From: Gammaproteobacteria bacterium
GTDB lineage: Bacteria; Pseudomonadota; Gammaproteobacteria; Ga0077536
NCBI GenBank assembly: GCA_009692265.1
Contig: SHZM01000032.1
Location: 1-40,988, forward strand
DNA length: 40,988 nt
Direction: 5' to 3'
The number at the start of each line of letters is the position of its first letter. Positions within the stretch are counted from its first letter, which is position 1. Below the pieces are notes generated by a model. It made no database searches. It was not told the DNA's origin and saw nothing but the letters and a program-made list of their open reading frames with translations. The translations under genes were made by a program, and so were the position numbers. Below, in pieces: positions 1 through 40,988 of the stretch.

Positions 1-2
1 CA

Positions 3-107
3 CTGCTGGCAACAGCAGCACATTTCCGCGGCTTACTCAGGCCACGTGCTTCGTTGCCGCGTGATCGTCTTTGCGCCGAGTTCAACCTTCAGGCGGCGCA
101 CGAGTAG
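3..107 (+). CDS. possible 3' end of an unidentified gene entering from the left edge
   Basis: The third frame is open from the window edge to a TAG at 105-107 and encodes 34 residues ending in RLCAEFNLQAAHE. I do not recognise the protein. The other two forward frames close sooner or read less like protein. An AT-rich hairpin begins 18 bases after the stop, which fits a gene end but is not proof. It could equally be non-coding sequence that is open by chance. Confidence 0.2.
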   Translation: MLATAAHFRGLLRPRASLPRDRLCAEFNLQAAHE

Positions 108-494
108 GCTATGAATTCCCCTCGATTTTAGCGACAGCACTAAAATTTGACCCTTTGGACGTTCTTACTCGATGCCTGTCCTAGATTTCTCCGTTGTTTT
201 CTCCTCCGCTGTTCCAACATTCAAGCACGGATCCCAGCACGTTTACCGTGATCCGCGTATAGCGCGCTCCGTGCATAGAGAGCACGTAGCGACGCGGTTG
301 AGACTTCGTGATGTCTCTAAGGATCAACCCACTAGCTACGGTGTGTGACCTGAATTGTTGCGGACCAAGATATGAGCCAGTTGCAGAGACAATCGTGTTA
401 GCAGGGAAATGAGGTGTGTTGAGTTATGCAAGCGACGACGCGTGCACTTGAATAGAGCGACTCGGTGCGGCATCGCACACGAAGCGCGCGAGAA
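108..494. other. 387-bp stretch without a recognisable gene
   Basis: No convincing ORF on either strand. The only structures seen are short hairpins: ATTTTAG/CTAAAAT at 125-131 and 140-146 (7-bp stem, 8-base loop), CGTGC/GCACG near 271-287 and GTGCG/CGCAC near 465-480. The first could terminate a gene entering from the left. The region lies downstream of the minus-strand hydrolase that ends at 495. Confidence 0.4.
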
Positions 495-1376
495 TCAGCG
501 TTCGATGAAATTTCGGGCGAGTGTTAAAAATTTTTCAAATTGATCGTGATGCACCCAATGTCCCGCACCCTCAATTGTGGCGACGGTTGCGTTTTGAAAA
601 TGTCGCTCGCGGCCATCCGCACTTGGATTCGATGCACTGCTTTCGCTGCCGTAGACGAGCAATGTCGGGCAGGTAATCGCTGCCCACAGTTGTTCGAGTT
701 CTGTAACAGCCATGTCATAGGCCGGCCATGAACGCACGTAGTTGTCGAATTTCCAGGAAAAGGTGCCATCCTCGTTCTGGTTGACTCCATGTTCAGTCAG
801 GTGCCGTGCCTGCACCGGCGAGATATGTTTGTTCTCCTCCTGCATGCGCTTAAACGCCTCCTCAATCGACGGATAGCGCCGCGGTAAGCGGCCCGCAAAA
901 TTACGTTGCTCTTCGATCCACGCCCGCAGGCGCTCAGCAAGCGTGAGTTTCGCGCGCTCCTGCGCGAGTTTCGGTGATGCACCAAGCCCTTCGATGGCGA
1001 CTAGTCGGCGCACGTTAGCGGGATAGATCCCGGTGTAGCGTATGGCAATGTTTCCGCCTAACGAATGCGCGATGATCGTGACGGGCGAGAGGTGCCGCTG
1101 GTGTATGAGCTGCGCGAGGTCATAGACATAGCTGTCCATGCGATAGCTGCCTTCGCTCGACCATTGGCTATCCCCGTGCCCACGCAGATCCGGGGCGATG
1201 ACATGCCAGTCCTCCCGCAACGCCAACGCGAGCCAATCCCAGTTACGGCAATGGTCGCGCCCGCCGTGTACCAGTAGCAACGGTGGCGCGCTCGGGTTGC
1301 CCCAGTCTACGTAGTGCAGGCGCAGGCGCTGGGAAAAATAAGTATGCGAGGTGGGGCCTGAAGTCATCGCGGTCAT
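495..1376 (-). CDS. alpha/beta hydrolase
   Basis: A 293-residue single-domain alpha/beta-fold hydrolase, probably a cytoplasmic esterase or C-C/epoxide-type hydrolase. The oxyanion region LLVHGG is at about residues 34-39, and DLRGHGDS at about 63-70 is typical of the fold. The nucleophile elbow AHSLGG places Ser105, and the C-terminal GAGHWVHHD places His273. The acid residue is not obvious: the usual Asp after the strand LLVYG is replaced by a Ser/Glu-rich stretch. A cap of helices rich in charged residues lies at about 135-215. No signal peptide is seen. Two ATGs lie close together (1376 and 1367) and neither has a clear Shine-Dalgarno sequence. The gene is divergent from the dehydrogenase at 1544 across a 167-bp gap. 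The substrate is unknown. Confidence 0.9.
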   Translation of the reverse strand: MTAMTSGPTSHTYFSQRLRLHYVDWGNPSAPPLLLVHGGRDHCRNWDWLALALREDWHVIAPDLRGHGDSQWSSEGSYRMDSYVYDLAQLIHQRHLSPVTIIAHSLGGNIAIRYTGIYPANVRRLVAIEGLGASPKLAQERAKLTLAERLRAWIEEQRNFAGRLPRRYPSIEEAFKRMQEENKHISPVQARHLTEHGVNQNEDGTFSWKFDNYVRSWPAYDMAVTELEQLWAAITCPTLLVYGSESSASNPSADGRERHFQNATVATIEGAGHWVHHDQFEKFLTLARNFIER

Positions 1377-1543
1377 AAGGAACTCGAACTCAATTGGCGG
1401 TCGCTAAGCGTAGAGCACAGCGCGGTTGTGGCCAAGCGGGTTGCACACGGCAACTTTCGCCCTGCGGCGAGACATTCGTTGCCACCAGCACGGTGCAAGA
1501 GACGGTATTATCTAAACAATATTGATCACGGGGTGACATCACG

Positions 1544-2524
1544 ATGCGTATAGGACTCTGCAGCCGCGGCTACACCAGGATTATGCAAGTACTCAGTGAC
1601 GGACTACCCGAAGATGAAATACTCGAATGCAGCGCAAGTGAAGTCGTAGCACTCGCGAACGAGGTTGATGTGTTGATCCCCATTGTTGCGCCCATCCCGG
1701 CGGCCTCATTTATCGGGTCGCGACTCAAGCTCGTCCAACAGTATGGCGTTGGGCTAGATAGCGTCGACATTCCAGCGGCCACCCAGGCCGGTGTAATGGT
1801 TGCGAATGTCCCCAGCGCTGGCACGGGCAACGCGGAATCGGTGGCGGAACTTGCCATCACCCATCTGTTGATGCTTTCGCGCAATATCCCGCTGGCGCAG
1901 CAGAGGTTTCGCGAAAAGCGCTTCGGCTCCCCGTTAGGTGGGTGCCTGTGGGGACGCACCGTGCTTCTATTAGGGTACGGCGGGATCGGCCAGGAAATCG
2001 CGCGCCGCCTTGCGGGTTTCGGGGTGCGGATTATCGCGGTATCGCGCCAGGGGCCGTGCGGTGTTCGCGTGCGAGATCCTGCGGTGCGGGTCGATTTGCA
2101 TGTCAGGACTGAATCCCTGTTAGGGGTGATCGGCGAAGCTGATTACGTGGTTATTGCCGCACCGGCGTCGCCCGAGAATATAGGGCTAGTCGATGCGCGG
2201 GTCTTCGCACGCATGAAGCCGGGGACCTATCTGGTGAATATCGCACGCGGCCCGGTGATCGATTACGCGGCGCTGCTCGCAGCGCTGCGCACGGGCAGGG
2301 TCGCTGGTGCGGGCCTTGATGTGTTCTGGCACGAACCGTTTGATCCCGACGACCCCCTGCTTAATGAGCATGTCATTGCGACCCCACATATTGGAGGAGC
2401 GACCGACGCGAGTCTGACCGGGATCGGACGGGCAGTAGTTGAGAATATCAATCGATTGCGTCGCGGCGAGGAGCCAGTTTGCTGGGCGAATCCGCCGGCG
2501 GGGCACGCGAGGCTCAAGTCATAG
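1544..2524 (+). CDS. D-isomer-specific 2-hydroxyacid dehydrogenase
   Basis: A 326-residue cytoplasmic NAD(P)-dependent oxidoreductase that interconverts 2-keto acids and D-2-hydroxy acids. The Rossmann motif GYGGIGQEIA is at about residues 144-153. The catalytic set is the Arg in NIARGPVID, the Glu in HEPFDPDDPLL and the His in TPHIGG. After the second beta strand the sequence reads AVSRQG, where NAD-specific members carry an acidic residue. Ser-Arg at this point favours NADP(H), as in glyoxylate/hydroxypyruvate reductases (inference). GGGGTG at about 1530-1535 serves as ribosome-binding site for the ATG at 1544. It is followed 117 bp later by dienelactone hydrolase and then a zinc dehydrogenase on the same strand, so a small catabolic set is likely. 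The exact substrate cannot be read from sequence. Confidence 0.92.
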   Translation: MRIGLCSRGYTRIMQVLSDGLPEDEILECSASEVVALANEVDVLIPIVAPIPAASFIGSRLKLVQQYGVGLDSVDIPAATQAGVMVANVPSAGTGNAESVAELAITHLLMLSRNIPLAQQRFREKRFGSPLGGCLWGRTVLLLGYGGIGQEIARRLAGFGVRIIAVSRQGPCGVRVRDPAVRVDLHVRTESLLGVIGEADYVVIAAPASPENIGLVDARVFARMKPGTYLVNIARGPVIDYAALLAALRTGRVAGAGLDVFWHEPFDPDDPLLNEHVIATPHIGGATDASLTGIGRAVVENINRLRRGEEPVCWANPPAGHARLKS

Positions 2525-2641
2525 CGGAGCGGGACTTGGATTTAACCTCAGCGAACCTCCGGAATTCGACGCGCGCTAGTTGATCTCTGGCGGTAAGCTT
2601 TGGTCAAATCAGATACACGTCAACTCACGAGGAGCACCTAG

Positions 2642-3349
2642 ATGGGCCATAGACAACTTACCGCGACAGACGGCTTTACTTTCGGTGCCTATGAAGCGTT
2701 ACCCGCGCACAACGCGAAAGGTGGCATTGTCGTGATTCAGGAGATCTTTGGGGTCAACTCGCACATCCGCGCGGTAGTCGATAGCTACGCCGCGGCAGGC
2801 TATGCCGCTATCGCGCCACAGATCTTCGATCGGTCGGAGCCCAATGTTGAACTTGGCTACACCAACCAAGTGGAATTCGACAAGGGCTTACGGATCGCGT
2901 TCAAAGAACTTCAAATGCCGAATACATTGTTGGACGTGCAAGCAGCGATTAAGGCCATGACGGCGCACGGCAAAGTTGGGGTTGTCGGCTATTGCTTCGG
3001 TGGGTTGCTCACCTGGTTGTCAGCGTGTGAGCTGCGCAATGTCGCGGCGGCGTCGGCCTACTACGGCGGTGGGATCGCGACCCAAGCGACGCGCCTGCCG
3101 CGCTGTCCGGTGATGATGCATTTCGGCGAACGGGATGCACATATCCCGATGAGCGATGTAGAGACAATTCGCAAAGCCCAACCGACAGTGCAGATCTTCG
3201 TCTACGACGCTGATCACGGCTTTAATTGCGATGAGCGCGCGAGTTACGACTCGGCCAGCGCCTTGACGGCGAAAGAACGTACCCTGGCATTCTTCGACAA
3301 GGTGCTGAGTTTCGACGACGAAGCCACCATCGTGAGCAGCCCCAAGTAA
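2642..3349 (+). CDS. dienelactone hydrolase family protein
   Basis: A 235-residue alpha/beta hydrolase of the dienelactone hydrolase family. Classical members open dienelactones to maleylacetate in chloroaromatic breakdown; many paralogues act on other esters. Family landmarks are the Glu in QEIFGV near residue 37, the cysteine nucleophile in GYCFGG (about residues 118-123), the Asp in GERDAHIP and the His in DADHGFNCDER. Length is normal for the family. GAGGAG at 2628-2633 is a strong ribosome-binding site 8 bases before the ATG. The next gene starts 21 bp after the stop, so the two are probably cotranscribed. Family assignment is secure; the natural substrate is not known. Confidence 0.93.
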   Translation: MGHRQLTATDGFTFGAYEALPAHNAKGGIVVIQEIFGVNSHIRAVVDSYAAAGYAAIAPQIFDRSEPNVELGYTNQVEFDKGLRIAFKELQMPNTLLDVQAAIKAMTAHGKVGVVGYCFGGLLTWLSACELRNVAAASAYYGGGIATQATRLPRCPVMMHFGERDAHIPMSDVETIRKAQPTVQIFVYDADHGFNCDERASYDSASALTAKERTLAFFDKVLSFDDEATIVSSPK

Positions 3350-3370
3350 CCACGAACCTAGGTCGAGTCG

Positions 3371-4390
3371 ATGCGAGCTGCAGTATTCCGCGCCGCTGGA
3401 GAACCACTTGCGATCGAACCTGTGGCGGGCCCGAGTCTAGGGATCGGAGAACTGTTAATCGCAGTGAAGTGCTGCGGGATTTGTGGCTCGGATCTTCATA
3501 TGGCGGAATTGCACTCCCCCGCCGGCGGGATGTCCCCGTTACCGCGTGGGAGCGTGATGGGGCATGAATTTACCGGCGAAATCGTCGAGGTCAGCCCACA
3601 AGCCGCAGCTTCCTGGCGGGTTGGCGAGCGTGTTACGGCGCTGCCGTACATCGCCTGCGGAGGGTGTCACGCCTGTCTGGCGGGACAAGGCTATCGTTGC
3701 GCTCAGGTCCGTTACACCGGCATAGGCAATCTGCCCGGTGGCTATGCCGAATTCCTACGGATAGGGGCAGCTGAGACACTGCGTCTGCCCGACGGGGTTG
3801 ATTGGCAACGTGGTGCACTGGTGGAACCCATGGCGGTGGGATTACATGCGGTCAATGCGGCACGCCTCGTGGCCGGCGACGCCGTGCTCGTTCTCGGTGC
3901 CGGCCCAATTGGCTTAGCGACCGCGCTGTGGTGCCGCTATTTCGGCGCACGCCACGTCATCGTGTGCGACAAAGTACCCGAGCGCCTCGGTGCGACTGCG
4001 ACGATTGCGATCGATCGCGAAGAGGTCGTGGGACGGTTCAAGCGCATCGCAGGCACGCGCCCGGCCGTGGTCTTCGAATGTGTCGGGGTGCCCGGGATGC
4101 AGCAGTTGGCCATGGATTATGCGCCGGCCGGTGGCCGCATCATTATCGTTGGGGTCTGCATGGCGACCGACCACATCGAGCCGGTGAAGGCGATCAGCAA
4201 GGAACTCACCGTGAACTACGTCTTCATGTATCGCCGCCAAGACTTCGAACTCGCGATCGATCTACTCGATCGCGAGCGGATCGACCCGTCAGCAATGTTG
4301 ACCGCGACGGTGGGCTTCGACGCGTTTCCCGGGGTGTTTGAGTCGCTCAAGACGGATAAGCGGGCGTGCAAGGTCATGTTGACGCCGTAA
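3371..4390 (+). CDS. zinc-dependent alcohol dehydrogenase (butanediol/sorbitol dehydrogenase type)
   Basis: A 339-residue medium-chain dehydrogenase/reductase. Catalytic zinc ligands are visible as Cys in CGICGSDLH, His-Glu in GHEFTG and Glu in LVEPMAVG. The structural zinc site is intact as CGGCHACLAGQGYRC, which has the C-x2-C-x2-C-x7-C spacing. The nucleotide-binding LGAGPIGLA is followed by VCDKVPER, whose Asp favours NAD. It should oxidise a secondary alcohol, polyol or diol in the cytoplasm. It lies 21 bp after the dienelactone hydrolase and shares its direction, which suggests an operon. No strong Shine-Dalgarno precedes the ATG at 3371. Substrate prediction beyond the subfamily is not safe. 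Confidence 0.92.
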   Translation: MRAAVFRAAGEPLAIEPVAGPSLGIGELLIAVKCCGICGSDLHMAELHSPAGGMSPLPRGSVMGHEFTGEIVEVSPQAAASWRVGERVTALPYIACGGCHACLAGQGYRCAQVRYTGIGNLPGGYAEFLRIGAAETLRLPDGVDWQRGALVEPMAVGLHAVNAARLVAGDAVLVLGAGPIGLATALWCRYFGARHVIVCDKVPERLGATATIAIDREEVVGRFKRIAGTRPAVVFECVGVPGMQQLAMDYAPAGGRIIIVGVCMATDHIEPVKAISKELTVNYVFMYRRQDFELAIDLLDRERIDPSAMLTATVGFDAFPGVFESLKTDKRACKVMLTP

Positions 4391-4572
4391 GAGGCGTGCC
4401 GATGAGGCCGATTCACCGAATTTCAGTCATGAAACCGCACATCCCCTAGTCCAATACCGAAATAAACGCGATTTTGCATCGCAGCAGCGCGTAAACACGG
4501 CTATGATTGCGCCCCGCGAGCCGCACGGCCCGCATCGATCGTTCACCCCTCAATTATTTTTGGAATTCCCAC

Positions 4573-6192
4573 GTGCTGTCTGCCGCCAATGTCACCATTC
4601 AATTTGGTGCGAAACCGCTGTTCGAAAATGTCTCGGTCAAATTCGGTAACGGGTACCGTTACGGCTTGATCGGGGCCAATGGGTGTGGCAAGTCGACCTT
4701 GATGAAAATTCTCGGGAGTGATTTAAAGCCCACCGCCGGCAATGTCTCACTCGACCCGAACGAGCGGCTCGGCATTCTGCGCCAGGACCAATTCGCCTTC
4801 GAGGAATTCACGGTTCTGAACACCGTGATCATGGGGCACGCGACCTTGTGGCGGGTCAAGGAAGCACGCGAGCGCCTCTATTCGCAGGCCAGCATGAGTG
4901 AAGACGAAGGCATGCAGGTGGCTGAGCTTGAAATCCAGTTTGCCGAGCTCGACGGTTATACCTGCGAAGCGCGCGCTGGTGAATTGTTGATGGGACTGGG
5001 GATCCCAATCGAACTTCACACAGGCCCGATGAGTCAGGTGGCACCGGGTTGGAAACTGCGGGTACTGCTCGCCCAAGCACTGTTTGGCGAGCCGGATATC
5101 CTGTTACTCGATGAACCGACGAACAACCTGGATATCAACGCAATCCGCTGGCTCGAAGAAATTCTCAACGCCCGCGAATGCACTATGGTGATCGTCTCGC
5201 ACGATCGCCATTTCCTGAACAGCGTATGTACCCACATGGCGGATTTGGATTACGGCGAATTGCGCCTCTATCCGGGAAACTATGACGACTACATGACGGC
5301 CTCGACCGAAGTGCGCGAGCGCATGCTGCATAACAATGCGAAAAAGCTCACGCAGATCGAAGACCTGAAGCATTTCGTCAGTCGCTTCTCGGCGAACGCC
5401 TCGAAGGCCAAACAGGCGACTTCGCGTGCCCGCCAAATCGAAAAAATCAAACTAGAAGACGTGAAGCCCTCAAGCCGGGTCAATCCGTATATTCGATTGG
5501 AGCAAGGCAAGAAGCTGCACCGTAATGCACTGGAAGTGGAAGGCTTGGCGAAAAGCTTCGATGGCCAAACTTTGTTCAAAGGCTTGAACTTGATAATCGT
5601 GGTGGGTGATCGGGTCGCAATCATCGGCCAGAACGGGATCGGCAAGACCACGTTGTTAAACTGTCTCGAAGGCAGCGTCGTGTGCGATCGAGGATTGGTG
5701 AAGTGGTCTGAGAATTCCGAAGTCAGTTACGTTCGGCAGAACCGTACCAATGACTTCGCCGACGATATGAATTTATTCGAGTGGATGAACCAGTGGCGGC
5801 AAAAAGGCGATGACGATCAGCGGGTGCGCGCGGTACTAGGGCAATTGTTATTTTCCAAGGACGACAGCCTTAAATCGGTGAAAGTTATTTCCGGCGGCGA
5901 GGAGGCACGGATGCTGTTCGGGAGACTTATCCTGACAAAGCCGAACATCCTTTTGCTCGACGAACCGACCAACCATTTGGACATAGAGTCGATCGAGTCA
6001 CTGAATCTGGCGCTGGACAACTATGAGGGAACGCTGATTTTTGTGAGTCACGATCGAGAATTTGTGTCGTCGCTCGCAACGCGAGTTATCGAAATGACCG
6101 CGGAAGGCGTCGTCGACTTCCGCGGCACCTACGACGAGTATCTACAATCGCGCGGTTTGGAGAAGGCCGCCCCGCGCCGTGTCACTGCCTGA
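4573..6192 (+). CDS. ybiT: ABC-F ribosome-associated ATPase, YbiT type
   Basis: A soluble 539-residue protein with two ABC ATPase domains and no membrane segment, characteristic of ABC-F factors that act on the ribosomal E site during translation. Walker A motifs are GANGCGKS (about residues 34-41) and GQNGIGKT. Walker B motifs are [11 protein letters not shown] and [11 protein letters not shown]. The first domain has [12 protein letters not shown] in place of a canonical signature, as YbiT does; the second has [13 protein letters not shown]. The positively charged linker contains [19 protein letters not shown], a YbiT hallmark. The GTG at 4573 gives [12 protein letters not shown], which matches the YbiT N-terminus. 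The longer reading from the TTG at 4507 adds 22 unrelated residues. TATGAT at 4502-4507 could be a -10 box, without a clear -35. Confidence 0.93.
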
Positions 6193-6225
6193 ACTTCGCG
6201 GAGAGTCCCGCGACCGAAAGCCGCG

Positions 6226-6735
6226 CTATTCTTTGTAAGGCATCTCGCCCAGAAAGTCCTTTTTCCCGATCTCGACCCCATTGTGCCGCAGGATGGCGTA
6301 AGCAGTGATAACATGAAAATTCAGGTTCGGTATCGCGTGCTGCAACAGGAACTCCTCACCTGAAAGCCATTTTCCTTTCCAGCGCGGCGTGGTGATCCGC
6401 CGCTGCGCCGCGTCGGCGAAGTCCGCTTCGGAAAACGTGCCTAGATAAGCCATCACGTTGTTAATTCGCGATTTGAGTTCCGCCACCGTTTGTTCGGTAT
6501 CGGCGTGGGGTGGCACCTCCTGCTCTTTGTCGGCGAGTCGCGCCGCCGCGACCTTGGCGGTGTCACAGGCAATCTGGATCTGACGAATGAAATTGAATTG
6601 ATCTGGCGCGAGGCGCGCTTGTAAGAGTACTTCTACCTCGAATTTCTTCGCCTCCGCGTGCGCCGCGGCTTTGTCGAGGATCGGCACTAGGTTGCCTAGA
6701 AGCTTGCTGAACTGGACGACCATCTTGTGAATCAT
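6226..6735 (-). CDS. DUF1993 domain-containing protein
   Basis: A 169-residue soluble helical protein of the DUF1993 family, related in fold to DinB-like four-helix bundles. No biochemical function is established. It opens MIHKMVVQFSKLLGNL, the usual start of the family, so I take the ATG at 6735. The longer frame to 6798 adds a Ser-rich stretch of 21 residues that looks non-native. Conserved features are GEEFLLQHAIPNLNFHVITAYAILRHNGVEIGKKDFLG near the C-terminus, shared by most DUF1993 proteins. It converges on ybiT with a 33-bp gap and is divergent from the DUF6489-like gene. Confidence 0.85.
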   Translation of the reverse strand: MIHKMVVQFSKLLGNLVPILDKAAAHAEAKKFEVEVLLQARLAPDQFNFIRQIQIACDTAKVAAARLADKEQEVPPHADTEQTVAELKSRINNVMAYLGTFSEADFADAAQRRITTPRWKGKWLSGEEFLLQHAIPNLNFHVITAYAILRHNGVEIGKKDFLGEMPYKE

Positions 6736-6882
6736 GCTTGGTATCTCGATCTGCTGATGAAAGGAGGACGAACTATACCCGTTTATCGAGGAGACCAAGC
6801 TGGGTAGACACGTCTAGCGGCGAGCCGTCACCGGCTGTAGAGTCGGTTCTCTGTGCTCAGGCGACCTAACGAGGCTTCGAAG

Positions 6883-7155
6883 ATGAAAATCACGATCGAA
6901 ATTGACTGTACTCCGGCCGAAGCCCGCGCTGGGATGGGATTACCGGATCTAGAACCGCTTCAAGCTGAAGTGATGGCCGAGATCCAACGCCGCCTGATGC
7001 AGGCGCTCGCGACGACCGATCCGCAGCAGCTTCTGAAAACCTGGGCGCCTTGGGGTGCCCAGGGGTTAGAGGCCTTTCAATCCTTCATGCGGGCGGCAAC
7101 TGGTGGAGCGAAGAGTACCAGCAAGGACGACGCGGCTACAAAACCGCGACGTTGA
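6883..7155 (+). CDS. small DUF6489-like protein
   Basis: A 90-residue protein beginning MKITIEIDCTPAEAR, with VMAEIQRRLMQALA and a short C-terminal tail rich in Lys/Arg. The N-terminal beta strand with an acidic patch, followed by one or two amphipathic helices, resembles the small family DUF6489 found in alpha- and gammaproteobacteria. No function is known. The ATG at 6883 has GAGG at 6871-6874, 8 bases upstream; the longer frame from 6853 lacks this. The stop is only 5 bp from the stop of the convergent cyclophilin gene. Confidence 0.75.
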   Translation: MKITIEIDCTPAEARAGMGLPDLEPLQAEVMAEIQRRLMQALATTDPQQLLKTWAPWGAQGLEAFQSFMRAATGGAKSTSKDDAATKPRR

Positions 7156-7160
7156 GGGCG

Positions 7161-7874
7161 TTACTTGACTTCAATAGTCACATTCACGATGTTCAACGGC
7201 TCCGATGGAGGACCGTCGCCCGGGTTACCGGCGGCCTCGATTTTTTCGAGTACGTCCAAGCCCTCAATCACCTGTCCGAAGATCGAATAATTCATGTCAA
7301 GGCTCGGATAGGCGTTGAACATGATGAAGAACTGGCTGCCGTCTGTATTGGGGCCGGCGTTCGCGGTGGAGACGACCCCGGCTCGATCATGTTTCGTATT
7401 TGCTTCGAACTCACCCGCGAACTTGTAGCCCGGTCCGCCTGAGCCATTCCCAAGTGGATCGCCCCCCTGGGCCATGAAGCCCTGGATGACGCGATGGAAC
7501 GGTAGGCCGTCGTAGAACCCGAGTCGCGCGAGGTACATGAAATTCGTCACGTGCTGGGGCGCAATCTTGGGTTTGAACTCAATCACGAGTTCACCTTTGT
7601 TCGTGACCATGTGCGCCAAATATTTTTTTGATGCGTCGAACGTGACGATTTTGGGAAGAGACAACGAGGTCTTCCAGTCGGTTGCCGTCTTATCCACTTG
7701 CGCGGCAGCGATCTGCGCATCTATCGCGACGAACGCCGCGTCCGTCACTAACGGCGCTGTTTGTGCGGAGGCTGGCGCCGTCACCGGCGCGGTGTCCGCC
7801 GCATACGCGGCGGTACCAAGCGTTACCGCTGCGGCTAACGAGGCCGATAACGAGATCAGTTGCGAATGGTTCAT
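7161..7874 (-). CDS. peptidylprolyl isomerase, cyclophilin type, exported
   Basis: A 237-residue cyclophilin that catalyses cis-trans isomerisation of prolyl bonds, probably in the periplasm. Residues 1-25 form a signal peptide ending AYA-AD. A low-complexity Ala/Thr/Pro linker and a short extra segment (about 45-80) precede the cyclophilin domain. That domain shows FHRVIQGFMAQGGDP with the catalytic Arg, GSQFFI, and IFGQVIEGLDVLEKI at the end. The Trp that confers cyclosporin binding in some members is not present. AGGAAA lies about 10 bases before the ATG at 7874. It converges on the DUF6489-like gene and is divergent from terC. Confidence 0.95.
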   Translation of the reverse strand: MNHSQLISLSASLAAAVTLGTAAYAADTAPVTAPASAQTAPLVTDAAFVAIDAQIAAAQVDKTATDWKTSLSLPKIVTFDASKKYLAHMVTNKGELVIEFKPKIAPQHVTNFMYLARLGFYDGLPFHRVIQGFMAQGGDPLGNGSGGPGYKFAGEFEANTKHDRAGVVSTANAGPNTDGSQFFIMFNAYPSLDMNYSIFGQVIEGLDVLEKIEAAGNPGDGPPSEPLNIVNVTIEVK

Positions 7875-8049
7875 AGGTCAAAAATTTCCTGGTGCAATGC
7901 GTAAAGAACGAAAATCGGAACGTCGACCACAACAGCATGCCGCGCATTCCGTACCGTTGGCAAGTATGGACTACGAAGTCGGATAGTTGCCTCCCAGTTT
8001 GCACGAGGGCGCGTTATGCTGGCGGCGGGATCAATGACCATGATAGTGA

Positions 8050-8826
8050 TTGCAACTGCTCGAATTAATGATGCGACCTGAAGCGTGGATTGCGTTTCTG
8101 ACCCTAACTGCGCTCGAACTGGTACTGGGGATCGATAACGTCATTTTCATCTCGATCCTGGTCGACAAGCTCGCCTTGGCGAAGCGCGAGATCGCACGTC
8201 GTATCGGTCTTTTTCTGGCGATGTTCATGCGGATCGGGTTGTTGTTCTTGTTATCGTGGATAGTGGGTCTGACTCAACCGCTGTTTTCGCTTTTGACTGA
8301 GGAATTTTCGGGTCGGGATCTTATTCTGCTGAGCGGCGGGTTATTCCTGATCTGGAAGAGCACTATTGAAATCCACCAGCTCCTCGAGGGCGCCGAGGGA
8401 CATGCTTCCACCGCCGTTCGTGCGACGTTCACCGCGGTGATCCTTCAGATCATCGTGATCGACATGGTGTTCTCGCTAGATTCGATTATCACCGCGGTGG
8501 ACATCGTTGATGAACTCCCAATCATGGTAGCGGCTGTGGTAGTTTCGGTCGGCCTGATGATGGTCTTTGCGGGCGCGATCGGTCGCTTTGTGGCGGCCCA
8601 CCCGACTATCAAAATGCTGGCATTGTCATTCCTTTTCGTGATTGGAATGGTGTTGGTTGCGGATGGCTTCGGGCATCATGTGCCAAAGGGATATATCTAC
8701 TTCGCGATGGCGTTTTCGTTTGCGGTGGAAGCGCTCAATATCCGGTTGCGCCGACGCGGCGTCCCGGTTGATTTGCACGAACCCTATGCGCGAGACGAGG
8801 ATCCCGCGCGCGCTACCGACAGCTGA
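8050..8826 (+). CDS. TerC family integral membrane protein
   Basis: A 258-residue polytopic membrane protein of the TerC/Alx family, members of which are linked to tellurite resistance and to manganese export at alkaline pH. The signature ELVLGIDNVIFISIL is at about residues 23-37 and DMVFSLDSIITAVDIV at about 138-153; both contain the Asp residues thought to bind metal within the membrane. About seven hydrophobic segments are visible. The tail is charged and cytosolic. Start is uncertain: TTG at 8050 and ATG at 8068 are both possible and neither has a good Shine-Dalgarno. It stands 175 bp from the divergent cyclophilin gene. Metal specificity is inferred from the family only. Confidence 0.92.
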   Translation: MQLLELMMRPEAWIAFLTLTALELVLGIDNVIFISILVDKLALAKREIARRIGLFLAMFMRIGLLFLLSWIVGLTQPLFSLLTEEFSGRDLILLSGGLFLIWKSTIEIHQLLEGAEGHASTAVRATFTAVILQIIVIDMVFSLDSIITAVDIVDELPIMVAAVVVSVGLMMVFAGAIGRFVAAHPTIKMLALSFLFVIGMVLVADGFGHHVPKGYIYFAMAFSFAVEALNIRLRRRGVPVDLHEPYARDEDPARATDS

Positions 8827-8882
8827 CGGCATGATTTTCACAATTGGCCCAAGTGTTCTTCAACTCGCGGCGAGGTATTCGC

Positions 8883-9824
8883 TTGACTACAACTCACAAG
8901 GCTGCCGATCTTGGCGTGGTGCTCCCAGTGCTGCCGGTCGATCGCGATTTTTCGTCGCCGTACGCTGCGGCCGTCGAGATTTCGCCCCTCATCCGCCGCG
9001 TGCTGGCGCGTAATCCAAGCCCGTTCACCTTTCACGGGACTGGCACTTATATCATCGGACGCGGCAAGGTCGCGGTCGTTGATCCAGGCCCCTTGCTTGA
9101 CGAGCATGTCGAGGCGCTCAAGTCGACCTTAACAGGCGAGACGGTGACTCATATTTTAATCACGCATACCCACAGCGATCATTCCCCCGCAGCGGCACCT
9201 TTCAAATTGGCGACTGGCGCACGGACCTATGGCTTTGGCCCGCACGGTGCGGGGAAACGCAGTGAAGGTGTCGCGGTTGAGGAAGGCGGGGACATGGATT
9301 TTCGTCCAGATATCGAGCTCCACGACGGTGATGTGATCAAGGGCGAAGGCTGGACGGTCGAGTGCGTTTATACGCCCGGCCATACCTCGAATCATCTGTG
9401 TTTCGGCTTACGCGAAGAGCGTGCGCTCTTTAGCGGTGACCACGTGATGGGTTGGTCGACCACCGTGATCGTGCCGCCGGACGGCGACATGGCCCAGTAC
9501 TTCGCGAGTCTTACGAAACTTCACCAACGTGACGACCAGGTGATGTATCCCACGCACGGTAATCCGATTCGCGCGCCGTCGAAATTTGTTGGCGCCTTGA
9601 TCGAACATCGTCACGCGCGTGAGCGGCAAATCGAAGTGTGTTTACACCGAGGGCTGTGCCGAATTCCTGAAATGGTCGCCGTAATTTATTCGGAAATCGA
9701 TCCTCGCATGCATCCGGCGGCCTCAATGTCCGTGCTCGCTCATTTACAGCACATGGTCTCGACGGGTCGAGCGATCACAGAGGGATCGGGGACCTCGAAT
9801 AGTGTCTATCGCGCTGCGAACTAA
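8883..9824 (+). CDS. MBL-fold metallo-hydrolase (LACTB2/endoribonuclease-like)
   Basis: A 313-residue metallo-beta-lactamase-fold protein. The dinuclear metal motif HTHSDH is at residues 95-100, followed by the His in GHTSNH, the Asp in SGDHVMGWSTTVI, and a final His in YPTHG. The C-terminal 70 residues form a helical winged-helix-like tail as in LACTB2-type enzymes. Those act as endoribonucleases or thioesterases, so function is open. I take the TTG at 8883 because GAGG at 8872-8875 stands 7 bases before it. The upstream TTG at 8844 lacks such a site and would add 13 residues. It lies 56 bp after terC in the same direction. Confidence 0.9.
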   Translation: MTTTHKAADLGVVLPVLPVDRDFSSPYAAAVEISPLIRRVLARNPSPFTFHGTGTYIIGRGKVAVVDPGPLLDEHVEALKSTLTGETVTHILITHTHSDHSPAAAPFKLATGARTYGFGPHGAGKRSEGVAVEEGGDMDFRPDIELHDGDVIKGEGWTVECVYTPGHTSNHLCFGLREERALFSGDHVMGWSTTVIVPPDGDMAQYFASLTKLHQRDDQVMYPTHGNPIRAPSKFVGALIEHRHARERQIEVCLHRGLCRIPEMVAVIYSEIDPRMHPAASMSVLAHLQHMVSTGRAITEGSGTSNSVYRAAN

Positions 9825-9969
9825 ACCTGGTTTTAGGCTTCCTTGCGCGTAGTGTCTTACGTGGGTTCATCGGTTTGCATCGAGTGTATTTTTTTTGAAA
9901 ATTCTAGTCAGCGAAATCGCATGGTAGCGTACCCGCCGACTCGGTTTACCATTAAATGCGGAGTGCGCC

Positions 9970-10404
9970 ATGGAAAATACAGCTGCAACTCACGACGAAT
10001 CTAACGCCGCGAAAAAAAAATTGGCGACCGTGGTGTATGCGCTACAAGCTGCGGGTTTTATCGTCGGTATCACGATGATCGCCGCCGTGGTCATTAATTG
10101 CGTGAAGCGCGACGAGGTCCGTGGCACCTGGCTGGAAAGCCATTTTCGCTGGCAAACCCGGATCTTCTGGTTCGCCTTGCTCTGGGGAGTGGTCGGGATC
10201 GCAACAGCCTTCTTCTTTGTGGGTTATGTCGTATTGGTCGCCAATGCGATTTGGGTGATTTATCGAATCGTCAAGGGTTGGCTGTGTCTCAGCGAAAATA
10301 AAAAAAATGTACGAATGAGCGATTTTTGTACTGGGAGAATGCAACCGTTAGGAGCTACCCGCTTCGCGTTCTGTAGGGGCGAGGAGCGGCAACCGTGTCG
10401 GTGA
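9970..10404 (+). CDS. small DUF4870-like membrane protein, probably frameshifted at its 3' end
   Basis: As read, 144 residues. A charged N-terminus with a 9-A run (10012-10020) is followed by membrane segments at about residues 20-42 and 60-100. DEVRGTWLESHFRWQTRIFW and IYRIVKGWLCLSENK match a small membrane-protein family (DUF4870-like) that normally ends near residue 115. Here an 8-A run at 10300-10307 leads into about 30 unrelated, Cys/Arg-rich residues that overlap the next gene by 10 bp. Removing one A gives SENKKMYE and a stop at 10316-10318, a typical family ending. GGAG sits 6 bases before the ATG. Function unknown. Confidence 0.72.
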   Translation: MENTAATHDESNAAKKKLATVVYALQAAGFIVGITMIAAVVINCVKRDEVRGTWLESHFRWQTRIFWFALLWGVVGIATAFFFVGYVVLVANAIWVIYRIVKGWLCLSENKKNVRMSDFCTGRMQPLGATRFAFCRGEERQPCR

Positions 10405-11633
10405 TCGAACCCGGCCTGCCGCGCGAAAAATTTTACGGTTGGACCGTTGTCGCGGCCGCATTTTCAGTGCTCTTTCTCGCCTACGGTTTGCAGTTCAGCT
10501 ATGGCGTGTTTGTCCTTGGTATGACCGCGGATCTTGGTTGGAGTCGCGCCGATACCGTCTTGCCCTATTCGATTTATGTCTTTCTCTATAGCGTCCTGAG
10601 CGCAGTCACAGGCCGGGCCACCGATCGCTTTGGACCTTCGGTTGTCATTCGCATTGGCGCGGTCTTAATCGGCGCGGGTTGGGGATTGAGCGCGCTAGTC
10701 ACGCAACCCTGGCACCTAAGCGTCACCCTCGGTGTGATTGCGGCGCTCGGGATGAGTGTCGCTTGGGTGCCGTGTAACGCCACTGTCGCGCGCTGGTTCA
10801 CCCGGCGCCGCGGGACAGCGGTTGCCATTGCCTCAACGGGCGGAAGCCTCGGGAATCTGCTGGTTCCAGCGTTGTGCGCCGTGCTCGTCAGTCAATGGGG
10901 ATGGCGATTAACACTTGGCGCGCTCGCGATGGTCACGGCGCTTTGTATATTTTTCGCGGCACGGTATTTAGTGCGCGATCCCGAAATGCTTGGCCAATGG
11001 CCAGACGGAGAGGTGCCAAGCGCCGCCAGCGCCGAAGTAGTGTCGGGCTACACAGTCCGCGAAATCCTGTGGACCGAACCGTTCCTGTTCATTATCGGGA
11101 TTTACCTGTTGACGTGGCTCGTCATTTTCGTGCCGTTTGTGCATGCGCCCGCCTATGCGCAAGATCTCGGCCTCTCGAGCTTAATGGGAGCCTCAGTCTT
11201 AAGTGCGATTGGGGTCGGCGGGGTGCTAGGCCGCTTGGCCTCCGGCGTCGTATCGGATGCCCTAGGGCGGATCCCAACGTTGCTGGTGGTCTGCGGGATG
11301 CAGGCGCTTAGTTTCGGCTTATTCGCAGTTGCACAGGAAGCGTCCGCGCTCTTAATCGCCGCGGTGATATTCGGCATGTCCTACGGCGGCGGGGTAACGG
11401 TGCTCCCACCGTTGTGCAGCGACTTGTTTGGACGTGCGCATGTCGCCAGCGTAGTCGGCGCCATTTTCGCGATCGCCGGGGCACCGGCAGCCGCAGGTCC
11501 CTACCTCGCTGGCTGGTTGTACGACACGACCGGTAGTTACGAAAGCGCGTTTATCTACGCAGCCGGATTGAACGCCCTAGCGCTGCTGCTGACCGTATTA
11601 CTCGCCTGGCGTACTTCCGCACGCGAAAAATAG
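10395..11633 (+). CDS. MFS transporter (oxalate/formate antiporter or monocarboxylate-type)
   Basis: A 412-residue major facilitator with 12 predicted membrane helices. The N-terminus KFYGWTVVAAAFSVLFLAYG and the segment WVPCNATVARWFTRRRGTAVAIASTGGSLG between helices 4 and 5 are typical of the OFA/monocarboxylate branch. A second loop, GRLASGVVSDALGRIP, is the MFS motif between helices 8 and 9. Likely substrates are small organic acids (inference). The GTG at 10395 has GAGGAG at 10381-10386, 8 bases upstream. The start lies inside the extended reading of the upstream membrane gene but is well clear of that gene's probable true stop at 10318. Confidence 0.93.
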   Translation: MSVIEPGLPREKFYGWTVVAAAFSVLFLAYGLQFSYGVFVLGMTADLGWSRADTVLPYSIYVFLYSVLSAVTGRATDRFGPSVVIRIGAVLIGAGWGLSALVTQPWHLSVTLGVIAALGMSVAWVPCNATVARWFTRRRGTAVAIASTGGSLGNLLVPALCAVLVSQWGWRLTLGALAMVTALCIFFAARYLVRDPEMLGQWPDGEVPSAASAEVVSGYTVREILWTEPFLFIIGIYLLTWLVIFVPFVHAPAYAQDLGLSSLMGASVLSAIGVGGVLGRLASGVVSDALGRIPTLLVVCGMQALSFGLFAVAQEASALLIAAVIFGMSYGGGVTVLPPLCSDLFGRAHVASVVGAIFAIAGAPAAAGPYLAGWLYDTTGSYESAFIYAAGLNALALLLTVLLAWRTSAREK

Positions 11634-11655
11634 ACGACGTCCCGAATTTCTCTTT

Positions 11656-11677
11656 CCCTAGTGCAGAGGTACTAGGG
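11656..11677 (+). terminator. hairpin downstream of the MFS gene
   Basis: CCCTAGT (11656-11662) and ACTAGGG (11671-11677) form a perfect 7-bp stem with an 8-base loop, 22 bp after the MFS stop. No T-run follows, so it is at best a weak intrinsic terminator or an RNA-stabilising structure. Confidence 0.3.
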
Positions 11678-11784
11678 TTGACGGGAATTCCGGTTTGGTG
11701 ATCGACTGGCACATTCTCAGAGCTTTGCCGCGTTCGATGAGGGAGACCACGAGTTCGCGGCCACTGCGCCGAGGCGGGAGCTGC

Positions 11785-11814
11785 TTCGCAACGAGCGGGC
11801 GATCGAATTATAAA
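11785..11814 (+). promoter_or_regulatory. candidate sigma70 promoter for the small-gene cluster
   Basis: TTCGCA (11785-11790), an 18-bp spacer and TATAAA (11809-11814) lie about 50 bp before the TTG at 11863. The predicted transcript would begin within a small hairpin, CCGAC/GTCGG, at 11818-11831. Judged by eye only. Confidence 0.3.
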
Positions 11815-11862
11815 ACGCCGACTAAAGTCGGTTAGCTGGGGCGAATTTCTAGGAGTCCAGAA

Positions 11863-12162
11863 TTGGAAACGCGCATCAATGCGATGTGTCCCCGAGATCG
11901 TGCCTGGGTAATTTTCATTGTGACCCTGCTTTGGGTGGTCGTTGGCGTGGTCTTTTTCGGGATCGCGAGCCTTATCACCATCCCTGCCGTCAACTCTGCC
12001 TTAATCGTTTCTGGATTGCTGGTATTGATCTTTAATACAGCGTCGTCGCGAACAATGGCGCTCGCGACAGGACGTCTATACGCAGTGCGCGGGGCCTTAT
12101 TAGCGACGCGACTTTGGATGGCGATACCGCCTAATCGCGCGCCTGACATCGGTTATCGATGA
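11863..12162 (+). CDS. small membrane protein of unknown function
   Basis: A 99-residue protein with two hydrophobic segments, about residues 13-35 (AWVIFIVTLLWVVVGVVFFG) and 41-60, and a basic C-terminal half. I do not recognise a family. The TTG start is supported by AGGAG at 11851-11855, 7 bases upstream. It is the first of three very small genes on this strand; the next begins 16 bp after its stop. The antisense frame over the same span has no hydrophobic pattern and no ribosome-binding site, so this strand is preferred. Confidence 0.62.
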   Translation: METRINAMCPRDRAWVIFIVTLLWVVVGVVFFGIASLITIPAVNSALIVSGLLVLIFNTASSRTMALATGRLYAVRGALLATRLWMAIPPNRAPDIGYR

Positions 12163-12178
12163 GTTTAAGGACGAGCGA

Positions 12179-12376
12179 ATGAAGAAACTGGCAGTTAGCC
12201 CGCGCGGTGTGCGGCTAGTCTACCTCGCCGACGAAGGACAACGTCTGCGTTACGGGGTACTGCGTCGCGCGCATTTCGAGCGCCTGCCGCTGTCGCGCGC
12301 ATTAGACGAGCGATTACGCAGCAGTGCGTGCGAGTTGTATCGGGGTTGCGCTGACCCGGCCAACGTTGCTGCATGA
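12179..12376 (+). CDS. small basic hypothetical protein
   Basis: A 65-residue protein starting MKKLAVSPRGVRLVYLADEGQ, rich in Arg and Leu, with two Cys (SSACELYRGC). No family recognised and no membrane segment. AAGG lies 8-9 bases before the ATG. Its TGA overlaps the ATG of the next gene as ATGA (12373-12376), a usual sign of translational coupling. That overlap is the main support for it being real. Confidence 0.5.
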   Translation: MKKLAVSPRGVRLVYLADEGQRLRYGVLRRAHFERLPLSRALDERLRSSACELYRGCADPANVAA

Positions 12377-12600
12377 CGCCCGAACTTCCGCATCACCCAT
12401 ATCGGATACTCGCGGTGTCCTTGCTCTTGCCCGGCGTAGGGCAGTTCCTGCTCGGTCAGCCGCGTCGCGGTCTCGCGTTTGTATTTCTTATCGTCATGCT
12501 CGGATCGGTCACGTTTCATCTGACCACGCCGGCGCATTCCCTGGTCGGGCGCTACACCGGTGGTATTTTCATTTACGGGATCGCGGTACTCGACGCGTAA
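12373..12600 (+). CDS. small two-helix membrane protein
   Basis: A 75-residue membrane protein. A first segment, ILAVSLLLPGVGQFLLGQ, is followed by RRGLAFVFLIVMLGSVTFH and GGIFIYGIAVLDA. The LLPGVGQ.L.G..RRG pattern is like that of small TM2-type or fatty-acid-desaturase-adjacent membrane proteins, in which a basic tail normally follows the last helix. Here a TAA cuts it at 12598. The same frame continues past the stop for 17 codons with QSARFRFEVWR, which looks like that missing tail, so a premature stop is possible. It is coupled to the upstream 65-residue gene. Confidence 0.58.
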   Translation: MTPELPHHPYRILAVSLLLPGVGQFLLGQPRRGLAFVFLIVMLGSVTFHLTTPAHSLVGRYTGGIFIYGIAVLDA

Positions 12601-12650
12601 CAGTCAGCGCGTTTTCGCTTTGAAGTCTGGCGCGCCGAATCGCGCAGCAG

Positions 12651-13034
12651 CTAGCTGAGTTTTAGCCCGCTTCCGGTTTCAAATTGACGAATATCGAAGT
12701 AGTCACGCCAGGCGCATATTTTATCGCCGCGGACTTCGAAGACCCCAACCACCGGAAGGCCGTAGTTCTTGCCGGCGGGAGGTGTGACATGATCGATCCG
12801 CTCGTTCATGACCACGTTGCCGGTGGCGACTTGATGCTGGATCTCGAAGCGGATACTTCCGAGTAAACTCAAGAAGCCCTGTAGCGTATCGCGCACCCCT
12901 TGCGGACCGACGATCGCGGGTTCCATCGGAACATTTAAGTAAACGCAGTCGTCGCTCAACAACGCGACGGCTTCGTCCCAGGCGCTGCGGTTAATCGCTG
13001 AACAAAATGCGGTCACGGTCTGATCTGAAGTCAT
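12651..13034 (-). CDS. limonene-1,2-epoxide hydrolase family protein (NTF2/SnoaL fold)
   Basis: A 127-residue cone-fold protein. The limonene-epoxide-hydrolase active site is recognisable. Tyr32 and Asn34 (VYLNVP) would position the water. Arg79 and Asp81 (NERID) with Asp111 (WRDYFD) match the Asp-Arg-Asp triad in order and near-identical spacing. The enzyme would open an epoxide to a diol in the cytoplasm; the substrate is unknown. The Shine-Dalgarno GAGGG (13042-13046) is 7 bases from the ATG and is paired in a possible hairpin. A strong dyad at 13073-13105 separates it from the upstream VWA operon on the same strand. Confidence 0.88.
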   Translation of the reverse strand: MTSDQTVTAFCSAINRSAWDEAVALLSDDCVYLNVPMEPAIVGPQGVRDTLQGFLSLLGSIRFEIQHQVATGNVVMNERIDHVTPPAGKNYGLPVVGVFEVRGDKICAWRDYFDIRQFETGSGLKLS

Positions 13035-13041
13035 GCTTTAA

Positions 13042-13064
13042 CCCTCGTTTGAAATGAATGAGGG
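13042..13064 (-). promoter_or_regulatory. hairpin that could hide the ribosome-binding site
   Basis: On the minus strand CCCTC (13064-13060) can pair with GAGGG (13046-13042), the Shine-Dalgarno of the epoxide-hydrolase-like gene, across a 13-base loop. A 5-bp G/C-rich stem could lower translation initiation or respond to temperature or a binding factor. This was seen by eye; no folding energy was computed. Confidence 0.28.
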
Positions 13065-13072
13065 CACACGCT

Positions 13073-13105
13073 ACCACCGGGTCGCTTTCTTAGCTACCCG
13101 GTGGT
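13073..13105 (-). terminator. strong hairpin downstream of the VWA operon
   Basis: ACCACCGGGT (13073-13082) and ACCCGGTGGT (13096-13105) are perfectly complementary over 10 bp with a 13-base loop. The dyad lies just past the stop of the minus-strand gene ending at 13116. There is no T-tract on either side, so it may be a terminator with help from other factors, or a transcript-stabilising stem. Confidence 0.42.
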
Positions 13106-13115
13106 GGCGAACTGC

Positions 13116-13907
13116 TTATGCGGCCGCCGATGTGTATTCCTCGTCGAGATTCTCCATGAGGGAATCGAGATCCGTCGGGGACAGCAGCGGTGTTGATACC
13201 GATCCGTGAACGGGGCGAATGGTCTCGTCCAAATCCATATCAAGGGCGATGACTTCCCCGGCTGGCTCCCGTATCGGTGGCACCGGCACCGGTTGGCTCA
13301 CGGGTGACGGAACCTCAATTTTCGCCCGGAGAGCTGCACTCCCACCACCGCTTGGTGCTTGGGTACGAGTCGGTTCGGTCACGGCGTTTGTTGGTGGTGC
13401 CACCGGCTGCTCATCAATGAAATCCGCTGGTTGCAGCGTCGACTCCTCAAGCACACCCTCGCTGCTGGCAGGACTTTGAATAGGGGTATTTTCCAATGTC
13501 GTTGCGGCTCCGGCAATCGCGCCCGTGTTTTTCGGCAGCAACCGTAGCCATGGAGAAACGACCATCGTGAGTTCAGTCGGGATGTCGGTGAGTGATTTCC
13601 CACCGCGACCCAGATGAATGTCGAGCATCGTGTTATAAAAAGCCCGTTCTCGTTCAATAAAGTCGCTGACCGTTTGCTCGGCTTCTTCCGCGCCGAAGTC
13701 GTAGGTTTCGGTGAAAATCATCAGCAGCGCTGCGCGCCGCCCGTCGTTTGCGCCTGCGACTTTTGCCACGAGCGCGCTGGCGTCGCGAGTCTGGCTTCGT
13801 TCGCGTTGTCGAGCGCCGCGCCACAGACAGAATCCGAGCGCACCGGCGATTAGCACGAGTTGTGCCACTAACACCAGAAGTCCAAATTCCAGCGAATTTT
13901 GAGGCAT
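13116..13907 (-). CDS. membrane-anchored hypothetical protein linked to the VWA gene
   Basis: A 263-residue protein. One N-terminal membrane helix (about residues 7-27, FGLLVLVAQLVLIAGALGFCLW) is followed by a basic patch and a helical region with ALLMIFTETYDFGAEEAEQT. The rest is a long Pro/Ser/Thr-rich, probably disordered part ending in an acidic LDSLMENLDEEY motif. The ATG at 13907 shares one base with the TGA of the VWA gene (TGATG), so the two are coupled. The longer frame up to 14024 overlaps the VWA coding region and is rejected. No family recognised with confidence. The layout suggests an inner-membrane partner or scaffold for the VWA protein. Confidence 0.8.
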   Translation of the reverse strand: MPQNSLEFGLLVLVAQLVLIAGALGFCLWRGARQRERSQTRDASALVAKVAGANDGRRAALLMIFTETYDFGAEEAEQTVSDFIERERAFYNTMLDIHLGRGGKSLTDIPTELTMVVSPWLRLLPKNTGAIAGAATTLENTPIQSPASSEGVLEESTLQPADFIDEQPVAPPTNAVTEPTRTQAPSGGGSAALRAKIEVPSPVSQPVPVPPIREPAGEVIALDMDLDETIRPVHGSVSTPLLSPTDLDSLMENLDEEYTSAAA

Positions 13908-15613
13908 CAAAGCGTAGTCCCCCTGACCGGGATCCCGCGTCGACGCAAACTGAACCACAGGCCCGCGACCACGGAGCCCACACCTAGATTCCCGAGTGCC
14001 ACGACCTGCGCAAACCGCGGCCATTCAAAGGCCGGTACCGGGGCCGAAATCTCTGAAATGGCGGGGGCATCGACCCCCGTGGATTTTGGTGCCGACCCAT
14101 CTCCGAAGAAAATGCTGATCGGTTCGGGTTGTATTCGAATCGTTCGGGCTGCCCGGGTGTCTGCAAATATCCAGGGTCTTAGAGTGTAATCACCGCGAGT
14201 GGCGGCCCCGAGCTCGAGCGTGATTTCATTGCCGTCGAGTGACGGCAATTCCAAAACGCGCGCGGGCGCATCCGGGGTGACGAGTTCGAGCAAGCCGGCG
14301 AAACTTTCGGGCGCAATCTCTTCGGCATTGGCCGTGATCGTAAAATGGATTACTCGCGCGTTGTCGCTGGTCGCAGGTTCTGCGCTAAAAGTGAATGGCG
14401 GTTCGATGACCTTCAGTAGTTGATGTCGCTCGCGCTGAAACGTGCCGCCATTGAGGCGGACGACGACCTGATAGTCGCCAGGAGTTTCGCTCACGACGGG
14501 GGTGCCGGTGAACCTAGCGGCGGCAAGATCGAGGGATAACGCCGACACCACATCGCCCGCTTCGCCGGTGATCGCCACGTCGGCTTTAACGATCTGAAGG
14601 AACTCGGGTCTATTCAGAACGATACCTTGCTCCAGGAGTTGGACGACGACGGCTACTGGCTCACCGGGTAGCGCACGGAGTGGGAAGTCGTTCACGCTTA
14701 AAGCGAGATCGCTGGCGATGAACGCACGATTGTCGGGATCGGCCGCCGCGTTGAATGACCAGGTCCCGGCCTTCGGCGCCGTGATGCTGACCAGGTCGTA
14801 ATCAGCCTCGCGAATCCACGCAAACGGCGTTGGAGAATCGATCGTCCACACGGTGCCGTCTGGGCTGGTAAGGGCAAGCGCGGGCACGTCGGCCTCGCGA
14901 AAGAGCAGCAAGGTCAATTCTCTGACACTGGTATCGACCGTGAATTGATTGCCGACTATGGGCAGCGCATCGGGGCGCGCCGCTTCTTCGAATACTTTTA
15001 AAAACACGGGCTGCAACGCCGAGCTGCTAGTCACCTGTTCGAACCAACCCTCCGTACCGGTGACCAAGACGCTCAGCATCGCGCGATCGGTGAGGTCAGC
15101 GAGCGCCACGATCTCTACCTTGGCACTTTGCGCTTGCAGAGCCCTCAAGCCGGCTCCCAGAATTCGTGCCTCTGACGCCCCGTTCGCGGCAGGATCTTGC
15201 CCGATGAGACGACCGCTAGTCAGAATAATGACGTGGCGGTCGGTCGATTCGGTCGTCGACGACCAGTCCCTGGTTGCTGCCTGCAGCGCTGCTTCGAGAT
15301 CAGTGTGTAGGCCCTGCGTTCGGGTGCGGCCTGCCGCAGTGCGCTCGGTAGCTTTCCAGGCTAGATTCACCATTGACGGTGCCATCATCTCGGTCGGGGT
15401 CTCGGCAAATAACCAGACGCCGGCCGTAACGCCTAGAGGGAGTACCTCGATCAATAATTTCAGTGCTGGGATCAGAGGAACGCTTGCCGCGTCTGTGCTT
15501 GAATTACCTGATATATCGATCAAGACCCGAATGTCGGGCGTGGCGGCGGAGGCGACACTGGTCACTACGAACAGTACGATTCCGGCGCCCATCTTATTCA
15601 AGTGAGATGTCAA
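13907..15613 (-). CDS. VWA domain-containing protein, TIGR03503-like
   Basis: A 568-residue envelope protein. It has a signal peptide (cleavage likely after SVASAA), a von Willebrand A domain at about 27-200, beta-rich Ig-like segments in the middle, and a C-terminal membrane helix near 535-555 followed by LRRRG. NQFTVDTSVRELTLLLFR and the VWA start DIRVLIDISG resemble the TIGR03503 family of gammaproteobacteria. The MIDAS metal site is degenerate: DISGN replaces DxSxS, and ILTSGR lacks the Asp of the usual TDG. Start is TTG at 15613, giving a basic n-region; ATG at 15592 is the alternative. It is coupled to the downstream membrane protein and divergent from corA. Confidence 0.85.
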   Translation of the reverse strand: MTSHLNKMGAGIVLFVVTSVASAATPDIRVLIDISGNSSTDAASVPLIPALKLLIEVLPLGVTAGVWLFAETPTEMMAPSMVNLAWKATERTAAGRTRTQGLHTDLEAALQAATRDWSSTTESTDRHVIILTSGRLIGQDPAANGASEARILGAGLRALQAQSAKVEIVALADLTDRAMLSVLVTGTEGWFEQVTSSSALQPVFLKVFEEAARPDALPIVGNQFTVDTSVRELTLLLFREADVPALALTSPDGTVWTIDSPTPFAWIREADYDLVSITAPKAGTWSFNAAADPDNRAFIASDLALSVNDFPLRALPGEPVAVVVQLLEQGIVLNRPEFLQIVKADVAITGEAGDVVSALSLDLAAARFTGTPVVSETPGDYQVVVRLNGGTFQRERHQLLKVIEPPFTFSAEPATSDNARVIHFTITANAEEIAPESFAGLLELVTPDAPARVLELPSLDGNEITLELGAATRGDYTLRPWIFADTRAARTIRIQPEPISIFFGDGSAPKSTGVDAPAISEISAPVPAFEWPRFAQVVALGNLGVGSVVAGLWFSLRRRGIPVRGTTL

Positions 15614-15775
15614 AAGAAGCCCCAGTGCGCTAAAACCAATACCGTTGCTAGCGGCGAAAGCGTCAAAATCTTTACGCGGCGTGGACCTAACCGCGCCGTC
15701 ATAAAGATGCGCATCGCCCGTCGCCGTGGGACACTGTCGCCGTCAAATTGTAGGTTCACTAATAATGAGACCGTT

Positions 15776-16747
15776 ATGATCACAGCGTATTGCGTGGGCA
15801 ATGAGCATCTTTCCAGTCACCACGGCTTCGTCACCGCGGAGCATTTTCAAAAAGCGACCTGGATAGATTTATTCGAACCTAGCATGGAAGAGGAGCACCA
15901 TCTTGAGGGGCTCCTGGCGCTGGAACTCCCCACGCGCGAAGAAATGCGCGCGATCGAGGATTCGATCAGACTTTATGAGAGCAACGGCGCGGTCTATTTG
16001 ACAGCGAAGGTTATGGTCAACTCGGAATCGGAGTATCCGAGGTTGGACGACCTGACGTTCGTGCTGACCGCGAGGTGTTTAGTCACGGTGCGTTATGCCG
16101 AGCCTAAAGCGGTACGCTTATTCGCCAGTCGGGCCGAGCACCAACCCTCGGCGTGTGTAAATAGTGAAAACGTCTTGTTGGGTCTGCTTGGGGCCTTGCT
16201 GGAACGGATCGCCGATAGCATCGGGCGGGTGGGGAGCGATCTTGATGACCTGGTGCATCAAGTCCTGGCCCCGGATGAGACGCGTCGCAGGCTCGATTAC
16301 ACCGCGTTGCTGCGCCAGTTGGAATGCAAGCAGATTCTGATTGCGCGCGCCCGCGGCAGCCTAGCGAGCCTTAATCGGCTGGTCAGTTTCGTGAGTAAAC
16401 CGGCGCTGGAATACCAATTGTCGAAAAGCTTCAAGCCACGCGCAACGACCCTCCTGCACGACATCCAATCGTTAGTCGACCACACCGCTTTCCTCGCCAA
16501 TAACATCAGCTTCGAACTCGCCGCGATCCTCGGCATGATCAATGTTGAACAGAACGGGATCATTAAGATCTTCTCGGTCGCCGCGGTTGTGTTTATGCCG
16601 CCGACGCTGGTCGCCAGCATCTACGGCATGAATTTCGACGTCATGCCAGAGCTTAAACTTGGTTTCGGTTATCCACTTGCGTTGGGCTTGATGGTGGCCT
16701 CGGCGATCGTGACTTACTGGATGTTTAAGCGCAGAGGGTGGTTGTAG
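15776..16747 (+). CDS. corA: magnesium/cobalt transporter CorA
   Basis: A 323-residue pentameric divalent-cation channel of the inner membrane. A large cytoplasmic alpha/beta domain occupies residues 1-260. Two C-terminal membrane helices follow, with the selectivity motif YGMNFDVMPE at the end of the first and a basic KRRGWL tail. The N-terminus MITAYCVGNEHL is typical of CorA, so I start at the ATG at 15776. The 58 residues upstream in frame are basic and unrelated. An extracellular MPEL follows GMN, as in the Mg2+-transporting branch rather than ZntB. It is divergent from the VWA gene across 162 bp. The SGNH hydrolase gene begins 4 bp after the stop. Confidence 0.94.
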   Translation: MITAYCVGNEHLSSHHGFVTAEHFQKATWIDLFEPSMEEEHHLEGLLALELPTREEMRAIEDSIRLYESNGAVYLTAKVMVNSESEYPRLDDLTFVLTARCLVTVRYAEPKAVRLFASRAEHQPSACVNSENVLLGLLGALLERIADSIGRVGSDLDDLVHQVLAPDETRRRLDYTALLRQLECKQILIARARGSLASLNRLVSFVSKPALEYQLSKSFKPRATTLLHDIQSLVDHTAFLANNISFELAAILGMINVEQNGIIKIFSVAAVVFMPPTLVASIYGMNFDVMPELKLGFGYPLALGLMVASAIVTYWMFKRRGWL

Positions 16748-16751
16748 CGAC

Positions 16752-17393
16752 GTGAGGAATACTGGCGTGGCACCCACCGCAAAATCGACAGCCGCCAGAG
16801 TTGTTCTGGCGCTGTGCTGCCTACTCGCGGCCACCGGCTGCGGTGAGGGTGTGCCGCGGCTAGCACCGCTGGGTGAGGAGGAGGTGGTCGTTGCGTTCGG
16901 CGACAGTCTGTTTGGCACCGGTGCGACCGCCGCTGAAAGTTATCCGGCTGTGCTTGAACGGTTGATCGGACGTACGGTAGTCAAAGCGGGTGTCCCCGGC
17001 GAAGTGACAGAAGCCGGCCTCGCGCGCCTTGAATCGATCATCGACGAGCACGAACCGAAATTAATGATCGTTTGCCTGGGTGGTAACGACATGCTGCGCA
17101 AACTCAATGCGGCTGCGACTAAATCAAACTTGCGTGCAATAGTCACGGCGATCCAGGCGCGAGGGATCGGGGTGGTGCTTGTTGGCGTGCCAACGCCCGC
17201 GCTATTCACCGGCACTGCGCCATTCTACGAAGAAATTGCGGAGGAACTTGGGATTCCGTACGAAGGCGAAATCATCGACGATGTGTTAAGTCAGGCCGAT
17301 CAGAAATCCGATCCGATCCATCCCAATGCGCAAGGCTATCGGCGGATCGCCGAAGCGATAGCGGCGCTGCTGAAAAAGACGGGCGCGTTGTAG
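16752..17393 (+). CDS. SGNH/GDSL hydrolase lipoprotein (arylesterase/TesA-like)
   Basis: A 213-residue esterase or lysophospholipase of the SGNH superfamily. Residues 1-31 look like a lipoprotein signal with lipobox AATGC, so the mature enzyme would be attached to a membrane in the periplasm. Block I is GDSLFGTG with the nucleophile Ser near residue 51. Gly (block II) lies in AGVPGE, block III is GGND, and the C-terminal DPIHPN carries the Asp-His pair. GTG start at 16752, 4 bp after corA, with no strong Shine-Dalgarno; translation may be coupled to corA. The 3' end is followed by a long imperfect palindrome at 17428. Confidence 0.93.
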   Translation: MRNTGVAPTAKSTAARVVLALCCLLAATGCGEGVPRLAPLGEEEVVVAFGDSLFGTGATAAESYPAVLERLIGRTVVKAGVPGEVTEAGLARLESIIDEHEPKLMIVCLGGNDMLRKLNAAATKSNLRAIVTAIQARGIGVVLVGVPTPALFTGTAPFYEEIAEELGIPYEGEIIDDVLSQADQKSDPIHPNAQGYRRIAEAIAALLKKTGAL

Positions 17394-17427
17394 AACGCGT
17401 TTTCGTTTTCCCGCATCGGCGACGCTA

Positions 17428-17601
17428 GTCCTCTGAGGACCCGGACGGAAATAATCTTGTCACACCGAGGGTGATTCTGAGCGGTTGCTGCAAGGCGCGT
17501 TTCGCCGGGAATGGCGGGCCCATTGCCAAGAAACGCAACACCGCAGCAACCCTTCAGAAGCAGCCGAGTGTAAAGATTATTTCCGCCCGGGTTCTAAGAA
17601 C
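17428..17601. repeat. 174-bp long imperfect palindrome, MITE-like or bidirectional terminator
   Basis: The whole interval is one near-palindrome centred on GGGCCC at 17516-17521. The outer arms 17440-17458 and 17573-17591 match 18 of 19 bases as an inverted repeat (CGGAAATAATCTT core). The inner arms 17475-17491 and 17543-17559 match 15 of 17. Each outer tip is itself a small dyad: GTCCTC-T-GAGGAC at 17428-17440 and GTTCT-A-AGAAC at 17591-17601. No ORF inside is convincing. It separates two convergent genes, and its right tip contains the selO stop codon. A decayed miniature transposable element is one reading; a large transcript-end hairpin is the other. No target duplication is evident. Confidence 0.68.
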
Positions 17602-19177
17602 TGCACGACAGCATCGAACACCCCGCTCGCTGACGCGCCCAGTCCGGTCGCTTCTGCGCGTATTGCGTGCGTGCGGGTTGTTCGTCGTAAGGTCGGCGCA
17701 GCACGTCTAAAAGCTCGAGGACCAAGCTGTTTTCACCTTGCTCGCACTTATCGATCGCGAGCTGGGCGAGGTAATTGCGCAGGACATATTTCGGATTCAC
17801 GCGGTTCATTGCGAGCTGGCGTTCCAAGTCTTCGCGGCCATCTTGCGCGAGTCGAGCGAGATAGCGCCGTAGCCAGGCGATGGTCTGCGTTGTGATCTCC
17901 GGAGTAACGGTTTCCGGCCGGTAGTAGGCTCCGGCGACGGCAGCGGTGAGGGCCTGATCACCGGCCGAGGCATGGATGGCCGGATCGGCCAGGGCGCGAA
18001 AGAAGATCGGCATGTCAGTCTCGGTTAATTGCAAGACTGCGAGCAACTCCGCGACAAGATTCGCATCAGCTTCGCCGTTAAATTCAATTAAGCCCAGTTT
18101 ACCGGCCATCATTTTGCGCCACTCCGCCTCGAAGGTGGCGCTGTAGATGGTCAACGCCGCTTGTAGCGGCGGTACTTCGCCGATGAGGGGATAAATCGCA
18201 TTCGCGAGTTGGACCAGGTTCCACAACGCAATCTCCGGTTGCGCGCCGTAGCGATAGCGCCGGCCCTGGGCATCGGTCGTATTTGGAGTCCAGTCGGGAT
18301 CGTAATTTTCTAACCAGCCGTAGGGGCCGTAATCGATGGTCAAGCCGAGGATCGACATGTTGTCGGTATTCATCACGCCATGGACAAAGCCGACCCGCAT
18401 CCAGTGCACGATCATTATGGCGGTACGGCGGCAAACTTCTTCGAACCAGGCAAGGTAGGTCGCTTGGTTCGGCGCTCCGAGTTCTGGAAAGGCGGTGGTA
18501 ATCGTGTAGTCAACAAACCGCCGCAGCAGCTCGACATCGCCGCGCGCGGCGAGGATCTCAAAATTCCCGAACCGGATGAAACTGGGTGCGACCCGGCAGA
18601 CGATCGCGCCGGGTTCCGGACGGGGATTTCCGTTGTAGAACATGTCGCGAACGACCTCTTCCCCAGTCGTCACGAGACTCAGTGCGCGCGTGGTCGGTAC
18701 GCCGAGATGGTGCATCGCCTCGCTACAAAGGAATTCTCGCACGGAGGAACGTAACACCGCCAAGCCATCCGCGGTACGCGAATAGGGAGTCGGTCCGGCG
18801 CCCTTGAGTTGGAGTGCCCAACGCTGGTCACGTTGATTGAGAACTTCGCCGAGTTCGATCGCGCGACCGTCGCCAAGTTGGCCCGCCCAATTGCCAAACT
18901 GGTGACCGCCATAGCACATCGCAAACGGATCCATCGACCTCAACACGCGATTGCCGCTGAAGACTTCGGTGAACAGTGGGGTGTCGCAGGCGGCTGGTGT
19001 GAGATCCAGCAAGGCCGCAACCTCTGGCGAATACGCGACGAGTTTGGGGGCCGCGACCGGGGTGGGCAGCACTCTTGAATAACAAGCGCCAAGCACCTGG
19101 CGGCGAAAATTAGCGGCTTCGGGATCGCCTGGCAGTTCGCGGGTGAAGCGATTATCGAAGCGAAGGGCGTCTAGCAT
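17594..19177 (-). CDS. selO: protein adenylyltransferase SelO (YdiU family)
   Basis: A 527-residue pseudokinase-fold enzyme that transfers AMP from ATP to Ser/Thr/Tyr of target proteins, known in the family to modify redox-related proteins. Landmarks are the N-terminal LRFDNRFTRELPGD, GGHQFGNWAGQLGDGRA for nucleotide binding, HGVMNTDNMSILGLTIDYGPYG (catalytic and metal-binding Asn/Asp) and a C-terminal NPKYVLRNYLAQLAI. The protein ends CSMLSCSS, with the Cys three from the end that corresponds to selenocysteine in animal SelO. Length is normal. Its stop codon lies in the right tip of the palindrome 17428-17601. It starts 8 bp after the thioredoxin-like gene, in the same operon. Confidence 0.95.
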   Translation of the reverse strand: MLDALRFDNRFTRELPGDPEAANFRRQVLGACYSRVLPTPVAAPKLVAYSPEVAALLDLTPAACDTPLFTEVFSGNRVLRSMDPFAMCYGGHQFGNWAGQLGDGRAIELGEVLNQRDQRWALQLKGAGPTPYSRTADGLAVLRSSVREFLCSEAMHHLGVPTTRALSLVTTGEEVVRDMFYNGNPRPEPGAIVCRVAPSFIRFGNFEILAARGDVELLRRFVDYTITTAFPELGAPNQATYLAWFEEVCRRTAIMIVHWMRVGFVHGVMNTDNMSILGLTIDYGPYGWLENYDPDWTPNTTDAQGRRYRYGAQPEIALWNLVQLANAIYPLIGEVPPLQAALTIYSATFEAEWRKMMAGKLGLIEFNGEADANLVAELLAVLQLTETDMPIFFRALADPAIHASAGDQALTAAVAGAYYRPETVTPEITTQTIAWLRRYLARLAQDGREDLERQLAMNRVNPKYVLRNYLAQLAIDKCEQGENSLVLELLDVLRRPYDEQPARTQYAQKRPDWARQRAGCSMLSCSS

Positions 19178-19185
19178 CGGGGTGC

Positions 19186-19695
19186 CTACTGTGGTCGGGA
19201 CTGGTTGCGCAAGTAAGTTTCGAGCGCATCGCGGGTAATGTCACCTGAACGCGCGCCAACCAGTGCACGGTGTTGATCGAAGACAAGATAGGTTGGAGTG
19301 CCAGTGAATTTCTCCCCGGTCGCTTTTTCAAAACCTTGCGCCATGTCCTCGGCTTCGGCGATCACGGTTGGAAACGAGAATGCACCTTTCGCGACAAACG
19401 CCTGAACCGCCGCGAGTTCGGCGTAACCATCGAGCGAGACCCCTAGGACTTCGGCATCCCTGCCGACATGCGCGTTGTGAAAAGCGCTCAGTACGGGGTA
19501 GTCGCGCTTACACACCCCGCAGTAGGTGGTCCAGATCATCACCACAGTGTGGCGGTTAATCTTTAGTTGCTCGACTAGGGTTGAAGGCACGCCCGCAAGG
19601 GTTTTTACTTTGAGACCAGCGGCCGCGGCACCGCTCGCCCACACGCTGCCGAGCGCCGCGACAAAAAGTGGATAAAAATACGCTTTAACGATCAT
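19186..19695 (-). CDS. TlpA-like thioredoxin-fold protein, exported
   Basis: A 169-residue thiol-disulfide oxidoreductase of the TlpA/ResA type. An N-terminal signal peptide covers about residues 1-26 (VWASGAAAA). The redox motif CGVC at residues 59-62 sits in IWTTYCGVCKRDYP, and the cis-proline loop is GTPTYLVF. It probably works in the periplasm, delivering or removing disulfides. The gene lies 26 bp after the HSL esterase and 8 bp before selO on the same strand. A periplasmic thiol protein cotranscribed with selO, itself tied to oxidative stress, is a suggestive pairing but the proteins should be in different compartments. Confidence 0.91.
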   Translation of the reverse strand: MIVKAYFYPLFVAALGSVWASGAAAAGLKVKTLAGVPSTLVEQLKINRHTVVMIWTTYCGVCKRDYPVLSAFHNAHVGRDAEVLGVSLDGYAELAAVQAFVAKGAFSFPTVIAEAEDMAQGFEKATGEKFTGTPTYLVFDQHRALVGARSGDITRDALETYLRNQSRPQ

Positions 19696-19721
19696 CGGCT
19701 CCGGTGAATACGGGAATCCAG

Positions 19722-20654
19722 CTAAGTCGTCAAGGCCGTGCGCAATGCCGCGGCAGCGTCGTCAAGCGCTACCTTCCCGGTGTCGACCTTGCCGCCCATG
19801 CGCGCGAAGCCATGAATCATGCCCGAGTAGCATTGATACTCGACTGGCACCCCAGCCGCACGCAAGGTTTCTGCGTACCTGCGGCCCTCATCGCGGAGTG
19901 GATCAAATTCCGCGGTTTGCACCAAAGCAGGCGGCAGCGCGCGGTGATGGAGGGCGTGCTGCGGCGACATCCGGGGATCTGCCCACTGCGTACGGTCGGT
20001 TAAGTACCAGTCACACATTTTCTGATAAGCGGCGCGGGTCAGGAGATAGCCCGTCGCATTTTCGTGCAAAGAGTCGTTATCGGCGACGAGATCGCAGACC
20101 GGATAAATCAGCAATTGAAATTTAAGCGTAGGGCCGCCACCGTCTCGCAACGCGAGAGCGACCGAGGCCGCGAGCTGGCCGCCCGCAGAATCGCCGCCCA
20201 CCGCCAAGCGTGTTGCATCGATTCCGAGAAGCTCTGCATCGCGCGCCGCCCAGTGCACAGCCGCGAGGCAATCCTCCAGGGCCGCCGGAAACGGATGTTC
20301 CGGTGCCAGGCGATAGTCGATCGATAGCACCACAACACCGGCGGCGTTCGCCAGGTGTCGGCACAGATGGTCGTGACTATCGAGCGAGCCAACGACCCAC
20401 CCGCCACCGTGGTAGAACACTAACGCCGGCAAGCTAGCGGAACCGCCAGGAGGACGATAAACACGCACCGCCACGGTCGCCGCGGGACCGGCGAATTGAT
20501 GGCTGGTCACCGCGAGTGGTCCGCAGTCGTACACATAAGCGGCAGTGACCGCCTCATAGCCTGCACGAATTGCCAGGTGATCGGGTGCGCCGAAGGGTGC
20601 CCCGGCTTTAGCCGCGGCCTCGATAAGCGCGGCACATTGTGGGTCTAGCGGCAT
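19722..20654 (-). CDS. alpha/beta hydrolase, hormone-sensitive-lipase family esterase
   Basis: A 310-residue cytoplasmic carboxylesterase of bacterial family IV. The oxyanion motif HGGGW is at 82-86, the nucleophile motif GDSAGG has Ser156, and the triad is completed by Asp251 (EFDPLRDEG) and His281 (MIHGF). YRLAPEHPFPAALED is also diagnostic. It prefers short-chain esters by family precedent. AGGAG about 9 bases before the ATG at 20654 is a good ribosome-binding site. Upstream, between it and the MFS gene, lie a perfect 16-bp palindrome and a second dyad, so it probably has its own regulated promoter and leads the esterase-tlpA-selO operon. Confidence 0.93.
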   Translation of the reverse strand: MPLDPQCAALIEAAAKAGAPFGAPDHLAIRAGYEAVTAAYVYDCGPLAVTSHQFAGPAATVAVRVYRPPGGSASLPALVFYHGGGWVVGSLDSHDHLCRHLANAAGVVVLSIDYRLAPEHPFPAALEDCLAAVHWAARDAELLGIDATRLAVGGDSAGGQLAASVALALRDGGGPTLKFQLLIYPVCDLVADNDSLHENATGYLLTRAAYQKMCDWYLTDRTQWADPRMSPQHALHHRALPPALVQTAEFDPLRDEGRRYAETLRAAGVPVEYQCYSGMIHGFARMGGKVDTGKVALDDAAAALRTALTT

Positions 20655-20683
20655 GCGGGTTACTCCTAGGTCACGAAGCTCAG

Positions 20684-20716
20684 GTCGCGGTTAGCGACAG
20701 GGATTAAATTTAATCC
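20684..20716. promoter_or_regulatory. paired dyads, candidate operator upstream of the esterase operon
   Basis: GGATTAAATTTAATCC at 20701-20716 is a perfect 16-bp palindrome. Two bases away, GTCGC (20684-20688) and GCGAC (20694-20698) form a 5-bp dyad. Both lie 30-62 bp before the esterase ATG on the minus strand, where a promoter would be expected. The AT-rich 16-mer looks like a dimeric repressor site; no cognate regulator is encoded nearby. The second dyad could instead belong to a terminator of the MFS gene. Confidence 0.4.
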
Positions 20717-20747
20717 TAGCACGATCGATTTTGGATCACTGTCTGCA

Positions 20748-21980
20748 TTAGCTTCGTCGCGCCGTCGGAAATCGATCCATGTTGCGCAACTCCGGGAACA
20801 CTCGCATGAAACCCGCGACGACGACCAGGGTCATTGCGCCGCCGAACAACACCGCCGGCACTAGTCCAATCCATTTTGCGGTGACCCCGGATTCGAACTC
20901 GCCTAGTTCGTTCGACGAGCCGATAAAAATAGAGCTGACCGCGCTGACACGGCCACGGATCTCGTCCGGTGTTTCGAGTTGCACCAACAGATGCCGGACA
21001 TAAATGCTGACCATGTCGCTCGCGCCGAGCACGCATAGCGCGGCGAGCGAGATCCACACTGTAGTCGAGGCACCAAAGACCAGGGTCGCGCAGCCGAACA
21101 GTGCGACGCCTGTAAACATCCACCGCCCGACATGGCGCTCGATCGGGTGCAGCGCGAGCCACCCAGCCATCGCCACCGCGCCGATCCCGGGTGCGGTGCG
21201 TAGGACGCCGAGGCCCACCGGGCCGACGTGCAGCACGTCAGCGGCAAAGATCGGGAGGAGCGCAGTGGCACCACCGAACATCACGGCAAATAGATCTAGC
21301 GATATTGCGCCGAGCACAGTTCGTTTGCGTAACACAAAGCGCAGGCCGTCGAGTGTATCGCTGAGCTGCCACTTGCCGGGATTGGCGGTTTTAACGGGGC
21401 GCATCCGCAGAATTAAAAAAGCCGCAACCAGCAAAAGCACCACCGACGTACCATACACAGCAGTCGGGCCGAGTAAGTATAAAAAACCGCCAAGCGCGGG
21501 GCCGGTGATGCCGGCAGTTTGGTACAGGGTTGAATTCAACGCCACGGCGCGCGGAAAGAGAGCGGGCGGTACCAGGCTTGGCGTCATCGCTTGGCCGGTT
21601 GGCATCCAAAATGCGCGACCCGCGCCGAAGAACGCCATCGCCACAAAGATCGGCCAGGCAGTCACGATCCCATACCATGAGAACCAGAAAAGCACGCTCG
21701 CACTAATCGCTTCGCAGGCGTACGCACCAATCAGCACCAAACGTCGATCCGCTAAATCCGCGATCTGTCCCGCCGGCAACACTAATAAAAAAAACGGGAC
21801 GAATTGGACCAAGCCTACCAGCCCGAGCGCGAGGGGATCGTGGGTGACCGCGTAGGTTTGCCAGCCGACCGCCACCGCCAGCATCTGCCACGATAACGTG
21901 GCGAGAAAACGCGCCGCGGCGTAGCGCGTGTAGTCCAGGTGCCGCAGGATTTCGCGCAAATTCTCCAGACGTTGCTGCAT
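20748..21980 (-). CDS. MFS transporter (MFS_3 / EntS-like)
   Basis: A 410-residue major facilitator with about 11-12 membrane helices. The N-terminus TRYAAARFLATLSWQMLAVAVGWQTYAVTHDPLALGLVGL and LPAGQIADLADRRLV (motif A) place it in the MFS_3 branch with EntS-type exporters. A second region, SIYVRHLLVQLETPDEIRGRVSAVSSIFIGSSNELGEFESG, is highly typical of this branch. Export of a small hydrophobic compound is the usual role; no substrate can be named. It is flanked by pncC upstream (38 bp) and the esterase operon downstream (93 bp), all on the minus strand. Confidence 0.9.
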   Translation of the reverse strand: MQQRLENLREILRHLDYTRYAAARFLATLSWQMLAVAVGWQTYAVTHDPLALGLVGLVQFVPFFLLVLPAGQIADLADRRLVLIGAYACEAISASVLFWFSWYGIVTAWPIFVAMAFFGAGRAFWMPTGQAMTPSLVPPALFPRAVALNSTLYQTAGITGPALGGFLYLLGPTAVYGTSVVLLLVAAFLILRMRPVKTANPGKWQLSDTLDGLRFVLRKRTVLGAISLDLFAVMFGGATALLPIFAADVLHVGPVGLGVLRTAPGIGAVAMAGWLALHPIERHVGRWMFTGVALFGCATLVFGASTTVWISLAALCVLGASDMVSIYVRHLLVQLETPDEIRGRVSAVSSIFIGSSNELGEFESGVTAKWIGLVPAVLFGGAMTLVVVAGFMRVFPELRNMDRFPTARRS

Positions 21981-22018
21981 GATTCAGTCGTAACGCAGCC
22001 AGCGCGCCTTCAGCGAAT

Positions 22019-22519
22019 TTATAGGGATGCTCTTGACTGTAACGCTCGCTGCAGCAGTTGTAAGGCGGTATGCGCAAATTCCCACATGTTCGCTTCGCGA
22101 TCACCGCAACCATTGTCGATACGCGCGGTAAGCGTGACTGGACCTTCCACGGCCAGTACACAAATACCGGGTGGATGCCCGTAGGAAGTACCAGCCGGTC
22201 CGGTGGCACCGAGCTCCGCGATTCCCCACGTCGCACCTAATTTTTCGCGAATTGCCCGCGCGCAGAGAGTGACATAAGCCTCGGTCAAAGGTGACTGGGC
22301 TTTGAGAGTTTCTTTGCTCAAGCCGAGCAATTCGTTGCGCGCTTTGATCGTGTAGATCACGGTGCCGCCTAAGTAATACGCCGACGCACCAGGAACCGCG
22401 AGAAGACTCGCCGAGATTAACCCTCCCGTTGAGGATTCGGCGACAGCTAGGGTCTCGTGGTGCGCTTTTAACAATTCGGCGAGCACTAAGGCGGGTCCAG
22501 CAAGATCGGGCATCGACAT
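22019..22519 (-). CDS. pncC: nicotinamide-nucleotide amidohydrolase PncC (CinA C-terminal domain)
   Basis: A 166-residue stand-alone CinA C-terminal domain that hydrolyses NMN to nicotinate mononucleotide and ammonia in NAD recycling. Landmarks are AVAESSTGGLISASL, containing the catalytic Ser, GGTVIYTIKARNELLG and GATGPAGTSYGHPPG. Most homologues read ESCTGG and GIAGPxGG, so this is a slightly divergent copy, with an SS for SC change and an Ala-Thr in the loop. Two starts are possible. The ATG at 22513 has GGAG 8 bases upstream, whereas for 22519 the same GGAG is only 2 bases away, so 22513 may be the true start. Confidence 0.9.
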   Translation of the reverse strand: MSMPDLAGPALVLAELLKAHHETLAVAESSTGGLISASLLAVPGASAYYLGGTVIYTIKARNELLGLSKETLKAQSPLTEAYVTLCARAIREKLGATWGIAELGATGPAGTSYGHPPGICVLAVEGPVTLTARIDNGCGDREANMWEFAHTALQLLQRALQSRASL

Positions 22520-22577
22520 TTCTCCGTGAGAAGTGGGCGATCGCCGCTGGTGCGATCGTGATCCGAGGCGCGGACCT

Positions 22578-23888
22578 TTAGCGCTTATCGAGCCCGACGT
22601 AGGCTCGTTCGGTGTACCCCGTATAGAGTTGGCGCGGGCGGCCGATGCGCTGACTGGGGTCCTCGATCATCTCCATCCACTGGGCAACCCAGCCGACGGT
22701 GCGGGCGAGCGCGAACAACGCGGTGAACATCGTGGTTGGGAAGCCCATCGCCTTGAGGGTGATCCCGGAATAGAAGTCGATGTTTGGATACAGCTTCTTT
22801 TCAATGAAGTACTCATCGGACAAGGCGATTCGTTCGAGTTCCATCGCCACGTCGAGCAGCGGATCGTCCTTGATGCCGAGTTCGTTCAGCACTTCGTGGC
22901 AGGTCTGCTGCATGACGCGCGCACGTGGATCGTAGTTTTTATAAACGCGATGTCCAAAGCCCATTAACCGGAACGAATCGCTTTTGTCCTTGGCGCGGGC
23001 GACGAATTCGGGAATGCGTTTCACCGTGCCGATTTCGGCCAGCATGTTCAATGCGGCTTCGTTCGCGCCGCCGTGGGCCGGACCCCACAGGCAGGCGATG
23101 CCGGCGGCGATGCACGCAAACGGATTGGCCCCCGACGAACTGGCGATGCGGACGGTTGAAGTCGAGGCATTTTGTTCGTGATCGGCGTGCAGGATAAAAA
23201 TCCGGTCCATCGCGCGCGCCAACGTCGGGCTAACCTGGTACGACGCGGCCGGTACGGCGAAACACATGTGCAGGAAGTTCGCGGTGTAATCGAGTTCGTT
23301 ACGCGGATAAACGAAAGGTTGGCCGACAGAATATTTGAAGGCCATTGCCGCGATCGTCGGCATCTTCGCGATCAGCCGACGGCTCGCGACAAAGCGTTGG
23401 TGTGGATCATTGATATCGGTCGAATCATGGTAGAACGCGGACAGTGCACCGACCACGCCGCACATGATCGCCATCGGATGTGCGTCGCGGCGGAAACCCG
23501 AGAAGAAGCTCCGCATTTGCTCGTGCACCATCGTATGGTGAGTGATGGCGTGACTGAATTCGTCGAACTCGCGCTTGCTCGGTAATTCGCCCTTCAGCAG
23601 GAGGTAGGCGGTTTCGAGAAAATTACTTTTCTCGGCAAGCTGATCGATCGGATACCCTCGGTAGAGCAACACGCCAGCGTCGCCATCGATGTAGGTGATT
23701 TTTGATTCACAGCTGGCTGTGGAAGTAAACCCAGGGTCATAAGTGAACTGTCCGGTCTCGGCGTAGAGTTTCGAGATGTCGATGACGCTCGGGCCAACCG
23801 TGCCGGCCATAATCGGGAATTCGTGCGCGCCGCCGACGGTTTCGAGTCGAGCCTTGCCTGCGGGGTGACTGTTCAGATCTTTCGACAT
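22578..23888 (-). CDS. gltA: citrate synthase, hexameric type
   Basis: A 436-residue type II citrate synthase that condenses acetyl-CoA and oxaloacetate. Active-site residues are His in GPAHGGANE, His in [13 protein letters not shown] and Asp in NIDFYSG. An N-terminal beta domain of about 55 residues ([17 protein letters not shown]) is the mark of the NADH-sensitive hexameric enzymes of Gram-negative bacteria. Length is full. GAGGAA lies about 9 bases before the ATG at 23888. It is divergent from the quinone-oxidoreductase-like gene across 185 bp. It is the entry point for acetyl units that the neighbouring ketone-related genes could supply. Confidence 0.97.
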
Positions 23889-24060
23889 AGCCGCTAATTC
23901 CTCGCGTGTTCGGGTTAATTGGGCAACTTCTCGCGCCCGTTGCCACCATCATTGCAACGCAACAAGTGAAATCTACAATAACCCGGCGTGCGGTTTCTAG
24001 CCACCGCTAAAAGCATCGACCGATCAGCGCCTGCAAGGTGGCGGCACGCTGGCTTCTTCG

Positions 24061-24066
24061 TATACT
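24061..24066 (+). promoter_or_regulatory. candidate -10 box very close to the start codon
   Basis: TATACT matches the -10 consensus at five of six positions and ends 7 bp before the ATG at 24074. If used, transcription would begin at or next to the start codon, giving a leaderless message. That fits the lack of a Shine-Dalgarno. No good -35 hexamer is visible at 16-18 bp. Confidence 0.25.
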
Positions 24067-24073
24067 CCAGCCC

Positions 24074-25093
24074 ATGGTTCACACCACCTTCGCCGCCTAT
24101 CGCTGTCACCGTTTCGGCGATTACCACGAGCTAAGTCTTGAGCGACTACCGACTCCGGACCCTGGCGACCACGAGGTTTTGCTCGAGACCCGCGCCTGTG
24201 CAGTGGCATTTCATGAAATGCTGATGGTGCAGGGGCTGTATCAATTGAAACCACCGCTGCCGTTTACGCCGGGTAGCGAATGCGCGGGCATCGTCCGCGC
24301 GGTCGGGCGCGGGGTGACTAAATTCACACCGGGAGATTGCGTCATCGGCGCAGTGCGCTACGGCGCGCACGCTGAAATGCTCGTGGTACCGGGAGACGGC
24401 TGCTTTCATCTTCCTTCTCTTTTTGATTTCGCGACAGGCGCGGCATTTCTGACTGCCTATAAAACAGCGTATGTCGCCCTGGTCCCGCGTGGTCAGCTCA
24501 GAGCCGGAGAAGTATTGTTGGTGCATGGGGCAAGCGGCGGGGTCGGCTTGGCCGCGGTTGAGCTTGGTAAAGCCCTCGGGGCGACGGTGATCGCAACTGC
24601 CTCGACCGACGAGAAGCTCGCTGTGGTCAGAGCCAAGGGCGCCGACCATGTCATTAATACCACCAAGGAGAATTTTCGTGCCCAGGTAAAAGTGCTGACC
24701 AACGGGCGAGGGGCGGATGTTATTTTCGATCCCGTGGGCGGCGATGTCTTTGATGAATCAATGCGCTGCATCGCAACGTTTGGACGCTTGCTCGTGATCG
24801 GCTTTGCGAGTGGCCGCATTCCGTCGCTAAGTGTCAACTACGCCCTGATTAAACAGGTGTCGATCATTGGGGTGCGCGCGGGCGAATATGGCCGACAGAA
24901 CCCGCCCGGGGGCGCTGAAGTTAATCGCGCTCTGTTCGAACTCGCGCATGCCGGACAGCTCCGTCCGCATGTTCATGCGCGACTTCCCTTCAGCGAGCTT
25001 GCGGCCGCCTTCGATGCGCTGGCAGCGCGGCAAGCCATCGGTCGAATTGTGCTGGTGCATCAGCTGTCGACGAACCCATCGCTCGAAGCTTGA
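24074..25093 (+). CDS. zinc-free quinone oxidoreductase-like (QOR/MDR) dehydrogenase
   Basis: A 339-residue medium-chain reductase of the NADPH:quinone oxidoreductase branch. There are no zinc ligands. PGSECAGIVRAVGRGVTKF and VLLVHGASGGVGLAAVELGKALGATVIATAS form the domain core and NADP site (GASGGVGLAA). The glycine-rich loop is followed by ASTDEKL, where Ser-Thr would favour NADPH. GADHVINTTKENF and FDPVGGDVFDESMRCIA are typical. The start is ATG 24074; an in-frame GTG at 24038 would add 12 unrelated residues. Substrates could be quinones, enones or acyl-CoA analogues. The acetone-carboxylase-like operon begins 117 bp later, beyond a small hairpin. Confidence 0.92.
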   Translation: MVHTTFAAYRCHRFGDYHELSLERLPTPDPGDHEVLLETRACAVAFHEMLMVQGLYQLKPPLPFTPGSECAGIVRAVGRGVTKFTPGDCVIGAVRYGAHAEMLVVPGDGCFHLPSLFDFATGAAFLTAYKTAYVALVPRGQLRAGEVLLVHGASGGVGLAAVELGKALGATVIATASTDEKLAVVRAKGADHVINTTKENFRAQVKVLTNGRGADVIFDPVGGDVFDESMRCIATFGRLLVIGFASGRIPSLSVNYALIKQVSIIGVRAGEYGRQNPPGGAEVNRALFELAHAGQLRPHVHARLPFSELAAAFDALAARQAIGRIVLVHQLSTNPSLEA

Positions 25094-25115
25094 CAATCGC
25101 TCATCGCTAAACGCA

Positions 25116-25137
25116 AATTGCGGCGTGAGTCGCAATT
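25116..25137 (+). terminator. hairpin between the reductase and the carboxylase operon
   Basis: AATTGCG (25116-25122) and CGCAATT (25131-25137) form a perfect 7-bp stem with an 8-base loop. It lies 22 bp after the reductase stop and 74 bp before the carboxylase start. No T-run follows. It may be a weak terminator or a protein-binding dyad. Confidence 0.28.
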
Positions 25138-25210
25138 ACGCGGCCGCGCTAGATAACGACAACACAATCCATAGCGGGATCAGTGGGGGTCGCCGCTCGG
25201 AGGATTTCGC

Positions 25211-27358
25211 ATGGCGACACCTAAACGCCGCACACCCGTGGGCAAAAACTGGATTGCACTCGACGCCGGCGGGACCATGACTGATGCAGTCGTGGTGGAT
25301 GCGCAGGGCCAGTTCCTGGTCGGCAAATTCCTGACTAACAAACAAAACGAATCAATCAGTTTCCTGGGTGCGATTAAAGATGCCGCGGCGACCGTCGGCG
25401 GCACTCTCCGCGATACCTTGTCCGCCAGTGAAGTCGTCGTCTACGCCGGCACCATCATGTTAAACACCTTGCTGTCGCGCACCGGAGCGAAAGTCGGCTT
25501 GATGGTGACCCAGGGCTTTGAAGATTATCTGTTGATGGAAAAAGGCGAGGGGGGTTGGATTTCCTATCCCTACGCCGATCGCCTGCATACCGTCACGCAC
25601 CACCATGCCGAACCGACAATTCCGCGCAATCGGGTCGTTGGCGTGCAGGAGAGGCTGGATATGTTTGGAACCCTGGTGATCCCGTTACGGGTGAAAGACG
25701 TCCAGCAAAAAACTCGGGAGCTGCTTGAAGCCGGTGCCGAATCGATCGCGGTAATGTTTCTGTTCTCGCACATGAATCCGCTGCACGAACAGGCCGCGGC
25801 CAAGATCATCCGCAAAATCGACAAAAATATTCCGATCGTGCTGTCTTCCGCGATGGCGCCGACCCATAAAGAGTACACCCGACTTGCCAGCGTGGTGGCA
25901 CAGGCCTACGCCGGAGAACGCGCGCGCAAACATTTTTTGCAAGTCGAAGCCCGTGCGCGTGAAGAAGGCTTCAATCGCGAAGTTTCCACTTTGCTGGCGC
26001 ATGGCGGCACGGTACCGATCAGTACCCCTCGTTTATACGAATCCTATGTGTCCGGGCCGGTCGGAGGCGTTCTCGGTGGCCACTACGTAGGCGAAGTGAT
26101 CGGTTCCGGAAACGTAGTTTGCTGTGATATCGGAGGCACTAGTTTTGATGTCGGGATTATTCGAGACGGTTTGATTCCTATCATTCGCGAACCGACGTTG
26201 CTGTCGTTCCGCACGAATATTCCGATGATTGACACGAAATCCATCGGCGCCGGCATGGGCTCCGAGCTTGGCGTGCATCCGTTGACCGGCAAACTGACGG
26301 TCGGCCCCATGAGCGCGGGTTCAGATGTTGGGCGTTGTTTGCGCTGGCCGAAAACGACGATCACGGATTGCCATATCCTGCTCGGCTATCTCAACCCAAA
26401 ATACTTCCTGGGCGGTGATGTGCAGCTCGATCTCGATGCCGCGATTAAGGCGCTTGAGCCGATGGCGAAAAATTTCAACGTCGAAACATTCGAGTTCGCC
26501 GAACGCGCGCACCGCTTGGTTTGCGATTACATGCGTGAGTTTCTGGTTAACATGCTGCGCGGCCGCGGCTACGAAATCAGCGACTACGTCATGATGATGT
26601 ACGGCGGTGGCGGGCCGCTGGGCTTGACCGATGTGGTGGAGGGGCTCGAGTTCAAGGATGTCGTGACCTTTCCGTTCGCGGCGGTGTTTTCGGCCTTCGG
26701 GGTGTTGTGCGCACCACGCCGCTACCGCTATCACCAGAGCATTATTGCCGCGAGTCCGGCGGCCGATGAAGCTCCGCAGCGCCACGTCAAAGGCTTGGCG
26801 ATTGAATCGATTAATAATGCCTGGGCGCAGCTTGAGAAGCGCGCCGAAGACGACTTCAAGCTACACGGCTGGGATTTTAGAGACGCCAAATTGTCGCGTT
26901 CGGCGTACGTGCGGTTTACCAATCAACTCTCCGATTTTGAAGTGTTGTGGCTGGGCGAACGCTTGAGTTCGCTCGCTGATCTAACATCACTAATGCAACG
27001 CTTCGAAGCCGTTTACACCACCATTTATCCGAGCCAGGCGCTGTACAGCGAAGTGGGCTATCAAATTCTTGAAGTCGCCTTGACCGCCGATATCGTGACG
27101 CCTAAGCCGAAAATCCCCGAGCTGGCGCTGCAGGGACGCAAGCCTAATTCCGCAGCCGAGAAAGGCACCCGCAAAGTGTACTGGCGCGGAAAGCGGCAGG
27201 AGTTTCGGGTCTACGAAATGGATCCGTTGACCGCCGGCAATGTCATTAATGGCCCGGCGATTATCGAACACCCGGCGACGACGATGCTCATTCCGCCAGG
27301 GCATCACTGCGAGTTGGATAAGCGACGGTTGATCCACTATCGCTCAGGGCAGAAGTGA
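25211..27358 (+). CDS. acxA: acetone carboxylase-like beta subunit (HyuA/hydantoinase A family)
   Basis: A 715-residue ATP-using subunit of the hydantoinase/oxoprolinase/carboxylase superfamily. In acetone carboxylase the beta subunit (about 717 residues) activates bicarbonate and the enolised ketone with ATP. The nucleotide-binding loops are ALDAGGTMTDAVVVD near the N-terminus, SGPVGGVLGGHYVGE and CCDIGGTSFDVGII in the middle, and MMYGGGGPLG later. GGAGG at 25199-25203, 7 bases before the ATG, is near-consensus. The alpha-like subunit begins 9 bp after the stop and a gamma-like subunit follows, which is the acx gene order. Size and partner genes favour a ketone carboxylase over a hydantoinase; acetophenone-type substrates cannot be excluded. 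Confidence 0.86.
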   Translation: MATPKRRTPVGKNWIALDAGGTMTDAVVVDAQGQFLVGKFLTNKQNESISFLGAIKDAAATVGGTLRDTLSASEVVVYAGTIMLNTLLSRTGAKVGLMVTQGFEDYLLMEKGEGGWISYPYADRLHTVTHHHAEPTIPRNRVVGVQERLDMFGTLVIPLRVKDVQQKTRELLEAGAESIAVMFLFSHMNPLHEQAAAKIIRKIDKNIPIVLSSAMAPTHKEYTRLASVVAQAYAGERARKHFLQVEARAREEGFNREVSTLLAHGGTVPISTPRLYESYVSGPVGGVLGGHYVGEVIGSGNVVCCDIGGTSFDVGIIRDGLIPIIREPTLLSFRTNIPMIDTKSIGAGMGSELGVHPLTGKLTVGPMSAGSDVGRCLRWPKTTITDCHILLGYLNPKYFLGGDVQLDLDAAIKALEPMAKNFNVETFEFAERAHRLVCDYMREFLVNMLRGRGYEISDYVMMMYGGGGPLGLTDVVEGLEFKDVVTFPFAAVFSAFGVLCAPRRYRYHQSIIAASPAADEAPQRHVKGLAIESINNAWAQLEKRAEDDFKLHGWDFRDAKLSRSAYVRFTNQLSDFEVLWLGERLSSLADLTSLMQRFEAVYTTIYPSQALYSEVGYQILEVALTADIVTPKPKIPELALQGRKPNSAAEKGTRKVYWRGKRQEFRVYEMDPLTAGNVINGPAIIEHPATTMLIPPGHHCELDKRRLIHYRSGQK

Positions 27359-27367
27359 GGAACCACC

Positions 27368-29635
27368 ATGCACGCTAAAACGAAATCGCCCGCAACGAAG
27401 ATGACGCTCCTCGAACAACTCGACTATTCGGAGCGGCTGGTCACCGAAACGGGGCACTATCACGGCTTGAAGAAGCTCGCGGTCCACGACGCGGATCCGC
27501 TGAAGTTCGAGGCGTTTCACTCACGGATTTTGTCGACGATTATTTCGGTGCGCGACACCATGAAATACATCGCATCGAGTCCGGCAATCCGCGATTTCGA
27601 GGAGTTTGTGATCGGGCTCTACACGCCGGAGGGTGACGCGATTGCGCTGTCGACCGGCATCATGGTCCATGTGCATACCTTGTCCGAATTCATCAAATTC
27701 ATGATCCGGAACGGCTATGAGGACGATCCGAAAATCCGTTCAGGTGACATCTTCGAGAACAACGAAGCGTGGGCGGGTGGAGTACATACGCCGGACGTGA
27801 TGACCTGCATCCCAGTCTTTCACGGCGACATTTTAATCGCCTGGATCGGCGCGGTTTCGCACGAACTCGAGGCCGGGACTTACGAAGGTCCGGGAATGTC
27901 GGTGTTCGCACCCGATCGCTTTGGTGAAGGCCTGCACATCAGCGCGGAGAAGGTCGGTGAAAACGACCACTTTCGCAAAGACTATCTGTTGCGCTTAAAA
28001 ATGAATCTGCGCAATTCTAATTGGTGGAGTTTGGACGACAAAGCCAAACTTTCGGGGTGCCTGATGGTGCGGGAGGCGCTCGGCAAGATTATCGACCTTT
28101 ATAGCTTGGAGTATTACCAGCAAGGTGTGCGCGAACTGATCGAGGAAGGCCGCCGTAATTTTATCAAGCGAGTAAAAATGACGATGGTGCCGGGGGTGTA
28201 TCGCGGGGTGACGATGCCGGTGCATAAACGCTCGCATGTCGAGTTCGTGCATCCCTTGGCCAAAGGCGACTTTATCGATTTCGTGCACAACGAGATGACA
28301 GTGACTGCCGCCGGCCATGTCGAACTCGATTTCGAAGGATCGACCGGGTGGAGTTTCCACCCGTTCAATTGCGCGGTGGGCCCGATGAACGGCGGCTTCT
28401 GGATCACGCTCACCCAGCTCCTGAATTACGACGGTCGCGTGAATGACGGTGCCTACCTCGCGGTGAAGCAGTACCTGCCCGAAGGTTCGATCGTCAACGC
28501 CAACTATGCCGGCGCGGCGACCTCCCTCGCCTGGTGGACGTTGATCCCGATCTTCGCGAACGTCTGGCGCATGATCGGCATGAGCTGGTACGCCCGTGGC
28601 TTTATCGAAGAGATCCTGATGTCGACTCCCACCTGTATGGCCGGGGTCGCGGGCTTCGATCAGTACGGGCAACACACGGGATATCAGAATTTTGAGATGG
28701 CCGGCGAAAGCTGCGGCGCGCGCGGGGTCGCCGATGGGCTCGACTGCGGCAGCCCAATCTGGAATTCGGAAGGGATCCAGGGCGACGCCGAGGTCTGGGA
28801 AATGACCGGACCAAACGTCTATCTTGGCCGCGCATTTTCAGCAAATCATCAGGCCTTCGGCCGTTATCGCGGCGGCCAGGGCTGGCAGTCGTTATGGATG
28901 GTGCGGGGTTCGCGTCTGGTCAATGTCACGTTAACGGGTTCGGGCTGCCAGAACGGCGGCGTGTTTCATAAGGGTTTATTCGGCGGCTACCCTTCACCGG
29001 GCTGGAAGTGCCTGTGGGCGCAGGGCACGAACCTGAAGGCGTTAATCGACAGGGGTAAGAAGGTTCCGCAAAGCGTTAACGAAGCCGAGGAAATGCTGAA
29101 GGATGGGCGGCTCAAGGCGAAGCGATGGTACTGTGGTCCGCTCAATCAATGGTCACCGAACATGGCGGACTACGATCTGTTCGGCGTGATTTATCAGGGC
29201 GGTTCCGGCTATGGTGATCCGCTCGCGCGCGACCCCGCGTTAATCGAGAAGGATCTGACGAACGGCCTCTTGACCAAGGACATCGCGAAGAAAATTTACG
29301 GCTTCGACGGTGACAAAACAGCTGACCGCCGCGCGACAATGTGCCAGCGACGACTGCGAGAATCGGTGCCGGCACACACGTGGTGGAGGAAGGAGCGGGG
29401 GCGGGCGAAGAAAGGAGATGTCTCCAAAGTCGTGTCCGAAACCTTTGCCCGCTCCGCGCAACTTTCGACTAAGTTGAAGGATCTCTATCTTGAATTCTGG
29501 CGGCTCAAGGAATTTCCGTATAAGGACACCGGATCCGCGGATTTTCAAGTCGAGGCACCAACGGGCTTTTACTATCCGAAGTCGGCGAGGAAACCGGCGG
29601 AGCCGGTGAAGAAACCAACCAGGAAGCGACAATGA
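27368..29635 (+). CDS. acxB: acetone carboxylase-like alpha subunit (HyuB/hydantoinase B family)
   Basis: A 755-residue partner of the preceding gene; the acetone carboxylase alpha subunit is about 776 residues and holds the Mn(II) centre where the C-C bond forms. A His-x2-Asp...His set is kept: His140, Asp143 (GGVHTPDV) and His165 (VSHELEAG). The order and spacing (3 and 25 residues) match those I recall for the metal ligands of the Xanthobacter enzyme. ENNEAWAGG just before is the family's NDxxxGG region. The C-terminal 60 residues are Lys/Pro-rich and probably disordered. AGGAA precedes the ATG by 6 bases. Translation is probably linked to the beta subunit. Confidence 0.86.
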   Translation: MHAKTKSPATKMTLLEQLDYSERLVTETGHYHGLKKLAVHDADPLKFEAFHSRILSTIISVRDTMKYIASSPAIRDFEEFVIGLYTPEGDAIALSTGIMVHVHTLSEFIKFMIRNGYEDDPKIRSGDIFENNEAWAGGVHTPDVMTCIPVFHGDILIAWIGAVSHELEAGTYEGPGMSVFAPDRFGEGLHISAEKVGENDHFRKDYLLRLKMNLRNSNWWSLDDKAKLSGCLMVREALGKIIDLYSLEYYQQGVRELIEEGRRNFIKRVKMTMVPGVYRGVTMPVHKRSHVEFVHPLAKGDFIDFVHNEMTVTAAGHVELDFEGSTGWSFHPFNCAVGPMNGGFWITLTQLLNYDGRVNDGAYLAVKQYLPEGSIVNANYAGAATSLAWWTLIPIFANVWRMIGMSWYARGFIEEILMSTPTCMAGVAGFDQYGQHTGYQNFEMAGESCGARGVADGLDCGSPIWNSEGIQGDAEVWEMTGPNVYLGRAFSANHQAFGRYRGGQGWQSLWMVRGSRLVNVTLTGSGCQNGGVFHKGLFGGYPSPGWKCLWAQGTNLKALIDRGKKVPQSVNEAEEMLKDGRLKAKRWYCGPLNQWSPNMADYDLFGVIYQGGSGYGDPLARDPALIEKDLTNGLLTKDIAKKIYGFDGDKTADRRATMCQRRLRESVPAHTWWRKERGRAKKGDVSKVVSETFARSAQLSTKLKDLYLEFWRLKEFPYKDTGSADFQVEAPTGFYYPKSARKPAEPVKKPTRKRQ

Positions 29636-29713
29636 GGCAGCCGCCACTTACGAAGATGACCGGTGCGTGTCGTTGCTGTGGGCCGCAAGTGAAGTAGATC
29701 TAGGAGAAACCCC

Positions 29714-30220
29714 ATGTCTGAGCAAGCGAACAGTCAAGAAGTCACCCGTGCGCTGCAAGATCGCGCACTCGCGTGGCCAGATCTGTTAAAGCTGATGCGA
29801 GAACCGAAGGCCAGCACCCGGTTCGATGAAACGATCGCCGTGATGCAGGCGGCGGTAACCTGGAAAGAGTCCATCCTGTTACCGCTGGGAGAAAACCTGT
29901 TTATTGTGAACAAGAAGGGCCGGGCGATCATCAAAACCACCGCCGGCGCGGAGCTCTGCGCGTGGAACGAAAACTGGAAAATGCAGTGTCGGGTGATCGT
30001 GCGACGTTCGCGTAAAGATCTGGAAAAGGTCTTTCCCGTCGAGCATCTCACGATCGATAGCGCGTTGGTCGAACTGCGCGAATGGATTTGTCCCCTCAGC
30101 GGGACGCTACTGGACGTCGATTGCGTACCGCCGACTTATCCGGTCGAAATTGATTTCACGCCGGACTTGAAAGCATTTTACGAGGACTGGCTGGGGCGCG
30201 AATTGCCGGTGAAATTGTAA
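29714..30220 (+). CDS. acxC: acetone carboxylase-like gamma subunit with degenerate zinc site
   Basis: A 168-residue small subunit, the same length as AcxC of known acetone carboxylases. The conserved body is clear: ILLPLGENLFIV, CAWNENWKMQCRVIVR, and LREWICPLSGTLLDVDCVPPTYPVEIDF with FYEDWLGRELP. Canonical AcxC, as I recall it, carries CxCGHxFC and CPxCG, which bind zinc. Here the first two Cys are Thr75 and Ala77, and the last is Ser129; only Cys82 and Cys126 remain. AGGAG at 29701-29705 lies 8 bases before the ATG. Its presence distinguishes this operon from HyuAB hydantoinases and oxoprolinases, which have no such subunit. Confidence 0.85.
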   Translation: MSEQANSQEVTRALQDRALAWPDLLKLMREPKASTRFDETIAVMQAAVTWKESILLPLGENLFIVNKKGRAIIKTTAGAELCAWNENWKMQCRVIVRRSRKDLEKVFPVEHLTIDSALVELREWICPLSGTLLDVDCVPPTYPVEIDFTPDLKAFYEDWLGRELPVKL

Positions 30221-30325
30221 GACCATAGTTCCCTGTCGAAGGTCGCGGCCCTAGCTGCGCAGGGAGTATCTCCTCGCCACCCGCGGGCGTATAGTGCCAA
30301 TCAAACCACACTCTAGGAGGTCACC

Positions 30326-31345
30326 ATGCGTTTCGGTGTAATGCACGATTTCCGTAATCCCAAGCGCTGGCATATTCCTTCGCCGGCGTTCTACCAGGCC
30401 ATGATTGATCAAGTGATCACGATGGAGCAGCTCGGGTATGACCATGTCTGGTTGACGGAACACCACTTTACCGAGGACGCCTACAATCCCGTACCGCTGA
30501 CGATGGCGGCTGTGCTCGCGGCGCGCACCCAGCGGATTCGGATCGGTACCTTCGTGATGTTGATGCCGTTTCTGCATCCGGTACGCGCGGCCGAAGAGGT
30601 TATCCTGGCGGATATCCTGTCGAACGGACGCTTCGATCTCGGCGTCGGCCAAGGCTACACCCACGAAGAGTTCGATGCGTTCTGCATGAATCGCAAGGAG
30701 CGCACCGCGCGCTTTGAAGAAGGCATCACCCTTGTGCGCAAGCTTCTAGCGGACGAAAACGTCACCTTCGAGGGTCGCTTCACGCAGGTTAAAAACATGA
30801 CCTTGATGCCGCGTGGTGTCCAGCAACCGCAGCCATTGTGGATCGGCGCGCGCGGACCCAAGGCTACGCGGCGCGCGGCTGAGATGGGTGCGAACTTGAT
30901 GACCACGCTCGGTCCTGATCCGGTGCCGCTGTACCTTGAGACTCTGAAATCCCTGGGTCGCGATCCCAAGCAATTCAAAATCGCGCAACTGCGGATGCTG
31001 TATTGCGCCGAGACCGAAGACCAGGCCTGGGCGGACGCACAACATCATTTATGGCATGTCTTCGATTACTACCGCGGCGTACTGTCGCGCTCGAACGATG
31101 TGGAAGGCGACGCCGCGCCGTGGCCGATCTCACGCGCCGAGGAACTCAGGGACTCGCCGATGGCGGCGGATTTATTCATCGGTACCCCGGACCAGATCGT
31201 CGCCAAGCTCGACACGTTTTGTAAAAACCACGTGTGTACCGATTTTATCATGTCCACGCACTTCGCCGGGATCGATCCCAAGAAGAGCACGCGCTCGCTC
31301 GAGTTGTTCGCACAGGAAGTCATGCCCGCCTTCAGAAGTCGCTGA
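30326..31345 (+). CDS. LLM class flavin-dependent oxidoreductase (luciferase-like monooxygenase)
   Basis: A 339-residue TIM-barrel enzyme of the bacterial luciferase family, using FMN or F420. The start MRFGVMHDFRNP, the core YDHVWLTEHHF, RIRIGTFVMLMPFLHPVRAAEEVILADILSNGRFDLGVGQGY and PLWIGARGPKATRRAAEMG are all characteristic. The His-His after TE sits at the substrate/flavin side. The ribosome-binding site AGGAGG (30315-30320) is consensus, 5 bases from the ATG. TATAGT at 30290-30295 may be a -10 box. It heads a tight operon of five genes, with a 2-bp gap to the next LLM gene. A flavin reductase partner is not seen in the window. Confidence 0.93.
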   Translation: MRFGVMHDFRNPKRWHIPSPAFYQAMIDQVITMEQLGYDHVWLTEHHFTEDAYNPVPLTMAAVLAARTQRIRIGTFVMLMPFLHPVRAAEEVILADILSNGRFDLGVGQGYTHEEFDAFCMNRKERTARFEEGITLVRKLLADENVTFEGRFTQVKNMTLMPRGVQQPQPLWIGARGPKATRRAAEMGANLMTTLGPDPVPLYLETLKSLGRDPKQFKIAQLRMLYCAETEDQAWADAQHHLWHVFDYYRGVLSRSNDVEGDAAPWPISRAEELRDSPMAADLFIGTPDQIVAKLDTFCKNHVCTDFIMSTHFAGIDPKKSTRSLELFAQEVMPAFRSR

Positions 31346-31347
31346 GT

Positions 31348-32154
31348 ATGCGGCTTGGCGTGATGGTGAGAAATATGGGGTCAGCCTCGACCCCGGCAAT
31401 CATTGCCGAGTGTGGGCGGTATGCGGAGCAGGCGGGGATGTCCGACGTTTGGGTCTGCGATCACATCGCGATCCCACGCGAAGAATCCGAGGGCTCGGGC
31501 GGGAGGTATCTGGATCCGTTGGCGACGCTCGCCTTTCTCGCGGGTGTGACAACCCGGGTCGGACTCGGTGTCACGGTATTGATCGTGCCGTATCGCCCTG
31601 CGTTGCCGACCGCGAAATGGGTGGCGAGCGTGCAGGAGTTGTCGAACAATCGCCTGCAGCTCGGGGTCGGGGTGGGCTGGATGGAAGCTGAGTTTCGCGC
31701 GCTCGGTGTCGAGCGCAAACGTCGCGGCGCGATTACCGATGAAACCCTGGCGTTCCTCGACGATTGCTTCGCGCACGACGAAGTGTCGCTCAACGGCCAG
31801 AAGTTTTTATTCAATCCCCGTCCCGCGAAGCCACCGGTCTTGATTGGCGGCGCTGGCGATCACTGTCTTGAGCGGGTCGTCCGCTTCGGCGATGGTTGGA
31901 TGCCGATGCAAAGCGATCCCGATAAATTGCAGGCACCAATTTTAGCGCTGCAAGGCAAGATGGCGGCTGCCGGTAAATCGCCGCCGTCGGTGGTCCCGTT
32001 GGGCGGGTTGCCGATAGATGATCCTCAAGCCGCGCGGGATCGCTTAGAGAAATTAGCGGCGATCGGCGTTACCGGCTTCATCCACGCGGGGCGCTACACC
32101 ACGAGCGACGAGTTTAAGGTGGTGGTTGATCAATTGAGCAAAGTACAAAGCTAG
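31348..32154 (+). CDS. second LLM class flavin/F420-type oxidoreductase
   Basis: A 268-residue luciferase-like enzyme, shorter than its neighbour and of the TIGR03619-like (F420-dependent type) branch. It starts MRLGVMVRNMG and contains DVWVCDHIAIP, RVGLGVTVLIVPYRPALPTAKWVASVQELSNNRLQLGVGVGWM and PPVLIGGAGDHCLERVVRFGDGWMP. The ATG at 31348 is 2 bp after the stop of the first LLM gene; the frame is open further upstream but those residues overlap that gene in another frame. No separate ribosome-binding site is evident, so translation is probably coupled. Whether this host makes F420 cannot be judged from the window. Confidence 0.92.
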   Translation: MRLGVMVRNMGSASTPAIIAECGRYAEQAGMSDVWVCDHIAIPREESEGSGGRYLDPLATLAFLAGVTTRVGLGVTVLIVPYRPALPTAKWVASVQELSNNRLQLGVGVGWMEAEFRALGVERKRRGAITDETLAFLDDCFAHDEVSLNGQKFLFNPRPAKPPVLIGGAGDHCLERVVRFGDGWMPMQSDPDKLQAPILALQGKMAAAGKSPPSVVPLGGLPIDDPQAARDRLEKLAAIGVTGFIHAGRYTTSDEFKVVVDQLSKVQS

Positions 32155-32159
32155 GTTGC

Positions 32160-33050
32160 GTGGACTCCGGCGCGACCTGCGTTCGATTGCCGTATACGCC
32201 GCCGTACGATTGGGCCGCGATCAGCGCTTTTCTCGCGGCACGCGCGATCCCGGGCGTCGAGTGGGTGGATGAAGCAGGCGCGTACCACCGTTCGATCGCG
32301 GTGGGAGATGCTCACGGCACTGCCCGAATCGAAGCCGGCAACGGTGCTGGTTTAATTGCCACCCTTCACTTTCCACACGCGCGGGATCACACGGCGATAA
32401 CGGAACGCCTTGGCCGTGTTTTCGATCTGGGCGCGGACCCGCTCGCAATCGGCGCGCATCTCAGCCTGGACCGCACCTTGGCGCTGCTCGTTCAAGCCCA
32501 CCCCGGCCTGCGCATGCCGCGCGGATGGGATGGCTTTGAGATCGCAGTGCGCGCCATCCTCGGACAACAGATCACGGTCAGCGCCGCGACTAAACTCGCA
32601 GGGAAATTAGTCGCGGCCCATGGTGTTGCGTTGAACACACCGTATCGCGGGATCACCCATGTGTTTCCTTCCGCGGCGCGCCTTGCCGTCGCGGACCTTC
32701 AGACCTTGGGTATGCCAGGCGCGCGTGCACGCGCGTTGTCCGCGATTGCCGCTGCCGTAGTCGTCGATCCGGAATTGTTGAGTCCGATGCGACCGCTTGA
32801 GGCAACTCTCCAGCGCCTGCGAAGCCTTCCCGGGATCGGCGAGTGGACCGCGCAATACATCGCAATGCGCGCGCTCGGCTCGCCCGATGCGTTGCCGGTC
32901 GCCGATATCGGCCTGCTGCGCGCGCTTGCCGATCTCGACGGTCGGCGCCCGACGGCCGCGGAGCTGCTCGCGCGTGCGGAAGCCTGGCGGCCCTGGCGCA
33001 CCTACGCCGTGATTCATCTGTGGACGGGCGGTTCGTCCGCGCGGAGGTAA
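32160..33050 (+). CDS. alkA: DNA-3-methyladenine glycosylase II (AlkA-type)
   Basis: A 296-residue base-excision glycosylase that removes alkylated purines from DNA. The N-terminal AlkA_N-like domain spans about 1-115. The helix-hairpin-helix core follows: GFEIAVRAILGQQITVSAATKLAG, then the hairpin LPGIGEWTA (223-231) and the catalytic Asp249 in VADIGLLRAL. There is no Ada domain fused, unlike many AlkA homologues. GTG start at 32160, 5 bp after the second LLM gene and 4 bp before ogt. It thus shares a transcript with two flavin oxidoreductases and the direct-reversal enzyme Ogt. Cytoplasmic. Confidence 0.94.
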   Translation: MDSGATCVRLPYTPPYDWAAISAFLAARAIPGVEWVDEAGAYHRSIAVGDAHGTARIEAGNGAGLIATLHFPHARDHTAITERLGRVFDLGADPLAIGAHLSLDRTLALLVQAHPGLRMPRGWDGFEIAVRAILGQQITVSAATKLAGKLVAAHGVALNTPYRGITHVFPSAARLAVADLQTLGMPGARARALSAIAAAVVVDPELLSPMRPLEATLQRLRSLPGIGEWTAQYIAMRALGSPDALPVADIGLLRALADLDGRRPTAAELLARAEAWRPWRTYAVIHLWTGGSSARR

Positions 33051-33054
33051 ATTA

Positions 33055-33588
33055 ATGCCAGCCATTGAGGCTCTCTTTATCGACGAAGTGCCCTCGCCGA
33101 CGGGTACGCTGTTCGTCGTCTTTGATGCCGAGGCTAACCTTCGGGCGATTGACTGGACCGATTATGAGGCGCGGATGCTCCGCTTGCTGCGACTCCATTA
33201 CGGCACGGACGGAATCGGGTATTGCCTGCGACGGCAGGCCCTGCCGCTGGCGAGCCGTCGTGCCTTTGACGCGTATTTCGCTGGCGAGCTGCGGGCGCTG
33301 GAACATTTGGCGGTGCGGACCAATGGCACGGAATTCCAGCGCGAAGTCTGGCGCGCGCTCCGCACCATCCCACCGGGTACCACCATGAGCTACGGCGCGC
33401 TCGCGGCCAGGCTCGGTCGCCCGAAAGCCGTGCGCGCCGTGGGTCTTGCGAACGGCGCTAATCCGATCGGCATCGTGGTGCCGTGCCATCGGGTAATCGG
33501 GGCCAATGGCGCGCTAACCGGTTACGGCGGCGGCTTGGAGCGCAAGCGCTGGCTGCTTGTACATGAAGGCGTTCTTCTGGATCTTTGA
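33055..33588 (+). CDS. ogt: methylated-DNA--protein-cysteine methyltransferase (Ogt)
   Basis: A 177-residue suicide repair protein that takes O6-alkyl groups from guanine onto its active Cys. The motif [26 protein letters not shown] has the acceptor Cys144. [22 protein letters not shown] is the DNA-binding helix-turn-helix, and the Arg finger is the Arg in KAVRAVG. The N-terminal ribonuclease-H-like domain is about 85 residues. The ATG at 33055 follows the alkA stop by 4 bp. It is the constitutive Ogt type, without the Ada regulatory domain. Confidence 0.95.
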
Positions 33589-33589
33589 T

Positions 33590-33910
33590 ATGCGACAGTG
33601 GCATCTCTACGTGCTGCGGACTCGATACGGCGCGCTCTACACCGGGATCACCACCGATGTCGCGCGCCGGCTTAATCAACACGGGGCCGGTACCGGTGCA
33701 AAAGCACTCCGTTCGCGCGGGCCTCTCGCGTTGGTTTATCAAGTCCCTATCGGGAGTCGCGGTTCGGCCTTGCGCGCCGAACTCGCCGTGAAGAAGCTGC
33801 CGAAAGCGCGCAAAGAAGCGTTGGTAATCGCGCAGCCCGACGGACCGACCTTGTGCGCGCGGCTGCACGTGCCAGCTGAGTATCGCCCAAAAGGTGTCAG
33901 CGGGCGATGA
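33590..33910 (+). CDS. GIY-YIG endonuclease domain protein (YhbQ/UPF0213-like)
   Basis: A 106-residue single-domain GIY-YIG protein. [28 protein letters not shown] holds the two motif strands (LYV for GIY and YTG for YIG), the Arg of RRLNQH and its His. The catalytic-type Glu is in [11 protein letters not shown]. YhbQ-type proteins are thought to nick or bind damaged or branched DNA. The ATG at 33590 comes 1 base after the ogt stop, so it ends the LLM-LLM-alkA-ogt operon. Its 3' end overlaps the convergent LLM gene by 14 bp. An in-frame start at 33557 inside ogt is less likely. Confidence 0.9.
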
Positions 33911-34973
33911 CACCCATCTCCCGCAACAGAGGCATCACTTCCGTCTGAAAGCGCAACGTATCGCGATGGTAAGCCTGAAACACCATCAATACGCCATCCA
34001 AGCCGACGTCGTGCAAAGCTTTGAGTTTTACCGCGACGTCCTCCGCGGTGCCGACAAGCGGAAAAGCGCCGGCACCGAGGGTCATCATGTCCAAGGTGAA
34101 TTGATCAAACGATCCGCTTTGTAAGTTCAAACCATTCAGCCAATTGCTACTCGCCACCGTATCTTTATGCGCGATGATTTTGTCGATCTCGGCCTGGGCT
34201 TCGTCCGCGCTGTCGCGCCACAGCACGAACGGAAAGCCAGCGCAACGAACGTCGCGACCACGCGCATGACCAAGCGTCTTGATATCGGCCACGGTTGCGT
34301 GCGCGGACGCGATCGAGAACATGCTGATGAAAGCCCAATCGCAATGCTCGGCGATGATCGCTTTCGCATCAGCCGAAATCCCGGCGTTGACGATCGGCGG
34401 ATGCGGTTGCTGTACGGGCTGGGGCAACGAATAACCACCCCTGATGGTGTACCAGGGAGAATCATAATTAAAACACCCCGGGGCTTGCGTCCAGAGGCCT
34501 TTCAGGACTTCGATGAACGCTTTGGTGCGCTGATAGCGTTCGGCGTGCGGCAGCAAGTCGATCCCCATCATCCCGAATTCGTCCTTGCTCCAGCCGCTGA
34601 CTAAGTTGACCCCCCACCGACCCTGGCCTATGTGGTCCAGCGTCGCGCCCATCTTCGCTACGACCAGCGGGTGAAACGCCGGCACATGAACGGTCGAATA
34701 CACGCGAATTTTCGTCGTCACGGCGAGCAGGGCCGAGGCCCACGTCATGGTCTCCAGCGAGGTACCGAGATAATCGGTGTCGCCACCGAATCCGCGCCAT
34801 CTGCTCACTGGAAACAGAAAATCAAAGCCGGCGGCTTCGGCCGCCAGCGCGATGCGTTTATTTGATTCGTAATCCCACTCGTCAGGCACCGCGCGATAGG
34901 TGCTGATAGCAGACATATTGCTGCAATTAGGCATGAACAAGCCGAGTTGGAGGCTGTCGGGTTGATCGTTCAT
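33897..34973 (-). CDS. LLM class flavin-dependent monooxygenase, RutA/SfnG-like
   Basis: A 358-residue FMN-dependent monooxygenase related to RutA (pyrimidine ring opening) and SfnG (dimethylsulfone). Shared signatures are LGLFMPN near the start, [75 protein letters not shown] and [15 protein letters not shown]. The rest of the rut or sfn operons is absent, so the substrate may differ. I start at the ATG at 34973, which has AGGAAAG upstream; the frame extends to 35027 with an unlikely N-terminus. It converges on the GIY-YIG gene, overlapping by 14 bp, and is divergent from the decarboxylase gene. Confidence 0.91.
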
Positions 34974-35181
34974 CTCTGGGGCTTTCCTAAGTTCTAAGCT
35001 AAAACGCGACTTTGATCCGATACCCAAGCGGGTTGAGTCTTCGGTTCTTCGTCACTCGCCGACAATTTCTACCGAATCGACACGTTGAATGATACGGTGT
35101 CCATGGCGGCGGCCGATATCCACGGTAGTGATCTCCGGAATCCTAGACGGCGCGATAAACCAAGACAGCGAGTTCAGCGCG

Positions 35182-36324
35182 ATGGGACACGGGATAGAGC
35201 AGAAACATTTCGCGAACGCCGACGAAGTCGTGGCGACTCCTACGCCTAGTTATCCCGTGTATTGCCTGCGTCCGAAGGTGCTGGTGGAGCGTGCACGGCG
35301 CTTCCAGCAGTTGTTTCCTGGGCGTGTGCTGTATGCCATGAAGTGCAACCCGCACCCCCTCGTGCTGAGCGCGTTGCACGCCGCCGGGATCGTCGATTTC
35401 GATACTGCGTCGTTGCCCGAAATCGCGCAGGTCGCCGAAAGCTTCCCGAATGCAACTGCCTACTACATGCACCCGGTAAAAAATCGGGCTGCGATCAAGA
35501 TGTCTCACCTCGCATATCGTGTTCGTCATTTTGTGGTTGACCATATCACTGAACTCGACAAGCTGCTCGACGAAGTCCCCAGCCGTGAACTGTGCATCGT
35601 CGTGCGCCTGCGAACCGAGCCTGCACCGGACACGATTTACGATCTATCGACGAAATTCGGCTGCGAGATCGACACGGCGGTGGCGCTATTGAAAATAATC
35701 GCGGCGGCCGGATGCGAGACTGGGCTGGCGTTCCATGTCGGCTCGCAGTGCGGGAGTCCGCAGGCGTACGCGGCAGGTTTGGCGCGAGTCGGAGCGGTGA
35801 TTCGTGATTCCGGGATTATGCCAAGCGTCATTGATGTTGGCGGTGGTTTCCCGGCGGCCTACCCGAATACGCCGGTACCGCCACTCGAAGACTACATGTC
35901 GGCTATTCGCGCTGGCGCGACTTCCCTCGCGCTACCGTCCAGCACGATGCTGATGTGCGAGCCGGGTCGTGCGCTGGTGGCCGACGCAGTGTCGCTGATC
36001 GTACAGGTGTTGTTGCGTAAGGATGATCGCCTGTATGTGAACGATGGGATCTACGGCAGCCTCTCGGAGATGTTTTTATCGAAACTGCGGCTGCCGGTGC
36101 GGCTGTTAGCGCGCGGAGCAGGCGGTGTTGGCCCCGTGCAATCGTTTCGGCTATTTGGGCCGACCTGCGATTCGCTCGATGTCGTTCCAGGCAACTTCGA
36201 ACTGCCTGGCAATGTCGCGGAAGGAGATTGGCTGGAGATTTCGCAGGTCGGTGCGTATTCCAATGCGATGGCAAGCCGGTTTAATGGGTTTTTCCCAGAA
36301 ATCATGCTCGAGCTTGCGCAGTGA
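35182..36324 (+). CDS. ornithine/lysine decarboxylase-like PLP enzyme (fold type III)
   Basis: A 380-residue PLP-dependent decarboxylase of the alanine-racemase fold, as in eukaryotic-type ornithine decarboxylase. The PLP lysine is Lys54 in YAMKCNPHP. HVGSQCGSP, DVGGGFPAAYP and MCEPGRALVADA form the PLP pocket. FGPTCDSLDV holds the catalytic Cys and GAYSNAMASRFNGF the Tyr of the dimer interface. It should make putrescine or a related polyamine in the cytoplasm. The start is uncertain: ATG 35182 gives a family-like N-terminus, while ATG 35089 would add 31 unrelated residues; neither has a strong ribosome-binding site. TfoX follows 18 bp downstream. Confidence 0.9.
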   Translation: MGHGIEQKHFANADEVVATPTPSYPVYCLRPKVLVERARRFQQLFPGRVLYAMKCNPHPLVLSALHAAGIVDFDTASLPEIAQVAESFPNATAYYMHPVKNRAAIKMSHLAYRVRHFVVDHITELDKLLDEVPSRELCIVVRLRTEPAPDTIYDLSTKFGCEIDTAVALLKIIAAAGCETGLAFHVGSQCGSPQAYAAGLARVGAVIRDSGIMPSVIDVGGGFPAAYPNTPVPPLEDYMSAIRAGATSLALPSSTMLMCEPGRALVADAVSLIVQVLLRKDDRLYVNDGIYGSLSEMFLSKLRLPVRLLARGAGGVGPVQSFRLFGPTCDSLDVVPGNFELPGNVAEGDWLEISQVGAYSNAMASRFNGFFPEIMLELAQ

Positions 36325-36342
36325 GGGGGCGTTAAGGAGCCG

Positions 36343-36708
36343 ATGATGGCCTGGAAGAAATCGAACCCGGAGGTAGTTTCGCGTTTCACCGCCGCGTTGC
36401 CGGACGATCCGGCGATCGAAGTCAAGAAAATGTTCGGCTATACGGCGTGTTTTGTGAACGGCAACTTTTTCATCGGATTGCACGAAGATAATATCGTGGC
36501 CCGCCTGCCCGGCGCGCTCCGTGAGAAATTCCCCGAGATGGCGAACGCTGATGCCTTCGATCCGATGAAGAACGGCAGGGGCATGAAAGACTGGTGGTTG
36601 ATCCCCGCGTCCTTGGCGTCGGACGGGACGCAACTCAGGTCTCTCGTTTGCGCGATGTTCGAAGAAATCAAATTGATGCCGGCAAAAGAACCTAAGCGCC
36701 CGTATTAG
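36343..36708 (+). CDS. TfoX/Sxy family N-terminal domain protein
   Basis: A 121-residue protein consisting of the TfoX N-terminal domain only. VKKMFGYTACFVNGNFFIGLHEDNIVARLP is the characteristic strand-turn region, followed by GMKDWWLIPASL. Full-length TfoX/Sxy proteins with an added C-terminal domain control competence genes; single-domain versions are common and of unknown role. AAGGAG at about 36333-36338 precedes the ATG by 4-5 bases. It lies 18 bp after the decarboxylase, probably cotranscribed, and converges on trhO. Confidence 0.88.
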   Translation: MMAWKKSNPEVVSRFTAALPDDPAIEVKKMFGYTACFVNGNFFIGLHEDNIVARLPGALREKFPEMANADAFDPMKNGRGMKDWWLIPASLASDGTQLRSLVCAMFEEIKLMPAKEPKRPY

Positions 36709-36750
36709 CAGCGGCAGTCCAGCAAGCCCGTTCGGCCGAAATAATCGGAC

Positions 36751-37724
36751 TTATTGGTCGTTATTATCCGAGCCCGACGTCACAGGCTCGCGGGGCATGC
36801 TCGCGCCGATATGTGCTTGACCTCGGCTCTCGGCGAGTGCTACTTGGCGTCCCCGCTCGGCGAAGCTGCGGCGTTGTTCGTCAGTTAACTGGTCGTGACA
36901 ATACGCGCAGCTCTGCGCGTGAAGATAGAGCGGTGAGTTTCGATCGGCGGGACTTAACGGCCGCCGACACGCGAAGCACAGAGTGTGCTCGCCGACGGCG
37001 AGCGCGGCGTCGAGCGCGACGCGGGAATCGAACACGAAACATTCGCCCTGCCAGCGCGAGGTGCGTCCTCGAGGTAGGCCAGGATGCCGCCGGCGAGTTG
37101 ATAGACTTCGTCGCAACCGCGTTCAAGCAGGTAGGCGCTGGCCTTCTCGCAGCGTATTCCGCCAGTGCAGAACATCGCCACGCGCCGCGATTGGCGGCGC
37201 GCCAATTCGGCGTCAATCAAGGCGGGAAACTCCCGAAAATGCTGCATCCCGAAATCGACCGCGCCAGTGAAAGTGCCGACTTGGTGTTCATAGCTGTTGC
37301 GCGCATCGATTAACAGGATATCGGGATCGCTGATCAGAACATCCCACTGTGCTGGGGGCACTGGCGTGCCGGTGGCGAGTGCAGGCGCGATACCCGCCAC
37401 GCCCATGCTGACGATTTCACGTTTGTACTTAACTTTAAGGCGCCGGAACGGTGCCGCCGCATGGAAGGACTCGCGTACGTCGCTGAGTGTTGCGAAGCCA
37501 GGCTGCGCGCGAAGATAGGCCATAAAAGCAGTAACCGACCGCGAGCTGCCGGCAATGCTCGCATTGAGGCCTTCCTCGGCCAGCAGCAGGGTTCCGCGCA
37601 GGCCTGCTTCACGCGCGTATGTGCCCAGGTTGGTGCCAAGGACGCGCGGTTCCAGCAGGGTGACGAATTTATAGAATGACGTGACCGTCACGTGCGGTGG
37701 GTTAGGTGTGGCGAGTGAAGCCAT
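36751..37724 (-). pseudogene. trhO: tRNA uridine(34) hydroxylase TrhO (YceA), frameshifted
   Basis: TrhO hydroxylates U34 of tRNA to ho5U. The first frame (from the ATG at 37724) encodes 222 good residues: an N-terminal domain, then a rhodanese domain with catalytic Cys186 in FCTGGIRCEK, up to GGILAYLEDAP. The remaining 102 residues, SRWQGECFVFDSR with Cys motifs CFACRRP and CAYCHD and the ending QAHIGAS, lie in another frame from about 37059 to the stop at 36751. The join near 37059-37064 needs a -1 shift, equal to a small net deletion in the loop before SRW. No slippery heptamer is present. Both halves are otherwise intact, so the lesion is recent or a sequence error. Divergent from cmoB. 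Confidence 0.85.
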
Positions 37725-37822
37725 CGAGAGTTACCCTGACGAAAGGACGTTGTTCTGAGTTGAAAAAATTCATGGCATGCCCGCTGCTGGGCAAGCCAAC
37801 GGGATCATCGCATGATCAACCA

Positions 37823-38825
37823 ATGAACCATACGCCGCTCGCCGCGTTTATAGATCGCAACATTCACGACCTCGCTACCATCTTCGACGAACACTCGGCA
37901 CAGGCGCGCCCTTGGCTCGCGACAGTCCTGCCACGGGCACAGGCCACGGTCACCCGGGATGGCCGCGTCCCTGCACTGGAAGTGGCGCTCGCCGCATTGC
38001 CGGCGGTGGAGGCTGACGCGTACGCGCTCGGCGCGACCGTAGGGGCAGTGGGCCGCTGCGAGGAACCGCGGCGCGCTCAGCTGGAGGCGGCGCTAAAAGC
38101 GCTGTTGCCGTGGCGGAAGGGACCCTTCGACTTGTTTGGCGTTCAGATCGACGCTGAATGGCGTAGTGATTGGAAATGGGCGCGCGTGGCGCCCCAGTTA
38201 GCGCCGTTGACTGATCGCCGCGTGCTGAACGTCGGCTGTGGCAATGGCTATTACCTGTGGCGAATGGTTGAAGCCGGCGCGCGGTTTGCGCTCGGTCTTG
38301 ATTCGTCATTGTCGGCCTTGGCTCAGTTCGCGGCGCTGCGTTGTTATCTGCCTGCCCCGAAGGTTTTCATGGTGCCACTCGCGAGCGCCGATCTCGGCGC
38401 TGAGTCGGGGATTACCGGCGGCTTCGACACGGTGTTTTCCATTGGGGGTGCTTTACCATCGTCGCGAACCGCGCTCGCACCTGCGCGAGCTGCGGGGCGC
38501 GCTGCGTGCAGGCGGACAATTAGTGCTCGAAACGCTGATACTCGATCAAGGTCACACCGAATTCCCCATGCCGGCGCGCTATTGCGGGATGCGCAATGTC
38601 TGGGCGCTACCGCCGCCATGCGTGGTGGAAGAGTGGCTCGCCCACGCGGATTTCTGCAATGTGCAGGTGGTCGATATCACCCGGACTACGGTGGAGGAGC
38701 AACGCGCCACGGCCTGGATGCCAACCTACTCGCTCGCCGACTTTCTCGATCCGCGGGATCGCTCCCGCACGGTAGAAGGCTTGCCGGCACCGGTGCGCGC
38801 GGTGTTCATTGCCAACGCGTGCTGA
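37823..38825 (+). pseudogene. cmoB: tRNA U34 carboxymethyltransferase CmoB, frameshifted
   Basis: CmoB uses carboxy-SAM to turn ho5U34 into cmo5U34. Frame 1 from the ATG at 37823 gives 208 residues, with LPWRKGPFDLFG, the invariant EWRSDWKW and the SAM site VLNVGCGNGYYLWRM (Asn for the usual Asp), ending FDTVFSIG. The true continuation VLYHRREPRSHL...LVLETL...YCGMRNVW...SLADFLDP is one frame over and stops at 38825. The shift is one extra G in a five-G run at 38444-38448; four Gs would restore a 333-residue protein. The frame-1 tail to 38875 is junk. The original ATG has no strong ribosome-binding site. No cmoA is nearby. Confidence 0.88.
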
Positions 38826-38849
38826 TTCTACCCCAGCGGCAGCTCGACA

Positions 38850-39100
38850 CTGTTGAACCTGGAAACGGCAGTTGACCGCTGATGATCGTAAGTAAGTTCA
38901 TGAACAATTAGGGTTTTGTCGTTCAATCTGGCGTCACCTTATGGGTGAAGGCGCTACGCCGCACGCAGCGCGTCCTCTGGCGCGCATGGTGGCGTTGCAA
39001 CTCGGAGGATGTGCTGGCTATTCCTCCTCATTGCGCCTTGCCCTGCACCCCAGGGAACACACTGCACGCGGCGTTCAACCGCCGTTTCTAGGTTGAACAG
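38850..39100. mobile_element. 251-bp element bounded by inverted repeats, MITE-like or IS remnant
   Basis: The ends 38852-38881 and 39069-39098 match 25 of 30 bases as an inverted repeat (AACGGC core), extending two bases further outward. The right end also holds GTTCAACC/GGTTGAAC (39073-39080 and 39091-39098), an 8-bp dyad with a 10-base loop. Inside is a TCACC/GGTGA hairpin near 38936-38950 and very GC-rich sequence, but no ORF. No clear target duplication flanks it. It fills most of the 374-bp gap between the cmoB remnant and the monooxygenase gene, where nothing else is seen. It could be a miniature or internally deleted insertion sequence. Confidence 0.55.
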
Positions 39101-39199
39101 AAGCAACGCGTCTAGGCTTGGACCAGCGGACTTTTCCTGATGTTTCCTGGTACGCTTGCGAGCGATTTTTCAACCAAACTAACCTAGAGGGTTCATGCG

Positions 39200-40837
39200 A
39201 TGGCGTCCGTGAGAGAGAAACCTATCGAGCAACAAGTTCAGCCAGCGACACGCCCACTACAGGAATTAGACGCACTCATCATCGGCGCTGGGGTCACCGG
39301 CCTCTACCAGCTGCATTGCCTGCGCCAACTCGGGATGAACGCGCGGATCTTCGAAGCTGGTGGCGGGGTAGGGGGCACCTGGTATTGGAACCGCTATCCG
39401 GGCGCACGCTTCGATTCCGAGAGCTATAGCTACGCGTACGGGTTTTCCGAAGAACTGCTCCAGGAGTGGGATTGGACAGAGCATTTCTCCGGCCAGCCAG
39501 AGAACGAGAAATATCTCAACTTCATGGCGGACAAATTCGCGCTGAAACCGCATATCCAATTCAACGCGCGAATCAAGTCGGCGCATTATGACAAGGCTTC
39601 CAATCGTTGGAACGTGACGACCGAAGAGGGCCATCGTGCGAGCGCACAGTTCCTGATTTCAGCGGTCGGGATCCTCTCCGCGACCCATATGCCGGATATT
39701 CCCGGGGCCGCGAGCTTTAAAGGTGAATCGTTTCACACCTCGCGCTGGCCGCATGAAAAAGTTGATTTCACCGGCAAACGAGTCGGAGTCATTGGCACCG
39801 GCGCGACCGCGGTGCAGCTAATCCCGATGATCGCGAAAGAAGTGGGTCACTTAACCGTTTTCCAGCGCACGCCAAATTACTGCTCGCCGTTGCGCAATGC
39901 GACTATCGATCCGGAGACTCAAAAGAAAATTAAAGCTAGTTATCCGGAAATATTCGCGAAATGCCGTGCTACGTTCGCCAGCTTCATGCAGGATTTTGAT
40001 CCTCGCAAAACCTTCGATGTGCCAGAGGCCGAACGCCACGCGTTCTATGAAGAAATTTGGTCGCAGCCAGGGTTTACGAAGTGGTTCGGGTGCTTTCACG
40101 ACATCATGACGGATGAGGCGGCGAATGAAGACTATGCGGAATTTGTCCGCAATAAGATCCGCGCGCGAGTGAAGGATCCCGTCGTTGCAGAAAAACTGGT
40201 GCCCAAGGATCATCCTTTTGGCTCCAAGCGGATCCCACTCGAAACCGGTTACTACGAAGCCTACAACCAGGACAACGTGCTGTTAGTGGACGTGAGTGGC
40301 TGTCCGATTGAGAGCATCACAGAAAAAGGGGTGAAGACTGGAGATGCGGAATACGAACTCGATGTCATCATCTACGCGACCGGTTTCGACGCCATCACCG
40401 GCGAATTGACCCGGATGGACCTTCGGGGCGAGAACGGTGTGTCGATCAAAGAAAAATGGGCGGACGGCGCGAGCACCTATTTGACCTTGCAGACTGCTGG
40501 CTTCCCGAATCTTTTTATCGCGAACGGTGCGGTGTTCTGTAACTTCACCCGGTGCGCGGAAGTCGTCGCGGAGTGGGTCAGGAATTGTCTCGGTTATATG
40601 CGTGAGAAGGGTTACACGCGGATTGAAGCCGATCCAAAGGCCGAAGAAGCCTGGACCGAGCACGCGAATTCTCTGACGGAAGGGATGTTGTTTACCAAGA
40701 CCAAGTCCTGGTTCATGGGTACCAACGTGGCCGGCAAGAAAAAAGCGTTTTTGTTCTACGCTGGTGGCGCGCCAGCATTCCGCGACAAAACGGCTGAAGT
40801 CGCGGCGAAGGGTTATGAAGGTTTCATATTAAATTAA
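39200..40837 (+). CDS. type I Baeyer-Villiger monooxygenase (cyclohexanone-monooxygenase-like)
   Basis: A 545-residue FAD- and NADPH-dependent enzyme that inserts oxygen next to a ketone, giving an ester or lactone. FAD-binding GAGVTG is at about 29-34. GGTWYWNRYPGARFDSESYSY follows. The Baeyer-Villiger fingerprint F-x-G-x3-H-x3-W-P is exact at 173-184 (from FKGESFH). The NADPH site GTGATAVQ is at about 199-206. IIYATGFDAITG is the usual distal motif. Length matches the cyclohexanone/phenylacetone group. Codirectional with nothing immediate; AGAGG lies roughly 10 bases before the ATG at 39200. Cytoplasmic; substrate not predictable. Confidence 0.94.
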   Translation: MASVREKPIEQQVQPATRPLQELDALIIGAGVTGLYQLHCLRQLGMNARIFEAGGGVGGTWYWNRYPGARFDSESYSYAYGFSEELLQEWDWTEHFSGQPENEKYLNFMADKFALKPHIQFNARIKSAHYDKASNRWNVTTEEGHRASAQFLISAVGILSATHMPDIPGAASFKGESFHTSRWPHEKVDFTGKRVGVIGTGATAVQLIPMIAKEVGHLTVFQRTPNYCSPLRNATIDPETQKKIKASYPEIFAKCRATFASFMQDFDPRKTFDVPEAERHAFYEEIWSQPGFTKWFGCFHDIMTDEAANEDYAEFVRNKIRARVKDPVVAEKLVPKDHPFGSKRIPLETGYYEAYNQDNVLLVDVSGCPIESITEKGVKTGDAEYELDVIIYATGFDAITGELTRMDLRGENGVSIKEKWADGASTYLTLQTAGFPNLFIANGAVFCNFTRCAEVVAEWVRNCLGYMREKGYTRIEADPKAEEAWTEHANSLTEGMLFTKTKSWFMGTNVAGKKKAFLFYAGGAPAFRDKTAEVAAKGYEGFILN

Positions 40838-40952
40838 GCGGCTCTTCCGGTTTGAGTGTGGGTAAAAAGAGGTTGTTGCTCAAGCAGCGAGGCCTATTTT
40901 CATAGGGTTTAATGCCTGTTTGAGGTGAGGATAAATCCGGCATGATTTGCCG

Positions 40953-40988
40953 ATGGCTAAAATACCGAAGCACCGCCACTTGGCCGAT
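40953..40988 (+). CDS. 5' fragment of an ORF cut by the window edge
   Basis: Twelve codons, MAKIPKHRHLAD, run to the edge. This resembles, from memory, the beginning of short ORFs that accompany some insertion sequences in proteobacteria. The region just upstream has AT-rich tracts and a CCTA/TAGG hairpin, unlike the neighbouring coding DNA. No ribosome-binding site is close to the ATG; GTGAGG lies about 24 bases upstream. A different frame from ATG 40942 is also open. Confidence 0.28.
   Translation, partial: MAKIPKHRHLAD

Follow-up and report, generated by a model that had tools for sequence, protein, structure and literature searches.

The stretch of DNA analysed here (the window, 40,988 nucleotides) is contig 70 of a gammaproteobacterial assembly, G000, of 3.41 Mb in 118 contigs (94.99% complete, 0.06% contaminated). 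At 36751-38825 it carries trhO on the minus strand and cmoB on the plus strand, which diverge from each other and are each split once between two reading frames. Both belong to the ho5U34/cmo5U34 pathway: TrhO hydroxylates tRNA U34 (giving ho5U34), and CmoB transfers a carboxymethyl group from the carboxy-SAM that CmoA makes. The trhO ATG at 37724 and the likely cmoB ATG at 37823 leave 98 bp between the starts, just as an earlier note on this DNA had described the back-to-back pair, and no match to a sigma-70-type promoter was found in this intergenic region. The features of the locus are:

36751 to 37059, minus strand: displaced C-terminal part of trhO, with the WQGECFVFD segment and the four-cysteine tail (NF003703 positions 220-276, NF001133 positions 210-228)
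36954 to 37724, minus strand: first frame of trhO, 256 aa (NF001133 positions 1-211, 237.9 bits; PF17773, PF00581; translation)
37059 to 37060, minus strand: junction of the 10-bp gap in trhO (nucleotide alignment against 10 of 10 intact homologues)
37725 to 37822, no strand: intergenic region of 98 bp between the divergent starts (from the sequence)
37823 to 38440, plus strand: N-terminal two thirds of cmoB, including PWRKGP and the SAM-binding motif (TIGR00452 positions 10-192)
38441 to 38443, plus strand: site of the +1 shift in cmoB, in the FSMGVLYHR segment (alignment with 12 relatives; frame switch of a codon-usage HMM at 38443)
38444 to 38825, plus strand: displaced C-terminal third of cmoB (TIGR00452 positions 187-316; PDB CmoB chains 4p7c, 4qnu and 7ct8)

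The first trhO frame contains the UPF0176_N (PF17773) and rhodanese (PF00581) domains and the CTGGIRC loop, and its score lies above the NF001133 cut-off of 170 bits. In this frame, conserved sequence stops at about 37060 and the remainder is an out-of-frame tail. No continuous frame leads to the WxGECFVFD segment and the C-terminal part; the segment sits in another frame (36751-37116, minus strand) that continues the model at positions 210-228, and the displaced part is 70-74% identical to its counterparts in G018 and G024 over 89 aa. The break itself is a gap of 10 bp at 37059/37060, found in none of the 10 aligned homologues (10 of the 17 trhO genes from other genomes, G023, G017, G028, G009, G027, G034 and G036 being left out). 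Thus, a base-calling error in trhO is very unlikely. At the gap site, the two nearest relatives, G018 and G024, carry the tetramer CGCG twice, 10 bp apart, which the other eight do not, and this pattern suggests that the gap arose by slippage. Since the catalytic loop lies upstream of the break, TrhO may be impaired rather than dead. In fact, natural TrhO frames as short as 266-289 aa occur in G027, G028, G034, G036 and G009.

The two cmoB frames, 37706-38875 and 38238-38825 (both plus strand), match TIGR00452 over positions 10-192 with 173.7 bits and over 187-316 with 167.7 bits, each below the cut-off of 275 bits. All 12 aligned relatives (of 16 genes over the cut-off; G027, G017, G023 and G009 were left out) keep one frame through FSMGVLYHR, where the window has one extra base. 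The earlier note had counted one frameshift per gene and placed this one in the run of five G at 38444-38448. There is indeed one split in each gene, but the trhO event is a 10-bp gap and not a single base, and the extra cmoB base lies in the codon before the run, at about 38441-38443. A homopolymer error in the G5 run was rejected because relatives (G024, G019, G026, G021) carry the same run in frame. Taken by itself, the single-base cmoB break could be an error. Alignment to solved CmoB chains puts the split at E. coli Met196-Gly197, whose backbones touch carboxy-SAM according to Kim et al. 2015 (PMC4482062); the same study reports Y200A alone and R315A alone as still active in vivo, and K91A as not. 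In the window the carboxy-SAM residues (equivalents of E. coli Lys91, Met196-Gly197, Tyr200 and Arg315) do not stand in one frame, which is lost at FS-MGVLYHR.

How old are these breaks? At sites invariant in the aligned relatives, cmoB keeps 71 of 73 residues (32/34 before the break, 39/39 after it) and trhO 70 of 73 (50/53 and 20/20), so that the halves are otherwise conserved, as had been claimed; the two changed sites of cmoB and the three of trhO all fall in the N-terminal halves. Leave-one-out values for the relatives run from 74/74 to 74/81 for cmoB and from 73/73 to 73/78 for trhO, and the window's values lie close to these ranges. Relative-rate comparisons exceeded 3.84 in 0 of 16 cases for trhO and in 6 of 27 for cmoB, a weak acceleration only. 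Displaced halves that are fully conserved at invariant sites, combined with weak or null rate tests, indicate that the breaks are young, and the same observations speak against long-standing decay.

The contig is not misbinned. Upstream of the pair, PIG3, LLM1, LLM2, the gene at 33897-35027 and a lysA-like gene follow the same order in the congener G005 with 68-83% protein identity, which places the window within the genus. Between these flank genes alkA, ogt and 33557-33910 were not found in G005, and no trhO- or cmoB-like gene follows them in the 17.5 kb examined there, so G005 lacks the pair at this position. In the assembly itself, at least eight contig ends of G000 stop inside one short repeat, which would be the pattern of short-read assemblies, where homopolymer errors are rare. 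The window also ends in this repeat (40838-40988, shared with the ends of at least eight other G000 contigs), which recurs at about 84% identity in contig ends of G005 and whose terminus, GGCTCTTCCGG, we take to resemble ISL3-type termini. A second repeat, a MITE-like element of 251 bp with 30-nt terminal inverted repeats (87%), occupies 38850-39100 and starts 24 bp after the cmoB stop. At least 18 further sites in G000 match it, as do many in G003, and its folding is much better than that of shuffled sequences (z -4.1).

Broken genes are not confined to this pair. Among 33 other window genes scanned with NCBIfam (33557-33910, 33897-35027 and 11832-12149 being left out), matches at E<=1e-25 were obtained for 20, none of them split across frames; two of the 20, a VWA-type gene and a stand-alone CinA C-terminal domain, match part of a model only. 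A codon-usage frameshift HMM calls the cmoB switch at 38443 and misses the trhO break. Its sensitivity in a control with random one-base changes was 30/135, so that its census is a rough lower bound. At the strict setting it raised six other flags in 298 kb of G000. Two of them mark gene overlaps (rnhB/dnaE and lpxD/fabZ), another two seem to be genuine breaks (L103:6364 and L081:16651), and the last two lie at L082:8308 and L093:18039. The L103 case (5531-7685) is a guanylate-cyclase/AAA_16 gene split between two frames (profile positions 1-90 and 99-166); the L081 case (16459-17221) is a hydantoinase A remnant covering model positions 140-311 of 689. When the low sensitivity is corrected for, broken genes may amount to a few per cent of the total, and a genome this large is then expected to hold some pairs of them by chance. 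We therefore rejected the adjacency of two broken genes, taken alone, as strong evidence.

The rest of the pathway was sought in the same genome. No second strong trhO or cmoB match was found in the 118 contigs of G000 (3.41 Mb, 94.99% complete), where the searches otherwise returned general methyltransferases (28.9-30 bits) and small rhodaneses (20-40 bits); full-length homologues elsewhere, which the earlier note had named as a refutation, were thus not found. It had also proposed looking for cmoA: even at E<=10, only a partial match of 20.3 bits over positions 53-116 was detected in this assembly. CmoB would thus be left without a source of carboxy-SAM, unless cmoA sits in the missing 5% or so of the assembly, as it may. 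A U32-family (TrhP-type) gene, PF01136, was found in none of eight genomes (G000 and seven relatives), while the control search matched in 8 of 14 genomes. Thus, no known ho5U34 enzyme other than TrhO was found in G000, which leaves no backup route.

What would the loss mean for decoding? According to PMC6599085, E. coli without trhP and trhO grows more slowly and decodes G-ending codons less well, most of all when the CNN isodecoder is missing too. In G000, 37 of 40 matched tRNA genes were typed; they include CNN anticodons for Ala, Pro, Thr, Ser and Val (five of the six relevant boxes) and GNN anticodons for Ala, Pro, Thr and Val. Leu CAG, Leu GAG and Ser GGA are not among the 37 typed tRNAs, nor is Pro UGG, which was seen in a tRNA cluster of G005. 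Since most boxes have CNN and GNN isoacceptors, the cell can probably tolerate the loss, and we expect no strong change in decoding; going by this tRNA set, other isoacceptors probably buffer the effects. The altered reading of G- and U-ending codons that the earlier note foresaw would thus probably be small.

Relatives show the pathway in several states. Within the genus, one of five congeners (G003) has a strong cmoB match, four have none, and trhO is found at E<=1e-15 in none of the five; the G003 contig stops directly after its cmoA, and its trhO may lie beyond that end. Of 36 family genomes, 12 (the window's included) have both genes, 20 have neither and four have one only (cmoB in G003 and G010, trhO in G014 and G049). 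The genes are associated by Fisher's test with kinship ignored (P 5.6e-6 with the window's genome, 1.2e-5 without). A contig end of G010 shows the first 65 residues of trhO, so this genome probably carries both genes. Wherever another genome has both (11 of 11), they share a contig and sit within about 2 kb. Intact genes in sister genomes, which the earlier note had named as a refutation, do exist in other genera (among the 35 other genomes of the family, 13 have cmoB over its cut-off), but as different species they leave a recent loss here unrefuted. The nearest, G018 and G024, are 68-69% identical in trhO (296 columns) and 58-59% in cmoB (316 columns). A scan of named genomes kept 80 loci at 44-54% identity, none of which comes from a close relative. 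A cmoA-like gene lies between trhO and cmoB in 8 of 40 relatives (G007, G009, G011, G012, G017, G019, G021 and G023); G018 and G024 have none there, like the window. These cmoB-linked genes (L052-L060) stay below the TIGR00740 cut-off and have an altered FKRxNGYS...QKR region (FKL/YKL...AKTR), so we call them putative carboxy-SAM makers.

To explain these results we propose that in one gammaproteobacterial species the oxygen-dependent ho5U34/cmo5U34 pathway has recently undergone a real, joint loss, which we consider probable. The intact relatives have divergent trhO and cmoB and often a cmoA-like gene between them. The +1 shift, at the site of carboxy-SAM contact in the E. coli enzyme, would have cost CmoB its C-terminal third, and the 10-bp deletion would have cost TrhO its C-terminal part. 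We infer that both breaks are present in the living cell, that function is abolished or impaired and that cmo5U34 is absent, an unmodified state that would be tolerated since GNN and CNN tRNAs cover the codons. Joint loss is favoured because the trhO gap is not a base-call error, because neither cmoA nor a U32 gene was found, and because the two genes are lost together in relatives. The missing partners and the absence of the pair from most relatives fit what the earlier note had proposed; its causal order, in which one step is lost and the other then decays, is plausible. Against joint loss, the sequences bear no sign of long relaxation, so that two independent young breaks would be needed, and broken genes are not rare in G000.

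Part of the pathway could have survived. If cmoB (and cmoA) were gone while the truncated TrhO still hydroxylated U34, ho5U34 would be the end product. The CTGGIR loop and the N-terminal domain do lie upstream of the trhO break, in a frame that clears the TrhO equivalog cut-off (237.9 against 170 bits), and short natural TrhO frames exist among relatives; moreover, the loop residues C200, T201, G203 and R205 are essential in E. coli TrhO, according to PMC6599085. Yet the missing WxGECFVFD segment falls inside NF001133 (210-228) and is present in 10 of 10 aligned homologues, and 31 foreign residues stand in place of the lost segment, which makes partial loss rather unlikely in our judgement. 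An assembly or sequencing error in one or both genes, with the pathway unit intact, could draw on the single base of the cmoB shift and on the perfect conservation of the displaced halves at invariant sites. It does not account for a gap of 10 bp, for the absence of splits in the 20 other informative genes of the window or for the missing cmoA. We regard such an error as improbable, and as for the suggestion that both breaks are errors, the trhO gap speaks against it. That the full enzymes are still made, by programmed frameshifting or as two-part proteins, could be read from the conservation of both displaced halves. This is most improbable: no gene is split in the aligned relatives (10 for trhO, 12 for cmoB), a 10-bp deletion is not a recoding signal, and cmoA is missing here too.

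The search for cmoA turned up a second gene group. The cmoA-like genes over the TIGR00740 cut-off in G001, G005, G008, G022, G010, G018, G024 and G032 form one group, 62-72% identical to the G001 protein and 28-39% to other cmoA genes. At all eight loci (L097:8324-9851, L098:2690-4232, L099:7266-9015, L100:6298-7942 and L102:7727-9120; also L043, L044 and L045) a gene of about 250 aa directly adjoins this paralogue. The three neighbours scanned all match PF04191, phospholipid methyltransferase, and one weakly matches solved isoprenylcysteine methyltransferases (PEMT/ICMT-like). The FKRxNGYSxxEIxxKRxxLENV region known from solved CmoA is retained in the paralogue, except that G008 and G022 have the R of FKR changed. 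No strong cmoB was found in five of the eight genomes (G001, G005, G008, G022, G032). Judged from gene neighbourhood and family matches, carboxy-SAM may serve membrane carboxymethylation through the PEMT/ICMT-like partner. We very tentatively envision, while holding it to be unlikely, that carboxy-SAM changed employer in this family: the trhO-cmoB tRNA branch would be in the course of being lost while the paralogue feeds a putative membrane carboxymethylation, and the window's species would represent a late stage, with the tRNA branch broken and both kinds of cmoA gone.

Two consecutive wobble-modification enzymes, both broken and still almost fully conserved, thus stand in a family that allows one pathway to be compared when intact, when broken and when absent. 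The case supports the view that maintenance of trhO depends on cmoB where no TrhP exists. It is also a warning for annotation, as a TrhO model score above the cut-off can hide a truncated gene.

With E. coli TrhO (YceA; Sakai et al. 2019, PMC6599085) the window's gene shares the UPF0176_N and rhodanese domains, the CTGGIR loop and cmoB as a partner; it differs in that its C-terminal part is displaced by the 10-bp gap and in that G000 has no TrhP-type gene. The cmoB product belongs to the same family as E. coli CmoB (PDB 4qnu; PMC4482062), with PWRKGP and the SAM-binding motifs in the first frame, whereas from Met196-Gly197 on the C-terminal third is out of frame, and with it the residues that correspond to Tyr200 and Arg315. 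The divergent trhO/cmoB of genus g6 (G018 and G024) and the [trhO-cmoA]/cmoB clusters of g3, g5, g7 and g8 have the same layout and are intact; the g6 genomes carry the cmoA paralogue elsewhere, whereas none was detected in G000. We found no published loss of the trhO/cmoB pair in the open-access literature. Genes for tRNA modification are reportedly lost in reducing genomes, for example in Mollicutes (PMC4014445). The loss described here likewise concerns a non-essential tRNA modification pathway, but in a genome of 3.4 Mb where both genes can still be recognised. Events of this kind are known and the case is new; the understanding of the pathway is unchanged.
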